Positions 1 to 61,242 of a stretch of 61,242 nucleotides of DNA are shown piece after piece. Within the stretch, counting starts at the first letter, position 1. Each line of letters starts with the position of its first letter. This DNA is from Calditrichota bacterium (GTDB taxonomy: Bacteria; Calditrichota; Calditrichia; Calditrichales; J004). Location: assembly GCA_024277115.1 (NCBI GenBank), contig JAJRVW010000134.1:1-61242 (forward strand), written 5' to 3'. The position numbers and the translations under genes are program-made. A model generated the notes under the pieces. The model was not told the origin of the DNA, did no database searches, and was given only the letters and a program-made list of their open reading frames with translations.

Positions 1-29
1 TACAGCGAAAATGGAAGGCGTATTACCCG

Positions 30-57
30 AAAAAAAATTTCAGCAGCGCTGCTGAAA
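30..57 (-). terminator. Terminator-like palindrome, minus-strand orientation
   Basis: The palindrome at 38-57 (arms TTTCAGCA and TGCTGAAA around GCGC) is followed on the minus strand by eight T residues (complement of A30-A37). That is a Rho-independent terminator shape. It would stop transcripts moving leftward, yet the nearest gene runs rightward from 342. It may therefore serve a gene outside the window or act against antisense transcription. Confidence 0.4.
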
Positions 58-76
58 AACAAGAACAAGAACAGCC

Positions 77-105
77 CTTTTTAATGTAAAAAACACATTA
101 AAAAG
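77..105. repeat. AT-rich inverted repeat
   Basis: An 11-bp perfect stem, CTTTTTAATGT pairing with ACATTAAAAAG, encloses a 7-nt A-rich loop. No U-tract follows it on either strand, so a terminator role is uncertain. It lies 20 bp from the preceding palindrome. Confidence 0.35.
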
Positions 106-341
106 CGTTAAAAACAGTCAACCTTTTTCAGGACGCTTCACCTTACTTTAAAGACAGACACTAATTAGTGTACTGATATTTGGGATGGGATTCTTCCACC
201 GCCTTTTGCGGGGCAGGCATCACAAAGCAAACTCAGAATGACAGATACTTTCGAGTTTTAGGACAGGCTCTAACTAACAGCAAATCAAAAAATGTAAAAA
301 TATTTAAAATATAATTATTCAGGACAATCATATTTAACTCA

Positions 342-1745
342 ATGAATACAATAAAAAATCTTATCCAAAAAATTTTAGTATTACTTCTCCCAATAAACCT
401 GCTGGCCCAGATTTCATTTATTCCGGTCAGTGCAGATTATGCCGTATTCCAAATGAACGATTCGCTCGCTTATGTGGAATTTTATTTGTCATTTTTCCAG
501 AATAACCTGCAATACGAGCACAAAGAGGAAGGTTTGCAAGCTTCTTTCGAGAACAGGCTTATAATAAGTTATAACGGCAAGGAATATAAAAATATCGTCC
601 ACAATTTTCAAAACACAGTCGAGGACTCCATACCCGTAAATAAATATGGGCAATTTCTTGATATTTTTACTGTTCCCCTGCCCTTTAAAAATTTTACAAC
701 AACCTTGCGCGTTACGGATAAATTAAGTGGTTATATGGGCGAATATCTGTTAAACCTAAATATTCCCGGCCATTTAAAAACATTCAATTTATCCGATATT
801 CAGTTCGCTTCCCTGATAAAAAATACGGATAAAAAAGGAAAATTTATCAAGAACCATCTTGATATCACGGCCTATCCGAGACGGACTTATGACTTATTGC
901 AACCGATGCTTTATTTTTATATTGAGTTGCATAACCTCAGTTTTAATACACAAAATCCCAACCAATATACTTTTAATTATTTTGTCACAAACGAGAATGG
1001 GGACACCTTAAAAAATAGCCCGGTTACAACAAAAAAAATCGCCGGTACAGCACAGGTTGAAATTGGCGCATTTAATGCCTTGTCCTTGCCCGAAGGTGTT
1101 TATTATCTAAATATCCATGCGCAAGATCTATTTAGCGGGTTAAACAGTAACAGCCGCAAACGGTTTTATGTGCATAAACCAAGTCAAAAAAAGAGACCAC
1201 AAAATAAAGTATCCAATATTGATCCGGTTTTTAATGCGTTAGATAAAAAGGAGCTTCAGCGGGAATTTGATGCTGCGCGTTATTTTGCAACAAACCGTGA
1301 AGAGGATATTTTTGAAAAACTGGAAGAAGTTCAGGTAATACGAACTTTTCTGACCACTTTTTGGCGAGAACAAGATGCAAAGAATGGAACATATCCGGGA
1401 TTAAGCCGCGAACGTTTCTTAAAACTTGTACACATGGCCGACAAAGAATACGGTTCATCGATGTCTGTTGGCTATAAAAGTGACCGCGGGCGAATATTGC
1501 TAATCTATGGTGAGCCTGATGAAATAATACGCTATCCAAATACAACCGATACTATCCCATACGAGGACTGGCGCTATTATTCATTAAATGGTGGGAGTAA
1601 TTTTATTTTTGCGGACCGTAATGGATTTGGAAAATATGAGTTATTGCACTCAAATTATTATAAAGAATTGCAAGACCCCGATTGGTACCGATTGGTTTTA
1701 AAAGCACGCACAAGCCAGGGGGATGATGGCCAGGAAAATCGGTAG
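342..1745 (+). CDS. GWxTD domain-containing secreted protein
   Basis: The 467-aa product starts with a hydrophobic signal peptide (about residues 1-22, ending near LLAQ), so it is probably periplasmic or outer-membrane associated. Residues about 150-290 look like beta-sandwich material. The C-terminal third (about 300-460) carries the GWxTD module: a helical lead-in, then GYKSDRGRI, IYGEPDEI and YEDWRY. The name motif is degenerate here (GYKSD instead of GWKTD). The family is common in FCB bacteria and acidobacteria, and its biochemical role is unknown. It is one of only three plus-strand genes in the window. It ends one base before the stop of the convergent nadK, with no room for a terminator between them. 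Confidence 0.8.
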   Translation: MNTIKNLIQKILVLLLPINLLAQISFIPVSADYAVFQMNDSLAYVEFYLSFFQNNLQYEHKEEGLQASFENRLIISYNGKEYKNIVHNFQNTVEDSIPVNKYGQFLDIFTVPLPFKNFTTTLRVTDKLSGYMGEYLLNLNIPGHLKTFNLSDIQFASLIKNTDKKGKFIKNHLDITAYPRRTYDLLQPMLYFYIELHNLSFNTQNPNQYTFNYFVTNENGDTLKNSPVTTKKIAGTAQVEIGAFNALSLPEGVYYLNIHAQDLFSGLNSNSRKRFYVHKPSQKKRPQNKVSNIDPVFNALDKKELQREFDAARYFATNREEDIFEKLEEVQVIRTFLTTFWREQDAKNGTYPGLSRERFLKLVHMADKEYGSSMSVGYKSDRGRILLIYGEPDEIIRYPNTTDTIPYEDWRYYSLNGGSNFIFADRNGFGKYELLHSNYYKELQDPDWYRLVLKARTSQGDDGQENR

Positions 1746-1746
1746 T

Positions 1747-2325
1747 TTATTTTTCTTTTTGATATGTCCAGCGTTTCTTATTTCTAAAATCTTCGCCCCA
1801 GCTTAACTTTTTACTCAAAGTTTTAAAAAAGTTTTGGGATTTCATTTTAATAAAATATACTTTCCGCTTGCTCTTTTTAATGACAAAACGACTGCCACTT
1901 TCATAACTTCCATGCTGGACACCGTCCCTGATAATATTAAAAGAATCATGTTCTGTCCATACCTGGATTGTAATTTCGCAATCATCCGGAATGATCACAG
2001 GCCTGTTGGTCAGGGAATGAGGACAAATCGGGTTAAGGGAAATAACGTTGGAATGAGGCGCTACAATCGGCCCGCCCGCTGAGAGCGAATAGCCTGTTGA
2101 ACCTGTCGGCGTTGAAATAATAAGGCCGTCTGCAATGTAAGAGTTTAAAGCGCGGCCATCTATTTTTACATCCATTTGAATTACCCGGGAAAAACCTGCT
2201 TTATCGATTACAATATCATTTAATGCCGCAAAAGTTTGCTTGGAGCCATTTTGACGAAGGGCCAAAAGCGTCCGTTCATCTACATAGTATTGGCCGGCGA
2301 TCACTTGATCCAAATGCCCGGTCAC
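1747..2325 (-). CDS. nadK: NAD kinase, C-terminal part (separated by a frameshift)
   Basis: This is the C-terminal two thirds of NAD kinase (ATP-NAD kinase), which phosphorylates NAD to NADP in the cytoplasm. Visible family signatures are LNDIVIDKAG, the STPTGSTGYSLSAGGP loop that contacts substrate, and RPVIIPDD. The frame opens at a GTG (2325) that overlaps the TGA ending the upstream half, and no ribosome-binding site of its own is evident. Restoring one base at about 2326-2331 joins the halves through P-E-K-V-T-G-H. That makes a normal protein of about 300 aa, so I read this as one gene split by a one-base deletion, not two genes. nadK is normally essential, which favours sequence error. 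Confidence 0.85.
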   Translation of the reverse strand: MTGHLDQVIAGQYYVDERTLLALRQNGSKQTFAALNDIVIDKAGFSRVIQMDVKIDGRALNSYIADGLIISTPTGSTGYSLSAGGPIVAPHSNVISLNPICPHSLTNRPVIIPDDCEITIQVWTEHDSFNIIRDGVQHGSYESGSRFVIKKSKRKVYFIKMKSQNFFKTLSKKLSWGEDFRNKKRWTYQKEK

Positions 2326-2654
2326 CTTTCCGGCGGTGTATCTGCCAAAAAGCCAAGTCCACCCAAATTTACACCGAGAAAACGTGGTGCATTATCTTTT
2401 AATTTTGCGACAGTACGCAGGATTGTACCATCGCCACCCAATGTTACAATTACATCGGCCTGGGCAAGGATTTCTGATTCCGTTGAAATTTTAAAGTTAT
2501 TAAAAGTTGAATTAATATATGGGGAATCGTTTGTGCACAAATAAAAGGAAATTTTATTTGTGTATTGCAAAGTCCATTTATCAAGGTTTTGTATTAACCG
2601 AAGTACATTGTCTTTTCGAGGGTTTACAATAATCCCGATTATTTTTATGTCCAT
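2322..2654 (-). CDS. nadK: NAD kinase, N-terminal part (frameshifted)
   Basis: This is the N-terminal third of NAD kinase, containing the catalytic GGDGTIL motif and the following GVNLGGLGFLAD. It terminates prematurely at TGA (2324-2322) in the purine run GGAAAGG, and the rest of the enzyme continues in the -1 frame. I place the start at ATG 2654 (MDIKIIGIIVN) and not at the TTG at 2672, because homologues begin there and GGA precedes it. It sits directly after xseB (stop at 2665) in an xseA-xseB-nadK operon. A true split kinase expressed as two coupled polypeptides is conceivable but less likely. Confidence 0.83.
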   Translation of the reverse strand: MDIKIIGIIVNPRKDNVLRLIQNLDKWTLQYTNKISFYLCTNDSPYINSTFNNFKISTESEILAQADVIVTLGGDGTILRTVAKLKDNAPRFLGVNLGGLGFLADTPPER

Positions 2655-2664
2655 AATTCCAGCT

Positions 2665-2886
2665 TTACTCAAAATCCTCTAAGGTGAACGTCCCGTCAGA
2701 TTCTTTAGATAATTGTTTTACTTTCTTTTCAGCGCTGTTTAATTTTTCCAGGCAAAGCTTAACAAGTTCATTGCCCTCTTCAAAGATTTTAATACTCTTA
2801 TCCAACTCTACTTCGCCGGATTCGAGCTGTTCTACAATTTTCTCCAATCTTTGCAAGGCTGTCTCAAACTTAATATCTTTTTTCAT
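2665..2886 (-). CDS. xseB: Exodeoxyribonuclease VII small subunit
   Basis: The 73-aa protein has the typical XseB pattern: FETALQRLEKIVEQLESGE, LDKSIKIFEEG, then an amphipathic helix ending in KKVKQLSK. XseB multimers pair with XseA to form exonuclease VII, which degrades single-stranded DNA from both ends into oligonucleotides. The start ATG (2886) follows the xseA stop by 7 bp, so the two subunits are translated from one message. Length matches the family norm of 70-80 aa. Confidence 0.93.
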   Translation of the reverse strand: MKKDIKFETALQRLEKIVEQLESGEVELDKSIKIFEEGNELVKLCLEKLNSAEKKVKQLSKESDGTFTLEDFE

Positions 2887-2893
2887 AATAAGC

Positions 2894-4087
2894 CTAAAAT
2901 TTTAGTTTATTTATTGTACTTTCAATTTTCCCATTGGCCACTTCCGTTTCGATGACCTGCCATTTTTTTAGTTTGGAAATATCCGTGATAATTTTACCAT
3001 TTGCGTAAGTGATGCTGTAGCCACGCGCCAGTGTTACCTGTGGGCTAAGACTATTAATCCGCTTGGCAAGATTTGATAGTTTGACCTGTTTTTGACTGAA
3101 TTGGCCCAAAAATGCCTTTTCGCACCGGGCGCTAAGTTCATCAACTCTTTGCGCATATTGATTGATTAAATCACCTGAACGCCTTAAGCCATAACTATTT
3201 TGTAAGGATGAGACCTTTTGTATCAGTAAATTCAGGTTGCCTGATATGGCTCGCTGCATCTGGCTTTGCAAGCCCATAAAATAGCCAGCAAGCTCACTTC
3301 TGTCGGTGACAATCAGCTCGGCAGCAGCAGATGGCGTGGGTGCGCGTAGGTCGGCAACAAAATCGGCAATCGTAAAATCGACTTCATGGCCAACAGCAGA
3401 GACTATTGGAATCTTTGATTCATAGATAGCACGGGCCACAACCTCTTCATTAAAGGCCCACAAATCTTCGAGCGAACCACCACCTCTTCCAACAATCAAC
3501 GCGTCAACATCACCGTATTCATTAATTTCTTTTATGGCGGTCGCGATGTCAGATGCAGCGCCAACACCCTGCACTTTTGCAGGCCGTACGATAAGATCAA
3601 GATAGGGAGCGCGCCTCTTTAGAATATTTAAAATATCACGGATTGCTGCGCCGGTTGGGGAAGTAATAATGGCAATTTTTCGGGGAAATTCCTGGAGGCT
3701 TTTTTTGTTTTCTGCATCAAACAAACCTTCAGATAAAAGTTTTGCCTTCAATTTTTCAAAGGCTTCCTGCAGATCGCCCTTTCCGGCTGGTTGGGCTTTA
3801 ATGATATCCAGTTGGTATCGCCCTGATTTTTCATAGAGGCGAATATTTCCTAAGGCCCTTATTTGTTGGCCATCGGCAGGCTCAAAATCGAGCAGGCCTG
3901 CCCGGGATTTCCAAATTACGGCGGATATTTGTGCACCACTATCTTTTAGGGAAAAATATAAATGTCCTGAATAGTGGGCTTTTAGATTCGAAATTTCACC
4001 TTCAACCCATACAGTAGGCAAACTCTCTTCAAGAAGAGATTTTATCGTAGAAGTAATATCACTTACACTATATATTTTCTTTTCCAT
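2894..4087 (-). CDS. xseA: Exodeoxyribonuclease VII large subunit
   Basis: This is the 397-aa catalytic subunit of exonuclease VII. An N-terminal OB-fold (about 1-100, with VWVEGEISNLK and GHLYFSLKD) is followed by the conserved core (GDLQEAFEKLK, ITSPTGAAIRDI, GRGGGSLEDLWAFN, GHEVDFTIADFVADLRAPTPSAAAE). A coiled-coil region holding XseB comes next, then a short beta tail (LARGYSI). It is somewhat shorter than E. coli XseA (456 aa), mostly in the coiled coil. It is first in the xseA-xseB-nadK unit. A strong terminator at about 4142-4174 separates it from the upstream gene, so it probably has its own promoter in 4088-4140. Confidence 0.94.
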   Translation of the reverse strand: MEKKIYSVSDITSTIKSLLEESLPTVWVEGEISNLKAHYSGHLYFSLKDSGAQISAVIWKSRAGLLDFEPADGQQIRALGNIRLYEKSGRYQLDIIKAQPAGKGDLQEAFEKLKAKLLSEGLFDAENKKSLQEFPRKIAIITSPTGAAIRDILNILKRRAPYLDLIVRPAKVQGVGAASDIATAIKEINEYGDVDALIVGRGGGSLEDLWAFNEEVVARAIYESKIPIVSAVGHEVDFTIADFVADLRAPTPSAAAELIVTDRSELAGYFMGLQSQMQRAISGNLNLLIQKVSSLQNSYGLRRSGDLINQYAQRVDELSARCEKAFLGQFSQKQVKLSNLAKRINSLSPQVTLARGYSITYANGKIITDISKLKKWQVIETEVANGKIESTINKLKF

Positions 4088-4141
4088 GAAATGATATTAA
4101 AATTTGTGGCGTGGAATGGGTGGTATGAAACTAATTATACT

Positions 4142-4174
4142 AAAAAAAGAAAAGGTTCATAATAATGAACCTTT
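4142..4174 (-). terminator. Rho-independent terminator overlapping a stop codon
   Basis: A perfect 10-bp stem (AAAGGTTCAT / ATGAACCTTT, 4165-4174 and 4151-4160 on the minus strand) with a 4-nt loop is followed by a T-rich tract (4142-4150). The first stem arm overlaps the TAA of the 30-codon gene at 4173. It closes the operon that ends with that gene. Confidence 0.85.
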
Positions 4175-4265
4175 ATTTCTTCTTTTTATGTCTGTTTTTT
4201 CTTAAACGCTTTTTCCTTTTATGGGTGGCCATTTTGGCGCGTTTTCTTTTTTTACCGCTTGGCAT
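4173..4265 (-). CDS. Tiny basic ribosomal-type protein (AURKAIP1/COX24 domain, bS22-like)
   Basis: This is a 30-codon gene below usual ORF length limits. It reads MPSGKKRKRAKMATHKRK and ends with KRLRKNRHKKKK-type sequence, with 19 of 30 residues Lys or Arg. This matches the short AURKAIP1/COX24 (DUF1713) proteins widespread in Bacteroidetes and Chlorobi, related to the small-subunit protein bS22 of actinobacteria. Support comes from a ribosome-binding site GGAGAAGG just upstream of the ATG, a position 21 bp after the preceding gene, and a strong terminator beginning at its stop codon. Ribosome association is inferred from the family. Confidence 0.85.
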   Translation of the reverse strand: MPSGKKRKRAKMATHKRKKRLRKNRHKKKK

Positions 4266-4286
4266 AAAAACCTTCTCCGTTATGGT

Positions 4287-4988
4287 TTAATTTAGTTTAC
4301 TTTTTAATTGATCTATAAATTTTTGAGCAGTTTGCGCTTGTGGTGACTGTGCATTTACACTAATAAGCTTTTCCCACATCTTAATCGCCCCTAAGGAATC
4401 CCCCATATTAAAATATACAATACCAGAGTTATAAAGGCCTTGTGGATGGGAAGGATTTATCATCAAAGCAGCGTTTATAAAACTTAATGCCGAGTCCGAT
4501 TTATCTGTATTAAAATATGCAACGCCTAAGTCAATAAGTACATTGGGGTCGTCATTTTTAACTTTTATTGCTTTTAGATAGTGTTTAATTGCCTGTGGAA
4601 AGCGTCCAATATCAAAAGAACTATTGCCCATTTTGATATTTAATTCATAATTGTCCGGATCTTTATCTAAGGCAGCACGCAGTTCCTGGATACCTTTCAT
4701 CATCTGATTCAATTTTGCCTGATCTTGAGGGCTTTGGCCTTGCGCATTATTAGAAGGGGCCTGATGCTGTGCGTTTTTATGGTTACTATTCGTTACCAGA
4801 ACAATAACCACAATTGCAAAAACAACCGCTATTGCAAGTATTAAAACTGAATTACTGCTTTTATTTTCAGTCTTTGACTGTTTTGGTTTGGTGTCTTTGC
4901 CTGTGCTAAGCTCGTTTCCACAATTTTGGCAAAATTTTTGACTGTCTTCTACTTTATTGCCACATGATGGGCAAAAATTCTTTTTCAT
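4287..4988 (-). CDS. Membrane-anchored zinc-ribbon and TPR protein
   Basis: The 233-aa protein starts with a four-cysteine zinc ribbon (FCPSCGN...FCQNCGN, residues about 5-25). A polar linker, one transmembrane helix (about 48-66) and a Gln/Asn-rich spacer follow. Three to four tetratricopeptide repeats occupy about residues 90-225 (for example NYELNIKMGNSSFDIGRF and LYNSGIVYFNMGD). The layout suggests a cytoplasmic zinc ribbon and a TPR scaffold outside the inner membrane. No enzymatic motif is seen; a protein-protein adaptor role is inferred. Upstream is the lytic transglycosylase (73-bp gap), downstream the bS22-like gene. Confidence 0.75.
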   Translation of the reverse strand: MKKNFCPSCGNKVEDSQKFCQNCGNELSTGKDTKPKQSKTENKSSNSVLILAIAVVFAIVVIVLVTNSNHKNAQHQAPSNNAQGQSPQDQAKLNQMMKGIQELRAALDKDPDNYELNIKMGNSSFDIGRFPQAIKHYLKAIKVKNDDPNVLIDLGVAYFNTDKSDSALSFINAALMINPSHPQGLYNSGIVYFNMGDSLGAIKMWEKLISVNAQSPQAQTAQKFIDQLKSKLN

Positions 4989-5061
4989 TATTTGTTATAT
5001 CACCTGATTTAATTGAAGCATTGATTTTACAACTTTTCAACCTTAAAATCAATAATAATTA

Positions 5062-6939
5062 TTAGTTTAACTGAACTTTTAACCTGTCTCCGGGCTTTAT
5101 TTTAGAACCATATAAATTATTGATCTTTTTCAATTGTGTGATTGAAATTCTATATTTTTTTGCAATGTCCCATAATGTATCGCCGCGTCGAACAGTATAA
5201 TAAGTCCCCGACTCCTTGGCGGCTGTTGGTGAACTAATTCCATTCTTAACATTAAATCGTAAAGACTGTTTTGGGACATATATTTTTAATTTTTGTTTCG
5301 GATAAATATTTTGCCCATAATACAATCCATTCCACGACCGAATTTTACTTGCCCGTGTTGAATAAGCCTCGGCAATTCCCCCGAGCGTATCGCCTTTTTT
5401 TACACGATATTCAATTTTTTTGAACTCAGCGGGGTTTTCGCTTGCTGTCTTCTTATTTGCGCGCCGGTATGTTCTTTTGGATTTTGAAGAAGATTTGGAA
5501 TAACTGGCATAAAAATGTTTTTTATTTTGAGGTACAGGAATTAATAAATAATGCCCTGCCCTGATGCGCGTTCCTTTTAGTCCATTGCTTGTTTTTAATA
5601 CAGAAATACTTGTATGGTATTTACCTGCGATGGTCGATAAACTCTCGCCCGAGCGGATTTTATGGCGCACCCAGGATCTTTTATCCTTTTCAGGGATCTG
5701 CGCATAGGCGGCTTTAAATCTTTCCCTGCTATTTTTAGGAAGATATAATGTAAAGTTTTTTATGCCTGGGGGCGTCACCCATCGGATTATAGCCGGATTA
5801 ATTTCTTTTATAAATGCATATGTTGTATCCACAGCTTTCGCCACAACATTCAAATCGATGGATTCTGAGACCGTAATTGAATCAACCTCGACGGGAGTTT
5901 GATGCTCAACATAAAAGCCAAACTTCTTTGGGTCCTTAGCTATAATTGTCGCCGCGAGAAATGTTGGCACATAATTGCGCGTTTGCCGCGGTAACCGCCG
6001 TAATTTCCAGAAATCATTTGTCCGGTATTTACGTATGTTTCGTTCGACACGTTTGGGGTTGCAATTATAACCTGCGAGCGCGAGGTACCACTCGCCTTTA
6101 AAACGCTCATGGAGGTCTTTTAAATGTTCAGCGGCGGCGTGGGTTGATTTGATATAATCACGACGTTCATCAAACCACCAGTTATGCCTTAGGCCATAAT
6201 ATCGGCCTGTTGCAGAGATAAACTGCCACATACCTACTGCCCGGGCATACGATCGCGCCCTTGGGTTAAAGCCACTCTCAATCATGGCCAGGTACATTAA
6301 TTCTTCCGGTAAGTCCATTTCTTTAAATACAGCACTAACCATTTTTTTATAACGTCCGCTACGTTCCAGCCATTTTGTAAAGACCTTCCGTCCCTTTGTT
6401 TGAAAATACTTTATCACCGAACGCACTTTTTTATTTAAGGTAATCGGAATGCCACCGCTACTATCGATAAAAGTTTCTTTTCCGAAAAGAATAGAGTCGG
6501 GAAAAATTGATTTTTCAATTTGAGTAATTTCCTCTCTTATTTCTTCTGCCTCGAGCACTTCGGTCTCTTCTTCAAAGATTCGCTCATAATCTTTGTTCAT
6601 CAACGTCAGGACGGAATCGTACTTGTCCCACTTTGTTAAAGTCAGTTGTTCTTCGGTAGAGAAAGAAGAGATACGCTCAAAAGCATATTCATAGGTTAGT
6701 TCCGCACCAAGCGTATCGTTATTGATTAATTGTTGATGCGCCTGCTTTGCAAACGAAAAGATTGAATCTACCCTGGCCGTCGATCTTTCTGACAACCACA
6801 GGTTCGATGGCAGGCCAATGCTGTTTTCTTTTTCTTCTAATTTTTGTGACATGTTTGTATTTTTTAATGGAATACACCCGCTAATCAGAAGAATAGCTGT
6901 AATACTTATAATTTGGTTTTTAATATTCATTTTTCTCAT
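5062..6939 (-). CDS. LysM lytic transglycosylase, MltD-like lipoprotein
   Basis: The 625-aa protein has a lipoprotein signal (LLISGC at about residues 17-22), so it is anchored in the envelope. A helical region leads to an SLT lytic transglycosylase domain (about 170-330). That domain has the catalytic Glu in AMIESGFNP, then AVGMWQFI and LALAGYNC. Three LysM peptidoglycan-binding repeats follow, each starting with a (K/R)xGxxL pattern: RSGESL, KKGDTL and RRGDTL. It cleaves the murein glycan strand to leave 1,6-anhydro-muramyl ends. The start ATG (6939) overlaps the rfaE2 stop as ATGA, indicating coupled translation in the envelope operon. Confidence 0.9.
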   Translation of the reverse strand: MRKMNIKNQIISITAILLISGCIPLKNTNMSQKLEEKENSIGLPSNLWLSERSTARVDSIFSFAKQAHQQLINNDTLGAELTYEYAFERISSFSTEEQLTLTKWDKYDSVLTLMNKDYERIFEEETEVLEAEEIREEITQIEKSIFPDSILFGKETFIDSSGGIPITLNKKVRSVIKYFQTKGRKVFTKWLERSGRYKKMVSAVFKEMDLPEELMYLAMIESGFNPRARSYARAVGMWQFISATGRYYGLRHNWWFDERRDYIKSTHAAAEHLKDLHERFKGEWYLALAGYNCNPKRVERNIRKYRTNDFWKLRRLPRQTRNYVPTFLAATIIAKDPKKFGFYVEHQTPVEVDSITVSESIDLNVVAKAVDTTYAFIKEINPAIIRWVTPPGIKNFTLYLPKNSRERFKAAYAQIPEKDKRSWVRHKIRSGESLSTIAGKYHTSISVLKTSNGLKGTRIRAGHYLLIPVPQNKKHFYASYSKSSSKSKRTYRRANKKTASENPAEFKKIEYRVKKGDTLGGIAEAYSTRASKIRSWNGLYYGQNIYPKQKLKIYVPKQSLRFNVKNGISSPTAAKESGTYYTVRRGDTLWDIAKKYRISITQLKKINNLYGSKIKPGDRLKVQLN

Positions 6940-7406
6940 AAATTATTTATTCGATCGATTATTTTTGTAGTCGATTTTCCTTCAACGATTGGGATTGTAA
7001 GTACTTTACCACCATTTCTTTCAACTATCTCACGCCCAACAATCTGGTCTAAATTATAGTCACCACCCTTAATTAAAAAATCGGGTTTAATTAATTTAAT
7101 AATTTCAACCGGCGTGTCTTCTTCAAAAATACACACAATGTCTACCGCTTCCAGGCGGCTAAGGATATACGCCCTGTCCTGCTCGTTTACCAAAGGCCTG
7201 TCCTGGCCTTTTAAACGCCGGACGGATGTATCGGAGTTCAGGCCTAGTACAAGTATGTCCGCCTTCTTTTTAGCTTCTTCAAGATAAAAAACATGGCCCC
7301 GGTGCAATAAATCAAAACAACCGTTTGTAAAGGCTATGCGCAAATCCTTCGCTTTAAGCTCAGTTATAATTTTATGGATATTGTCTTTTCGTGCAATAGT
7401 GTTCAT
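6936..7406 (-). CDS. rfaE2: D-glycero-beta-D-manno-heptose 1-phosphate adenylyltransferase
   Basis: This is a 156-aa nucleotidyltransferase with the TNGCFDLLHRGHVFYL signature (HxGH-type active site), then GLNSDTSVRRLKG and LIKGGDY. It activates heptose 1-phosphate to ADP-heptose for the LPS inner core. In E. coli this activity is the C-terminal half of HldE; here it is a separate gene immediately downstream of the kinase rfaE1. I chose ATG 7406 (MNTIARKD) over the TTG at 7412. Confidence 0.9.
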   Translation of the reverse strand: MNTIARKDNIHKIITELKAKDLRIAFTNGCFDLLHRGHVFYLEEAKKKADILVLGLNSDTSVRRLKGQDRPLVNEQDRAYILSRLEAVDIVCIFEEDTPVEIIKLIKPDFLIKGGDYNLDQIVGREIVERNGGKVLTIPIVEGKSTTKIIDRINNL

Positions 7407-7461
7407 ATTCAAATATTGTGTTTTTATAGTGTACTTTTTTATTACCGTATTTTATAAGATT

Positions 7462-8445
7462 TCATGATTCGATTGTTGAGAGCAGTTTATTTTTATCGAT
7501 GGGGACAATACCAATTTCTTCAACAACAACACCTGCGGCAATATTGGCTAAGATGGCAGCTTCTTGTTTCGTTGCCCCACCCAGACAGGCAGCCGTCATG
7601 GTGCTTATAACTGTATCGCCTGCACCGGAAACATCAGCCACTTTTCGTGCTTGCGTTGGGATATGAACCACCGGCTTATTTTTCTCAAAAAGTGATAAAC
7701 CCTTCTTGCCCCTTGTTAATAAAATACTTTCTGTATTTAATTTTTGCATCAGTTCAAAGCCAGCGGCTTCAACTTCTTCTTCAGTCTCGAAATTTCTCGC
7801 CACCGCCTGTTGTGCCTCGATCACATTCGGTTTAAATATGGTTGTATTTTTATAAGCCATAAAATTGGTAAACTTTGGATCAACAGAAACAAGTATTCTT
7901 TTCTGATTGCACTGTTCGATTGTGAATGTAATAATCTCCTTCGTAAGTACACCCTTATTATAGTCTTGCAAAATAACGCCATCAGCCTGGGCAATTATCT
8001 CCCGGATTTTATGCTTCAGCTGTTCTGCTTCTTCCAGGGATGCATTACTTTTATTTTCTTTATCAACACGGGCAATATGCTGGCCATCGCCAATAATTCG
8101 TGTTTTTACCGTTGTAGGCCGTTGCGAAGAATAGACAAGCCCTGATGTATTTAGATGAGATTTTTGCATTAAGTTGGTAAAATTTTCACCCATTTGGTCT
8201 TTACCAAGCAGTCCAATAAGCAACGGTTCACAACCAAGGGATTTTATATTGAGGGCAACATTAGCTGCCCCACCAAAACGCACAGTCTCCCTGGCAATCT
8301 CTACAACCGGTACAGGCGCCTCCGGGGAAATGCGTGATACATTTCCGGAAAGGTATTCATCCATCATTATATCACCAATAATCAAAATATTTTTATCTTT
8401 ACTGCCAGCAAATATTTCGTTTGCCCTATTATTTTTAATCATCAT
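7462..8445 (-). CDS. rfaE1: D-glycero-beta-D-manno-heptose-7-phosphate kinase
   Basis: This is a 327-aa PfkB/ribokinase-family protein. The first signature is at about residues 22-33 (IIGDIMMDEYLSG), with SPEAPVPVVE typical of heptose kinases. The second signature, DVSGAGDTVI near residue 268, carries the catalytic Asp and anion hole. It phosphorylates D-glycero-D-manno-heptose 7-phosphate at O1. It overlaps the upstream histidine kinase by 11 bp and is followed by rfaE2. The two HldE activities are thus split but adjacent, the usual FCB arrangement. Confidence 0.9.
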   Translation of the reverse strand: MMIKNNRANEIFAGSKDKNILIIGDIMMDEYLSGNVSRISPEAPVPVVEIARETVRFGGAANVALNIKSLGCEPLLIGLLGKDQMGENFTNLMQKSHLNTSGLVYSSQRPTTVKTRIIGDGQHIARVDKENKSNASLEEAEQLKHKIREIIAQADGVILQDYNKGVLTKEIITFTIEQCNQKRILVSVDPKFTNFMAYKNTTIFKPNVIEAQQAVARNFETEEEVEAAGFELMQKLNTESILLTRGKKGLSLFEKNKPVVHIPTQARKVADVSGAGDTVISTMTAACLGGATKQEAAILANIAAGVVVEEIGIVPIDKNKLLSTIES

Positions 8446-10009
8446 TTTTATATTTTTTATCTGTTACAGGAATTTCAAGCCTAAATTCTGTACCAATCTC
8501 AGATTTAGAGTTCACACGCACAGTTATATTGCGTTTTTTAAAAATACTTGCTGCCATCGAAAGCCCAAGCCCTGTGCCACGTGGAGTTTTTTCATCCTCA
8601 ATTTTTTCATCCGGACCTGGTTTTGTTGTAAAAAAGGGTTCAAAAACTTTATCCAGATTCGCTGGTTTTATTCCCTCCCCTGTATCACGAATTATCAGTT
8701 CGATAAAATCAGCTTTATGCCGGGTTTTAAAAAATATCTCACGCTTATCCACCTTGTACATCGCATCAATGGCATTTTGTATAATGGCAGAAATACTTTG
8801 TGAATAGTCACTATATAAACCAAAAACAGAGGGGATAGACTCATCTAAATCCATGTTGCAATTTACATAATGTTTAAAATAGAGGTTTGCCTTCAAGAAT
8901 TCTATCTCAATTTTAATAAGGTCGTTTAAATCTATTTTCGCAGGCTCAGGATTTAATTCATTCTTCCCTTTTGTAACAATGGTATAAATTAAATCATTCA
9001 TGCGTGCTGTCTGCTTCAAAATCATTTTTACTTCAGTATTGTCCGGCTCTTTAACTTTTAGTAATTCTGCATTGCCCTGAATAATTGAAATGGGTGTATT
9101 TAAATTATGGGTTATTCCTGCAGCCAAATGCCCGATAGATGCCATGCGGTTTTCTTTTAGAAGCTCCAGGGCATATTTTTTTTCTCTCTGACTTGCCAGA
9201 TGTTGTTTTGTAATTTCTGTAACAATTACCAATAAGGAAGGTTTCTCGTTATGTTCAAATTCTGAAATCCATGCTTGTACATAAATCTCTTCATTTTTTT
9301 TATGGGCGGCAAACTGAATCGTTGCGCTGTCACGCTCGCGAGAAAGGCAGCCATCCATAAGTACACTTATTGCCTTCTTTTTTTGTGGAAGCGCCAGGTC
9401 AATAAATGAGATATCAGTAAAATCTGCGTCTTCCGAATAACCAAAAATGTGGGCAAATTTGTCATTCTGATATACAATTTTATCATCAAATACAATCGCC
9501 ACACCTAAAATAGATTGTTCAATAAGTTGCCGATATTTTCGCTCGGATTTCTCTAATTCTATTATTTTTTCACTAACCTCATGCTCCAGCTTTGCACGGT
9601 ACGCATCCTTTTGCAGCTCCAGGGCCGCACGCTCTTCATTTAAGAAATATTGTGTTTGGGCATTTTTAATGGCTTGTAATAAATATTTGTTTTCGAATGG
9701 TTTTAAGAAATAATCAAACACGTTAAGGCGGACGGCTTCCTGGGCATGTTCAAGCTCCCGGCTGCCTGTGATGGCAATTACCGGGGTTTTGTCGCCATCA
9801 TCCTGAATTTCCTTAATAAACTCAAGCCCACTCTGATCTGGGAGGAGAATATCAACGAGCAGGACAGAAAATTTTTCGTTTTTTAAAAGCTCTTTTGCCT
9901 CTTCGGTAGTGGCACAGGCTTTTGTATCGTATAAACCATCCAGACAGATTTTTTGCAAAAAGTCCCGGACACTTTTTTCGTCGTCAATTATTAAAACACC
10001 GGGCGTCAT
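8435..10009 (-). CDS. Receiver-PAS-histidine kinase
   Basis: This 524-aa cytoplasmic regulator has an N-terminal receiver (Asp9/Asp10, phosphoacceptor Asp53, Lys103). A coiled coil links it to a PAS domain (about 158-268). A HisKA dimerisation helix follows (phosphorylatable His in GITHNLNTP, near residue 300), and a HATPase_c domain ends the protein (N box IIQNAIDAM, DTGEGI, GTGLGLSM). No transmembrane helix is present. Input probably comes from another kinase acting on the receiver and from a ligand in the PAS domain. The start overlaps the preceding gene by ATGA, and its 3' end overlaps rfaE1. That places it inside an LPS-heptose operon, with no dedicated output regulator beside it. Confidence 0.88.
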   Translation of the reverse strand: MTPGVLIIDDEKSVRDFLQKICLDGLYDTKACATTEEAKELLKNEKFSVLLVDILLPDQSGLEFIKEIQDDGDKTPVIAITGSRELEHAQEAVRLNVFDYFLKPFENKYLLQAIKNAQTQYFLNEERAALELQKDAYRAKLEHEVSEKIIELEKSERKYRQLIEQSILGVAIVFDDKIVYQNDKFAHIFGYSEDADFTDISFIDLALPQKKKAISVLMDGCLSRERDSATIQFAAHKKNEEIYVQAWISEFEHNEKPSLLVIVTEITKQHLASQREKKYALELLKENRMASIGHLAAGITHNLNTPISIIQGNAELLKVKEPDNTEVKMILKQTARMNDLIYTIVTKGKNELNPEPAKIDLNDLIKIEIEFLKANLYFKHYVNCNMDLDESIPSVFGLYSDYSQSISAIIQNAIDAMYKVDKREIFFKTRHKADFIELIIRDTGEGIKPANLDKVFEPFFTTKPGPDEKIEDEKTPRGTGLGLSMAASIFKKRNITVRVNSKSEIGTEFRLEIPVTDKKYKNDD

Positions 10010-10302
10010 TTTGCCACGCCATTCATTTTTTCCAACTGACGTTTGATCGCATCACCGATAAATTCCAGGAGAGTAAAGATAAATAAATTTAAAATCCCTA
10101 TAAAAAACAAAATACGTGTCAGGCTATCAAGTGTTTGATTATTAAATAGGGGCAGGATGATTATCAATGTAAAACATATCCCCACAATCCAGGACATACT
10201 TCTCAATATCTTTTTATATTTCTGTTCGGTTGCTTCAGAAATGGTAACTTCGTCCCTCTCTATGGTGAAATTCTGCTGTTTAATCCGTTTCTTCTTGGCC
10301 AT
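10006..10302 (-). CDS. Small two-helix membrane protein
   Basis: The 98-aa protein has a basic N-terminus (MAKKKRIKQQ), two predicted transmembrane segments (about 35-52 and 62-80) and a short charged tail. A GGAAAG ribosome-binding site sits three bases before ATG 10302. The stop overlaps the start of the histidine kinase as ATGA, so the two are translationally coupled. It might serve as a membrane partner of that soluble kinase, which is inference from position only. I do not recognise the family. Confidence 0.6.
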   Translation of the reverse strand: MAKKKRIKQQNFTIERDEVTISEATEQKYKKILRSMSWIVGICFTLIIILPLFNNQTLDSLTRILFFIGILNLFIFTLLEFIGDAIKRQLEKMNGVAK

Positions 10303-10344
10303 TTTCTTTCCGTTTAATTTTCGCTTATCTCTTCGTTGTCAATT

Positions 10345-10836
10345 TTATTTATCCGGATATAAAATATCAACTATATCCTGTTCGATTGTTTTAATCGGAT
10401 TTTCGATAATCCTACCAATTTCAACCCCATTTTGTTCAAAAATAAAAGTCGGTATACGTTCAATTTTATTTTGAGCAGGCAGGTTGTTATCAAGTTTTAG
10501 TTTTCGGTCTACGGCCCAAATTGAAACCGTAATATGTTTATTACCTTTGATGGATTTAAAAAAGCGCGGGACATTCCGCCGGCTATCACCGCACCATGTA
10601 CCAAAAAAAAGACGGACATGGACATCTTTAGAATATGCTGCGGTTTTTTTTACCGCTTCCATATTGGGCTTATAAATATTTTCTTGCTCCTGCCAGACAG
10701 GAAAATCAAAATACAGCTGTTCTTTACTTACATCGCCGTAAAGGAGTTCTGTATTTTCTTTTACTACTTTTTGTGTTTTTAAATGCGAGCTGCATGCTGA
10801 GAATAAAACAATACTAATTAGTGCCAGTCGTATCAT
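10345..10836 (-). CDS. Thioredoxin-fold lipoprotein with WCGDS active site
   Basis: The 163-aa protein has a lipoprotein signal with lipobox LFSAC (Cys at about residue 15). The body is a thioredoxin fold: FGTWCGDSRR at about residue 78, and the cis-proline segment IERIPTFIF. The active site is CGDS, so only one of the two redox cysteines is present. This is seen in other FCB thioredoxin-like proteins and suggests a monothiol or non-oxidoreductase role. ATG 10836 has a strong ribosome-binding site (GGAGG, 5-nt spacing) and overlaps the end of the rodZ-like gene by 23 bp. Confidence 0.8.
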   Translation of the reverse strand: MIRLALISIVLFSACSSHLKTQKVVKENTELLYGDVSKEQLYFDFPVWQEQENIYKPNMEAVKKTAAYSKDVHVRLFFGTWCGDSRRNVPRFFKSIKGNKHITVSIWAVDRKLKLDNNLPAQNKIERIPTFIFEQNGVEIGRIIENPIKTIEQDIVDILYPDK

Positions 10837-11656
10837 TCGCGCCTCCTTTTTTAGTTAAAACTTTGATGCGTTTTGCCGTAATCCCTGTCGGTGTAATCTT
10901 TAAATAACTGATAACCTCGCCTTCTTTACCAAGAAGCCCTTCATCTACACCATTAATATTAAATTTTAAACCTGCTGCATTACCAACAAGAAAGTGCACA
11001 GTCGAATCCGCCTTTATTGCAATTTTATTGCCTGCATGCAGAGTATACTCTGAAGTATCTTTGCTGTCTTTTATAAAACGAAGCCAGGTTGTTTCTACGG
11101 CAGTAAGCGATATATTAACATTTTTTCCTTTAAGAGAATCGCCTACAAGAGCAGCTAACGAATCATTTTTTTTACTATTCCTTGCTTCGATTTCAGCCAC
11201 AATTTTTCTAACCGGCAATTCTTTAACAACCTCACCAGAGCCCGTATCAATCATCTCTGAATTCATTGCAAAAAAGACTAATACCGCTACAATTAAGACA
11301 ACCGGCCCGAAGAAAAAGAGCGTCTTTAGGTTAAAGAACGCATTATTCTTTTCCGTGGAAGTTTTTATTCTTTGTATGGTAGTTGTCGGCGTTGGATAAT
11401 AGATTTCTTTACGCAATGCCTTAAACTCTGCCAAATATTTCTCAGGGTCATCTACATTTAAATATGAAATATACGTCTGAAAAAACAGTTTATCATATAC
11501 CTCAGGGATTTTTTCATACTCTCCAGATTCAATTGCTTCTAAATAACTAAGTTGTATCCGGCTATCCTGCGCAATTGATTTTAGCGAAATATTTTTACTA
11601 AGACGCAGTTTTTTTAAGTGCTCAAATAAATTTACATATTCTTCATTCTGTTCCAT
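10814..11656 (-). CDS. rodZ: RodZ-like helix-turn-helix membrane protein
   Basis: About 280 aa. An N-terminal Cro/CI-type HTH_25 domain (LRLSKNISLKSIAQDSRIQLSYLEAIESGEYEKIP) is followed by a linker, one transmembrane helix (about 118-135) and a C-terminal DUF4115-like beta domain (TTWLRFIKDSKD, GLKFNINGVDEG). This is the RodZ architecture. RodZ binds MreB and helps position the elongasome for rod shape. The start is ATG 11656, inside the 3' end of recJ, with a GAGG six nt upstream; a TTG at 11668 gives a slightly longer frame. mreB is not in this window, so the assignment rests on domain order. Confidence 0.8.
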   Translation of the reverse strand: MEQNEEYVNLFEHLKKLRLSKNISLKSIAQDSRIQLSYLEAIESGEYEKIPEVYDKLFFQTYISYLNVDDPEKYLAEFKALRKEIYYPTPTTTIQRIKTSTEKNNAFFNLKTLFFFGPVVLIVAVLVFFAMNSEMIDTGSGEVVKELPVRKIVAEIEARNSKKNDSLAALVGDSLKGKNVNISLTAVETTWLRFIKDSKDTSEYTLHAGNKIAIKADSTVHFLVGNAAGLKFNINGVDEGLLGKEGEVISYLKITPTGITAKRIKVLTKKGGANDTTGTN

Positions 11657-13352
11657 CAGATACCTCAAAATCTTTTATTCTAAGTTGGACCGTTGTTTGG
11701 CCAAACCAATTACTTTCTTCAATCACATAAGCACAATTTATAAAAATGTCCTTATCCTCAAAAATAGAGTTGTACTTTTTCATATTAAAGGCAATGGCAT
11801 CAATTACTACACCATTTTCTTTAACTTTAAACTTTAAATGTTCCGCACCAATTGTACTGATATTTCCTGAAACCTTCATCTTTTTTGTTACAAAAACCGG
11901 CCGCATATTTCCGGGACCAAAAGGGGCCAACAGGTCCAACCATTTTAAAAAACCGCCGTTTAGGTGGGCCAGTGACACAAATGAATCTATACTTAATTTT
12001 GGCAGCGCATCTTTTACAGAGATATAACCCTCCGCATGTAGGTTCAACTCTTTGCGGAAGCCCTCAATTTTACCAGGCTCAATAGTTAAACCGGCCGCAC
12101 ATTTATGCCCACCGTAAGATAATAGAAAATCCGACAAGATGTGGAAAGCATTAAAAATATCAAATGCCGGTTCTGAGCGTGCGGAGCCTTTTCCCACCCC
12201 ATTATTTATTGAAATTAAAATGGTTGGCCGTTTATATTTTTCCTGGATTCGTGATGCGACAATCCCCAAAACCCCAAGATGCCAGTTTTCTTTAACTAAA
12301 ACAAGTACCCGTGTGTTTTCTATGTCAATTTTCTGTGCAATCTGCTCTTCGGCTTCTTTCAGCGTTGAGCTGTCAATATCCTTGCGTTGGTTGTTTTCTG
12401 AATTTAAAATTTGTGCAATATTTTTTGCCTGCTGCGGGCTGGACGATGTTAACAGGTGCACGGCCTTTTTTGCGTTGGAAATCCTACCGACGGCGTTCAA
12501 GCGGGGAGCCAGCTTAAAAACAATAGAATTTACCGTAATTTTTTGTTTAGAAAGGCCACATGATTTTAATAAGGCAAACAAACCAAAGCGGGGCTTGGAG
12601 TTGATCACTTTTAAACCAAATTTTACAAGTGTTCTGTTTTCCCCCGTTAGTTCCACAATATCCGCAGCGGTACCCAGCGCAACCAAATCAAGAAATTGGT
12701 AGGCAAAGTTTTTATCAATATTTAATCTTTGGCAAACGCCCTGCAATAATTTAAAAGCCACACCACAACCCGCAAGTTCAGTAAATGGATAGGTGCAACT
12801 TTCTACTTTTGGGTCTAAAATGCCAAAAGCATTTGGTGTACTGCCAACGACCCCATGATGATCACATACAATGGTATCCAGCCCCTGGCTTTTTGCGAAT
12901 TCTATTTCTTCATTGGCCGTAATGCCGCAATCAACTGTAATAATTAAACCTGTTTTCCTTTTAATGGCTTTCTCAATCCCTTTTTGTGAGAGACCATAAC
13001 CATCACTGCTACGCTCCGGAATAAAGAAGGAAACCTTCCCGCCCAATTTGTGCAAAGCCTGGTACAAAATAGCAACAGACGTGACGCCATCTACATCATA
13101 ATCGCCATATATAAGAATATTCTCCCCTATTTCCAATGCTTTAATCACCCGCTCTACGGCCAAGTCCATACCATCCATCAAAAATGGATCATGCAAATCG
13201 GAAAGTTTGGGGTAAATAAATTCTTTTATTTTTTCATCGGAAATTATTTTTCTTTGTGCCAGGATATTGGCAATAACAGGAGGGACTTTTAAGTCGGATT
13301 CTACAATCTTAGGTATTTCTGTCTCAGGATGGAGGAACCATTCAAATAACAT
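11643..13352 (-). CDS. recJ: Single-stranded-DNA-specific exonuclease RecJ
   Basis: A 569-aa DHH-family 5'-3' exonuclease acting in recombination and mismatch repair. Visible motifs are LIYGDYDVDGVTS (motif I metal ligands), the VDCGITA and CDHHGV motif that names the family, LAPRLNAVGR and YGGHKCAAGL (DHHA1 domain). A C-terminal OB-type region (about 440-565) completes it. Length is normal. Its ATG lies 18 bp beyond the 3' end of the RNase P RNA gene, so recJ is either read from a promoter within or before rnpB or by read-through of the rnpB terminator. Confidence 0.93.
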   Translation of the reverse strand: MLFEWFLHPETEIPKIVESDLKVPPVIANILAQRKIISDEKIKEFIYPKLSDLHDPFLMDGMDLAVERVIKALEIGENILIYGDYDVDGVTSVAILYQALHKLGGKVSFFIPERSSDGYGLSQKGIEKAIKRKTGLIITVDCGITANEEIEFAKSQGLDTIVCDHHGVVGSTPNAFGILDPKVESCTYPFTELAGCGVAFKLLQGVCQRLNIDKNFAYQFLDLVALGTAADIVELTGENRTLVKFGLKVINSKPRFGLFALLKSCGLSKQKITVNSIVFKLAPRLNAVGRISNAKKAVHLLTSSSPQQAKNIAQILNSENNQRKDIDSSTLKEAEEQIAQKIDIENTRVLVLVKENWHLGVLGIVASRIQEKYKRPTILISINNGVGKGSARSEPAFDIFNAFHILSDFLLSYGGHKCAAGLTIEPGKIEGFRKELNLHAEGYISVKDALPKLSIDSFVSLAHLNGGFLKWLDLLAPFGPGNMRPVFVTKKMKVSGNISTIGAEHLKFKVKENGVVIDAIAFNMKKYNSIFEDKDIFINCAYVIEESNWFGQTTVQLRIKDFEVSDGTE

Positions 13353-13370
13353 GTTTTAGCCATTAAAAAA

Positions 13371-13777
13371 CCGGGTGAAATAGTAAGCCGAATTCTGTTT
13401 CCCTAAAAGGGACGATAGCTATTTATCTTAATTATCCATTGCCGGATAATTTAAGCAACCTACCCTGAAGTGTGTTTCCCAAGGAAACGCGTTAAGGGGG
13501 AAAACGCATCCGATATGGATTCCTTCTTTATTTGGTTTTGCATCAATTCGGGTTTATCGTACCCTTGCCAATAAGGTATCTTTTATTAAAGATATTCAGC
13601 TAAGAACAAGGTGGTGGGCTCTTACCCCGCCTTTTCACCCTTATCCCAAAAATGGGACGGTATTTTTTCTGTGACACTATCCTTCTGTCTAAACAGATTC
13701 TGATTTCTCAGAAGAATTACCCCTTTGATGTTCGGACTTTCCTCCTTATTGCTAAGGCAGCTATCTCATTCACCCGG
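13371..13777 (-). ncRNA. rnpB: RNase P RNA
   Basis: This is the catalytic RNA of ribonuclease P, which matures the 5' ends of tRNAs. Conserved elements occur in order on the minus strand: GGAGGAAAGTCCGAAC near the 5' end, AGGGTGAAAAGGCGGGGTAAGAGC in two adjacent blocks of the core, GATAAACCC, and ACAGAATTCGGCTTA near the 3' end. The P1 helix can be drawn between CCGGGTGAA (13777 side) and TTCACCCGG (13371 side). It is followed directly by six T residues, so P1 doubles as a terminator-like hairpin. About 407 nt, a normal bacterial type A size. It begins 13 bp after the zinc-ribbon gene. Confidence 0.93.
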
Positions 13778-13790
13778 AAAGATTATATTT

Positions 13791-14495
13791 TTACTCGCTC
13801 CAGACAAGTATCCGACCACAGGACTCGCACTCATGGATTTTTTTCATCTTGCGTACTTCAACAACTTTTTGAGGTGGAATATAAGAAAAACACCCTTTAC
13901 ATGTACCATTGTCAATGGTTGCAATCCCTTTACCGTTGCGTGCTTTACGGATATTTTCGTATGAATTGTAAACATGCCTACTCAAGTTGCCAAGTAATTT
14001 TTTTCTTTTCTTGTTTAAACTGTTTTCTTCCTCAGCGGTCTCTTCCAGGCTCGCGTCCAGTTCTACTTTATTTTCGGATAATTCTTCAGATATCTTGGCG
14101 ATCTCAGACTCAAGATCACTTAATGTGCCTTCTTTGGCTTCCAGAGACGATGTAAGGGAAATAAGTTCACTGTCATAATCTTTTTTCGTCTTTTGTACCG
14201 ATTCAATTTCGATGGTAATGGCATCATATTCACGATTTGTTTTTACCTGGTATAACTGGTCATTATACTTTTCGAGTTTCTCTTTCGACTCGGCGCCAAA
14301 CAATTCGATTTCTTTTATTCTTAATTTGGAAGACTTAATTTCTGCTTCAAGTTTTTCAACTTCATCTTTCTTTGCTGATAATTTTTCTTCAAACTCATTT
14401 ACAATACGAGGCAAATCACCACGTTCGTCAAGTAATTCATCAAGCCTGTTATCCAATTCTTGCAACTCGATGAGTGCATGTAAAGTTTTTTGCAC
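13791..14495 (-). CDS. Coiled-coil protein with C4-type zinc ribbon
   Basis: A 234-aa protein with a long coiled coil (about 10-170) and a C-terminal C4 zinc ribbon (about 196-232: CKGCFSYIPPQ, then CESCGRIL). It belongs to the COG1579 family, annotated as possibly nucleic-acid binding, with no established reaction. The start is GTG 14495, supported by GGAGG six nt upstream; no better ATG exists in frame. The gene lies between the tRNA terminator and rnpB. Its stop is 13 bp from the rnpB 5' end, so rnpB may partly be transcribed from this gene's promoter. Confidence 0.85.
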   Translation of the reverse strand: MQKTLHALIELQELDNRLDELLDERGDLPRIVNEFEEKLSAKKDEVEKLEAEIKSSKLRIKEIELFGAESKEKLEKYNDQLYQVKTNREYDAITIEIESVQKTKKDYDSELISLTSSLEAKEGTLSDLESEIAKISEELSENKVELDASLEETAEEENSLNKKRKKLLGNLSRHVYNSYENIRKARNGKGIATIDNGTCKGCFSYIPPQKVVEVRKMKKIHECESCGRILVWSE

Positions 14496-14517
14496 TTCCT
14501 ACCTCCCCTTGGTATAT

Positions 14518-14553
14518 AAAAAAAAGTGCACCCTAAATTTGTAGAATGCACTT
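14518..14553 (-). terminator. Rho-independent terminator after the tRNA
   Basis: On the minus strand a 7-bp stem AAGTGCA/TGCACTT (14547-14553 with 14524-14530) is followed by a run of T residues reaching about 14518. It lies about 80 nt past the tRNA 3' end and just before the GTG of the zinc-ribbon gene, so it should end the tRNA transcript. Confidence 0.75.
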
Positions 14554-14635
14554 TGTAAGTATTTAAATTAAACCCAAAATTTACTTTTTCTTAGATGCTT
14601 TTCAAGCATTAATTGTTTCCTGAATAATTATAAAG

Positions 14636-14709
14636 TGGGCCCACAGGGACTTGAACCCCGGACCATCCGATTATGAGTCGGGTGCTCTAACCAACTGAGC
14701 TATGGGCCC
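14636..14709 (-). tRNA. tRNA with CAU anticodon (elongator Met or Ile2)
   Basis: A 74-nt cloverleaf on the minus strand. The acceptor stem GGGCCCA pairs with TGGGCCC and the discriminator base is A. The D arm is GCTC...GAGC, the anticodon loop CTCATAA, and the T arm CGGGG-TTCAAGT-CCCTG. CCA is not encoded. A CAU anticodon fits elongator methionine, or isoleucine-AUA if C34 is modified by TilS. The first acceptor pair is G-C, not the mismatch of initiator tRNA, so fMet is excluded. The first anticodon-stem pair is a C-A mismatch. Confidence 0.93.
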
Positions 14710-14736
14710 AATAATTCTCAATTAATTCGAGCTTAG

Positions 14737-14765
14737 AATCTACCCACGTGCATAAATAAAATCAA
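14737..14765 (-). promoter_or_regulatory. Possible sigma70-type promoter for the tRNA
   Basis: On the minus strand TTGATT (14765-14760) and TAGATT (14742-14737) are separated by exactly 17 nt. Each matches its consensus hexamer at four of six positions. The predicted start would be about 20 nt before the mature tRNA 5' end. Support is spacing and position only. Confidence 0.4.
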
Positions 14766-14772
14766 ATAAATA

Positions 14773-16962
14773 TTAGCCCGATTTCCCAATATTTTTAATG
14801 GTTTTAAAATTTGCCATGAGCCAATTTTCAAGATTATCTGGATGGACACGTAAGATCACTTTTTGTTTACTCTTTTCAAGACGTATTTCCTCGTAATACT
14901 GGCCTGAAAAAATAATTTTACCATCTACTGCTTTAGAGATTACAAGGCTATATTTATTTGAAATGGCGTTTATCTCGGTCATATTTTTAATATGTGGATA
15001 ATAGCCAAAATGATTATAAAATAATTTTGATATTTTCAATCGGTCAGCTCTGGACGAATCAACAAATATTAACCATTGCTGGGATAACTCACCTGAGGAT
15101 GTGTTTTTTAATCTACTCATTAAAGAAGTATCCCAATGCGGGAAATACGCTATCTCACCCGTCTTAGGAACATTTATTCTCGTACTCTCACCAAGTACGA
15201 ATTTTTCTGGTAGATTACTTAACGGATTTATTTTTTGGCTTCTCTTAGATTTATTCTGGAAAATCGATATATTATTAACGACTTGATCAAACCTGTTTTT
15301 TGCAATGCCGTGGATACAAAGATTGTGCACACTTACCGGAATAGAATTTAAGTGCACCTTGAAACCATCCTCTTGATAAAAACTAAAATTCTGATTCGGC
15401 GTGACCTTTATTAGCGATTTATATATTTTATGATACAACGTTTTATCGAAAGAATATTCCACGTTGTCTATCTTAATAACATCGCTGGTTTTTGTGTTTT
15501 TAATGCTGATTTGGAACCGATTTTTTTTAAACAAAAACTTTAATCGCAACGGGCCAATATCAACAGTAAAATTCACCCAAACTAAGTATATTTTTACCTC
15601 AATTTCGCCGATTCCTACTGTACAATAGTTTTTAAAACCTGTTTTGTGCTCAAATAAAAATGGACTAATTGTAATAAATGCACCGAAATAAATAATCGCT
15701 ACTTTCTTATCAACAGCAATTGCAGGGTAGTCCAGAAATTTGACTTTGCATATTTCTTTTGAACCCTTATGAACTAACTGCCAAAAGTAAACATCATTTT
15801 TAAAAGTTGTAATGTTGCTCTGCGTGGGTAAATCATAAAAGCTGAATGTAGCCTCTTGCTTTATATAGGAAACCGTACATGTAATTTGAGCAAATTTCGA
15901 ATACAATTGCCACAGTTTTAAATACTTGTTTTTTTGTTCTTTTATGAGTGTATCAAAAAAATCAATCGCTTTATTTTTCCACCAAAAATTGTTTTTAACC
16001 ACTAATATTATAAATGCGGCAATCTCATGCGGTTCATCTAATAGAAGGTTTTTACAATAACTATATCGGGCTGGGGTTGAAAATTCATTCCAGGTTTTCT
16101 GTAGAAGATTTACACTCTCAGAATCACGCAATACACCATTTAGAAGTAAATCAGTAAAATGTTCATTCCTGCCTGTTTTAATTTTTCCAAATTTTATTGA
16201 CTTATCAATTTTCTGCAGAAATGTTCCGCTATCCAAAACTTTGTTGCAATAATTTTTAAAATTATCTGACTTACCTTGAACGAAAAATATCTCCGATAAA
16301 AAGAGAAGAGCCATTTTGTCCTGTGGGGTATTTTCATCAAATTGAAAATCTAAATTTCCATTTTTATCAATCCAGGTTTGTCCCGCCCAAAACGCATCAA
16401 TATCCTGCAACAAACTATTATCTTCTGTCTGCAGATTATTGAGTGGGTGAATTTTCCGCTCATGGGTCAAGATATTGTTAAAGTATTTAACCGGGCTTAG
16501 CTTACCTGTGGTCAAGATTTGAATATTGGTAACGAGAGAGTAGCTATTTTTCTGAACCTTAAACGTCTTTGAAGGGGTTTTTCTTTGATTATCGACTTCG
16601 AAAAAAAGAGGGACATTATTTTTACTTTTGATCTCGAATGTCAAAATTTCTTTATCATTAAAGTTTTGTAAACAGAGAAAAACATCATCAAAATATTGAA
16701 GTACAAACATTTGAAATTCATTTGAACAAATCTCAAAATAATTTAGCCGGGATTTCGGGAAACGCCATTGTTTAACTTTATCGGGGAGACTGGTGTGCTG
16801 ACTTATACTTAATTCAAATCCAGCAAATAGATAAATTTTATCTTTTATTACCTCTTGGCTGAGATGCTCAAAATGGACTTTGGGTGTATTTTTTTGATAG
16901 GCATAAATTAAATTCTGGCGAATTAAATTTTGCAAGCTGTTGATCAGCTTAGTGTTTTCCAT
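14773..16962 (-). CDS. Large protein of unknown function
   Basis: A 729-aa protein I do not recognise. There is no signal peptide and no convincing transmembrane helix, so it is probably cytoplasmic. It is rich in Lys, Asn, Phe and Ile, with AT-rich codons, more so than the neighbouring housekeeping genes. Residues about 1-180 look alpha/beta and about 180-390 mostly helical. About 390-570 is beta-rich with many Phe and Val residues. The last 110 residues have a Rossmann-like start (QQWLIFVDSSRADRLKISKLF) preceded by YFPHWDTSL. By eye this recalls the structural N-terminal half of polyketide-synthase ketoreductase domains, but no catalytic half follows. It stands alone between rseP and a tRNA gene. 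Confidence 0.6.
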   Translation of the reverse strand: MENTKLINSLQNLIRQNLIYAYQKNTPKVHFEHLSQEVIKDKIYLFAGFELSISQHTSLPDKVKQWRFPKSRLNYFEICSNEFQMFVLQYFDDVFLCLQNFNDKEILTFEIKSKNNVPLFFEVDNQRKTPSKTFKVQKNSYSLVTNIQILTTGKLSPVKYFNNILTHERKIHPLNNLQTEDNSLLQDIDAFWAGQTWIDKNGNLDFQFDENTPQDKMALLFLSEIFFVQGKSDNFKNYCNKVLDSGTFLQKIDKSIKFGKIKTGRNEHFTDLLLNGVLRDSESVNLLQKTWNEFSTPARYSYCKNLLLDEPHEIAAFIILVVKNNFWWKNKAIDFFDTLIKEQKNKYLKLWQLYSKFAQITCTVSYIKQEATFSFYDLPTQSNITTFKNDVYFWQLVHKGSKEICKVKFLDYPAIAVDKKVAIIYFGAFITISPFLFEHKTGFKNYCTVGIGEIEVKIYLVWVNFTVDIGPLRLKFLFKKNRFQISIKNTKTSDVIKIDNVEYSFDKTLYHKIYKSLIKVTPNQNFSFYQEDGFKVHLNSIPVSVHNLCIHGIAKNRFDQVVNNISIFQNKSKRSQKINPLSNLPEKFVLGESTRINVPKTGEIAYFPHWDTSLMSRLKNTSSGELSQQWLIFVDSSRADRLKISKLFYNHFGYYPHIKNMTEINAISNKYSLVISKAVDGKIIFSGQYYEEIRLEKSKQKVILRVHPDNLENWLMANFKTIKNIGKSG

Positions 16963-16992
16963 GGATTGTTACCAAAAGAGAGGATGTATAAC

Positions 16993-18303
16993 TTAGCTTA
17001 AATCTATATATAGGACAAAAACGATTAAAGAAAGCAACATTGCCATGCCTACTTTTTGAATTGCCATCCGTGTTTTTATTGAAAGCGGACGCCCCATTAT
17101 CGCCTCAATTATTAAAAAAGATAAATGCCCTCCATCCAACGCTGGTATGGGTAAAATATTAAAAAAGGCTAGGACAGAACTTAGCATCGCAATAATATTT
17201 ACATAATAGGCCCAGCCACGTTCAGCTGCATCACTTAAAATTCTTGCTATGGCAACAGGCCCGCCAATTGTTTCTTGGGCAGATTTAACCCCCGTGATCA
17301 TCCATTTAAAACCCAGGATATTCATATAAATCATTTCGAAAGGTTGTACTAATCCACGTTTGAAAGCGGCAACAAAGGGAATCGGTTTTTTAATTAAGAA
17401 TGGCGTTACACCGATCCGTCCAAAAGAAGCATCCTGCCCCTTATCGTCAACCGCATTAATTTTTTGAGGGGTAATAGTCCCTTTTAATAATTCATTGTCG
17501 CGCATCCAGCTCATTTGAATATTTTTATCTGCATTGGCCCGAACTATTTCTGTCATATCATCCCAGCTCGAAATATTTTGCCCATCCAATTCAACAATCA
17601 GGTCACCTCTCTTTAGCCCGGCATCTTCAGCAGGATGTTCTGCCGAAATATCACCTATTTTGGCTGGAAAAAGAGGCGCTATATTTAGCAATTCGGCATT
17701 CGTTTCTTTTAACCATTCCCCTTTATAGTTTAAAGCCAATTTTTGATCATTGCGCAAAATCTCAAACTGGATATCATCTTCAATATTATTAAAAAAAGTT
17801 TCGATTATCTCGCGCCATCTATGTACATCTTTGTCATTTATTTTTAAGATTTTATCCCCAGTTTCAAAGCCGATCATCTGCGCAATACCTTTGTCCCCTT
17901 CCACCTTTACTGTCGTCACATTGCTGATCACTTCACCCTGAGAATAATTAACAAATGTGTACAAGACAATCGCCAAAAGCAGGTTCATAATAACACCGGC
18001 GGTAATAATTATTATCCGCTTCCAGACCGGCTTAGAGCTATACTCATAATCTGCACCTGTTGCTTCACCGTCCATGCTTTCATCGATAAAGCCAGACATT
18101 TTCACATATCCGCCTAAGGGAATTGCCGAGACAGAAAATTCAGTATCACCAATCTTTTTGCTAAACAATGTAGGAGGGAATCCTATGGAAAATTTCTCAA
18201 CCCGAACGCCCATCCAACGGGCTGCAAGAAAGTGACCAAGTTCATGGATTAGTACAAGTAAACTAAAGGCAAATACAACAGCGATGATTCCTAAAAATGA
18301 CAT
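16993..18303 (-). CDS. rseP: Site-2 protease RseP (RIP zinc metalloprotease)
   Basis: A 436-aa inner-membrane protease that cuts substrates within the membrane, classically the anti-sigma factor RseA and signal-peptide remnants. The zinc motif HELGH is at residues 20-24 in the first transmembrane helix. Two PDZ domains follow (about 120-200 and 210-290; GFETGDKILKIND and AGLKRGDLIVELDG). The second catalytic motif NILPIPALDGGH is near residue 390 in the penultimate helix. Length is normal. No rseA or sigma factor gene is nearby. dxr, often its neighbour, is also absent. Confidence 0.93.
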   Translation of the reverse strand: MSFLGIIAVVFAFSLLVLIHELGHFLAARWMGVRVEKFSIGFPPTLFSKKIGDTEFSVSAIPLGGYVKMSGFIDESMDGEATGADYEYSSKPVWKRIIIITAGVIMNLLLAIVLYTFVNYSQGEVISNVTTVKVEGDKGIAQMIGFETGDKILKINDKDVHRWREIIETFFNNIEDDIQFEILRNDQKLALNYKGEWLKETNAELLNIAPLFPAKIGDISAEHPAEDAGLKRGDLIVELDGQNISSWDDMTEIVRANADKNIQMSWMRDNELLKGTITPQKINAVDDKGQDASFGRIGVTPFLIKKPIPFVAAFKRGLVQPFEMIYMNILGFKWMITGVKSAQETIGGPVAIARILSDAAERGWAYYVNIIAMLSSVLAFFNILPIPALDGGHLSFLIIEAIMGRPLSIKTRMAIQKVGMAMLLSLIVFVLYIDLS

Positions 18304-18453
18304 AAATTTCTTTCAAATAATGTATGATTTTGCTGCAAAGACTTTACAGCATGCTTAAAAAGTGTTTATGTATACAGACTACTTTTGCGTCCTATCTTCT
18401 TTTATCAATTTTTTAAACTGTATACAAATGGCATAGGTAAAAGTTTCTCCTTC

Positions 18454-19281
18454 CTATAAACTAAAATGAAGCCCGGCGCTTAAACTTTTATAATCGCCAA
18501 ATGTTGTTTCGGCACTAACTCTAAAGAACATGACTGCGAAATTAGCTCCCAAATGATAGCGTACCTCTTCTAATCCGGGAATAGAAATACTTATATCCTC
18601 TGTACCCTGAGGGTTATCAATATTTGTTATATTATTTAAATAACCCACACCACCATAAATTTCAATAGGTATAAAATGGAGCTCCTTGGAAACAATTAAA
18701 TTCATCCCAAAAAGCGCACCTTCGATATAGTCATCAACTTTATATTTTTGATAAATGGCCAAAACTCCAATATTGAAAGGTATCGGCGAAATAGAAAACA
18801 GGTTCTCGAGTTCGTATTTTACCCCGGCCCCATACACCTTAATTTTACCCATTTTTTTACTCTTCCAATCCGAATAGCGAAGTAACAAATTTGTGTTATC
18901 TCCGATACCGAGACTTAATTGTAAAACAGGGATTTCAAAAACATCTATATTTAGGCCCTTTGTTTGTGAAGCAAGATTATCAGATGGGCCAAATACAGTT
19001 GCCGAACGTGCCGAATCCCCATCAAAATATTTTTTCCCTTTTTTAATGGGAACAGTTAAATAATTTATCCCTAAATCAAAATGTGGAAATTTATGTGTTT
19101 CGGCATTAAAAGAATATGCGCTGCCCAGAGAGGCACCAAAAGCTTTAGAGAGTGGTGTAAGGTATTCCGTAAAATCCTTATCAGAAAAAAGTTGAGTTAC
19201 CTTGTCCTTCAAATCTTGTGCGGACAAATTAACTGAGAATACACATATCACACATAATATTTTGATAATTTTTACTTTCAA
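18454..19281 (-). CDS. DUF6588-type outer-membrane beta-barrel protein
   Basis: A 275-aa protein with a signal peptide (cleavage near NLSAQ) and alternating beta-strand pattern (FDLGINYLTVP, YGAGVKYELE, IEIYGGVGYL). It ends in a terminal aromatic-type strand (SAGLHFSL). This fits an outer-membrane barrel of the DUF6588 group found in Bacteroidetes relatives; the function is unknown. The frame starts with TTG at 19281, with GGTG just upstream and a typical Lys-rich signal n-region. It lies downstream of the strong terminator of the next barrel gene, so it likely uses its own promoter in 19282-19320, where TATATATAA is visible. Confidence 0.7.
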   Translation of the reverse strand: MKVKIIKILCVICVFSVNLSAQDLKDKVTQLFSDKDFTEYLTPLSKAFGASLGSAYSFNAETHKFPHFDLGINYLTVPIKKGKKYFDGDSARSATVFGPSDNLASQTKGLNIDVFEIPVLQLSLGIGDNTNLLLRYSDWKSKKMGKIKVYGAGVKYELENLFSISPIPFNIGVLAIYQKYKVDDYIEGALFGMNLIVSKELHFIPIEIYGGVGYLNNITNIDNPQGTEDISISIPGLEEVRYHLGANFAVMFFRVSAETTFGDYKSLSAGLHFSL

Positions 19282-19320
19282 AACACCATTCTCTGTTCTG
19301 TAATTAAAATTTATATATAG

Positions 19321-19346
19321 AAAAAAAGCCCCATTAGGGGCTTTTT
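19321..19346 (-). terminator. Strong Rho-independent terminator
   Basis: AAAAAGCCCC, loop TAAT, GGGGCTTTTT, then more T residues on the minus strand. It lies 19 bp past the stop of the barrel gene at 19365 and is one of the clearest terminators in the window. Confidence 0.92.
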
Positions 19347-19364
19347 AAGTTTTTCAGATTCTTA

Positions 19365-20180
19365 TTAGATAGAGATGCCGTATCCCAAACCGGCAAATAA
19401 ATTACTTCCACGTCCACCAACTTCAACCTTTAGCCCAAAAGCAGCAAGGCCAACGGCATAACGGAACCCGGTTGCATCTAAAGTACCACTTGTTCCATCA
19501 GCAACTACCTGACCGGCAACAAGTACAGCTTGGTTCCAGCTCATATCGGTCGAGCCAAGTTCCACAGCAATTTTACCATAAACACGTGCTACGAGAAAGT
19601 CATAACTCATCATGGTACCAATATTGATTGTAGAGAAATCCAGGTTAATTCCGGTTTTAACATCACCGCTCACACCTTCAACAACCACAGTATTCGTTTC
19701 AGTAATACCAAAAGTCATGGTGTTATAATCTACAAAAAGTGCTGTTGCGGGAAATGCAGGAATAGGAATAATATCTGTCAGTTCATATTTTGCGCCAAAA
19801 CCTAGTGATTTTAAATTTGCACCGCTTAATTCCAGTTCGGGCAAATAACGGAAATAGAGCTCAAAACCAGCAGTACCAAATCCAAGCTGAATGCCTGCGC
19901 CTGCCGGCATATAGAAATCATTATTAATGCCAATTGTTTCATTCTTCTTAACACTTGCCGCACCAAAAAAAACTCCGGCGCTAAAACGGAAAACTGATGG
20001 GCCGGATGCATCTGTCCAATCCAAGACGCCCATACCGGCATGGACACCATTATTAAAATCCTCAAATTCAGTTTCTAAATCTTTTACCGATCCAAATTGT
20101 GTTAAATCCAAATCGCCCTGAGCCAACGTAATACCCGAAAAAACCAGTACAAGGCTGAGTATTTGTAAAGTCTTAAGCAT
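19365..20180 (-). CDS. Predicted outer-membrane beta-barrel protein
   Basis: A 271-aa protein with a signal peptide (cleavage near ITLAQ) followed by Gly-rich alternating strands (AGAGIQLGFGTAGFELYFRYL, with LGFGAKYELTDIIPIP shared in pattern with the neighbour at 18454). It ends in LFAGLGYGISI. It is probably a diverged paralogue of that DUF6588-type barrel. ATG 20180 has GGAGG six nt upstream. With a credible promoter before it and a strong terminator after it, it looks like a monocistronic, well-expressed envelope protein. No function can be assigned. Confidence 0.7.
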   Translation of the reverse strand: MLKTLQILSLVLVFSGITLAQGDLDLTQFGSVKDLETEFEDFNNGVHAGMGVLDWTDASGPSVFRFSAGVFFGAASVKKNETIGINNDFYMPAGAGIQLGFGTAGFELYFRYLPELELSGANLKSLGFGAKYELTDIIPIPAFPATALFVDYNTMTFGITETNTVVVEGVSGDVKTGINLDFSTINIGTMMSYDFLVARVYGKIAVELGSTDMSWNQAVLVAGQVVADGTSGTLDATGFRYAVGLAAFGLKVEVGGRGSNLFAGLGYGISI

Positions 20181-20216
20181 GCATATCCTCCATGTGTTTT
20201 TAATTAGTAAGTGCTA

Positions 20217-20246
20217 AATATAAGCCATTGCTGAATATAATTGCAA
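20217..20246 (-). promoter_or_regulatory. Candidate sigma70-type promoter of the barrel gene
   Basis: On the minus strand TTGCAA (20246-20241) and TATATT (20222-20217) lie 18 nt apart. The predicted start is about 30 nt before ATG 20180, leaving room for its GGAGG site. Confidence 0.5.
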
Positions 20247-20288
20247 ATAGCTGAGATAAAAGAATCTTTTAATTAAGCTTACTCTATT

Positions 20289-21083
20289 TTAGACAATTTC
20301 TATATTTTTTTTATGGCTTTTAATTGATGCCTTTTCTGCTTTGCTTGGATATTGATAATAAACAGCACTGGTATATTCCAAGCTAAATTGATCCGTTAAA
20401 GCCGCGGCAATCTGTCTCTTTGATATTTTATTTGATCCGATTTGGTTTAGGTGGACTGAGTTCAAATTAAGAAGTTTTTTTTGTTTATCTCCATCAATGG
20501 GATCGCTATTCAAATATCTGATTATCTGTTCATGCTCTTTGCCAAGGATAATCGATCCATGCTGTAAAATTGAATGTTTAAATATCTTTTGCGCGCTGCC
20601 CACAACTTTTTTTCCCTCGAACTGGATTTCATCTTTTGCGGACCGGTTAAAGCATGCAAAGGTGCTATTATCCACATTTAAATATTGGCCGTTATGAGCG
20701 ACGGTATTTAAAGAAACTGGAACGCCCAGTCCATTTAGTGTTTTTGTTAATAATGCATGGAACATACTATACATTTCATGATGACTTATATTTCCCTTGG
20801 GGATAATAAAACTATATGTTAATTCGTTTGCATGAAAAATGGCGCTCCCACCGGTTGGCCTTCGAACCAGGCCGATACAATCCTGCTTAACACGGTCTAG
20901 ATTTATTTGGGATTTATTTTGATGATGGCCCAATGAAAGACAAAACGGTTCCCAGCCATAAAACCGTAATATAGGAATTTTATCTTGAGCCACTTTTTGG
21001 GCATAGGCCAAGTCAAGGGCCATATTTTCGATACCGGAAAAATATTCAAAAGGAATAATACGAAGGTTTGAAAATGGAAACAT
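20289..21083 (-). CDS. Lipoate-protein ligase A / octanoyltransferase family protein
   Basis: A 264-aa BPL/LplA-fold protein with LSLGHHQ, VRRPTGGSAIFH (the RRxxGGxxxxH substrate-binding motif), and FNRSAKDEI...GKKVVGSAQ, in which the Lys of KKVVGSAQ is the conserved ligase lysine. The Cys in FACFNR sits where LipM-type octanoyltransferases carry their nucleophile. I therefore cannot separate LipM (transfers octanoyl from ACP) from LplA (ATP-dependent lipoate scavenging). It is the last gene of the lipid A block, 9 bp after lpxA. Confidence 0.85.
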   Translation of the reverse strand: MFPFSNLRIIPFEYFSGIENMALDLAYAQKVAQDKIPILRFYGWEPFCLSLGHHQNKSQINLDRVKQDCIGLVRRPTGGSAIFHANELTYSFIIPKGNISHHEMYSMFHALLTKTLNGLGVPVSLNTVAHNGQYLNVDNSTFACFNRSAKDEIQFEGKKVVGSAQKIFKHSILQHGSIILGKEHEQIIRYLNSDPIDGDKQKKLLNLNSVHLNQIGSNKISKRQIAAALTDQFSLEYTSAVYYQYPSKAEKASIKSHKKNIEIV

Positions 21084-21092
21084 AATAGTGGA

Positions 21093-21866
21093 TTAGCGGA
21101 TTATACCACGGTCACAGCTTTCGAGAAAACCGATTAGGTGTTTCACTTCGGCAGACTCGGGAAATTGTTCAGTAATTTTATCAATGGCTTCTATAGTCGT
21201 ATTATTTTGCCTATATAATATTTTGTAAGCGTCTCTTAATGCTGTGAGCGTTTCTGGACTAAAACCACGCCTTTGCATGCCAATTTTGTTCAGACCGGCA
21301 AATCGAAGGGGTTCACCCATCGCAAGGATATATGGCGGTACATCTTTAGGGATTCTTAATCCGCCGCCTATAAAACTTTGTGTGCCAATTTTAACAAATT
21401 GATGAACAGGTGTTAACCCGCCAATACCAACAAAGTCTTCAATTATTACATGCCCGGCAAGATTTACAGAATTGGCAAGGACTACATTATTGCCTATTTG
21501 GCAATCGTGTGCAACATGCGCATAAGCCATAATCAGGCAATTTTTCCCAATACGTGTGTAATAACTGTGCGTAGTTGCCCGGTTTAATGTGGCAAACTCC
21601 CGCACTGTTGTGTTTTCGCCAATCTCTAAAAAAGTTTTTTCATCTTCAAATTTCAGATCTTGTGGATCGGTGCCTAAAACGGCTCCTTTGTGTATTTTAC
21701 AGCCTGCACCTAAATTTGTCCCGGAAGAAACCAAAACATGTGAGGCAATTTCACAGCCATTGCCAATTTTAACGTCATTTTCAATTATCGAAAATGGACC
21801 GATTTTAACATTATCGCCGATTTCTGCTTTATTGCCAATAACCGATGTTGGATGGATCGTTGTCAT
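21093..21866 (-). CDS. lpxA: UDP-N-acetylglucosamine acyltransferase
   Basis: First enzyme of lipid A synthesis: it transfers a 3-hydroxyacyl chain from ACP to UDP-GlcNAc. The 257-aa protein is a left-handed beta-helix of hexapeptide repeats (IHPTSVIGNKAEIGDNVKIGP), with the catalytic-His segment AYAHVAHDCQIGNN and the C-terminal helical region. I chose ATG 21866, which has AGGAG just upstream overlapping the lpxC/fabZ stop; an in-frame alternative lies at 21884. Confidence 0.94.
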   Translation of the reverse strand: MTTIHPTSVIGNKAEIGDNVKIGPFSIIENDVKIGNGCEIASHVLVSSGTNLGAGCKIHKGAVLGTDPQDLKFEDEKTFLEIGENTTVREFATLNRATTHSYYTRIGKNCLIMAYAHVAHDCQIGNNVVLANSVNLAGHVIIEDFVGIGGLTPVHQFVKIGTQSFIGGGLRIPKDVPPYILAMGEPLRFAGLNKIGMQRRGFSPETLTALRDAYKILYRQNNTTIEAIDKITEQFPESAEVKHLIGFLESCDRGIIR

Positions 21867-21873
21867 TATACTC

Positions 21874-23283
21874 CTACTTGTCAACCACTGCGGCCATCAT
21901 TTCTGCTTCACAGACAAGTTGTCCTTTTACAAACGCCTTGCCCGCCATTTTAAACATACTGCGCCGCCCTTTCAACATCTCTAACTCCATGACCAATTGA
22001 TCGCCGGGTTGAACTGTTTTTCTAAATTTAACATTATTAATCCCGGTAAAGAAGACAAGTTTATTGCCCACTTCCGCTTCCTCGTTTAATAGAAGTATGC
22101 CGCCAACCTGGGCCATTGCCTCTACGATTAAAACTCCGGGCATTACTGGCCGCTCCGGGAAATGTCCTTCAAAAAATTGCTCATTTGCCGTTACATTTTT
22201 TATACCGACCGCCCTCTTTTCCGGCTCTAATTCGATAATAGAATCGATCAATAAAAAAGGATAGCGATGGGGCAATATTTTTTTTATGGCATTTATATCA
22301 AAAACAACCCCTTTTTTATCAACATCCTGATATTTCCGGGTTAACTGTTGTTTTTTATAAAGTCCACGTAAAATTTTGGCAAATTCGATATTACTTTGGT
22401 GCCCAGGCCTGGCAGCTAAAAGTTGTGCTTTAATATTAACACCGGCAAGGGCCAAATCACCCATCAAATCTAATAGTTTATGTCGGGCCGGTTCATTTTT
22501 ATAACGTAATTGTTTATTATTTAATGTACCATTTTCGCCGAGCTCAACATTTTCGGAAATATCAAACATATTTCGTAAACGGGTAATATCTTTTTCAGAA
22601 AGATCGCGATCAACTATCACGATTGCAGAATCCAAATCACCACCTTTTATTAACCCTTGCTCCGCAAGCCCTTCAACTTCATGCAAAAAACAAAATGTAC
22701 GGGCTGGGGCAAAATCGGTGATAAATTCATTTTCCAGATTGAACAAGCCGGTATGCTGGCTGCCAAGTGCCTGGTTGTTGTAATCGATCATCACAGTAAG
22801 ACGGTAATCATCGGTTGGCAGTGCAACTATCTGCACACCTTTTTCTTCCACCGTAAAGTTGATTGTTTCATCAATAACCAGAAATTCACGCTGTGCTTCC
22901 TGCTCATCTAATCCTGCTTGCAATAAAATATCCACAAACGGCTTGGCAGAACCGTCACCAATTGGTGGCTCGTTGGCATTTAGCTCGATACGTACATTAT
23001 CAATTTCTAAACCTACAAGGGCAGCCAAAACATGCTCAATTGTATGGACTTCAACGCCATCAACCTGTATTGTTGTACCACGCAAACTGTCGATTGCCGT
23101 ATCCTGCACAACATTATCGACAATGGCCTCAATTTCCGGCGAGTTGTCAATATCAACACGGACAAATTTACGCCCATAGTTTTCCGGTGCGGGCTTAAAA
23201 GTGATTTTTGTTTTATTTCCAGTATGAAGCCCGCGTCCTTCGAATGAGACTTCATTTTTTATCGTGGCCTGTTGGGTCCTCAT
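21874..23283 (-). CDS. lpxC-fabZ: Fused LpxC deacetylase / FabZ dehydratase
   Basis: A 469-aa fusion typical of Bacteroidetes, Chlorobi and relatives. Residues 1 to about 310 are LpxC, the zinc-dependent UDP-3-O-acyl-GlcNAc deacetylase that commits to lipid A ([10 protein letters not shown] and HKLLDLMGD zinc-ligand motifs). Residues about 320-469 are FabZ, the hot-dog 3-hydroxyacyl-ACP dehydratase ([25 protein letters not shown]). ATG 23283 overlaps, as TAATG, the TAA that would end lpxD if its premature TAG were ignored. That is good evidence for ancestral translational coupling. Confidence 0.95.
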
Positions 23284-23369
23284 TATTGATGATTTCCTTT
23301 TTCCAGTTCAATAATTCTATTTTTTAATTCTGTAATTTCTACTTCAACCTGGTGCATTCTTTTAATATT

Positions 23370-24332
23370 CTAAGGCAGGTGTTTGACACTTGCCTCAATC
23401 CGCTTCTTCTGCATTATCGGGATAGCAGACATCCCCATAAGTATGGCTTTATTTCCTGTATCTTTTGTAACACCTGCCTTTGCGGCAATTACAGAATCAT
23501 CACCTATTTTTAAATGGCCGCCTACGCCCACCTGGCCGCCCATAGTAACATTTTTTCCAATAATGCCGCTTCCTGCCACACCACTTTGGGCCGCGATAAC
23601 TGTGTCTTCACCGATCATGCAATTATGTGCAACCTGTACAAGGTTATCTAACTTAACACCTCTTTTTATGATTGTAGAACCCACCGTACCCCTGTCGATA
23701 GTTGAATTTGATCCAATTTCTACATCATCTTCGATTATCACATTACCAATTTGTGGGATTTTTATATAGCTTTTTTTGTGTGGCGCAAAACCAAAACCAT
23801 CACTACCTACCACTACACCGTTATGCAGGATGACTTTATTACCAACTTTACAGTTTTCACGGATAGAAACATTTGGATAAAGTATGACATTGTCACCAAT
23901 TTCAACATCATTTAGAATTACAACACCCGGGTAGATGAGACAACCTTTGCCAATGGTGCAATTGGAGCCGATATACACATTTGGGGCAATATTGCAATTT
24001 ACACCTATCTTTGCCGTTGGAGAGATTTCAGCTTTTTTAGATATTCCTACAAAATCTAAATTGCGTGCTGGCTCGAATATTTTCAACAATAAAAGAAACC
24101 CCATATAAGCATTTTCAACTTTTATATGAGGTATCGAGACTTCACCCGCGCTGTTATCAACAACAATTGCACTGGCCTGTGTGGTTTTAACAAAGTGTTT
24201 ATATTTAGGATTGGCTAAAAAAGTTATGTCGCCTGTTCCAGCTGAGTCAATCTTTGCGGGACCCGTTATTTCAATATTATTGTCCCCAAAAAGCTCACCG
24301 TTTAGACGCTTTGCTATTTCAACAAGTTTCAT
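23370..24332 (-). CDS. lpxD: UDP-3-O-acylglucosamine N-acyltransferase (C-terminus cut by in-frame TAG)
   Basis: Third acyltransfer step of lipid A synthesis. A 320-aa protein: an N-terminal uridine-binding domain (about 1-100), then a hexapeptide beta-helix (VGSDGFGFAP, LVQVAHNCMIGED with the catalytic His) up to MGMSAIP. The frame stops at TAG (23370-23372) after KHLP. The same frame then continues for 28 codons (N-I-K-R-M-H-Q-V-E... to H-Q) before a TAA at 23283-23285 that overlaps the lpxC ATG. The extra segment is the usual C-terminal trimerisation coiled coil. Thus the true gene is probably 23283-24332 with a nonsense change or sequence error. Catalytic parts are intact. Confidence 0.9.
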   Translation of the reverse strand: MKLVEIAKRLNGELFGDNNIEITGPAKIDSAGTGDITFLANPKYKHFVKTTQASAIVVDNSAGEVSIPHIKVENAYMGFLLLLKIFEPARNLDFVGISKKAEISPTAKIGVNCNIAPNVYIGSNCTIGKGCLIYPGVVILNDVEIGDNVILYPNVSIRENCKVGNKVILHNGVVVGSDGFGFAPHKKSYIKIPQIGNVIIEDDVEIGSNSTIDRGTVGSTIIKRGVKLDNLVQVAHNCMIGEDTVIAAQSGVAGSGIIGKNVTMGGQVGVGGHLKIGDDSVIAAKAGVTKDTGNKAILMGMSAIPIMQKKRIEASVKHLP

Positions 24333-24340
24333 ATGCAGCT

Positions 24341-24868
24341 TTATTTTTTGCCGCTGTTTTTATTTAACTCATCAATCACCTGCTGTGTAATATCATAAGC
24401 CGGCTTTGAGAAGACAATTGCCCCTGCAGCACCGTCAAAGATAAAATCGTACTCTTCGGCTTCACCAATTTTTTTAATCACTTCATTTACTTTATCTAAA
24501 ATTGGCTGGCCAAACTCGGCTTGTTTGCGGTAATACTCACCTTGAGGGCCTAATTTTTCATATTTATATTTTTCGATTTCCATCCCTTTTGCCTGCTTCA
24601 TTTTTTCTTTTTCCTGCTTTTTTTCCGGGCTTAATAACAAACTTTGGGATTCGATCTCTTGTAATTGTTTTTGATAATCCTGAACGAGTTGGTCATACTC
24701 TGCCTGGTATTTACTTTGAATTTCTGCCAGTTTATTTTGTACGTCTTTGTATTCCTGGTACTCAGATAAAACTTTTTGGGAATGAACGTACGCAAATTTC
24801 TGGCCAAATGCCGGTAGTGCAATAAACAACAATAAAATAGATAAAAATATAATTCTAAGTGATTTCAC
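24341..24868 (-). CDS. skp: OmpH/Skp family periplasmic chaperone
   Basis: A 175-aa protein with a signal peptide (cleavage near PAFGQ) followed by the short beta segment KFAYVHSQKVL. A long charged coiled-coil tentacle region follows (about 40-115), then C-terminal beta and helix elements (YDFIFDGAAGAIVFSKPAYDIT). Skp trimers hold unfolded outer-membrane proteins in the periplasm for the Bam complex. The start is GTG 24868, supported by AAGGAGG with 5-nt spacing. The location between bamA and lpxD is the classic arrangement. Confidence 0.9.
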   Translation of the reverse strand: MKSLRIIFLSILLLFIALPAFGQKFAYVHSQKVLSEYQEYKDVQNKLAEIQSKYQAEYDQLVQDYQKQLQEIESQSLLLSPEKKQEKEKMKQAKGMEIEKYKYEKLGPQGEYYRKQAEFGQPILDKVNEVIKKIGEAEEYDFIFDGAAGAIVFSKPAYDITQQVIDELNKNSGKK

Positions 24869-24944
24869 GAATGCCTCCTTGAATGACTACAATTATGTAT
24901 AAAGTGTATTTAATATTTTTCAAACGCTTAATTTAGTTAAATTT

Positions 24945-27260
24945 CTAAAACCTTCCAAATTGAAAGTGAACTTTCCATTCACCGTCAATTGGATTTCCAG
25001 CAACATCCTCATAATCAAAACCGTAACCAAAATCGATCCCGATAATCCCGACAAGCGGCATAAACAAGCGCACACCGGCACCAACGGATCGTCGTAATTC
25101 AAACGGGTTTGTATCGGCGATATCATTCCATGTATTTCCAGCCTCAGCGAAAAACAGCCCAAAAATTGTGGGGTTGGGCGCAATGGGGAAACGTAGTTCG
25201 AGCGTTGATTTTACCATCGATTTTCCACCCAATGGCCTTTGAGAAACGGAGGTTAAATCTCCAACCTGGCCATCCTCGTAGCCACGCAACCCTTCGGCAA
25301 AACCAAGGCCGCTACCGCCCATATAAAAAAACTCGCCAAACAAGAGTTGGGTGTTCTCGCGTAGCAGACTAATGGCACCATATTTATTACTGGCATAAAG
25401 TACTAAGTTTGCGGGTAAGGGTATAAACCATTCTGAATTAAAAATAGTTTTAATAAAATGCTGTTCGCCTCCAAGGGGGCCGCCGGATAGTTCCAACGAT
25501 AAAGAATGCGATGATCCACGGGTAGGAAACTCCGGGTTATTTCGGCTATCACGCGAGATGATTTGTGTTAAACTTAACTGGCTTGTATTGCCATCGGTAA
25601 ACCCAAAGCCATCCAATCCGCTCTCCACCCTGGAGATTGACGTATTAGCAATACGGAAAATCCAGTCGCCCCTGAAATAGTTGTCCGGCCATCTAAAACG
25701 ACGCCCCAATCGAATACTACCGCCTGTGTCATTTCGTGTAAAGGGATAAAACCCACCACCGGTACGTGTATCAAAAATGGAAAAACCACCAAGTGTTGGC
25801 GTATCAAAAAGCCAGGGCTCGGTAAAACTTATCGAGGCCGACCGGTATATACGGCCAAATTGCCAATCAATTACAAGGCGTTGACCATCACCACCACTTA
25901 AGGGATGCGCAAGGGAAAAGTTGTTGAAGGTTAGGCCAAGGCTACCGATAAGCCCATCTCTTTGGCTAAAGCCTGCTGACATATTTGCCATGTCTGTCGA
26001 TTTCTCGGCTACCTCTACTTTTAAATTTACATTTTTTGAATCGTCTGGGATTAATCGTACATCCGGCTGAACATTGCTAAAATAATTCAAGATCATCAAA
26101 TCACGGATAGAGCGCTCTAGCTTTGCACTGTTAAACTTATCCCCGGGATGTATTTTAAACTCGCGCCGGATCACTTTTTCGTGTGTTTTTGAGTTCCCCA
26201 CAATGGTAATCTCTTTTATGCGTACTACATTACCTTCTGTAATGGAGAAGTTAATATTGAGAGTATCGTTCTCTACCGGGATTTCCTGCGGGACAATGCT
26301 GGCGAATAGATAGCCTTGGTTATAATATAATTTCTGCAGGCGGTCACGTATCCCCTCATCATATTTTTTCTGGTCATAAATATCGCCTTTCTCAATATCC
26401 AGCACGAGTCTTAATTCTTCATCGGAGAAAATTTCATTCCCATCAAATGCAATATCGCCAAAATGATATTCCTTGCCTTCATGCACCCAAATATCAATAA
26501 AAAGGTCTTGTTTATCTTCGCTGTAATGGAGCGAATCATTTATAATTTCGGCATCGCGGTAGCCATTTTCTTTATAGTATTGAACGACAAGGTTTTTATC
26601 TTCTTCAAACTTTTTTGGATCAAAATCAGCGCTGCGCCACCAGCGGTCTTCTTGCGTGTCTTCCATGGCATCTTTCAACGCATCATCATCAAAAGCCTCG
26701 TTTCCATGGAATGTTATCCCTTCGATCTGAACTTCGGAACCCTCTTCGATTTCTATGTTCAGGTTAACCCTCTGTTTGGTAGAAATAGTCGTATCAATTT
26801 TAACCACGGCCAACAAAAAGCCTTCTTCGTGATACTTATGGAGAATATTCTGTTTCATCTTGGATATTTTATATGGGGTGATTACCATGCCTCGATAGGT
26901 ATCAATTTCATCCTCTATCTCGTCTTTATCCAGCTCTTCAAATCCTGTTATAGAAACCAGGTTCAAACGTGGATATTCTTTTACTTTTATAAGAAGGTCC
27001 AAACCGTCAATCGATTGGCTGGTCACAAAAATTTGAATATCTTCAAATATTTTTAATGCCAACAAATTCCTGATTGCTTCCTGAATATTCTCTCCGGTAA
27101 TGCTCATCCCGGAGGAGAGGCCGGAGTTTAGCCGGATGGAACTTGCATCGGCGCTGGTATTGCCTTCTACTGTTATAGAATTAATTTTTATTTGCTTAAC
27201 TTGCGCATGTGTTATAGAAAAAAGTAATGTTACAAGTATTGCCGCGAAAAATTTCCGCAC
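24945..27260 (-). CDS. bamA: Outer-membrane protein assembly factor BamA
   Basis: A 771-aa Omp85 protein. After a signal peptide (RKFFAAILVTLLFSITHAQ) come five POTRA domains (about 25-400; ITVEGNTSADASSI, ITFHGNEAFDDD, IAFDGNEIFSDEEL, ITIVGNSKTHEKVIRREF). A 16-strand barrel follows, ending FQFGRF with the terminal Phe. The motif GLRGYEDGQVGD corresponds to the conserved VRGY/F loop-6 element that contacts the barrel interior. I place the start at GTG 27260 because GGAGG lies 5 nt upstream; an in-frame ATG at 27272 would include that site and longer upstream frames lack any. Confidence 0.93.
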   Translation of the reverse strand: MRKFFAAILVTLLFSITHAQVKQIKINSITVEGNTSADASSIRLNSGLSSGMSITGENIQEAIRNLLALKIFEDIQIFVTSQSIDGLDLLIKVKEYPRLNLVSITGFEELDKDEIEDEIDTYRGMVITPYKISKMKQNILHKYHEEGFLLAVVKIDTTISTKQRVNLNIEIEEGSEVQIEGITFHGNEAFDDDALKDAMEDTQEDRWWRSADFDPKKFEEDKNLVVQYYKENGYRDAEIINDSLHYSEDKQDLFIDIWVHEGKEYHFGDIAFDGNEIFSDEELRLVLDIEKGDIYDQKKYDEGIRDRLQKLYYNQGYLFASIVPQEIPVENDTLNINFSITEGNVVRIKEITIVGNSKTHEKVIRREFKIHPGDKFNSAKLERSIRDLMILNYFSNVQPDVRLIPDDSKNVNLKVEVAEKSTDMANMSAGFSQRDGLIGSLGLTFNNFSLAHPLSGGDGQRLVIDWQFGRIYRSASISFTEPWLFDTPTLGGFSIFDTRTGGGFYPFTRNDTGGSIRLGRRFRWPDNYFRGDWIFRIANTSISRVESGLDGFGFTDGNTSQLSLTQIISRDSRNNPEFPTRGSSHSLSLELSGGPLGGEQHFIKTIFNSEWFIPLPANLVLYASNKYGAISLLRENTQLLFGEFFYMGGSGLGFAEGLRGYEDGQVGDLTSVSQRPLGGKSMVKSTLELRFPIAPNPTIFGLFFAEAGNTWNDIADTNPFELRRSVGAGVRLFMPLVGIIGIDFGYGFDYEDVAGNPIDGEWKVHFQFGRF

Positions 27261-27369
27261 ATGATCCTCCATATTAGAATGAAAATGAATGTCTAAGCCT
27301 AATTTTAAAATCTTCAAGATATTGTTTTTGGTTTGCAATTTTGTAGTAACCTAATAGCTCCCTGTCCCA

Positions 27370-30300
27370 CTAAAACTCTACCAGCATATTCTGAAAAAAG
27401 CGATATTCCAATCCCAAAGAATGATTGAAATCAAAGCCACTCTGGGCATCTTCGTACAAAGATACAAGCTGACCTGTGTATGTAAGGTACAAATCTTCAT
27501 TTATATATTTCCCAACGGTCACTTCAGAGCTGGACATAAGATACAGATACGGTACTTCGCCCGAGAGCGGGTTTATAAATGGGTTTGCACTTTGCGAATT
27601 AATTTGCCGCCCCACACTGCTTAAAAATAAATTTCGGGCAATGCTGGAATTAAAACGGACAAGATCCATGCCCAGGCTCTTTTCGAGAACCTTTTCGATT
27701 GGCCGTAAAAGAGGACGGATAAAATATTTCTCGGTAAGCGCCCCACCAACATTTGTCGCTTTTTCCTTAAAATTATCCACAGAATACCCCAAATAGGCCA
27801 ATACCTGTTCCTGGGTTTCGCCAATTGTCGGATCGGCGGAAACAAGTTTAAATTTGAATTCCTGCCAATCTCCGGATTGTTTTATTTGGCCTGTTTTAGA
27901 ATCGATTGTGTACAATTGTAAATATATTGTTTTGGGGAGTGCACCAACACTATCTCGAATAGTTGTCCACGCCTTACCCGATATATTTGGCAAGTCCTTG
28001 TACTTGGATAGTTCCAGCCCGAAACGATCCACTTTAAAATTTAAATCCAGATACTCCAATCGGCCACGCGTTGAAACAAGACTTCCAACCGGTTTAAATG
28101 TTCCCTGATCAATAATCCCGGTAAAAGCCAAGCCCTCACTTTTTTCATCCACGGTAATTTCGGTAAGTACATTATCAATATAGGCCGGGATATCGCGACG
28201 ATAAACAACATCTTCGCCTGCCTTAACCGTAGCATCCCACTCCATATTACTTAAAAACTCAACCGCTGTCGAGGGCTCGTCCGAAGGGGTTTTACTTTCA
28301 ATAAATGGGTAGGTAATAGTTGCAGAATTTAAAGTAACCACACCATAGCCCAATGGATGTTTTAACGGCCCAGCAAAAAAGAATTTTTCACCTTTTACTT
28401 TTCCTGATAAATCAATTTTGCCATAAACATCGGGCTCCATAATGCCCGGGATATTCAAATTGACGCCATCATTACTTGTCTCGAGCGCCAAAACACCAAA
28501 GTCTAGATTTAAACCACGGAAATACCAGGGTTCTATAACACGGCCAGATTCTGTTTTAATATCACGGACTGTATTGATGTTTAAAAAATTATCTTCCACA
28601 AATGCATTTAAATTTATAATATTTACCTGATCGCTTCCCTCTTCCAATGTGATTCTTCCACTAATATCATGCACATAAGGCGCGACGGAGTTCATCCATA
28701 ATTCACCCCGGTCGATATCTATGTCCGCAGCAACCAGCTTGATCTCATCCGACGTTCCCTTAAATTTTAATGAAATATCAGAAAGAGACGCACCATCTAA
28801 AAAGAACGGTTCCCAATGTGGCAATAACCCCAGGATATCCCCATCAAAGTTTACGAACAGGTCAACCTCATCATAAGAATTAAGGGGGAAATTTCCGACA
28901 CTGTTAAAATGATAATACCCCTGCCGCTCGATAGAAAACCGTTGCAATCCTATTTTGTGATCCGAGTAATTTAAAACCTGGCCATCGGCCGGGATTTTAT
29001 CGATTAAGCTTAACTCAAATTTATCAAATTTAATTCCATCCATAGCGCCATTTTTTACGGTCAACTCGGCCTCGATATGAGGCTGGGAAATTGAACCCTG
29101 TACTTTAAACGCATACTCTGCGATGCCTGTAAGCAGACTATCTGCTAATCCAGTGCTTTTAATAATAGCCGGCACATCAAGGCCCGTACCGTTAAAATAC
29201 CCTGATATTTGATTATTTAACAAACCCCATTCCAAGTTTCCATTTAACCACTCGATGTTATTATGGTAGATCTTAATTGAGTCTGCTACAACCTTCGTCC
29301 TGTCGACAGAGAATGCAATTTCAGGTTGATAGTATCCGATTTCATTAAATACAAATTTATCACCAAAAAAATGAGCCTTTAACCATGGACTTTTTAAACT
29401 CCCGCCAATTTGCACATTGCCGTTTATTTCAGCCTGATACCTATAATCGTTATCTGCCCCAATATCGGAAAAGGCCTTGATCAGTTTAAAGGCGTCAATG
29501 CTTAATTCACCTTGAAGTTGTTCCTCTTCTTTTTCAAGGTCTACAAATAAATGGCCTTTAATACCTTCATTAAACTCGATACGGCCACCAAAAAAGTTTT
29601 CTGTAAAATCAGCGTCATAGCTCCCTGTTAAATTTTCAAAAATTATTTTCCCTGTCATTGATTTATGAAAATCAAGAACATTTTTTAGGTTTGTAGCCAT
29701 TGTTAAAACCGTATCTTGCGTTGCCTTGTCACGTACCTGAATTTTTCCATGTAGATCGTTTACGGAGCCTGTTAGCACGCCTTTTGTTTCAATTTTGTCA
29801 AATAGTGAGGTAATAATTTTATCCGAAGTAAATATGGAAAAAGGGAAATTTTCAAAAAACGCATATTTAATATTTGGTGTTTTTAAATAGTTGGAAACAA
29901 CAATTTCACCTTTTAGTTTTTTATGATTGGATTGTAGCAAACTAACACGAATAGATTCGGACGTACCGTTAACTGCCCCGTCAACAGATAGTAAAGTATC
30001 ATAACCTGCTAAATTATAAAGCCACTTTCCTGACGAGATTCCTGAATCCATATTTACATTCAAGTTTAGGGCAAATGTGTGGTTCGCATCGGAGAGCTTA
30101 TCGAATAAAACATGCTTCCCTGATTTGTACGCACCGTTTATATTAACACCAAGATTATGTGAAGCATAGTCGTAATTTCCATTACCGGAAACAGAGACCG
30201 CGCTATCCGTGATTGAAATTAGTGGAATATTAACACCCTCGTCTGAGAGGGCAAAACGCGCATGCATCTTTTCAAAACGTTGATTGTAAACTGTTAAATT

Positions 30301-31407
30301 ATTTGATTCAACATTCCCGTTCACCTTGTATGTCCCATCGCTGTAACGAAATCCAATCTTAAGGTTTATGGCGCTTTTTGAAAAAATATTCTCGGGAAAA
30401 AATTTCTCGAAAGTTTTTAAATGAAAATCATGTGTTTCAAAAGTACCGACAAGTTCCGGTTTAAAAAGGTTCGAGATTTCCGCACTGATTTTTACCGGAT
30501 GCGCCTTATAATCAAGCACACCCTCTTGCATAATCATGCGGTTTTCCTTAATGGACAACTTAAAATTTACATTATTGATTTGCTCTTCGTTAAAAGTAGC
30601 CGCCATATCTTTTAATGTTATGTTCCCATTAATTTTTATAGAATCAAGCGCTGCAACATTTCCTTTAATATCCAAGTTTCCAAATGCAACACCTTCTACA
30701 AATAATTTATCCGTAAACTGATTAAGGGTTGATTCATTAAAATTATATTCTAAAATTTGAATATTCGAAGTAAAATCCATACTCTTCTTCGCAAATTTTA
30801 AATTGAGCACGAAATTTTCTTCCTCTGTCGAGAAAGCATTGCCTTGAACTTTTAAAACGATATTGTCCCTATTTGCAGAATTAAACCAACCATCTAAATT
30901 TTGGGCATATGCTGTAAAATTCCCATCATTACTTTCGATGATTATCTTTCCATTGCTTAACCGGATATTATTCAGGTTATTAATAACCTGCAATTGAGAG
31001 AGGATATTTATTTGTGTACTGTCTTTAGGGTTTTGTTCACGATCTTTTTTTGTGTTATGAATTATTAATCGGGGTTGGTTTAGAAAAATCTCCTGGATGG
31101 CGAGCTCCGGCGATGCAGGGTTTTTAAAAAAACTATACAAATTAAAATCAATAACAATCTCGTCAATTAAAACCTCAATTCTCTCATCCGAAGAGAGAAA
31201 AGAAATTTTACTTATTTCAAAACTTCCAAGTCCAATCTCTAAATTTTGTAAATCTAATTGATGTCCCTGTTCAGCAAATATTTTATCTAAAAGATAATTT
31301 TTTAAAGGTATATCATAGCCGGACAATTTTAACAACACCGGTAAAGATGAAATAAAAACCCCAAATACTGTAATAATGAGGCAAATTATGATTATAGTTT
31401 TTTTCAT
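27370..31407 (-). CDS. tamB: TamB/AsmA-like translocation and assembly module protein
   Basis: About 1345 aa. An N-terminal transmembrane anchor (IIIICLIITVFGVFISSLPVLL) is followed by a very long beta-rich periplasmic region. The C-terminal DUF490/TamB domain (about 1050-1345) includes SIARNLFLSSVGRQ and ends in FFQNMLVEF. TamB-type proteins span the periplasm and are implicated in autotransporter assembly and phospholipid traffic to the outer membrane. Placement 109 bp before bamA matches the common FCB order in which TamB pairs with an Omp85 protein. ATG 31407 is preferred over an upstream ATG at 31446 because the basic n-region of the anchor begins there. Confidence 0.88.
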   Translation of the reverse strand: MKKTIIIICLIITVFGVFISSLPVLLKLSGYDIPLKNYLLDKIFAEQGHQLDLQNLEIGLGSFEISKISFLSSDERIEVLIDEIVIDFNLYSFFKNPASPELAIQEIFLNQPRLIIHNTKKDREQNPKDSTQINILSQLQVINNLNNIRLSNGKIIIESNDGNFTAYAQNLDGWFNSANRDNIVLKVQGNAFSTEEENFVLNLKFAKKSMDFTSNIQILEYNFNESTLNQFTDKLFVEGVAFGNLDIKGNVAALDSIKINGNITLKDMAATFNEEQINNVNFKLSIKENRMIMQEGVLDYKAHPVKISAEISNLFKPELVGTFETHDFHLKTFEKFFPENIFSKSAINLKIGFRYSDGTYKVNGNVESNNLTVYNQRFEKMHARFALSDEGVNIPLISITDSAVSVSGNGNYDYASHNLGVNINGAYKSGKHVLFDKLSDANHTFALNLNVNMDSGISSGKWLYNLAGYDTLLSVDGAVNGTSESIRVSLLQSNHKKLKGEIVVSNYLKTPNIKYAFFENFPFSIFTSDKIITSLFDKIETKGVLTGSVNDLHGKIQVRDKATQDTVLTMATNLKNVLDFHKSMTGKIIFENLTGSYDADFTENFFGGRIEFNEGIKGHLFVDLEKEEEQLQGELSIDAFKLIKAFSDIGADNDYRYQAEINGNVQIGGSLKSPWLKAHFFGDKFVFNEIGYYQPEIAFSVDRTKVVADSIKIYHNNIEWLNGNLEWGLLNNQISGYFNGTGLDVPAIIKSTGLADSLLTGIAEYAFKVQGSISQPHIEAELTVKNGAMDGIKFDKFELSLIDKIPADGQVLNYSDHKIGLQRFSIERQGYYHFNSVGNFPLNSYDEVDLFVNFDGDILGLLPHWEPFFLDGASLSDISLKFKGTSDEIKLVAADIDIDRGELWMNSVAPYVHDISGRITLEEGSDQVNIINLNAFVEDNFLNINTVRDIKTESGRVIEPWYFRGLNLDFGVLALETSNDGVNLNIPGIMEPDVYGKIDLSGKVKGEKFFFAGPLKHPLGYGVVTLNSATITYPFIESKTPSDEPSTAVEFLSNMEWDATVKAGEDVVYRRDIPAYIDNVLTEITVDEKSEGLAFTGIIDQGTFKPVGSLVSTRGRLEYLDLNFKVDRFGLELSKYKDLPNISGKAWTTIRDSVGALPKTIYLQLYTIDSKTGQIKQSGDWQEFKFKLVSADPTIGETQEQVLAYLGYSVDNFKEKATNVGGALTEKYFIRPLLRPIEKVLEKSLGMDLVRFNSSIARNLFLSSVGRQINSQSANPFINPLSGEVPYLYLMSSSEVTVGKYINEDLYLTYTGQLVSLYEDAQSGFDFNHSLGLEYRFFQNMLVEF

Positions 31408-31764
31408 TTTTTTACGGCTAAAAGAGGATTGACCCCAATTTAGCACACTAAGTATTTTAAGCTTAGCTTTAAATAATTTTTTACTACTTTTTATATACCG
31501 GGATAATTAGCTGGTTGCGTGAACTGCGGCTTGGTGTTAAATGTTCCGGGCAAGCCTTAAATGTACATAAAAATTGACCTTAAATCCATATCTTGCTTTA
31601 ATAAATTATGATGCGCATTTTTAAAACAATAGTTTTGATTTTAAGTATTTGTCATGTAAAAAAATGTACTGAATAACCATCCATAGAAGGTATCTTAACT
31701 TTGGCTATAAATAAAAATGCGCCCGGCTAAACCAGACGCATTTAAGAGATATATTATGGGGTTG
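31408..31764. other. Intergenic region before tamB
   Basis: No gene is seen. It holds the terminator of the Fe-S oxidoreductase at about 31707-31743 and must contain the promoter for the tamB-bamA-lpx block. I find no hexamer pair with 16-18 nt spacing that I would defend. Confidence 0.5.
31707..31743 (-). terminator. Rho-independent terminator of the Fe-S oxidoreductase
   Basis: On the minus strand AAATGCG (31737-31743 side) pairs with CGCATTT (31715-31721 side) around a GC-containing loop, followed by TTATTTATAG. It lies 21 bp past the oxidoreductase stop. Confidence 0.75.
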
Positions 31765-32307
31765 TTATACTAATTTTTCGGCAATAATTTCGGCAATATC
31801 TCGCACGTCCATATTGGATTCCAACTCATTGGATGCATCCGTCATCATCGTCATACAAAACGGGCAACCTGTTGCAATGGTATCCACTCCGGTTTTTTGG
31901 GCCTCTTTAAACCGCTCCCGCCTAACAGCCTCGGTACCCTCTTCTTCTTCTTTCCACATTTGGGCCCCGCCGGCCCCACAGCAAAAGCTATTATTCTTGG
32001 AGCGTTCCATCTCCACAAGGTTTAAGCCACTGGCAGCAATTGTATCGCGCGGTGCATCGTACTCCTCATTATGGCGCCCAAGATAACAAGGATCGTGGAA
32101 GGTTACTTTTTCGTCACCCTTCTCAACCTGTTTTATTTTTCCGTCGGCAATCAACTGGCTGATAAACTGTGAGTGGTGAACAACCTCGTAGTTACCGCCC
32201 AATTGTGGATATTCATTTTTAAGGGTATTAAAGCAGTGCGGACATTGGGTGATTATCTTTTTAAATTTTAAACTGTTTAGGGTTTCAATATTGGTCATCG
32301 CCAACAT
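31765..32307 (-). CDS. Membrane Fe-S oxidoreductase, C-terminal CCG part (frameshifted)
   Basis: The 180-aa frame holds the second cysteine-rich CCG domain of an HdrD/GlpC-type oxidoreductase (COG0247): TQCPHCFNTLKNEYP, FHDPCYLGRHN, FCCGAGGAQMW and ATGCPFC. These cysteines typically bind a noncubane [4Fe-4S] cluster in heterodisulfide-reductase relatives. It lacks its own ribosome-binding site and overlaps the end of the upstream frame. In this frame, codons before its first Met read E-S-C-T-G-D-P-A-R-R-S-G-N-E-Y-L-Y-Q, the canonical connection. So it is the continuation of the gene at 32295-33761 after a one-base loss. Confidence 0.88.
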   Translation of the reverse strand: MLAMTNIETLNSLKFKKIITQCPHCFNTLKNEYPQLGGNYEVVHHSQFISQLIADGKIKQVEKGDEKVTFHDPCYLGRHNEEYDAPRDTIAASGLNLVEMERSKNNSFCCGAGGAQMWKEEEEGTEAVRRERFKEAQKTGVDTIATGCPFCMTMMTDASNELESNMDVRDIAEIIAEKLV

Positions 32308-33761
32308 CTGGTATAAATACTCGTTGCCGGATCGTCTTGCCGGGTCACCTGTACACGATTCCTTTTCCCCAGAATACCATAGTTGATACCGGCAGCATTT
32401 AATATTTTAATCATCGACTTGGTAACTTTGACATTGCGGTCGTCAAAAGAACCCGAGCAGCCAATCCAATATAAAACTTCTGTATCTTCCGTAATCCGGG
32501 GCACATCCATCCCTTCGGCCCAATCGTCACGGCTACTAGCCGCCAAGCCCCACGGATTGCCCTGGTTTTCGAGGTTCTTAAAGGTTGTAGCTAACTCCGG
32601 CGCCATATCGCCTTCTTCTAAAACAAGATAACGGCGCATGTCCACGATTCGATCTATATATTCAATAAAAAGCGGACAGGCCTCTTCGCACGCCTTACAG
32701 GTTGTACAAGCCCATAACATTTCGGTTTCGATAACATCGCCAACAAGCGCCTTGCCTTCATATTCCTTTTTTCCATCCTTCATTTTTGCCAGTTGTAGTA
32801 AAAAGGGTGTTTTATCTTCGTATAAATGATGGCGTGACCTTACGTTTATTTCTTTTGGGCTTAACTTTTTACCCGTGTTGTAAGCTGGACAAACGTCCTG
32901 GCAACGGCCACATTCGGTACAGGTATAAATATCCAGGATATCTTTCCAGCTGCTTTGCTCAATCTGTGAAACACCAAAATTTTCAGCTTCCTCAAGATCA
33001 ATCAACCGTAAAGCACCATAATCAAAGCGCCTTAAAAATACATTAAAAAGAGACGTTATCACATGAAAATGTTTTGAGTTTGGCAGCAAATTTAAAAAGA
33101 AAAGGAGCGATAAAACATGTAGCCACCAAGAGGCATCGTGGAACAACACGAGTGTCTCCGCGCTCATCCCGGCCATCCAGGTACCAAATAACTGGCTCAT
33201 GGGCGAAAATTCTTCGTTTAAGCCAGCCGCAACTTTTGCCCCACCACTGATAAAATCTGTAACCATCAAAATGCCAATCAGAAGGAGTACAAGTATTGCC
33301 TCACCGGAAAGCGTAACCCGTTTTGGCTTAATAACAAGCCGGCGAAATAGCGCATAGCTAACCATGATCAGGACAATCACTTCAAAAACATCACGAAAGC
33401 CACTATAAATATTGCCCAAGAATGAACCGGGAGCCAAAAAGGGTAAGTGAAACCCGGAGTAAAATCCCCCGCCTAAAAGATGTATCGTATTAATACTGAC
33501 CGCTAAAAATCCCCAAAAAATAAAGGCATGCATAATCCCTGCGCCCAAAAAACGTCTGTCGAGAATCCGTCCCTGACCGATGAAAAATTGTAAAACCATT
33601 AAAATCCGTTTGCCAATATTGTCCCATCGGTTTATGGGCTCTTTTTGGGCCACTTTTAAAATAATAAAACGCTTATATACAAAATACCCAAAAGTAGATA
33701 AGGCACCCACTAGAATGATTATGTAAATGATAAAGGAAATAAAATTTCCGGTCGGGTTCAT
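32295..33761 (-). CDS. Membrane Fe-S oxidoreductase, N-terminal part (frameshifted)
   Basis: The intact gene would run 31765-33761 (about 665 aa). An N-terminal membrane domain like the nitrate reductase gamma subunit (five to six helices, about 1-240) carries histidines at HAFIFWGF, HDASWWLHVL and KHFHV suited to heme b. A dicluster ferredoxin domain follows (CTECGRCQDVCP and CTTCKACEEACP), then the start of the first CCG domain (WIGCSGSFD). It probably moves electrons between the quinone pool and a cytoplasmic partner. The frame is lost at about 32361-32370 in the run GGGGAAAAGG, so the last about 20 residues (RNRVQVTRQ...) are out of frame. ATG 33761 has GGAG six nt upstream. Confidence 0.88.
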   Translation of the reverse strand: MNPTGNFISFIIYIIILVGALSTFGYFVYKRFIILKVAQKEPINRWDNIGKRILMVLQFFIGQGRILDRRFLGAGIMHAFIFWGFLAVSINTIHLLGGGFYSGFHLPFLAPGSFLGNIYSGFRDVFEVIVLIMVSYALFRRLVIKPKRVTLSGEAILVLLLIGILMVTDFISGGAKVAAGLNEEFSPMSQLFGTWMAGMSAETLVLFHDASWWLHVLSLLFFLNLLPNSKHFHVITSLFNVFLRRFDYGALRLIDLEEAENFGVSQIEQSSWKDILDIYTCTECGRCQDVCPAYNTGKKLSPKEINVRSRHHLYEDKTPFLLQLAKMKDGKKEYEGKALVGDVIETEMLWACTTCKACEEACPLFIEYIDRIVDMRRYLVLEEGDMAPELATTFKNLENQGNPWGLAASSRDDWAEGMDVPRITEDTEVLYWIGCSGSFDDRNVKVTKSMIKILNAAGINYGILGKRNRVQVTRQDDPATSIYTRCWR

Positions 33762-34074
33762 GATATTCTCCTTAGCTAAAAATGATCAGCAGGTTTGACA
33801 ATATTAGATTAAACAAAAATAAATCATTGAAATAATTTTTTTACCGGGTTTAGTGCAGGGCTAAGATAAGAAAAATATAGGACTTATTAAATATAATTTT
33901 AAGATGAAAAACTGGCTGGTTTAAATAATTTAATAACACGGCAGGTAAGAAATACTTAATCTATATCAGGCTGTTTTTATTGAAGTTATCGAAGTTTAAT
34001 CAAGTTAAAATGATAAACTTGACTTAAAGGGATAATACACAAAAGGAAGGAAATATTTTTTTTAGTATATCAAT
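33762..34074. other. Intergenic region between def and the Fe-S oxidoreductase
   Basis: AT-rich and without a credible gene. A 7-bp inverted repeat TCAAGTT/AACTTGA occurs at about 34003-34025 but has no U-tract. A weak TTCAAT-17-TCTAAT pair on the minus strand at about 33800-33830 could serve the oxidoreductase, at low confidence. Confidence 0.4.
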
Positions 34075-34572
34075 TTAATATTTTTCGGGAAGCATTTTTT
34101 GATTGATAAGCAGTTGTCTTTTAATTGGGCTAATAAGATCTACAAACAGAATACCGTTTAAATGATCAATTTCGTGCTGTAATACCCGGGCCATCCAGCC
34201 ATCAAATTCTTCTTCAAATACCTGCCCCTCTTCATTGGTATATTTTAACCTGATAATTTCAGGCCGCGAAACGTCCTCGCGCACTTCCGGAATTGAGAGG
34301 CAACCCTCTTCTATCACAACTTCACCTTCTGAGCTTATTATTTCAGGATTGATAAACGCCCGTGGCACTTCATCTTCCTCAATACCGGAAATATCCACAA
34401 CAAGCACTTTTTTAGAGTGGCCTATTTGCGGCGCGGCCAAGCCAATGCCATCTTCATGATGCATTTTTTTTATCATGTTTTTTACGAAATCTTTTAGCTG
34501 CTTATCAAATTCCCGGACAGGTTCGGTATCCCGTCTTAAAATGGGATCACCAATAAATCGAAGTTTGAGCAT
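34075..34572 (-). CDS. def: Peptide deformylase
   Basis: A 165-aa metalloenzyme that removes the N-formyl group from nascent proteins. All three motifs are present: GIGLAAPQIG, EGCLSIPE (metal-ligand Cys) and QHEIDHLNG (two metal-ligand His and the catalytic Glu). I use ATG 34572 (MLKLRFIGDP) and not the TTG at 34584. AGGA precedes the ATG, though only 3 nt away. fmt, which adds the formyl group, is 3.4 kb upstream in the same direction but not in the same tight cluster. Confidence 0.94.
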   Translation of the reverse strand: MLKLRFIGDPILRRDTEPVREFDKQLKDFVKNMIKKMHHEDGIGLAAPQIGHSKKVLVVDISGIEEDEVPRAFINPEIISSEGEVVIEEGCLSIPEVREDVSRPEIIRLKYTNEEGQVFEEEFDGWMARVLQHEIDHLNGILFVDLISPIKRQLLINQKMLPEKY

Positions 34573-34601
34573 ATTTCCTATCAATATTATTTAGACAAAT
34601 T

Positions 34602-34925
34602 TTAAACAGCAAAAGAGTTGCCACAACCACAGGTATTTTGTGCATTGGGATTATTGAATACAAATCCTGAACCGTTCAACCCATCCGTATAATCGAGTTC
34701 AACCCCGGCAAGATAAACCATACTTTTAGAATCGATAAGTACCTTTACGCCATTAAATTCAAAAACCTGGTCACTCTCGTCCTGCTTCTCTTCAATATCA
34801 AGAATATAGGTAAAGCCAGAGCAGCCTCCACCTTTTATCCCTACCCGAATATATCCATCGCCTTTTGACTCGGCAACAAGGATATCCCTAATTTTATCGA
34901 CCGCTTTATCACTAACTTGTATCAT
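34602..34925 (-). CDS. erpA: Iron-sulfur cluster insertion protein, IscA/ErpA type
   Basis: A 107-aa HesB/IscA-family A-type carrier with the three conserved cysteines in GGGCSGFTYIL and NTCGCGNSF. It delivers Fe-S clusters to apoproteins. Length and motif spacing match ErpA/IscA; which of the two cannot be decided from sequence alone. No isc or suf operon is in the window. It sits between rny and def, 29-33 bp from each, probably co-transcribed. Confidence 0.88.
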   Translation of the reverse strand: MIQVSDKAVDKIRDILVAESKGDGYIRVGIKGGGCSGFTYILDIEEKQDESDQVFEFNGVKVLIDSKSMVYLAGVELDYTDGLNGSGFVFNNPNAQNTCGCGNSFAV

Positions 34926-34958
34926 AGTTTTTCCCTCTTTTATTTTAATTTTCCAATT

Positions 34959-36530
34959 TTATATGTCAATATCATCAGTCATTTTGGATGATATTGACCG
35001 GCGAATAACGGTAATTTTTATTTGCCCCGGATATTCCATGGTATCCTTTATTTTCGCCGCTATGTCCGAAGATAAGACCATGCATTCTTTATCACTTAAC
35101 TTGGCAGGCTCCACGATTACCCTTACTTCACGCCCCGCAGAAATGGCATAGGTTTTATTGACACCATCAAAAGAATTTCCAATCTCTTCCAGCTGTGTGA
35201 TCCTTTTTGTATAAGCCTCTAAAGAATCCCTGCGTGCCCCGGGACGGCTACCGCTGATTTTATCCGCGGCCGTAACTAAAACGGAAACCGGTGAAATAGG
35301 TTCAGCTTCTTCATGGTGCGCCAAAATAGAATTGATGACAACTTCGTGTTCTTTACACTTAGTTGCTAATTCCACCCCTAAAGTTACATGGCTACCCTCT
35401 GTGTGGCTACTAATCGCCTTTCCAATATCATGAAACAAACCGGCCCTGCGCGCTAATTTAACGCTAAAACCAAGCTCGGCCGCTAAAGCGCCAGCGAGAA
35501 ATGCCACTTCTTTAGAGTGTTGCAACTGGTTTTGCCCATAACTATATCTGTAACGCAAACGCCCAAGGTTTTCTTTCATCAAAGGATGAATATTATTTAA
35601 TCGTAGTTCCCGTAAGGTTTCATCGGCAGCTTTTGCCATGGAACGGTTCACTTCGTTTTTCGCCTTTTTTACCGCGTGCAAAATATTATTTTTATTAATA
35701 TTTTTAGATTTTATCAAGCTTTGCATGGCGATGCGTGCAACTTCGCGCGCAACAGGGTCAAATCCTGATAGAACGACTGTCTCCGGTGTATCATCTACAA
35801 TTACTTTTACATCTGTAGCTTCTTCAAATGCGCGAATATTTTTCCCTTCCCGTCCAATAATCATCCCTTTAAAACGTTCGTTGGGCAGCTCTACATTAGA
35901 AAGGGTCGATTCCATTGTAAAATCGTAGGAGAGGTTTTCGATAGCTGTGGCAATAATTTCTTTGGCTTCTTTTTGGGCACGTTCTTTCGCTTCTGTTCTG
36001 ATAGAGTTTGCAAGTTCCGCGGCTTCTATCTTTACTTTTGCATCCAGGTTTTTAAGTAAAATTTTCTTTGCTTCATCCTGGGAAATATGCGATAGGTTCT
36101 CAAGCTTTTTATTTTGCTCCTCTATGGTTGCTTCGGCTTTTTTATGCTTCTCAAACAAAATCTCCTGCAACTCATTTATTTTTTTATCTCTGGCTTCTAA
36201 CCGCGATTGGGCAATGCGGACCTGGTTGTCATCTTTGCGTACTTTCTTCTCACGCTGCTCTAGTTCTGATTCTTGCCGGTTTAATTTATCTTCTTTCTTT
36301 CTCAACTCATTTTGAAAGCGCGACCTTTTTTGCTGCATCTCTACTTTAAAATTATAAAGCTTCTCGTTCTTAATTTTTTCTGCTTCCTTAAGCGATTTTT
36401 CTTTTAGAGATTCGATGCTGTTTTTTGTACGTAGCAAATTTATGTGGTATACGATTATTCCAATTGCAAGGCCCGCAACAAAAGCGATGATCGTAATTAC
36501 TAGCTCTGCTGTGGTAAGGTTTTCAAACAT
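34959..36530 (-). CDS. rny: Ribonuclease Y
   Basis: A 523-aa endoribonuclease initiating mRNA decay, anchored by one N-terminal transmembrane helix (about 9-28). A long coiled coil (about 30-200), a KH RNA-binding domain (IIGREGKNIRAFEEATDVKV) and an HD hydrolase domain (LFHDIGKAISSHTEGSH) follow. It ends in a C-terminal segment (YPGQIKITVIRR). ATG 36530 has GGAG eight nt upstream. The 192 bp before it contain a TATAAT-like element on the minus strand (about 36620) without a clear -35. zapA, often adjacent in relatives, is missing here. Confidence 0.94.
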   Translation of the reverse strand: MFENLTTAELVITIIAFVAGLAIGIIVYHINLLRTKNSIESLKEKSLKEAEKIKNEKLYNFKVEMQQKRSRFQNELRKKEDKLNRQESELEQREKKVRKDDNQVRIAQSRLEARDKKINELQEILFEKHKKAEATIEEQNKKLENLSHISQDEAKKILLKNLDAKVKIEAAELANSIRTEAKERAQKEAKEIIATAIENLSYDFTMESTLSNVELPNERFKGMIIGREGKNIRAFEEATDVKVIVDDTPETVVLSGFDPVAREVARIAMQSLIKSKNINKNNILHAVKKAKNEVNRSMAKAADETLRELRLNNIHPLMKENLGRLRYRYSYGQNQLQHSKEVAFLAGALAAELGFSVKLARRAGLFHDIGKAISSHTEGSHVTLGVELATKCKEHEVVINSILAHHEEAEPISPVSVLVTAADKISGSRPGARRDSLEAYTKRITQLEEIGNSFDGVNKTYAISAGREVRVIVEPAKLSDKECMVLSSDIAAKIKDTMEYPGQIKITVIRRSISSKMTDDIDI

Positions 36531-36722
36531 TTATTTGGCTCCGATATCTGTTAGGCTCTGTTTCGGTTCATATTAAGCTGATTAATTTATTAGATTATCA
36601 AAACAAAGACAAGGGAAAGAATCTATATTTATACAATTATAGACAAGAGGAAGGGCAATTGACCTATTAAAACATCTATTAATTTACTTTTTAGTCATCA
36701 ATGAGGGAGCATTTAAAAGTAA

Positions 36723-37706
36723 TCAATTTGCCACATCAGAAAAATTCATTGAAATCGAGTCAAGGTTTTCATTCGTAAAAACCTGCTTAAACTCTTTATA
36801 AAGATGAGGGTTTACCTTACCCTTTTCCAATTCAGCATCCATGGCCAAAAAAGTTTCGCTCACAGACAAAGCCCGCCGATAAGGACGGTCTGTTGTGAGT
36901 GCATTAAAACTATCGGCAATGGAAATTATTTGTGCATTCACAGGAATATTATCACCTGTAAGTTGGTCGGGGTATCCTTGCCCGTCAAATTGTTCTTTGT
37001 GATGACGAATGATTGGCAGTACATCTTTTAATGAATCGATTGGTTGGCATATTTTCTCGCCCGCTTCAGGATAGGATTTTATGGACTCAAACTCTTCCTG
37101 GGACAGAGGGCCCGGTTTTGATAAAATATTCTCTGCAATTTGGATTTTACCGACAGCATGTAAAAGCGCGCCCTTGGCAATATTTTTTATCTCCGTATCT
37201 TCCAGTCCAAGGTGTTTCGCAAAATGTGTTCCATAACCGGCAATTTTTTCATTACTCCCTTTTGCATAAACATCTTTTCTCTCAGCAATTAATGCCAGTT
37301 GAAATATTAATTTTTCGGCGCTTTGCAATTGGGCCTTATAATTATTCAACTCCAGCATTTTTTTTACACGCATCTTTATATCAAAAATATTAAACGGTTT
37401 TACGATGTACTCTGCCCCAAGCTCAAAACATCTGGATCGCGAACGATTGTCCTCCAGGCCGGTGATCATGATGACCGGAATATTTTTAGTAGATGATTTT
37501 TCCTGAAGTTTTGCGCATACTTCAAAGCCATCCATACCCGGCATTATTACATCACACATGATTAAATCGGGTAATTCGGAAATCGCAGATTTTAATCCGC
37601 TAAGGCCATTATTGGCGCTGATAAATTTATAATCTGTCCCAAGAAAATAAGTCTTGATGAGTGCAATACTTTCTTCATAATCATCGATTACAAGTATCTT
37701 TGACAC
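36723..37706 (-). CDS. Response regulator with degenerate HD-GYP domain
   Basis: A 327-aa protein: receiver domain (phosphoacceptor Asp52, Lys103) followed by an HD-GYP domain (about 140-315). HD-GYP proteins normally hydrolyse cyclic di-GMP, but key metal ligands are replaced. The GHSER His is lost (GSNEK), the HD pair at 183-184 is HA (LLHAVGK), and the next ligand His is Tyr212 (SYPEAGE). HHKEQFDGQGYP is retained. It is therefore probably a non-catalytic receptor or scaffold. Its paralogue at 51613 keeps all of these residues. GTG 37706 has GGGAG six nt upstream. Confidence 0.85.
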   Translation of the reverse strand: MSKILVIDDYEESIALIKTYFLGTDYKFISANNGLSGLKSAISELPDLIMCDVIMPGMDGFEVCAKLQEKSSTKNIPVIMITGLEDNRSRSRCFELGAEYIVKPFNIFDIKMRVKKMLELNNYKAQLQSAEKLIFQLALIAERKDVYAKGSNEKIAGYGTHFAKHLGLEDTEIKNIAKGALLHAVGKIQIAENILSKPGPLSQEEFESIKSYPEAGEKICQPIDSLKDVLPIIRHHKEQFDGQGYPDQLTGDNIPVNAQIISIADSFNALTTDRPYRRALSVSETFLAMDAELEKGKVNPHLYKEFKQVFTNENLDSISMNFSDVAN

Positions 37707-37749
37707 GCGGGGCTCCCTGAAAAGTTTGTAGCCTTTAATTTCGGTAACT

Positions 37750-37785
37750 AAAAAGGGAACTTAAGAAACAATTCTTCAAGTGTTC
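37750..37785 (-). terminator. Possible terminator after fmt
   Basis: On the minus strand an imperfect hairpin (GAAC..TTGAAGAA with TTTCTTAAGTTC, 37757-37785) is followed by CCCTTTTT. It could end the tgt-yajC-fmt transcript before the HD-GYP gene. The stem has a bulge and one mismatch. Confidence 0.4.
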
Positions 37786-37948
37786 AATAAAGATCAAAAG
37801 TGCCGTAAACACTGTCATTACAGGTACAATTTGGATTATTGAAATAAAATTATGTTAAATGGGGACGGGCAAAATTTGACACATTTTTATCTGCCCAGTT
37901 TTATCGAATTGTGGAAGGATATAATCAACCATATTTTAAATTATTGAT

Positions 37949-38887
37949 TTATATTTTGGCATCTGTGAAATGCATCCCTTGAACAAGTTTAAAACCATTC
38001 AAAAAATCACGGACACGCATTTTTCTCTTACCCTCAAGTTGAAGCTCAAAAATTGAAATATTACCAGTCATACAAGCCACAACAAAACTATCTGGTTCTA
38101 CGGAAAGAATTTTACCTGGTAGCTCGCTGCCCTCGCTGGAAGAAACACTACTTTTAAATAATTTGATTTTTTTATTGTGTAGAAAAGTAAATGCGCCGGG
38201 ATAAGGACTTAACCCCCGGATTTGGTTGTGAACTTTTTCTGCATCCTTTTCAAAATTTATCAGGGCTGTGGCCGATGTAATTTTGGGGGCTTTGGTAGCC
38301 AGAATATTGTCTTGTCGGATTGAATGAATTTCGTTTTTTGCAATTTTTTCAATGGTTTTCACAAGAAGCTTAGCGCCCCGTTCAGCCAAAATATCATGCA
38401 ACTCCCCGGCAGTCATTGAAGAGGCAATTTCCACCTTATCTTGCAAAAGGATGTTGCCCGTATCCACTTTGGCATCTATCAGCATAGTCGTTACGCCCGA
38501 TTCATGGTCACCGTTCATTATGGCCCAATTAATTGGCGCCGCGCCGCGATAGGCCGGCAACAAGGAACCATGCACATTTATTGTGCCCTTTTTGGGAATA
38601 GTGAATATCGCCTTTGGTAAAATCCTGAAGGCAACAACTACAAAACAATCCGCGGCAAGCATTTTTAACTCGTCTTCAAAATCCTGATCTTTTAAATTTT
38701 GAGGCTGGAGAACAGGAATTCCTCTCTCTATAGCAAATTGCTTTACTGCCGTAGCTTTGACCTTTAAGCCTCTTCCCTGTTTTTTATCGGGAACAGTGAC
38801 AACGGCACATACATCATGCCCGGCTTCAAGCAAAGCTTTAAGGGACTCCACGGCAAATTCCTGAGTCCCCATAAAAACAATTTTCAT
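37949..38887 (-). CDS. fmt: Methionyl-tRNA formyltransferase
   Basis: A 312-aa enzyme that formylates initiator Met-tRNA using 10-formyl-THF. The N-terminal formyltransferase domain has the HGSLLPAYRGAAPINWAI segment and SGVTTM with the catalytic Asn, His and Asp arrangement (NVHGS, IDAKVDTG). The C-terminal OB-like domain includes IRGLSPYPGAFTF. ATG 38887 overlaps the yajC stop as TAATG, so the genes are translationally coupled. Confidence 0.94.
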   Translation of the reverse strand: MKIVFMGTQEFAVESLKALLEAGHDVCAVVTVPDKKQGRGLKVKATAVKQFAIERGIPVLQPQNLKDQDFEDELKMLAADCFVVVAFRILPKAIFTIPKKGTINVHGSLLPAYRGAAPINWAIMNGDHESGVTTMLIDAKVDTGNILLQDKVEIASSMTAGELHDILAERGAKLLVKTIEKIAKNEIHSIRQDNILATKAPKITSATALINFEKDAEKVHNQIRGLSPYPGAFTFLHNKKIKLFKSSVSSSEGSELPGKILSVEPDSFVVACMTGNISIFELQLEGKRKMRVRDFLNGFKLVQGMHFTDAKI

Positions 38888-39225
38888 TATTTTTTTGCCT
38901 CGACCTGTTTTCCACCTACAGGAATAACTAGTTCAATGGCGCCTTTATCAAGGTTTAGTTTTACATTATCATCCACCTTAACGATTACTGTTTTGTTCTC
39001 ATCTGTAAAGCCGGTTACTTTGCCATGGATGCCACCACGGGTTATCACATTGTCACCCTTCTTGAGCTCTTCCACCATTTTTTGCTTCTCTTTTTGCTTT
39101 TTCAATTGTGGGCGCATCATCAAAAAATAGATGATCACCATTATTAAAACAAAGGGCAGAAAAGACATAATCGCGCTTGGCTCTTGACCCGCATCTTGAA
39201 AAAACAATAAAAACATTTGTAACAT
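38887..39225 (-). CDS. yajC: Preprotein translocase accessory protein YajC
   Basis: A 112-aa protein with one N-terminal transmembrane helix (PFVLIMVIIYFLMM) and the conserved MRPQLKKQKE, LKKGDNVITRGGIHGKV and V.LNLDKGAIE pattern. YajC associates with SecDF at the Sec translocon. It follows tgt in the same order as in many bacteria. ATG 39225 has AAGGAG at good spacing. secD and secF are not in this window. Confidence 0.93.
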   Translation of the reverse strand: MLQMFLLFFQDAGQEPSAIMSFLPFVLIMVIIYFLMMRPQLKKQKEKQKMVEELKKGDNVITRGGIHGKVTGFTDENKTVIVKVDDNVKLNLDKGAIELVIPVGGKQVEAKK

Positions 39226-39245
39226 AATAACTCCTTCTATGAATT

Positions 39246-40400
<1,155 letters not shown>

Positions 40401-40463
40401 TTAGTGAAGAGTAGTAATTAATTCAACGCATTCCGGCTTTTAATGTAAACAAAAAGAATGCCT

Positions 40464-41723
40464 CTATTTTTTGCCAAAAATAGCACGATAGCGGTCCAGG
40501 TTCAATTGTTCGCTATAAAATATATCATCCAATACAAGCCCGACGGAACCTAAAACCCCGGCGACATCTTTTAGCCCGGCATTTTGTAAGCGTACAGCAA
40601 GAATAGGCGTATGCAACTCATCCTTTTTCACCCGTTCACGAATCAAATCCATAAAACGTTCATTATAAGCGATGTGGTCGCCACCTATTAACAATGTTTC
40701 CGGGTTAAGTGTATTTATCAGGTTTATGCATAAAATACCAACGATACTGGCATATTCAGTCACCAGCTCCAGGGCCAGGGGATCATCTTCAAAGGCCTTC
40801 TCCACAATTGTATCAATACTGAGGTTACCGCCATTAAGCGTTGTTTTAAAATTTTCCTGAATACCCTTGCATGCACCCTGTACGAGAACTTTTTCCGATA
40901 AAATCTCACCGAAGGTTTTATGTCCGTCATAAAGCCATTTAAATTCTGCTTCGTTTTTTATATAAAATCCCAGTTCATAAAAACCAACCTCACCGGCGCT
41001 TGCACTCACACCCCGGTATAACTCACCATTAATTACGATACCTGCGCCTATACCATCGCCTACCCACAGATAAATCATATTGGAATAATCACGCCCGTTG
41101 CCAAAACGGGACTCACCAAAAGTTATCGCCTTTACATCGTTTTCGATAAATGTTTCAATGCCAAATTCATTTTCAAACAGCTTTTTTATCAGAACACCTT
41201 CCCACTCTTTTAAAGAGTCTGATTCCAAAATGCAGCCTTTACTATAATCAATCAGGCCGGGGATGGCCACACCAATCCCCATCGCTTTTGCAGATTTTAC
41301 CCACTTCTCTTTGAGATATTTATGGATAAACGGAAACAACATATACAATACATCTGACAATGGTGTGTTTTCGGGGTATTCAATTTGGTCTTGTTTGTAG
41401 ATAAGTGCATTCAGATCTGTAAGCGCTACCCGCGCGTGGTTTCGTTTTATCTCAATACCGATTGCATAGCCGGCTTTTGGGTTAAACTCAAGGAGGATTG
41501 GTTTCCGCCCTCCTATTTTAGTTGATGCGCCCATGCCAATTTCTTTTACAAAATTAACTTTTAGTAATTTCGATATAATCTCGGACACAGTCGCTTTGGA
41601 GATTTTATATTTTTTTGATAATTGAGCTCTGGAAAGGGGACCATATAGTTTTATAAAACGCAAAATATTTAATTCATTAAAATCCCGGACAAGTTTTGTA
41701 CCATAACCAACTTTTCTAAGCAT
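40464..41723 (-). CDS. ROK-family transcriptional regulator without the zinc motif
   Basis: A 419-aa protein: an N-terminal winged helix-turn-helix (about 15-75; LSRAQLSKKYKISKATVSEIISKLL) followed by a ROK sugar-kinase-like domain (IGIEIKRNHARVALTD, GVAIPGLIDY, ENDVKAITFGE, GDGIGAGIVI, ASAGEVGF). Such proteins usually repress sugar genes and respond to sugars or their phosphates. The family's CxCGxxGC zinc motif after AGE(V)G is absent here; the segment reads YELGFYIKNEAEFK instead. It is divergent from DUF4954-LOG across 427 bp, so those genes and itself are the likely targets. Confidence 0.85.
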   Translation of the reverse strand: MLRKVGYGTKLVRDFNELNILRFIKLYGPLSRAQLSKKYKISKATVSEIISKLLKVNFVKEIGMGASTKIGGRKPILLEFNPKAGYAIGIEIKRNHARVALTDLNALIYKQDQIEYPENTPLSDVLYMLFPFIHKYLKEKWVKSAKAMGIGVAIPGLIDYSKGCILESDSLKEWEGVLIKKLFENEFGIETFIENDVKAITFGESRFGNGRDYSNMIYLWVGDGIGAGIVINGELYRGVSASAGEVGFYELGFYIKNEAEFKWLYDGHKTFGEILSEKVLVQGACKGIQENFKTTLNGGNLSIDTIVEKAFEDDPLALELVTEYASIVGILCINLINTLNPETLLIGGDHIAYNERFMDLIRERVKKDELHTPILAVRLQNAGLKDVAGVLGSVGLVLDDIFYSEQLNLDRYRAIFGKK

Positions 41724-42150
41724 AAAAGTTTACCTATATTTTCCTAAATATTATCTTGAGATTTTTCGATATATACTATTCCACTAAAGGTTTGCTGTTT
41801 AGATGTTCCGCGTTCGTATCGGCATGTGCAGATATTTACCCCGATAAATACTTTAAAGGGATTAACAAACATACAAACGAATTAATGAATGCAAATATGA
41901 ACAGCCAAACCATACCTGTTTGTTTTGCTGTCTATGCATCCAATAAAGCAGTAAATTGAACCTGAAAGTAAAAGGAATATGAAATAAGACTAAAAATGAT
42001 ATTGCGCAATATATACTAATCGACGAATGGTTTGCAAATCAACCTCACAATTAGCGTTTGTAACGACCACGTTTTTGGAAACAAAAAACACAGTATTACC
42101 CTAAAAACACAATCTATTAATATTTTTATCCTAAAATTTTAAGGAGTGAA
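41724..42150. other. Divergent promoter region, ROK / DUF4954
   Basis: 427 bp between two divergent genes, AT-rich. A 67-codon plus-strand frame at 41756-41959 lacks a ribosome-binding site and family resemblance, so I do not call it. AAGGAG lies six nt before ATG 42151 and AGG about nine nt before ATG 41723. No operator palindrome is certain. Confidence 0.5.
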
Positions 42151-43212
42151 ATGCCTCAAGTTAAAATTGGGCCTCTTGAGAGTTTAAGTAAGAATTTTGG
42201 AGAGAGGAACCGGCTAGATGGGACGGCAAAGTATCGTCAATTGGATGCCGATGAAATTAAAACCCTTATAGAAAAGAACAACACCGCTGAAGATTGGTCG
42301 CAAATATTTGTCTCTCCCAAATTTGATCCCGCCCTTATAAAAAATAGCGCGTTTTGGGGACTCGTCCGTATTGGTAACCTGGAAAAAAAATCTCTCAGCC
42401 ATGATGGCCTTAAACTGCCATCCGGCATTTCAAATTCAATGATTATTTCATCGGATATTGGCGAGAATGTTGCCATCCACAACGTACGATACTTATCGCA
42501 CTATCATGTTGGCAAAAATTCAATCCTTTTTAATAGTGATGAAATGGAGACCGGTCCCGATACAAATTTTGGTCAGGGCGGTATCAACCCAAATACAAAG
42601 GAGACTGCACGCAACTGGATGGAAGTTTCCAATGAAAACGGTGGGCGGGGTATTTTACCCTTTGACGGGATGATCCCTGCTGATGCCTTTTTATGGTCGC
42701 GGTTTGGGGAAGATAAAATCCTGCAAGAAAAGCTTATAAAATTTACAGATAATGTGAGCATTGAATATCCGGATGCATTTGGTCTGATCGGTGATCATTC
42801 TGTTATTAAAAATTCCCATTTAATTAAAGATTGCCGGATTGGTCCCAACAGTTACATAAAAGGTGTTAATAAGCTGCAAAACATCACAATACTCTCCAGC
42901 CCAAAAGAACCGACAGAAATTGGTGAAGGATGTGAACTGGTGGACGGAATTGTAGGATATGGTAATAAAATTAATTCCGCCGCCAAGTGTTTCCGTTTTC
43001 TTACGGGCCGAAATGTAAAAATAACACTTGGGGCGCGGGTAATAAATACGTTGATTGGCGCTAACTCAACCGTATCGTGTTGTGAAGTTTTAAATAATCT
43101 GATTTTCCCATTTCATGAACAGCATCATAATAATTCATTTTTAATCGCGTCCACTATTTTAGGACAATCAAATATAGCAGCAGGCGCTACCATAGGGTCT
43201 AACCATAATTAA
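42151..43212 (+). CDS. DUF4954 protein, N-terminal part (interrupted by in-frame TAA)
   Basis: 353 aa before the stop. It contains left-handed beta-helix hexapeptide stretches (SDIGENVAIHNVRYLSHYHVG, FGLIGDHSVIKNSHLIKDCRIG) typical of DUF4954, a family of roughly 650-700 aa found in Bacteroidetes and relatives. The family is related to sugar-nucleotide acyl- and nucleotidyltransferases by fold, with no proven reaction. TAA at 43210-43212 interrupts the conserved string GATIGSNHN. The very next codons in the same frame read R-A-A-D-G-E-I-F-A-G-R-G-F-W-P-G, the expected continuation. The full gene is therefore 42151-44268 with a single nonsense codon, likely from a Ser TCA. Confidence 0.85.
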   Translation: MPQVKIGPLESLSKNFGERNRLDGTAKYRQLDADEIKTLIEKNNTAEDWSQIFVSPKFDPALIKNSAFWGLVRIGNLEKKSLSHDGLKLPSGISNSMIISSDIGENVAIHNVRYLSHYHVGKNSILFNSDEMETGPDTNFGQGGINPNTKETARNWMEVSNENGGRGILPFDGMIPADAFLWSRFGEDKILQEKLIKFTDNVSIEYPDAFGLIGDHSVIKNSHLIKDCRIGPNSYIKGVNKLQNITILSSPKEPTEIGEGCELVDGIVGYGNKINSAAKCFRFLTGRNVKITLGARVINTLIGANSTVSCCEVLNNLIFPFHEQHHNNSFLIASTILGQSNIAAGATIGSNHN

Positions 43213-43359
43213 CGTGCAGCAGACGGTGAAATTTTTGCGGGGCGCGGTTTTTGGCCCGGGCTGGACTCGAGCTATAAACATAACTCCATATTTACTTCTT
43301 TTACCCTGATTGCCAAAGGCGCGTATGAGAACGAGCTGAACGTTAAACTACCTTTTTCA

Positions 43360-44268
43360 TTGGTCAGCAAAGACCCGGCTTCCGGAAAAGTACAACTTTT
43401 TCCCGCATTTTGGTTCCGCTATAATATGTATGCCCTTGCGCGGAACAGCTGGAAATTTAAAAATCGGGACAAGCGCATTATAAAAGATCAAAATATTGAG
43501 ATTGATTTTTTAGCGCCCGATTCTGCTTATGAAATGTTAGACGGGATTGCGTTGCTGGAAGAAGCAATACTAAAACAGACGGGTAAAGCTGTAAAAACTA
43601 ACCCGGAGATATTTGATAAAAAAAGTGAATTAACCGGGATTTACATTGAAGATATATGCCCAAAAGAAAAGACCTTAATTATAAAACCTGTACAGGCAAT
43701 TTGGCTCTTTAAAAAAATGCTCGCTTATTTTGCGGCACGGGAAATTCTTACATTTTTACAATCGCATGACTTTAACGGCATCGCTTCCCTTAAAGGCAAT
43801 AAAACACTTTCCACAAATTGGATTAATTTTGGCGGACAATTAATTAATGAAAACGATTATTCCGAATTAATCGCAGATATTAAATCTGAAAAACTAGCAT
43901 CCTGGGATGACATCCATGCACAGTATAGAACCCTATGGAAAAATTATGGTACACAAAAAAGACAGGTGGCCATCGATTACTGGGCAAAATCAATTCATAA
44001 AAACGCAGAAGAGATTTCTATTAAAGATATCCTTGAGCTTCTTGTTTTGTCTAAAACCACCAGTGCTCATATTTTGGAATGGACAAAAGAATCACGCTTA
44101 AAAGATTATACTAACCCGTTCCGAAAAATGGTCTATAGAAATAAAGAAGAAATGGATGCTGTTTTGGGAAAATATGTCGAAAACTCTTTTATCACTGAAA
44201 TGGAAACACAGCACTCAAAGTATATTGCAGCAATCAACGAAGTGGTTGCCCAATTAAAAAATAAGTAA
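43360..44268 (+). CDS. DUF4954 protein, C-terminal part
   Basis: 302 aa from the first Met after the premature stop; family similarity actually resumes at 43213 in the same frame. Recognisable pieces are LPFSLVSKD, FPAFWFRYNMYALARNSWKF and a helical C-terminal region. No ribosome-binding site precedes 43360, so this half is probably not made on its own. It ends 9 bp before the LOG gene, which has its own AAGGA site, so the pair is a likely two-gene operon. Confidence 0.8.
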   Translation: MVSKDPASGKVQLFPAFWFRYNMYALARNSWKFKNRDKRIIKDQNIEIDFLAPDSAYEMLDGIALLEEAILKQTGKAVKTNPEIFDKKSELTGIYIEDICPKEKTLIIKPVQAIWLFKKMLAYFAAREILTFLQSHDFNGIASLKGNKTLSTNWINFGGQLINENDYSELIADIKSEKLASWDDIHAQYRTLWKNYGTQKRQVAIDYWAKSIHKNAEEISIKDILELLVLSKTTSAHILEWTKESRLKDYTNPFRKMVYRNKEEMDAVLGKYVENSFITEMETQHSKYIAAINEVVAQLKNK

Positions 44269-44277
44269 AGGATATTC

Positions 44278-45087
44278 ATGGCTACGCCACATAAACCTGA
44301 AAAAGCATATAAAAACAACACTTTTCTGAATAGTAAAAATGCCCGTCCTCTGCGAATACAAGCCGAATATTTTGAACCCTTTTATCGATTTAAAGAATTT
44401 AACATCAAAGCAACCATTGTCTTTTTTGGCTCTGCGCGGATATTGCCCGAAGATGTTGCAAAAGAAAATTTGGAAGCAGCGGAAAAAATATATTTTAAAA
44501 CAGCAAATGACAAAACCAAAGCACAGTTTAATAAAGCCCAAATGGATTTAAAGATTTCCCGTTACTACGAGGATGCGATTGAACTATCTCAAAAACTTAC
44601 ATCCTGGACAATGAACGAGAAGACCAGGAAACAAAAATACTATGTATGTTCCGGTGGTGGGCCCGGTATTATGGAAGCTGCCAATAAGGGCGCAGGGCTT
44701 GCAGGAGGAAGATCGATCGGCCTTAATGTTTCATTGCCGATGGAGCAGTACCCAAACCCTTATATTACCGAAGAATTAAGCTTTGAATTTCATTATTTTT
44801 TTATGCGCAAATATTGGTTTATATATTTTGCAAAGGCAATTATTATATTCCCCGGCGGGTTTGGTACACTCGATGAATTTATGGAAGCGTTGACTCTAAT
44901 CCAGACAAAGAAAGTAAATAAACACATGTCGATTATCCTTTTTGGGCGAGAGTATTGGAACGATGTAATAAATCTTGATGCTTTGGTAAAGTGGGGAACT
45001 ATTACAGAGGATGATCTTAAACTTTTTAAATTTGTGGATACGGTAGACGAGGCATTTGAGATTTTACAAGCCGACCTACCACGGTAA
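44278..45087 (+). CDS. LOG-family protein (TIGR00730-like Rossmann fold)
   Basis: A 269-aa protein with SGGGPGIMEAANKGA and PGGFGTLDEFMEALTLIQT, the phosphoribohydrolase signature PGGxGTxxE of the LOG family. This family includes nucleotide 5'-monophosphate nucleosidases and cytokinin-activating enzymes, long misannotated as lysine decarboxylases. The N-terminal 90 residues, before the core, are longer than in the plant-type enzymes. It probably cleaves the base from a nucleoside monophosphate; the substrate is unknown. It is downstream of DUF4954 and converges on the signalling cluster, ending 12 bp from the DUF4388 stop. Confidence 0.85.
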   Translation: MATPHKPEKAYKNNTFLNSKNARPLRIQAEYFEPFYRFKEFNIKATIVFFGSARILPEDVAKENLEAAEKIYFKTANDKTKAQFNKAQMDLKISRYYEDAIELSQKLTSWTMNEKTRKQKYYVCSGGGPGIMEAANKGAGLAGGRSIGLNVSLPMEQYPNPYITEELSFEFHYFFMRKYWFIYFAKAIIIFPGGFGTLDEFMEALTLIQTKKVNKHMSIILFGREYWNDVINLDALVKWGTITEDDLKLFKFVDTVDEAFEILQADLPR

Positions 45088-45099
45088 TAGAATGCCCTA

Positions 45100-45735
45100 T
45101 TATCGACCTACAAGTTCCATCGCTTGGTCATAATATTCAAAAAAATCGAGAGATTCTAAAAATTCGTTGATTTTCTCTTCTGTGGAACGTGGTGTCCAAA
45201 AGATCATGCCAATCACGTCCCGTTCGACGGCAGCGGCCAGATCGCGCATGATTATTGCCAATAAAAGTGTATGTTTATCGCCCCATTTCTTTTTGATGTC
45301 CAACTCTACAACAAATTCCGGCAACACACTTATCTTAATTTCATGGATAATTTTAAAATATGCTTCAAAATTATGATAGCAGCGATTAATGGCCCGTTGA
45401 GTAATCCGTGCGCCTGCAAAATGGATAAAATCAGAAAGCTTCTCGTGTAGGTAAGCTACGACCAACTCTTCGTTGGAGTCTTTTGGCTTATCTTCTTCCT
45501 CCGCAAACTCCTTGCCAATTTGTTCTTCCGGCTTGGATAAATTGGGCTCTACTTTATAACTGCCCGTCTCCCACTCCAAAATAATATCCATCGCTTCATC
45601 TTCTTCTTTTCCCTCAAACTCAAGCTGTAACAACTGCCCTTTTTGATAAATAAATTGAGCATTGGCATCATTATTTTCTAATACAATTGTTCCTGTAAGC
45701 GAGTTATCTTCCGCATATTTCAACAACTGCACCAC
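45100..45735 (-). CDS. DUF4388 domain protein (C-terminal part of an interrupted gene)
   Basis: A 211-aa frame beginning at GTG 45735. The first 75 residues are a DUF4388 domain (VQLLKYAEDNSLTGTIVLE, FIYQKGQLLQLEFEGKEEDEAMDIILEWETGSYKVE). DUF4388 is found in two-component and gliding or chemosensory proteins and is often fused to receivers. The remaining about 130 residues are helical and unassigned. The frame is the same as the upstream gene, separated only by TAA (45742-45744) and two codons. The domain's usual first residues, GNLS, lie before that stop. It is therefore the second half of one cNMP-DUF4388 protein cut by a nonsense codon. Confidence 0.78.
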   Translation of the reverse strand: MVQLLKYAEDNSLTGTIVLENNDANAQFIYQKGQLLQLEFEGKEEDEAMDIILEWETGSYKVEPNLSKPEEQIGKEFAEEEDKPKDSNEELVVAYLHEKLSDFIHFAGARITQRAINRCYHNFEAYFKIIHEIKISVLPEFVVELDIKKKWGDKHTLLLAIIMRDLAAAVERDVIGMIFWTPRSTEEKINEFLESLDFFEYYDQAMELVGR

Positions 45736-45741
45736 ATGAAT

Positions 45742-46227
45742 TTAGCTCAAATTACCATGAGGCATAAACTTTTTCTCATAATATTCTTCCGATTCTTTTC
45801 GGGCGATATTGGCTTCTTTAAGACGTTGGGTTAAAAGATGGGTTAAGGTAAGTGTAATATTGGGGTTGTTCATTATCAAGGAGTCAAAAACCGAACGGCT
45901 CAATTCCCACACTTCAATATCGGTAACAGAAACAACGCTTGCAGAACGCGGTTCACCGGATATAAGTGACATCTCTCCAAAATGGTCACCCGCATCCAAA
46001 TATGACAGAATGATCTCTTGTTTCAGGTCTTCATGCTTGGCAAAAACTTTTACCCTGCCAGTTTTTATCAGATATAAACAATCGCCTGGATCACCTTCTT
46101 CGATCAATTGAGTATTGGCGGGGAAAGACCTTAATTCTAATTTTTCAGCGATGAGTTCAAGGTCTTCATCGGAGACAAAACTAAATAGCGGAATATTTTT
46201 AAGTTGCTCTAAGGATGTTTTATACAT
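45742..46227 (-). CDS. Cyclic-nucleotide-binding domain protein (N-terminal part of interrupted gene)
   Basis: 161 aa: a complete cNMP-binding domain (LKNIPLFSFVSDEDLELIAEKLE, phosphate-binding cassette FGEMSLISGEPRSASV) without a DNA-binding domain. A helix and the first residues of DUF4388 (MPHGNLS) follow, then TAA. Reading through the stop gives a 375-aa protein with the same cNMP-DUF4388 order as the gene just upstream, which ends one base before this ATG (TAA-ATG). The likely lost codon is GAA, since GNLSEI is the common DUF4388 start. Confidence 0.82.
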   Translation of the reverse strand: MYKTSLEQLKNIPLFSFVSDEDLELIAEKLELRSFPANTQLIEEGDPGDCLYLIKTGRVKVFAKHEDLKQEIILSYLDAGDHFGEMSLISGEPRSASVVSVTDIEVWELSRSVFDSLIMNNPNITLTLTHLLTQRLKEANIARKESEEYYEKKFMPHGNLS

Positions 46228-47316
46228 TTAAAGGAGTGTATTTTCAACTATTTTTACTATTTCACTAACTTCGTGTGTTTTAGTCAGCTCGGCATTTCCG
46301 AGTTGTTTTAACTCTTCTTCAAACTCAGGCTTGATAGAATCATCCGTAATAAAAATAAACGGCAAGTCATTTTCCTCTCTAATTTTATTAATAAAATCCA
46401 CGCCATTGCCGTCCGAAAGTTTTACATCTGAAATGATCAGGTCTGTTTTTTGACTGGCTGTTTTAGTGATCGAGTCGGCAATATTCGTTGCGGTGTCCAC
46501 GATATACCCCAAACCTTTAAAGGCGCGTTCTATCACCCTACGCACAACAAGGGAGTTATTGACAATTAGGATGCTTTTAACTTCGTCTTCTTCACTTTCT
46601 TCGGTTTCAATTCCAAGGCTAAGTGGGCTTACGGTAATATCAAATTTACCCTCATTCCAGCCAAGCATTGTATCCAGGGCGGCATCTTCTGTAACATCGC
46701 CCATTTTAATTGAAAGCAAATTGCCACGTTCAAAAGTAAAAATACCTTCATCACTCCCCTTAACCAAATTCATTGTACCGGTAAGGGAATTGCTTTCACA
46801 AAAACTGATCAGATCAACCAAAGCAATATCTTTTAAATCACCTTGCGGGCCTTTCCCACCTTTTGCGTCGATATCTTCCGGCTTAGGCATCTTCGCCGCT
46901 TTTTTATTGGTGTCGCTTAAACGCTGGCTTACAATCTTGGTCATGCTCAAGGCAATGGATGGAAAACGTTCCAGGATTACATCAAAATCATTTTTATAAA
47001 GGGCAAAGGTTTCGCACCCTGCTTTGGAGAGTACAGTTGCTGAACGCGGTTCATCGGTTAACAAAGACATTTCGCCAAAATAATCACCTGATTTTAACGT
47101 GGCGACAACAACCTCTTTCCCTGGTTCCCCAACCAGAACATCCGTTTCGCCACTGATGATAATATACATCTCTTCGCCCTTGTCCCCGGTTTTACAAATA
47201 GCTTCACCCGGGCTAAAGGTTTTAAACTTCAGTCGCTCTACAATAAAATCGATGCTCTCTTTTCCCAACATTCTAAATATGGGGACTTTTTTTATGATTT
47301 TTCCAATTTGGATCAT
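46228..47316 (-). CDS. cNMP-binding, DUF4388 and receiver domain protein
   Basis: A 362-aa protein with three modules: a cyclic-nucleotide-binding domain (about 1-130; GDYFGEMSLLTDEPRSATV), DUF4388 (about 158-235; GDLKDIALVDLISFCESNSLTGTMNL) and a C-terminal receiver (about 245-362). In the receiver, the DLIISDVKLSDG Asp is the phosphoacceptor, while the usual early Asp pair is replaced by ILIVNNS. It has no enzymatic or DNA-binding output. It probably integrates a cyclic nucleotide signal with a phosphorylation signal and passes it by protein contact. Confidence 0.85.
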   Translation of the reverse strand: MIQIGKIIKKVPIFRMLGKESIDFIVERLKFKTFSPGEAICKTGDKGEEMYIIISGETDVLVGEPGKEVVVATLKSGDYFGEMSLLTDEPRSATVLSKAGCETFALYKNDFDVILERFPSIALSMTKIVSQRLSDTNKKAAKMPKPEDIDAKGGKGPQGDLKDIALVDLISFCESNSLTGTMNLVKGSDEGIFTFERGNLLSIKMGDVTEDAALDTMLGWNEGKFDITVSPLSLGIETEESEEDEVKSILIVNNSLVVRRVIERAFKGLGYIVDTATNIADSITKTASQKTDLIISDVKLSDGNGVDFINKIREENDLPFIFITDDSIKPEFEEELKQLGNAELTKTHEVSEIVKIVENTLL

Positions 47317-47344
47317 TTGCTCTATTCTCCAATCCCTGAAAGTG

Positions 47345-47617
47345 CTAATAATTTATTAAATAAAAGAAAAAATATAAAACAGCGGCAAAACCAATCACTA
47401 AATACCAGACGGGCTTATGCCTGCCTTTTGGTAAACGGTCAAATTTAATTCGGGCATTATCTTCCGGCTTAAGATACGAAAAATCTCCCAGCCTTTTTTG
47501 TAGATCGAACGTTTTATACTTTTTTGTAGGTTTGAACACAATTACTTCATCTTTTCCAGAAATAATATTTATACGGCTTATTAGCCTGAATATACTTAAT
47601 CCCCTAAATTGAGTCAA
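47345..47617 (-). CDS. Small tail-anchored membrane protein
   Basis: The maximal frame is 90 codons from TTG 47617. A charged soluble region (FDLQKRLGDFSYLKPEDNARIKFD) is followed by one C-terminal transmembrane helix (VWYLVIGFAAVLYFFFYLI). The first codons coincide with a good promoter (47589-47617), so the true start is probably farther in. GTG 47539 (VFKPTKKYK) is the best in-frame candidate, giving about 64 aa. Not recognised. It precedes the two cNMP/DUF4388 genes by 28 bp and may tether them to the membrane, which is inference. Confidence 0.55.
   Translation of the reverse strand: MTQFRGLSIFRLISRINIISGKDEVIVFKPTKKYKTFDLQKRLGDFSYLKPEDNARIKFDRLPKGRHKPVWYLVIGFAAVLYFFFYLINY
47589..47617 (-). 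promoter_or_regulatory. Sigma70-type promoter for the cNMP/DUF4388 genes
   Basis: On the minus strand TTGACT (47617-47612) and TATATT (47594-47589) are exactly 17 nt apart, each five of six to consensus. It lies in the gap after the hybrid kinase and would drive the small membrane protein and both cNMP genes. Confidence 0.65.
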
Positions 47618-47684
47618 TTGGATAAACTGCTATAAATTGGTGAATACCGGTAACAGTTGGCTGCTTGAACCAAATGTATTGACC

Positions 47685-49781
47685 CTAAGAAATTACACTG
47701 GAAGTTACAGTTGATTCGGATGCAGGAAGAAGAATCTTGAAAGTTGTCCCTTTTCCCTGTTCACTCTCAACATCTATCTGGCCACCGTGTTCCCGTACAA
47801 TTTGATAAACTATGGCCAATCCTAAACCTGTTCCCGCAGATTTAGTCGTAAAAAACGGGTTAAAAATCTTCTCTTTGAGGTGATCGTCAAAACCAGAACC
47901 TGTATCACTGATTGATATTTCGATAAATTTGTCGGATAAAAGCCCCGGGGAGCGTTTTCTACGATCGATTGTAGGCACCTGTGTCTGTGCATTATCAGCC
48001 GATATGTTAAGTTCGCCATTACTATCCATCGCCTGGATACTATTTAAAATAACATTTATTAAGACCTGTTGAATCTGGTTGGCATCTACAAAAACATGCG
48101 CCAGCTCTTTGGCGTAATATTGAGAAACTTTGATATTCTTCTCACGCAATTTTCGTGTAAATAAGCCAAGGGCCTCATCCACGATTATTTTAATATGCCG
48201 GTCTTTGGGATCAGGACGGGTTGGTTTGGCATAACTAAAAAATGATCGTAACAAAGTGTCGAGCCGGTCGACCTGCCTTAAAATGCGGTAAACATATTCT
48301 AAAGTATGCGAACCCTTTGGCAATTCTTCTTCCATATTCTCGGCCATGGCCTTTATGCCTGCCAACGGATTGCGAATCTCATGGGCAATCCCGGAACTTA
48401 AAATACCGAGAGAGGCCATTCGGTCCATTCGGATTATTTCGGCCTGGATTCGTTTTGTCTGGGATATTTCTGAAAAGACCAGGATATAATATTTTTTGTT
48501 ATAATCCCACTCCATGGTATAAATGGAATAACCCACATAAAAATCTGTTTCACGATTAAGATGGATATGAATTTCTTTGCGTACAACCGGAAAATCGCCA
48601 AGTTCAATCGAGTTGTTTATCTGTTCAAAAGCGACTTCGTCAAACATTTCTTTTAAGGTTGCCGGTTTCCTGTCGGAGCGCAGTATTGTGTTTGATGCCG
48701 GATTATAATAATGGATATTTAAAATATCATCGAAAATGACTAATCCAAAGTCAACGGCGGAAAGGACCTTTTCAAGTAACAAAGAGCTCTTGGCAACAGA
48801 ATCGATCGGCATTTTTTGTAAGAATTTATTGGCATTTTCTTTACCGATTATTTCTAACATTTCTAAATGATAAATTATTTTTTGAGCTGCAATTGTGGTG
48901 AAGGCCAAATCATTTTCTGAGAAATCGTTACGATAGAGTTTGTTGATTAAAATAAAACAGGCAACAGGTTGGTGCAGCAAAACGAGCGGTGTCACAAGCA
49001 TACCGGAAATTTTATACCCCAAAACTTCTTCAATTTCCTGCACAAACGAGTCTGCAAGTAATTCATTTTCAAAAATTAGTGGATAGTTTCGGGTGAGTAA
49101 TTCCTTGATTTTTGATGCCGTAACAGATATTGATAACTCCCGGCTGACTTCTTTCCCGTCCTGGCTATAGATTTTAATTGTGAACGTTTGTTTTTCTTCG
49201 CTGTAAATGCCAACTACACACATCTCTACAGCAAGGGCGAGCTCCAGTTTTTTTACAAAACCTGTCTGGAGATAATTTAAAAGTTCATCTTTATTTTTAA
49301 TCTCGGTAACCCGGCTGAACTCTAAAAGCTCATCCATATAAGAGATAAGTTTCTTCTCGCCATCAACAATATCTTTATATAAATTTACACGGCGTTCCAA
49401 ACTGTTTAGATGGATCGAATTATTTATTTCGGAAATCAACAAATACTTATTAACGGGCTCGATAAGCACCCTGTTCAAAGGGATTTTATAAAGTTGCTGG
49501 ATGAGGGCTTGCTGGGTATTGGAAATTAAAAAAATAAAAGGCAGGTTTTGATATTTTTTCTGAGACCTGAGCGGTTCAATGATCCGATAATCAAAATTAT
49601 CGTACGACGAGGCATCGATTATCAGAAGGTCAGGATTCTCTTCAATAAAGATTTCCTGAAATGCCTGATTAAATGTTCCTGCTATAACTTTATTGGTAGG
49701 GTCTACAAGGAGGCCTAAATATTTATTAAGCCGTTCCTCATTATTCGAAATCAGGCAAATTGAAATTTGTCGCGTATCCAT
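47685..49781 (-). CDS. Receiver-GAF-PAS-histidine kinase
   Basis: A 698-aa soluble kinase. It has an N-terminal receiver-like domain (about 1-125, LLIIDASS Asp kept, the conserved Lys replaced near LIEPVNK), a coiled coil, a GAF domain (about 145-320) and a PAS domain (about 335-450). An NtrB-type HisKA (GIAHEIRNPLAGIK, His near 475) and HATPase_c (VILNSIQAM, DTGSGF, GTGLGLAIV) complete it. Its genetic partners are the Crp/Fnr regulator 7 bp upstream and the receiver-containing cNMP protein downstream, a plausible phosphorylation target. The altered receiver suggests phosphorylation-independent use of that domain. Confidence 0.87.
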   Translation of the reverse strand: MDTRQISICLISNNEERLNKYLGLLVDPTNKVIAGTFNQAFQEIFIEENPDLLIIDASSYDNFDYRIIEPLRSQKKYQNLPFIFLISNTQQALIQQLYKIPLNRVLIEPVNKYLLISEINNSIHLNSLERRVNLYKDIVDGEKKLISYMDELLEFSRVTEIKNKDELLNYLQTGFVKKLELALAVEMCVVGIYSEEKQTFTIKIYSQDGKEVSRELSISVTASKIKELLTRNYPLIFENELLADSFVQEIEEVLGYKISGMLVTPLVLLHQPVACFILINKLYRNDFSENDLAFTTIAAQKIIYHLEMLEIIGKENANKFLQKMPIDSVAKSSLLLEKVLSAVDFGLVIFDDILNIHYYNPASNTILRSDRKPATLKEMFDEVAFEQINNSIELGDFPVVRKEIHIHLNRETDFYVGYSIYTMEWDYNKKYYILVFSEISQTKRIQAEIIRMDRMASLGILSSGIAHEIRNPLAGIKAMAENMEEELPKGSHTLEYVYRILRQVDRLDTLLRSFFSYAKPTRPDPKDRHIKIIVDEALGLFTRKLREKNIKVSQYYAKELAHVFVDANQIQQVLINVILNSIQAMDSNGELNISADNAQTQVPTIDRRKRSPGLLSDKFIEISISDTGSGFDDHLKEKIFNPFFTTKSAGTGLGLAIVYQIVREHGGQIDVESEQGKGTTFKILLPASESTVTSSVIS

Positions 49782-49788
49782 ATGTTAG

Positions 49789-50466
49789 TTATGAAAAATC
49801 CTGTCTGAACCGGTCGTATTCTAAAATGATTAATTTGCTTCCTTCTTTTTTAACATACCCTAACTGGCTTAAAGATTTGATTACCCGGGCAATAGTTTCG
49901 CGGCTTGTACCGGCCATATTTGCCAGGTCTTGCTGTGGCGGCAGGCTGGATATTTCTACCTGGCCATGCTTAATTGTGCCCGAATCATCCGCAATCCGCA
50001 AGATTGTAGAAGCCACCCTGCCCAATGCATTTTGCAGGGAAAGGCTTTTAATTTGAGAGTCGCTGCGCCTAAGCCTGTGTGCAAGTTCTTTTAAAAGATT
50101 AATTGCCACCTGTGGATAATCGTATAGCATTTGTAAAAAGTTTTCGCGGCGAACAATGAGCATTTGTGTATCCTCAAGTGTAACAGCGTTGGCGCTACGG
50201 GTTTGCCCATCCAAAATAGACATCTCACCAAAAAAATCACCGTCACATAAAATGGATAAAATAACTTCTCTTCCTTCATCACTAATCCGCGATATCTTAA
50301 CCCGCCCGTCAAGAATTACAAACATGGTAGAACCGATTTCTTCTTCGATTAAAACCATGTTGTCTTTTTTATAAACTTGTCTAACCGTTTGCTTCGAAAT
50401 GTTTATCAGCTCTTCCTCACTAAGCTCCGAAAACAAGGGTATAGAACTTAAAAGCTCAATATCCAT
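49789..50466 (-). CDS. Crp/Fnr-family transcriptional regulator
   Basis: A 225-aa protein: N-terminal cyclic-nucleotide-binding-like domain (DGDFFGEMSILDGQTRSANAV) and C-terminal HTH_Crp (about 150-220; LPPQQDLANMAGTSRETIARVIKSLSQLGYV). There are no N-terminal cysteines for an Fnr Fe-S cluster. The Arg and Glu of the phosphate-binding cassette favour cAMP or another cyclic nucleotide. GAGG precedes ATG 50466. It lies 8 bp after the SPOR gene and 7 bp before the hybrid kinase, so lapA-SPOR-crp-kinase probably form one operon. Confidence 0.88.
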   Translation of the reverse strand: MDIELLSSIPLFSELSEEELINISKQTVRQVYKKDNMVLIEEEIGSTMFVILDGRVKISRISDEGREVILSILCDGDFFGEMSILDGQTRSANAVTLEDTQMLIVRRENFLQMLYDYPQVAINLLKELAHRLRRSDSQIKSLSLQNALGRVASTILRIADDSGTIKHGQVEISSLPPQQDLANMAGTSRETIARVIKSLSQLGYVKKEGSKLIILEYDRFRQDFS

Positions 50467-50474
50467 TTATATCC

Positions 50475-51119
50475 TCATTCTTTTATTATTTTATAATCAA
50501 GGTGATAGGTGTGTTTTAGTTCGTCAGCAAATTTTAATGTCTGTTTAAAATTTTGCTTACCAATAACCCAAACACAAAACAATTCTTTATTTTTTACATG
50601 TCTTATTTTAATTATGGATGCCACTTTTTGTGTCGACAGCATTTTGCGCATCTGTTCGGCATTTTCTTTTAACCCAAAGGCACCCACCTGTATAAATAAC
50701 TTTTCGGTATCAACAACTTCCGGTCGAAAGGGTTGTTTTGTGCTGCCGATTGTTTCAATCAGCTGGCGATTTTCTACCAGGTACTTTTCATAATCTGAAG
50801 CAGTGCTGTAATATCCACGGGCATAATAATAATCTTTAAGCCTTTCTCCACTAAAATATTTTAACTTGCCATTGTAATTCTGGAAGAGGTCTTTATACGT
50901 CGCAAACGCTTTTTCGGCATCCTTATTATATAAAGCGCTAAAAAATAATTGATCGGCTTTTGATAACTTAGCTTTAACCTTTAGATAGTTTTCTTTAAGG
51001 GCAATAAAATCTTTGTCTTGATATAACCGGAACAAGCGCGCGGCATCCTGTCCAAAAGAGGGTATGGAAAACATGATAGAAATTATTAAAACCTTAGATA
51101 TTATCATCTTAATAAACAT
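50475..51119 (-). CDS. SPOR-domain secreted protein
   Basis: A 214-aa protein with a signal peptide (cleavage near IPSFGQ), a helical TPR-like middle (about 25-125) and a C-terminal SPOR domain (about 135-212; KLFIQVGAFGLKENAEQMRKML). SPOR domains bind denuded peptidoglycan glycan strands, often at division sites. ATG 51119 or 51107 (MIISKVLI) are both possible starts. Confidence 0.8.
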   Translation of the reverse strand: MFIKMIISKVLIISIMFSIPSFGQDAARLFRLYQDKDFIALKENYLKVKAKLSKADQLFFSALYNKDAEKAFATYKDLFQNYNGKLKYFSGERLKDYYYARGYYSTASDYEKYLVENRQLIETIGSTKQPFRPEVVDTEKLFIQVGAFGLKENAEQMRKMLSTQKVASIIKIRHVKNKELFCVWVIGKQNFKQTLKFADELKHTYHLDYKIIKE

Positions 51120-51148
51120 ATTTTATTTCTCTTTAGGCAAGCTAAAAA

Positions 51149-51493
51149 CTATTTTTCAGTAATTGGATTATCTGAAGTATTGTCATCAGACGATTCTATC
51201 GACTTAATATCGTTAGATTTACTTTTTAATTCTGATAGTTCTGCTAATAGGGCGTTAATCTGCTTCTTCAATTGAAAGTGTTCTTTTTTAGATTTGGCCA
51301 ATTGGATCAGAAAAAAAAGTATCCCAAAGGCAAAACCAATAAACAGTAAAGCGAATGTTACGGTTATCAGGTTCACTTGTTCAAATTTTGTAAAAAACAA
51401 ATCAATCTGAACAGTTTGCCCAACATTTAAAGAAAAAACCCACAGCACAAAAAAGGCCAAAATTATCCAAAAAATCGTGATAACTAAACGCAT
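51149..51493 (-). CDS. LapA-domain (DUF1049) membrane protein
   Basis: A 114-aa protein with two transmembrane helices (about 3-22 and 42-64; NVGQTVQIDLFF between them is typical of LapA/DUF1049) and a cytoplasmic coiled-coil tail (about 68-95). In E. coli the homologous LapA works with LapB in LPS regulation; here the family assignment is by pattern only. It is the first gene of the SPOR-crp-kinase unit. Confidence 0.75.
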   Translation of the reverse strand: MRLVITIFWIILAFFVLWVFSLNVGQTVQIDLFFTKFEQVNLITVTFALLFIGFAFGILFFLIQLAKSKKEHFQLKKQINALLAELSELKSKSNDIKSIESSDDNTSDNPITEK

Positions 51494-51612
51494 AATTATT
51501 TACTTATTTTTTATTGAATGGATGATTGAACTTAAAAACAATTGGCAATATTTACAAGCCAATTTTATTATAAGAATCGATTGGTGAGGGAAAATTCGTA
51601 GAAACTATTTTA

Positions 51613-52629
51613 TTAAACAAGCTCGGCAAATTCCATATCTTCCACTAGCTCTAAAAACTTATTAAAAAGAAATGGGTCCCATTTACCTTTTATTGTTTCA
51701 TTGTCCATAATACCAAGTGTTCTGTCGACTGACATAGACGGGCGATAGGAACGGGTTGTGGTTAAGGCATCATAACAATCAACAATACCCATAATACGTG
51801 CGTGGATAGGGATGTCACTCCCTTTAAGGCCTGCCGGATATCCGCTGCCATTATATTTTTCGTGATGATGTAGAATTACCGGTAGAATGGGTTTTAAGCT
51901 TTTTAGTGGGGCACAAATACGTTCGCCTTCTGCAGGGTGTGTTTTAATAATCTCAAATTCTTCGTCAGATAAAGGGCCTTCTTTTTGTAAAATTGAATCC
52001 TGAATGGCAATTTTACCTATATCATGTAAAATACCGCCACGTCTTAATATCACCAAATCACTTTCGGACATACTTATCTTACGCCCCAATTTAGTGCTCA
52101 TTATCGAAAGCCGCTCCGAATGCCCCTCGGTATATTTGTCTTTTGCTTCTACTGTGCGTGCAAGGCTAAAAATAATCTGTTCGGCATGGTCGAGCTCGCT
52201 GATGTAGGTGTGTAATTGCAGCAAATTTCGCACACGGGCACGTAATTCAAAAATATTAAACGGCTTTGAGATAAAATCATCCACACCAATCTGATAGCCG
52301 CGCAAACGTTCATCCTGGCCATCCAGAGCAGTAAGCATAATAATGGGAATCAGGCGGGTTTTCTCATTTTGTTTTAATATTTCAGCAACTTCAAATCCAT
52401 TTTTGCCTGGCATCATCACATCCAGTAAAATGATATTTGGATCAATTTTCTCAATTAATTCTAACGCATCATCACCATTAAGCGCTTTGAATATTTCATA
52501 CTTAAAATCTTCAAGAATTTGCTCAACCGTCTCAATGTTTTCTGGCGAATCATCAACAATAAGTATTTTTGAGTTTGGGTTTATGAGCGCTGATTGTGCA
52601 AATTTGTTTATCATTTTTTTGGGTGTCAC
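51613..52629 (-). CDS. Response regulator with intact HD-GYP domain
   Basis: A 338-aa protein: receiver (phosphoacceptor Asp70 in IILLDVMMP, Lys at SKPF) followed by an HD-GYP domain with the expected residues (GHSERL, HDIGK at 202-206, HPAEGE, HHHEKYNGSGYP, ADCYDALT-like VDCYDALTT). It should hydrolyse cyclic di-GMP under control of phosphorylation. The frame opens at GTG 52629; ATG 52614 is an alternative. It begins 13 bp after korB ends, so it may be read from the kor promoter. Confidence 0.87.
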   Translation of the reverse strand: MTPKKMINKFAQSALINPNSKILIVDDSPENIETVEQILEDFKYEIFKALNGDDALELIEKIDPNIILLDVMMPGKNGFEVAEILKQNEKTRLIPIIMLTALDGQDERLRGYQIGVDDFISKPFNIFELRARVRNLLQLHTYISELDHAEQIIFSLARTVEAKDKYTEGHSERLSIMSTKLGRKISMSESDLVILRRGGILHDIGKIAIQDSILQKEGPLSDEEFEIIKTHPAEGERICAPLKSLKPILPVILHHHEKYNGSGYPAGLKGSDIPIHARIMGIVDCYDALTTTRSYRPSMSVDRTLGIMDNETIKGKWDPFLFNKFLELVEDMEFAELV

Positions 52630-52642
52630 ATATAATGTGTAA

Positions 52643-53647
52643 TTATTTAATTTCCCATGTATTTCCAGAGCTTAACAACTTCTCTAAATCGCCTGATCCG
52701 AGCTTTTCTTTTACATTTTCTACTTGTTTGGTCAATAACCCGTCATAAGTGTTTTTATTAATTTTTCTAAAAACGCCAATCGGTGTTGGCTTATGTTCAT
52801 CCATGGTCAATTCGGCCAGCGCAAACTCGACAGAAGAGTTGGAATTTGCCAGACTATGCACGAGTGATGAAGATGCTTCGTCATGCATATTAACAGAAAA
52901 GCTACCGTCTTCCCAAGCTAATACCCGGTCACTTTCTTTACCGAAAATATAAGGTTTGCCCTCTTCCATCACGACTATATTATCTTTTTTTATCTTTGGA
53001 TCCGTCAACGATTCAAAAGTCCCATCATTAAAAATATTACAGTTTTGATAAATCTCGACAAAAGATGTCCCGACGTGTTCCGCCGCCATTTTTATGGTTT
53101 CGGCAAGATGCTTCGGTTCGCGGTCCACACTGCGTGCCACAAATGTTGCCCCGGAAGCCAAAGCCATTTTAATGGGATCAAATGGATTTTCAAGAGAGCC
53201 AAACGGCGAAGATTTTGTGATCTTCCCTCGCTCGCTTGTGGGCGAATACTGCCCTTTTGTTAAGCCGTAAATACGGTTATTAAAAAGTAAAACCGTCACA
53301 TCAATATTACGGCGAAACAGATGAATTAGGTGATTGCCACCAATGGAAAGCCCGTCGCCATCACCGGTAACAATAAATACTTTTAAATCCGGGTTGGCCA
53401 GTTTTATGCCCGATGCAATTGCCGGCGCACGCCCATGAATCCCATGAATCCCAAAAGAATCGATGTAATATGGGAAACGGCTGGAGCAACCAATCCCGGA
53501 GACAAAAACGATGTTTTCTTTAGGAATTCCAAGCTGAGGCAAAACCTTACGCGTTTGTGCAAGGATCGAGTAATCGCCGCATCCCGGGCACCAGCGTACT
53601 TCCTGGTCGGATGTAAAATCTTCTTTTGTTAAAACCTGGTCAGACAT
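52643..53647 (-). CDS. korB: 2-oxoacid:ferredoxin oxidoreductase, beta subunit
   Basis: A 334-aa thiamine-diphosphate-binding subunit: WCPGCGDYSIL at the N-terminus, and the ThDP/Mg motif GDGDGLSIGGNHLIHLFRRN with NNRIYGLTKGQYSPTS. It pairs with KorA to oxidise a 2-oxoacid (probably 2-oxoglutarate) to an acyl-CoA with ferredoxin as acceptor, or runs in reverse for CO2 fixation. It starts 2 bp after korA ends. Typical cysteines for Fe-S binding are present (WCPGCGDY, GCSSRFPYY). Confidence 0.92.
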   Translation of the reverse strand: MSDQVLTKEDFTSDQEVRWCPGCGDYSILAQTRKVLPQLGIPKENIVFVSGIGCSSRFPYYIDSFGIHGIHGRAPAIASGIKLANPDLKVFIVTGDGDGLSIGGNHLIHLFRRNIDVTVLLFNNRIYGLTKGQYSPTSERGKITKSSPFGSLENPFDPIKMALASGATFVARSVDREPKHLAETIKMAAEHVGTSFVEIYQNCNIFNDGTFESLTDPKIKKDNIVVMEEGKPYIFGKESDRVLAWEDGSFSVNMHDEASSSLVHSLANSNSSVEFALAELTMDEHKPTPIGVFRKINKNTYDGLLTKQVENVKEKLGSGDLEKLLSSGNTWEIK

Positions 53648-53649
53648 TT

Positions 53650-55506
53650 TTAACCTTTCTTAATCGCGTAGATTGCGTCGATCACATCTTGTGTGTTAAA
53701 TGGCAGCCCTTTTACCTGGTTAACAGGCTTGGCATCCACTAGATATTCTGCGCGTAAAATTTTTATTAATTGGCCCATATTTATTTCGGGCACGATTACA
53801 TGTTTGAAGTTTTTGATAATTTTACCAAGACTTTTTGGCAATGGGTTTATCCAACGCAAATGAAACCATGAAACCGCATCACCATTTGCACGCATTTCTT
53901 CGACAACATTGCACATTGTACCGTAGGTGCTGCCCCAAGTCACGATCAAAACATCGCCACTCTCGTCACCATCAATCTTGGGTTCATTAATATAATTTAC
54001 CAGGCGTTCCACTTTTTCCGCCCGCAACCGGATCATTTTGTCATGGTTGTCCGGATCGTACGAAACATTTCCGGTAATATCTTCTTTTTCTAAACCGCCC
54101 AGACGGTGCTCATGGCCTTTTGTTCCCGGCAAAGACAGTTCACGGGAAAGCGTTTCAGGGTTGCGTGCATAAGGCTGATAGCTTTCTTTGGGGTCGGCAT
54201 ATTTTACATTTATTTCAGGGATTTTATCCGTATCCGGGATTAACCAAGGTTCCGCCCCGTTAGCAATGTATCCATCAGAAAGCAAAAAAACCGGCGTTGT
54301 AAACTGTAAGGCAATTTTGGCCGCTTCATAAGCCGCTTCAAAACAATCTGCCGGGCTTTGTGCGGCAATCACCGGGATAGGCGCTTCACCGTTTCGGCCA
54401 TACATGGCCTGTAATAAATCGGCCTGCTCTGTTTTTGTTGGCAACCCTGTACTTGGCCCGCCTCGCTGAATATTAATCACAACCAGAGGCAGCTCCATCA
54501 TAACGGCATAACCAAGAAATTCCCCTTTTAAAGCAATGCCCGGCCCGCTGGATGCCGTGACACCCAATGCACCCGCATATGAAGCGCCAATCGCCGCACC
54601 AACTCCGGCAATTTCATCTTCGGCCTGAAAAGTTTTAACATCATAGTTGCGGTACTTTGAAAGATAATGGAGAATATCGCTGGCAGGCGTAATGGGGTAA
54701 CCTCCCATAAACAATTCCATTTTGGCTTTTTGAGATGCCGTAATCAACCCCAATACAATGGCCTCGTTGCCTGTAATATTTCGGTAAAGTCCCGGTTCAA
54801 CTTTGGCCTGATCAATTTGATAGGACGTTGTAAAAATCTCCGTAGACAAAGCATACGAGTAGCCGGCATTAAGCGCCAAAGAGTTTGCCTCGATGATATC
54901 CGGTTTATTTTTAAACTTATTTTTAATCCAGTCCAACGTCGTATCCAATGGACGGGTGAACATCCAATAAGCAATCCCCAATGCAAAGAAATTTTTACAA
55001 CGGTCTTTTTCCTTACTTTTCAGGGGCGAATCAATCAACGCCTCACGCGTTAATTTTGTGATTGGAACGTCAAAAAGCTGGTAGCCATCCAAAGTACGGT
55101 CTTCCAATGGGTTTTCGTCATAGCCGGCCAGTTTAAGGTTTCGATCGCTAAAAGCATCTTTGTTGACAATGATGATACCATTTTCTTTTAGCAAACCAAG
55201 GCTCACTTTTAAGGCTGCCGGGTTCATGGCAATCAATACATCGCTGTCGTCGCCTGGCGTGTGGACATTATCGCTGCTAAACTGGATTTGAAAACCGGAA
55301 ACACCAAAAAGGGTCCCGGCAGGTGCGCGGATTTCCGCCGGGTAATCCGGAAAAGTAGACAAATCATTTCCAAAAATGGCTGTGGTGCTTGTAAACTGAT
55401 TGCCTGTTAGCTGGATGCCATCACCTGAATCGCCTGCGAAACGGATGGTGATACGTTTTTTTGTTTTTTGTGCTTTTTGAATTTTCTCGCTTGTCTGCGT
55501 ACTCAT
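53650..55506 (-). CDS. korA: 2-oxoacid:ferredoxin oxidoreductase, alpha subunit (gamma-alpha fusion)
   Basis: A 618-aa protein. The gamma domain is N-terminal (about 20-200; IRFAGDSGDGIQLTGNQF). The pyrimidine-binding alpha domain (about 230-470) has GGYPITPASDIL, FQAEDEIAGVGAAIGAS, TASSGPG and QRGGPSTGLPTKTEQADL. The transketolase-C-like region ends the protein (DVLIVTWGSTYGTM). This domain order is the two-subunit KorAB form. The 254-bp region upstream has a TATTAT element on the minus strand but no clear -35. Confidence 0.92.
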   Translation of the reverse strand: MSTQTSEKIQKAQKTKKRITIRFAGDSGDGIQLTGNQFTSTTAIFGNDLSTFPDYPAEIRAPAGTLFGVSGFQIQFSSDNVHTPGDDSDVLIAMNPAALKVSLGLLKENGIIIVNKDAFSDRNLKLAGYDENPLEDRTLDGYQLFDVPITKLTREALIDSPLKSKEKDRCKNFFALGIAYWMFTRPLDTTLDWIKNKFKNKPDIIEANSLALNAGYSYALSTEIFTTSYQIDQAKVEPGLYRNITGNEAIVLGLITASQKAKMELFMGGYPITPASDILHYLSKYRNYDVKTFQAEDEIAGVGAAIGASYAGALGVTASSGPGIALKGEFLGYAVMMELPLVVINIQRGGPSTGLPTKTEQADLLQAMYGRNGEAPIPVIAAQSPADCFEAAYEAAKIALQFTTPVFLLSDGYIANGAEPWLIPDTDKIPEINVKYADPKESYQPYARNPETLSRELSLPGTKGHEHRLGGLEKEDITGNVSYDPDNHDKMIRLRAEKVERLVNYINEPKIDGDESGDVLIVTWGSTYGTMCNVVEEMRANGDAVSWFHLRWINPLPKSLGKIIKNFKHVIVPEINMGQLIKILRAEYLVDAKPVNQVKGLPFNTQDVIDAIYAIKKG

Positions 55507-55760
55507 TTATTCTCGGCCTTTTTATAATAGATCATTTTTTGGGATTCATCATATTTTGATTTGCGTAAAAGAACTCTATAACTTCATCATAATCGTTTTC
55601 ATAATCATGACCTTACTCTTACTCGTCTTAAAGCGGCAAAATCTAATTATCCTGCTTTTTTAAAACAAATAGATGTTTGAGATTTATTCTGCTTACTGGT
55701 TAATGAGAGGAAAACTAAAAATTGGGATTAAAGATTCCATCTTTCTTAGAAAAATAATAA

Positions 55761-57302
55761 TCAGCTCCAAATATCTCTATCAAGGCTGCGGTATTGGATG
55801 GCCTCGCTGATATGTTCCGGTAAAATAGATTCTTCTTTGGCCAAATCGGCAATCGTTCGGGAAACTTTTAAAATGCGGTCGTAGGCACGGGCGGAGAGCC
55901 CCAGTTTATTGATGGCTGTTTTAAGTAACTCCTGCCCGACTTCGTCGATTTTACAAAACTTCCGGATTTCCGCAGCTTGCATATCGGCGTTGCTGAACAA
56001 ATCCGTTTCACTTTCAAATCGTTTTTGCTGCACGTTCCGGGCCTGCTCCACACGTTCCCGTATTTTTGCAGACGGTTCGCCTTTTCGATCCGAGGAAAGC
56101 TCTTTAAACTTGACGGCGGGCACCTCAATATGAATATCGATCCGGTCTAATAAAGGCCCGGACACTTTTGCCAGGTAACGCTGAATTTGTGGCGGCGGAC
56201 AGGTACAACTACGGGTCGGGTCACCAAAATAGCCACAGGGACAAGGGTTCATTGCAGCGGCCAAGAGAAAGTTGGCAGGATAAGTTAATGACATTGACGC
56301 CCGGGAAATAGTGACATAACCATCTTCCATGGGTTGGCGCATCACTTCCAATACATTTTTTTTAAATTCTGGTAATTCATCTAAAAATAAAACCCCATGA
56401 TGGGACAGGCTCACCTCGCCCGGTTTGGGATATTTGCCGCCGCCCACAAGCGCTGCATCGGAAATTGTGTGGTGCGGTGAACGAAAGGGGCGTGTTGCCA
56501 CAAGGCCATGATTATTTTTTAGCAAGCCGGAAATAGAGTGGATTTTAGTTGTCTGGATGGCCTCTTCTAAGGAAAGCGGTGGCAAAATGGTTGCAAAGCG
56601 TTTGGCCAACATGGTTTTGCCCGATCCCGGCGGGCCGACCATGATTATATTATGACCACCGGCCGCGGCAACTTCAAGGGCGCGTTTTACATGCTCCTGC
56701 CCTTTTACATCGGCAAAATCAAATTTGGATTTCTGCCCTTCCCTGAACAGCTCATGAATATCTGTTTTAAATGGGTCGATTTGAAGCTGCCCATTAAGAA
56801 AATTTACCACATCCGTTAAATGCGCAGCAGGGATCACATCCAATTCCGGGCTGCCCATTGAGGCTTCGCGCGCATTTTCTTCCGGCAAGATAATACCTTT
56901 GTAACCCATTTTTTCAGCTGCGATGGCAATGGATAAACTACCATGTACCGGGCGGATGGAACCATCTAAGGCCAGTTCACCCAAAATAATATAATCATTT
57001 AGTTTGCCAGGCTCGATCATTTCCTGTGTGGTCATAATCCCAACTGCTATGGGCAGGTCGTATGACGAGCCTTCTTTTTTTATATCGGCCGGGGCAAGGT
57101 TGATGGTGATACGTTTTTGATAAACAAATTTATAGCCGGAATTTTTTATGGCTGATACAACACGCTCGCGGCTCTCTTTTACAGCATTATCCGGTAAGCC
57201 TACAATTGTAAAGAACGGGACATTTCCTTCTGCGTGGGTTTCAACTTCAACTTTATAGGCATCAATGCCCATTAACGCGGCGGTGTATACTTTGGAGATC
57301 AT
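55761..57302 (-). CDS. comM: ComM/YifB-family Mg-chelatase-like AAA+ ATPase
   Basis: A 513-aa protein. An N-terminal Lon-like S5 fold (about 1-170; GLPDNAVKESRERVVSAIKNSG, NLAPADIKKEGSSYDLP) is followed by an AAA+ domain (Walker A GPPGSGKTMLAKR, FRSPHHTISDAALVGGG, LFLDELPEF). A C4-type insertion (CPCGYFGDPTRSCTCPPPQIQRY) and the Mg-chelatase C-terminal domain (LSARAYDRILKVSRTIADLA) complete it. In naturally competent bacteria ComM is a branch-migration helicase needed for integration of transforming DNA. The gene is broadly conserved also in non-competent species. Confidence 0.92.
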   Translation of the reverse strand: MISKVYTAALMGIDAYKVEVETHAEGNVPFFTIVGLPDNAVKESRERVVSAIKNSGYKFVYQKRITINLAPADIKKEGSSYDLPIAVGIMTTQEMIEPGKLNDYIILGELALDGSIRPVHGSLSIAIAAEKMGYKGIILPEENAREASMGSPELDVIPAAHLTDVVNFLNGQLQIDPFKTDIHELFREGQKSKFDFADVKGQEHVKRALEVAAAGGHNIIMVGPPGSGKTMLAKRFATILPPLSLEEAIQTTKIHSISGLLKNNHGLVATRPFRSPHHTISDAALVGGGKYPKPGEVSLSHHGVLFLDELPEFKKNVLEVMRQPMEDGYVTISRASMSLTYPANFLLAAAMNPCPCGYFGDPTRSCTCPPPQIQRYLAKVSGPLLDRIDIHIEVPAVKFKELSSDRKGEPSAKIRERVEQARNVQQKRFESETDLFSNADMQAAEIRKFCKIDEVGQELLKTAINKLGLSARAYDRILKVSRTIADLAKEESILPEHISEAIQYRSLDRDIWS

Positions 57303-57373
57303 AGGAAGATTTTCTGTAAATGTTATCTATTTAGTTTTGGTCAAGCTTTAAAAGACTATTCTAAAAGATATTT

Positions 57374-58456
57374 CTATTTAAGTTTATCAATCTCAATACC
57401 TTCATTCTTTTGATGACAATTGTCATCAAAATATTTTTTAAAATTTTCATCAAAATTACAATTTTCAAATTTAGCCGTACAAACTAACTGGTTATAACCA
57501 TTCCAACCTACGAGGTCACAATCTTTTAATATTGCCCCATTCATAAAAATTGCTCGTCCACTAAATTTAATATTTATAAATTTTACTTTTTCAAATGATG
57601 CTTGCAAGCTACCTTGATTAAAATCACAATTCTGGAAAGCACTAAGATAAGCTTTAGAATGATTAAAATACGTTTTTAGAAAATTACAGTCATCAAAATT
57701 ACAATTAATAAAAATGCAATTGTGAAACCATAACTCTTCAAAAAGAACACTTTCAAAATTCACATTAATAAAAAATGAGTTACTAAAATTTATATTATTA
57801 AAAACTCCATTATTAAAAGTTCCCGTAATAATAATTTTTCGAATATCTAGTGGATATCTTGATTCAGTATTCTTTGAAACCGATAAGAGAATATTTAAAG
57901 CCTTTGTAATATGTTGAAATTCATCCAAATTTGCATTCTCTAAAAGATTGTTATTTGGATTTTCATAAAAGCCTGAAATAAATTTATCATTCAATATGAT
58001 TCTATTTGGATCCCAGGTATTTCTTGAAAGATATGTTGATATAATCCTTAAAACTTTTTCATTAAAATACTCAATTCGTGATAACTCACCCAGTAAATAT
58101 AACCCTGCAATTCTAATTTCAGATTTTTTAGATGCAAGTTGTTCTATCGCTTTTGAGAATACTTCTAATTGTTGATTTTTCTTAAGGATGTCTGTCTGCT
58201 GTTCAGAGTTATAAATCCGTCTATATGTTAGATATAACCCAAAGATTATTGTAATCCCTGCTATCAATTGTAAAACTAAAATGCGATATTTATAGACAAA
58301 TTCTCTATACGCATTATTATAATCAGCAATAGCATAAGAATTTGCGATCATAACAGGGATAACCCAAATACAGAAAATTAAAAATATTAATAAAATAACC
58401 CCAACAATAATTTTTTTTATTAGCGTAGATGTTTTATTTTCAAAAATTTCATTCAC
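57374..58456 (-). CDS. Pentapeptide-repeat membrane protein
   Basis: A 360-aa protein with two N-terminal transmembrane helices (about 15-35 and 52-75). A helical segment LEVFSKAIEQLASKKSEIRIAGLYLLGELSRI, typical of this group, follows. The C-terminal half is built of pentapeptide repeats (NINFSNSFFINVNFESVLFEELWFHNCIF...). The role of such proteins is unknown. The codon use is markedly AT-rich compared with comM next door, and the gene stands alone beside a toxin-antitoxin pair, hinting at an accessory insertion. Confidence 0.8.
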   Translation of the reverse strand: MNEIFENKTSTLIKKIIVGVILLIFLIFCIWVIPVMIANSYAIADYNNAYREFVYKYRILVLQLIAGITIIFGLYLTYRRIYNSEQQTDILKKNQQLEVFSKAIEQLASKKSEIRIAGLYLLGELSRIEYFNEKVLRIISTYLSRNTWDPNRIILNDKFISGFYENPNNNLLENANLDEFQHITKALNILLSVSKNTESRYPLDIRKIIITGTFNNGVFNNINFSNSFFINVNFESVLFEELWFHNCIFINCNFDDCNFLKTYFNHSKAYLSAFQNCDFNQGSLQASFEKVKFINIKFSGRAIFMNGAILKDCDLVGWNGYNQLVCTAKFENCNFDENFKKYFDDNCHQKNEGIEIDKLK

Positions 58457-58569
58457 TAAAGTTTTCCAGATTTCGGGAAGATAAAAGGCTTAAATACTTA
58501 TTATAAAATATTTAATTCAATATATTCTATTACCGTTACTTTGTCAATTATGCGAATTTCATAAAAGAG

Positions 58570-58884
58570 TCAACCTTTTGCTTTTGAACTTGAGTTTTGA
58601 ACGGATTGTGGAAAAAGGCGATGGCCTTCAAAAACGGTGAGTATTTCTATTGAGTTCGCTTTAACTAAATAAACAATACGATAACTTTTAACAAAAACTT
58701 CTCTTATGTCATCACGCCCAATTTCAGGAACCTTTCTTCCAGCCATGGGCATTTCTTTAGCTACCCGAGCCTGATCCCTAATTTTTTCAACCCATTTTCT
58801 TGCAGCGGCCGGCTTATCTTTTGATATAAATTCCCCGATTTCAACAAGGTCGTTTTGGGAACGTAACGTCCAGACAAGTTTCAT
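58570..58884 (-). CDS. RelE/ParE-family toxin
   Basis: A 104-aa protein: W-x-RS-QNDLVEIGEFISKD, ARKWVEKIRDQA, AGRKVPEIGRDDIREVFVKSYRIVYLV and ILTVFEGHRLFP, the ParE/RelE fold pattern. ParE types poison gyrase and RelE types cut mRNA on the ribosome; the residues here look closer to ParE. ATG 58884 overlaps the antitoxin stop as TAATG, the usual coupled order with the antitoxin first. Confidence 0.87.
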   Translation of the reverse strand: MKLVWTLRSQNDLVEIGEFISKDKPAAARKWVEKIRDQARVAKEMPMAGRKVPEIGRDDIREVFVKSYRIVYLVKANSIEILTVFEGHRLFPQSVQNSSSKAKG

Positions 58885-59177
58885 TATTTTCCTATGTTCC
58901 CAAATTTTTCATCGAGAATGAGTGTTACCTTATCATCATCAACAACCCTTCCTGCTTTTGAATCGTCAATCCCTTCCCTTACAGCCTGTATAAACTTCTT
59001 TTCTTCCATCAAGGAGTCATAAGTCTCAGGTGTAATTAGTACCGCTGTTGGATTTCCGTTTTGAGTAATTACGACCGGGCGTTGTGATTGATGAAGTTGT
59101 TTGAGTATGTTTGATGCTTTCGTTTTAAAAACACCCAATGGAAAAATATCTTTTGAAATTTGAAGTTGTTTCATCAT
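58884..59177 (-). CDS. Phd/YefM-family antitoxin
   Basis: A 97-aa protein with the Phd/YefM fold (LGVFKTKASNILKQLHQSQRPVVITQNGNPTAVLITPETYDSL) and a C-terminal tail (residues about 60-97) that would wrap the toxin. It probably autorepresses the pair through an operator just upstream (59178-59240). ATG codons at 59177 and 59174 are both possible. Confidence 0.87.
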   Translation of the reverse strand: MMKQLQISKDIFPLGVFKTKASNILKQLHQSQRPVVITQNGNPTAVLITPETYDSLMEEKKFIQAVREGIDDSKAGRVVDDDKVTLILDEKFGNIGK

Positions 59178-59240
59178 GATCCTTTATTATTTGGCTCCAA
59201 ATATAGACCTGAATATAAATATTCCAAAATATATTTCACG

Positions 59241-59801
59241 TCAAACCGCATCATACCTAAAACAATCCACAATATGGTCATTCACCATGCCGGTGGCCTG
59301 CATGTGCGCATAGACAACGGTGGAGCCCACAAATTTAAAACCGCGTTTTTTAAGATCGGCGCTAAGTTTATCGGAAAGCTCCGTTTTGGCGGGAATTTCA
59401 CTTAGGCTTTTCCAGCTATTAACAATCGGCTTATGGTTTACAAATCCCCAAATATAATTATCGAAACTGCCAAACTCTTCGGCTACTTTTAGAAAAGCCT
59501 GTGCATTGGAGATGGCCGCTTTAATTTTTAGTTTATTACGAATAATGCCGGCATCCTGCAATAAACGCGCCTGATCGTCCTCGGTATAATTAGCAACTTT
59601 GTTTATATTAAATCCGGCAAAAGCTTTACGGAAATTTTCCCGTTTATACAAAACAGTCCGCCAGCTAAGCCCGGCCTGAAATGTTTCCAGTATCAAAAAT
59701 TCAAATAAAAGCTGCTCGTCATGGACGGGAACGCCCCACTCTTCATCATGGTACTTGCAATACAAATCATCGTTTTCAGGAACCCATCCGCAACGTTTCA
59801 T
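59241..59801 (-). CDS. tag: DNA-3-methyladenine glycosylase I
   Basis: A 186-aa base-excision enzyme removing 3-methyladenine from DNA. The zinc-binding N-terminus (RCGWVPENDDLYCKYHDEEWG), the helix-hairpin-helix region (FEFLILETFQAGLSW, AGIIRNKLKI) and the C-terminal GFKFVGSTVVYAHMQATGMVNDH, which supplies the last Cys/His ligands in relatives, are all present. I use ATG 59801 with GGAG six nt upstream; longer in-frame starts (59813, 59864) exceed the family length of about 187 aa. Confidence 0.93.
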   Translation of the reverse strand: MKRCGWVPENDDLYCKYHDEEWGVPVHDEQLLFEFLILETFQAGLSWRTVLYKRENFRKAFAGFNINKVANYTEDDQARLLQDAGIIRNKLKIKAAISNAQAFLKVAEEFGSFDNYIWGFVNHKPIVNSWKSLSEIPAKTELSDKLSADLKKRGFKFVGSTVVYAHMQATGMVNDHIVDCFRYDAV

Positions 59802-59882
59802 AATTGTCTCCATTTTTTTCCATAAGTTTTGACTTATTCTTAGGCGCCAATAAAGGCAGCTCAATCTTTTTGTGCTTATTAA

Positions 59883-61242
59883 TTATGCCAAATTATTCTT
59901 TTTGCGAATTATCCATTCCATGGCTGCAATAAATATAATCACATATAAAAGCCAGTTTTTATAACGTAGCGCAACCTCATTTGTATGCATAATTTGTGTG
60001 TCTGCCAAATCCAAATAATTAAAAATTTTCTCTGCATTTTGAGCCCTAAAAAACATACCGTCACTTTCTTCGGCAAGTTGTTTTAAGAACAGCGTATCAA
60101 GATTTGTTTGTACAAACTCCCTGTTGTACGGTAAAACCTGGACTATTTGCCGGTCTTTGCCAATTTTATCACTCCCGATAAAACCATCCACTTTAAAAGT
60201 ATAAGCGCCTTCACCAATGGGTTTATAGCGCGCGATAAATACGCCGCTTCTATCCTTTTCCATTTGGATCGTAAAATTTTTTCCTTGCCACTCGGCAGCA
60301 AGTTCCATCCGGCCTGTTTTTACCAGGGCATTTTGTGCCGAATAGATAAATCCTTTTAAAATTATTTCCTGCCCCGGATTTGCACTGTTTTTATTGACCT
60401 CTAAAACAACCGGTTTAAATTTTTCATTATTTGCCGACCACCTAACCAGGTTTACGAGAAGGTTTTTATATCCATTTTTATAGTCCGGGTTGTCACGCAA
60501 TAAAAAATGCCATTTCCACAAACCCGTCCCGTTAATTAATGCCGACTTAAGACCATTGTTCTCTAAAACAATCAGCCCATTGGCGGCAAGCGCACGTTTG
60601 TTGGCTTCCAATAATACCGTTGATTTCTCCTTTGCAACCGTTGAAAAATTTATCGTGACAGGTGGCAGGTTATTCCAGTAAGAAGTATTAAGCTGTGCAT
60701 CATTAAATAAATTTAACAGCGGGTGGATACTCGTTTTAGCGAGAGGAAGAAATAACTCATTTTCTAATCTACTTCGGGGCATTATGCTTTTAATAGGCAT
60801 AAAATCGTAAAACATTTCTAACTTGGCCAGATTAATTTTTCGTCCCGGCAGCACTAAAAAGCCCGGGTGATTTTTAATCAAGCTATTTTTAATTTTTGAT
60901 AATTCAGCCGGTGTAGAATTATTTGCAGGATAATCCTGAAATATAATGACATCGAGACTATCGGTGCTATAATCAGCTAAGTTTTTATTCTTAATCTTTA
61001 TAAAGGAGCGGGCCTCAATATTCTCCGTTTGATTCAGGACAAACTTGATAAACTTATGTTCATAATTTGGCGTGGCGGAAAAAATCCCTACCCTGATTTT
61101 ATTTTTAATCACCTTTTGCGTAAAAACATACATATTGTTTTTTGAATTTGCATCAGGCACTTCGGGCAACAGTTTTACTGTAAATTTTTGCAACCCCGTT
61201 TTCTCAGGTTTATAAATAAATGTTATTTCCTGTTCCGTATCA
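59883..61242 (-). CDS. Membrane protein with glutamine-amidotransferase-like fold (5' end beyond window)
   Basis: At least 453 aa. The frame is open to the right edge; codons upstream of TTG 61193 read D-T-E-Q-E-I-T-F-I-Y-K-P-E-K-T-G, so 61193 is not the true start. The visible part has a beta-sandwich end, then a Rossmann/GATase1-like region (VGIFSATPNYEHKFIKFVL, DVIIFQDYP). Another beta domain follows (EIILKGFIYSAQ), and one C-terminal transmembrane helix (WLLYVIIFIAAMEWII). It resembles the large periplasmic proteins seen with VWA/Bat clusters in FCB bacteria; the function is unknown. Confidence 0.65.
   Translation of the reverse strand, partial: DTEQEITFIYKPEKTGLQKFTVKLLPEVPDANSKNNMYVFTQKVIKNKIRVGIFSATPNYEHKFIKFVLNQTENIEARSFIKIKNKNLADYSTDSLDVIIFQDYPANNSTPAELSKIKNSLIKNHPGFLVLPGRKINLAKLEMFYDFMPIKSIMPRSRLENELFLPLAKTSIHPLLNLFNDAQLNTSYWNNLPPVTINFSTVAKEKSTVLLEANKRALAANGLIVLENNGLKSALINGTGLWKWHFLLRDNPDYKNGYKNLLVNLVRWSANNEKFKPVVLEVNKNSANPGQEIILKGFIYSAQNALVKTGRMELAAEWQGKNFTIQMEKDRSGVFIARYKPIGEGAYTFKVDGFIGSDKIGKDRQIVQVLPYNREFVQTNLDTLFLKQLAEESDGMFFRAQNAEKIFNYLDLADTQIMHTNEVALRYKNWLLYVIIFIAAMEWIIRKKNNLA

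Follow-up and report, generated by a model that had tools for sequence, protein, structure and literature searches.

Two conserved gene blocks side by side in a Calditrichota signalling cluster, one of them a candidate membrane-docked cyclic-nucleotide adaptor

The signalling cluster on the minus strand of a 61,242-nucleotide stretch of a Calditrichota draft genome (the whole stretch is called the window here; the assembly comprises 255 contigs) very probably consists of two separately inherited, conserved modules lying side by side. Block 1 follows the order LapA-(LapB)-SPOR-Crp-kinase and block 2 the order TA-CDR-CTD/CDx, in which TA is a small basic protein whose C-terminus carries one transmembrane segment, CDR combines a cNMP-binding domain, DUF4388 and a receiver-like domain, and the C-terminal domain CTD either stands alone or is fused to a second cNMP-DUF4388 protein (CDx). 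The locus as a whole is best explained, with a probability that we put at roughly 0.45, by block 2 acting as a membrane-docked, cyclic-nucleotide-gated and phosphorylation-independent adaptor beside a separate block 1.

Results

The association of the genes within the blocks, and the independence of block 2 from block 1, can be observed directly. Crp and the kinase lie on one contig in 36/36 genomes having this Crp, and the two blocks are found near each other only in families f1 and f2. Conservation of the overall order, the check put forward with an earlier sequence-only reading of the cluster, was found: the order is unbroken in all five of the other f1 genomes, and 8 of the 13 trio-bearing f2 genomes show it too; since it recurs in both families it reflects more than chance. 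In these f2 loci OPT genes, frequently along with TauE genes, separate the kinase from TA; in one of them (G019) the order can be followed no further than CDR. Elsewhere the blocks part. In the single-contig genome G029, CDR (904 kb) and Crp (2,997 kb) are 2.09 Mb apart; the TA-CDR loci of f3, f5 and f6 (6.4-19 kb read) contain no kinase or Crp match; block 1 lies apart from the trio in the f4 genomes G024 and G026, G024 having no CDR in the 13 kb of contig that follow its kinase; and in two f2 genomes (G012, G017) block 1 is at least 5.7 kb from the trio. A further f4 genome (G022) gives no verdict on separation, both contigs ending there. Across f1, f2 and f4 the spacing is tight within the blocks (TA-CDR 13-33 nt, CDR-CDx -8 to 35 nt, SPOR-Crp-kinase 3-18 nt), and the gap between kinase and TA, at 11 nt to 3.7 kb, is the loosest junction of the cluster.

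Block 1 of the window encodes a LapA-domain membrane protein (51149..51493; PF06305, 4e-12), a SPOR-domain protein (50475..51119; PF05036, 1.5e-5), a Crp/Fnr-type transcription regulator (49789..50466; Pfam cNMP and HTH_Crp_2) and a histidine kinase (47685..49781), all on the minus strand. Orthologues of Crp with 67-95% identity are present in 34 other genomes of the phylum plus one partial; the SPOR gene lies immediately ahead of it (3-9 nt between them in the 14 loci measured), and the cassette motif FGE...RSA of Crp is found in 14/14 sequences. The kinase had been described as a receiver-GAF-PAS protein; its HisKA and HATPase_c domains stand in Pfam and the H-box HEIRNPL is present in 13/13 aligned sequences, the PAS domain is weak (0.017), and receiver and GAF domains have no Pfam match at E 0.1, the N-terminus looking by eye like a degenerate receiver. 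No canonical receiver gene adjoins the kinase as in a classical two-component pair: Crp upstream has no receiver, the CDR receiver downstream lacks the acidic pair, and a REC-HD-GYP protein lies beyond LapA, SPOR and Crp. The gene for the latter (51613-52629, minus strand; Pfam, with canonical receiver residues read directly) flanks LapA on its upstream side, just outside the interval of the earlier reading.

The lapAB locus is known from E. coli. Block 1 resembles it in having a LapA_dom gene, behind which some relatives carry a TPR protein whose best match is LapB; Zn_ribbon_LapB is present in two of the three tested, and the matches are below the NCBIfam LapB cut-offs. In contrast to lapAB, no LapB-like gene separates LapA from SPOR in the window, where SPOR, Crp and the kinase come next.

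Block 2 begins with TA (47345..47539, minus strand; 64 aa), whose GTG start at 47539 was set from homologues within a longer mechanical ORF (47345-47617). A promoter scan gave a 10/12 match at 47617-47589 (minus strand), between the kinase and TA; it is weak, with 30 sites against 20 expected. A hydrophobic C-terminal segment of 19 residues and an N-terminal tail of net charge +5 to +12 are present in 23/23 TA sequences, so that by hydropathy and charge all have the single C-terminal transmembrane segment and predicted cytosolic tail of a tail-anchored protein; no Pfam or NCBIfam family matches TA at the cut-offs. The small membrane protein does go with the cNMP-DUF4388-receiver gene, as had been noted: TA HMM matches lie directly upstream of CDR in 34/34 testable loci of the class, as well as in G092, a genome from outside the phylum, an arrangement that makes a membrane-linked cyclic-nucleotide reader plausible. 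In other phyla TA is also present where there is no CDR; it therefore has a function of its own, so that its adjacency to CDR may be partly historical.

A full-length match to CDR (at E <= 1e-25, scoring five candidates in each genome) was found in 35/40 genomes of the class and 1/299 others. CTD or CDx comes next in 32 of the 34 testable class loci, CTD being missing in G025 and G030; the gaps are wider in some f5 loci, with about 280 nt separating TA from CDR in G032 and about 310 nt between CDR and CTD in G028. The trio keeps together in differing surroundings, beside OPT in f2 and f4 and beside the kinase in f1, and is carried by G006, a single contig of 4.98 Mb.

CDR itself (46228..47316, minus strand; 362 aa) has all three domains over the Pfam gathering score. 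The cNMP domain matches PF00027 at 1.4e-21 (1.5e-25 in CDx), and the phosphate-binding cassette with its Glu and Arg (FGE...RSA) is intact in 36/36 CDR and 21/21 CDx sequences. Class III cyclase domains occur in 40/40 genomes of the phylum, which is circumstantial evidence that CDR and CDx may bind cAMP or cGMP. The receiver (PF00072, 1.3e-15) keeps the acceptor Asp in 36/36 orthologues, T/S in 28/36 and K in 19/36, the window having D, T and K; no acidic residue stands at either Mg2+-binding position in any of the 36, the window having N-N. This loss marks the domain as a pseudo-receiver that probably cannot be phosphorylated. A phosphorelay from the neighbouring kinase is thus held to be unlikely, contrary to the earlier proposal that the receiver reads a phosphorylation state; given the invariant Asp and the T and K kept in many sequences including that of the window, phosphorylation of CDR might occur by another route. 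No DNA-binding domain was found by Pfam at E 0.1 in the cNMP-DUF4388 proteins, in agreement with the lack of such an output read from the sequence.

DUF4388 (PF14332, gathering score 25 bits), which we take to be the PATAN domain, scores 32.7 bits in CDR. Plasmid searches turned up a single DUF4388, from Deinococcus, and no record that covered 80% of CDR; searching PDB sequences with a further DUF4388 from the same genome gave nothing useful. Literature searches yielded a gene list for DUF4388, nothing for PF14332, IPR025497 or PatA-like N-terminal, and nothing joining either the PATAN domain or Caldithrix with cyclic nucleotide-binding.

The domain of about 125 residues that we call CTD (45103..45477, minus strand; profile A1) had been overlooked earlier. 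It matches in 34/40 genomes of the phylum, with a standalone frame in 12; it is fused to the second cNMP-DUF4388 protein in f1, f2 and f4, and stands alone in f3, f5 and f6. No significant sequence relative was found in Pfam, NCBIfam or the PDB, though one may exist. A model from four sequences (pLDDT 81, pTM 0.79) has the order H-H-E-E-H-H-H, with no Foldseek match at E <= 0.001; VIA scored best (Z 6.0, rmsd 3.0, 77 aligned). A degenerate receiver is thus unsupported; a new fold is not thereby proven.

The earlier gene list holds for LapA, SPOR, Crp/Fnr, the kinase, the tail-anchored protein and the cNMP-DUF4388-receiver protein, but the second cNMP-DUF4388 protein is not a single ORF in the window. 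An in-frame TAA (45742-45744) within DUF4388 divides CDx into part 1 (45742..46227, minus strand; the Pfam cNMP-binding domain, ended at the start of DUF4388) and part 2 (45100..45735, minus strand; the remaining DUF4388 and CTD), which share one frame. Read across the stop, DUF4388 scores 28.4 bits, over the cut-off; the downstream ORF alone falls below it at 16.8. The stop probably reflects recently lost function or misassembly, and not a working split gene: it is seen only in the window, the codon being sense in 20 other aligned orthologues (GAA in the nearest relative), and the assembly is a draft in which another internal stop was reported in a cyclase-domain frame. Against this, 211 codons follow without a further stop, a GTG six bases past the TAA opens part 2, and the post- to pre-stop dN ratio of 1.6 (0.205/0.128) falls inside the range of 1.3-2.7 seen in five intact pairs, a comparison with little power for a recent event, dS being saturated. 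A conserved recoded stop is out; a TAA flagged in G026 is not internal.

As to whether cNMP-DUF4388 was duplicated anciently or within one lineage, CDx branches as sister to all CDR in the tree (96/92, with long-branch warnings), but the AU test does not reject a duplication inside f1/f2/f4 (p 0.168). The full model of a CDx orthologue (L031) is poor (pLDDT 67, pTM 0.36), and a fold search with it was filled by cNMP chains.

Discussion

We suggest that the ligand of the cNMP domains in CDR and CDx would be a cyclic nucleotide, most probably cAMP made by the class III cyclases, while TA, with its C-terminal segment in the inner membrane and its basic tail in the cytosol, would dock or recruit CDR. 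The pseudo-receiver would serve, unphosphorylated, as a fixed protein-interaction surface, and DUF4388, as a PATAN-type domain, together with CTD would transmit the signal to a partner machine; PATAN proteins elsewhere suggest a type IV pilus-type motor as one possibility. Ligand identity, membrane docking, interactions and output are put forward tentatively. More doubtful is an extension in which TA-CDR-CTD forms a hitherto undescribed phylum-wide device (a tail-anchored dock, a cyclic-nucleotide-gated DUF4388 adaptor with a receiver frozen through losing its Mg2+ site, and CTD as a new output domain), the fusion of CTD to the second cNMP-DUF4388 protein gives a paired sensor, and CDx of the window, re-split in DUF4388, is still translated as two coupled proteins.

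The sequence-only reading proposed that the whole cluster may work as a single complex: the kinase would phosphorylate the receiver of CDR, which would thereby combine cyclic-nucleotide and phosphorylation signals, and SPOR and LapA would carry an envelope-related output. The conserved order in f1, its f2 version interrupted by transporter genes, and the invariant acceptor Asp would fit such a complex, but with the acidic pair absent throughout CDR, the kinase staying with Crp and not with CDR outside f1 and f2, and the kinase-TA junction so loose, we consider it very improbable and have dropped it as the blocks part in other families. The kinase, Crp, SPOR and LapA form a block of their own, away from the trio in f3, f5, f6, G024 and G026, and this separation leaves the envelope output unsupported. 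A link of the trio to the housekeeping genes of its f5/f6 neighbourhood, with the trio perhaps serving as a membrane-linked checkpoint for growth or the processing of chromosomes, appears quite improbable: a tyrosine-recombinase gene precedes the trio in 8/10 f5/f6 loci, serS follows in 6/6 f5 and mutL in 3/4 f6 loci (assigned by eye, Pfam being run on four of these neighbour genes), and TA homologues adjoin a recombinase and an M50-type gene in two loci of other phyla, yet the trio is intact outside such a context in f1, f2, f3 and f4.

Somewhat less remote, though still unlikely, is that block 2 specifically controls a motor of the type IV pilus kind or a related one, with cyclic nucleotide letting DUF4388 engage a PilB-type ATPase. 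The equation of DUF4388 with PATAN is presumptive, no pilus gene was seen by eye beside the trio in the loci read, and the PilB-like ATPase matches in 37/40 phylum genomes are too general to show pili, because none is over the PilB cut-off and 7/14 control genomes, including E. coli and B. subtilis, match too. In favor of such a motor, PATAN receivers bind PilB in Synechocystis according to two studies (PMC10519157, PMC7690835).

Returning to the adaptor reading, the novel part of the cluster is block 2, and its components have partial counterparts. The cyanobacterial regulators PixG, PixE, PilG and LsiR are reported likewise to join a PATAN-type domain to a receiver with no DNA-binding output; CDR differs in its N-terminal cNMP domain and pseudo-receiver, and neither a light receptor nor chemotaxis genes were seen nearby. 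FrzS of Myxococcus xanthus is reported to have an atypical receiver fold as well, not using ordinary phosphorylation, but it lacks the acceptor Asp that CDR keeps together with its loss of the Mg2+ pair, and the other domains differ. The predicted L031 model of CDx resembles CRP/PKA-type cNMP domains (GlxR, MtbCRP, PKG; against 3r6s Z 15.8, rmsd 2.5, 139 aligned), which the CDR profile likewise matches; unlike those proteins, CDR and CDx have no helix-turn-helix or kinase output, and cNMP is joined to DUF4388.

To our knowledge, there are few bacterial cyclic-nucleotide targets besides transcription factors. The switching of pseudo-receivers is called a mystery in a recent review (PMC12632262). 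The cluster shows that a conserved-looking gene order can be two adjacent modules, and a conserved protein in which an apparently competent cNMP domain is joined to DUF4388 and a pseudo-receiver, encoded beside a membrane anchor, would open both questions to experiment.

Organization of the cluster in two blocks

The window is a single contig (C76) of 61,242 bases from a draft genome that totals 4.97 Mb over 255 contigs, and was compared within a set of 40 Calditrichota genomes of a single class, coded as families f1 to f6, with the window in f1. On its minus strand the order of transcription is KorA, KorB, REC-HD-GYP, LapA, SPOR, Crp, a histidine kinase, a small basic tail-anchored protein (TA), a cNMP-DUF4388-receiver protein (CDR) and a second cNMP-DUF4388 protein (CDx), which is opposed by a lysine-decarboxylase/LOG-type gene (44278-45087). 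The REC-HD-GYP gene (51613-52629, minus strand) adjoins LapA, and direct reading of the window sequence finds the canonical residues in its receiver. The sequence-only reading took LapA to CDx as one signalling cluster, possibly a membrane-linked complex, and proposed to check its gene order in relatives. The order does recur: it is intact in all five other f1 genomes and is found again in 8 of the 13 f2 genomes that carry the trio of TA, CDR and CDx, in one of them, G019, only up to CDR. Four of these eight have an extra gene between LapA and SPOR, and an OPT transporter gene always, and a TauE-type gene often, lies between kinase and TA (identities checked by Pfam in G006 and by resemblance in the others). 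In G008, kinase and TA sit together on one short contig.

The wider comparison does not support the inclusion of the kinase and Crp in a single complex. The window's Crp is found in 36/40 genomes (34 besides the window's have it at 67-95% identity, and another has a partial match), and in 36/36 Crp-bearing genomes, the window counted, the best kinase match lies on the same contig at a distance of at most about 1.25 kb, which in the loci read corresponds to the unmatched kinase N-terminus; SPOR is upstream of Crp in 12 of 15 extra loci read. CDR is found elsewhere: at 904 kb in the single-contig genome G029, with Crp at 2,997 kb, and in 13 loci of f3, f5 and f6 (6.4-19 kb each) that contain no kinase or Crp match. 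In f4, no CDR follows the kinase within 13 kb of contig in G024 or 6.8 kb in G026; in G022 both contigs end at the junction, so that this genome counts for neither side. In f2, at least 5.7 kb (G012) and at least 6.1 kb (G017) separate the kinase from TA, contig breaks concealing the rest. Across f1, f2 and f4, with TA starts set mechanically, the gaps are 3-18 nt in SPOR-Crp-kinase, 13-33 nt in TA-CDR and -8 to 35 nt in CDR-CDx, against 11 nt to 3.7 kb between kinase and TA. The gaps, tight inside each block and wide-ranging at this one junction, agree with the separate loci: the cluster is two blocks and not one.

Within the first block, the stretch 47685-50466 holds a kinase constantly paired with a highly conserved Crp-type regulator. 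The H-box of the kinase is intact in 13/13 aligned sequences; its N-terminus is receiver-like by eye only and has no Pfam match. A LapB-like TPR gene sits between LapA and SPOR in some relatives (at the position of 51119-51149 in the window); examples from f2, f4 and f6 match LapB below the cut-off and those from f3 and f5 were identified by eye. The f1 loci, that of the window included, lack it, as do some in f2, and their LapA-SPOR gap is -41 to 54 nt. Several frames in these drafts are irregular: matches to the kinase gene of G010 (L043:10460-12585) fall in two open frames that are separate, and in G026 the OPT gene (L054:5371-7380) reads as two adjacent frames, each a draft error or a real break. 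The OPT frame of G011 (L044:7085-9100) contains FFFKQKTAYDI, which resembles a translated sequencing adapter and is a likely assembly artefact.

The TA-CDR-CTD trio

At E <= 1e-25, with five candidates scored per genome, CDR with all its domains was detected in 35/40 genomes of the class and, beyond the phylum, in 1/299 (G092); completeness is 72-88% for the five class genomes lacking it. TA lies immediately upstream (<= ~280 nt) in 34/34 class loci with room, as well as in G092, with 15 of these loci, G092 among them, outside the TA profile, and with G008 uncounted as its CDR begins 74 bases from the contig end. All 23 aligned TA rows share an anchor-like form: the C-terminus carries a single hydrophobic segment of 19 residues, and the N-tail has a net charge of +5 to +12. 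In a few genomes of other phyla TA occurs without a full-length CDR, and TA is therefore probably older than the pairing; of the five such loci read, two place it by a recombinase gene and an M50-type gene (L132 by Pfam, L134 by eye).

The C-terminal domain of CDx (CTD), some 125 residues long, has profile matches in 34/40 genomes, as part of CDx in f1, f2 and f4 (22 genomes) and as an open frame of its own, 130-155 residues in length, in 12 f3, f5 and f6 genomes, in 11 of which it lies behind CDR on the same contig and strand (no CDR was found in G038). CTD or CDx is next after CDR in 32/34 testable class loci, being absent in G025 and G030; the contig of G019 ends too early to count. The surroundings vary: a tyrosine-recombinase gene precedes the trio in 8/10 f5/f6 loci, and serS follows it in 6/6 f5 loci and mutL in 3/4 f6 loci (read mainly by eye, with Pfam checks on four genes), neighbors differ in f3, and OPT precedes the trio in f2 and two f4 loci. 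This togetherness through changing surroundings is the strongest evidence that TA-CDR-CTD is a unit.

Searches with the CTD gave no significant Pfam family, no NCBIfam match (window ORF and four standalone proteins) and no significant PDB match by sequence. The structure modeled on four sequences (pLDDT 81, pTM 0.79) had no Foldseek match with E <= 0.001, and its highest VIA Z was 6.0 (rmsd 3.0, 77 aligned). No known relative was thus found for the modeled domain, which would not in itself make the fold new. Set against Crp, CDR and CDx come out of the tree as sister groups (99/98 and 96/92), subject to long-branch warnings, and the test does not reject a duplication within the lineage of f1, f2 and f4 (p 0.168). 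Fusion of a standalone CTD to a copy of the cNMP-DUF4388 part would be the simplest account of the distribution.

The second cNMP-DUF4388 protein described by the sequence-only reading is present as a gene but not as one open reading frame: an in-frame TAA at 45742-45744 breaks it at the beginning of DUF4388, with a GTG opening six bases past the stop. The uninterrupted frame of relatives encodes one protein of about 375 residues, and the other 20 of 21 aligned CDx sequences have a sense codon here (GAA in the nearest relative, G001). The post/pre-stop dN ratio of 1.6, against 1.3 to 2.7 in five intact pairs, gives no sign of greater divergence past the stop, although, with dS saturated, a recent event would go unseen. 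The TAA may be an assembly error, a recent loss or a still-expressed split gene.

Predicted ligand binding and the pseudo-receiver

The phosphate-binding cassette motif is intact in 36/36 CDR, 21/21 CDx and 14/14 Crp sequences. Class III cyclase domains occur in 40/40 genomes, with five such domains in the window's own, where a cyclase-domain frame with an internal TAG (G000:C51:4052-4495) presents a second nonsense codon in the assembly. The CDR receiver, proposed earlier as a possible target of the kinase, has an acidic residue at its Mg2+ positions in 0/36 sequences (first position N 31, S 4, I 1; second N 31, H 2, A 2, T 1), which argues against that role; the acceptor Asp is kept in 36/36, Thr/Ser in 28/36 and Lys in 19/36. 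Since both Mg2+ positions are non-acidic, its sequence places it among the pseudo-receivers as defined in PMC12632262. CDR is also the only receiver gene directly adjoining the kinase in the window.

Proposed function

Apart from CTD and TA, every part belongs to a known kind. DUF4388, which we take to be the PATAN domain, was found in the literature searched only as a gene-list entry of one paper, and the search returned no paper joining either the PATAN domain or Caldithrix with cyclic nucleotide-binding. By eye, the window's genome has further DUF4388 proteins: one with a receiver-like stretch and a further C-terminal part (L070), one with a possibly roadblock-like tail (L071) and a receiver-DUF4388 protein whose large C-terminal region is metallo-beta-lactamase-like in look (L076). 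In Synechocystis, PATAN-type receivers bind the PilB motor, according to PMC10519157 and PMC7690835. A pilus output of the second block is only a possibility, because the PilB-like matches in 37/40 genomes are all below the PilB cut-off (0 over it) and the control set also matches in 7 of its 14 genomes, including those of E. coli and B. subtilis.

We suggest that a cyclic nucleotide, most likely cAMP, would switch CDR and CDx, that TA would dock both at the membrane, that the pseudo-receiver of CDR could serve as a fixed surface, and that DUF4388 and CTD might hand the signal onward. The novelty, as far as our searches go, lies in how these parts are combined, in the conservation of that arrangement across one phylum and in the receiver without a Mg2+ site.
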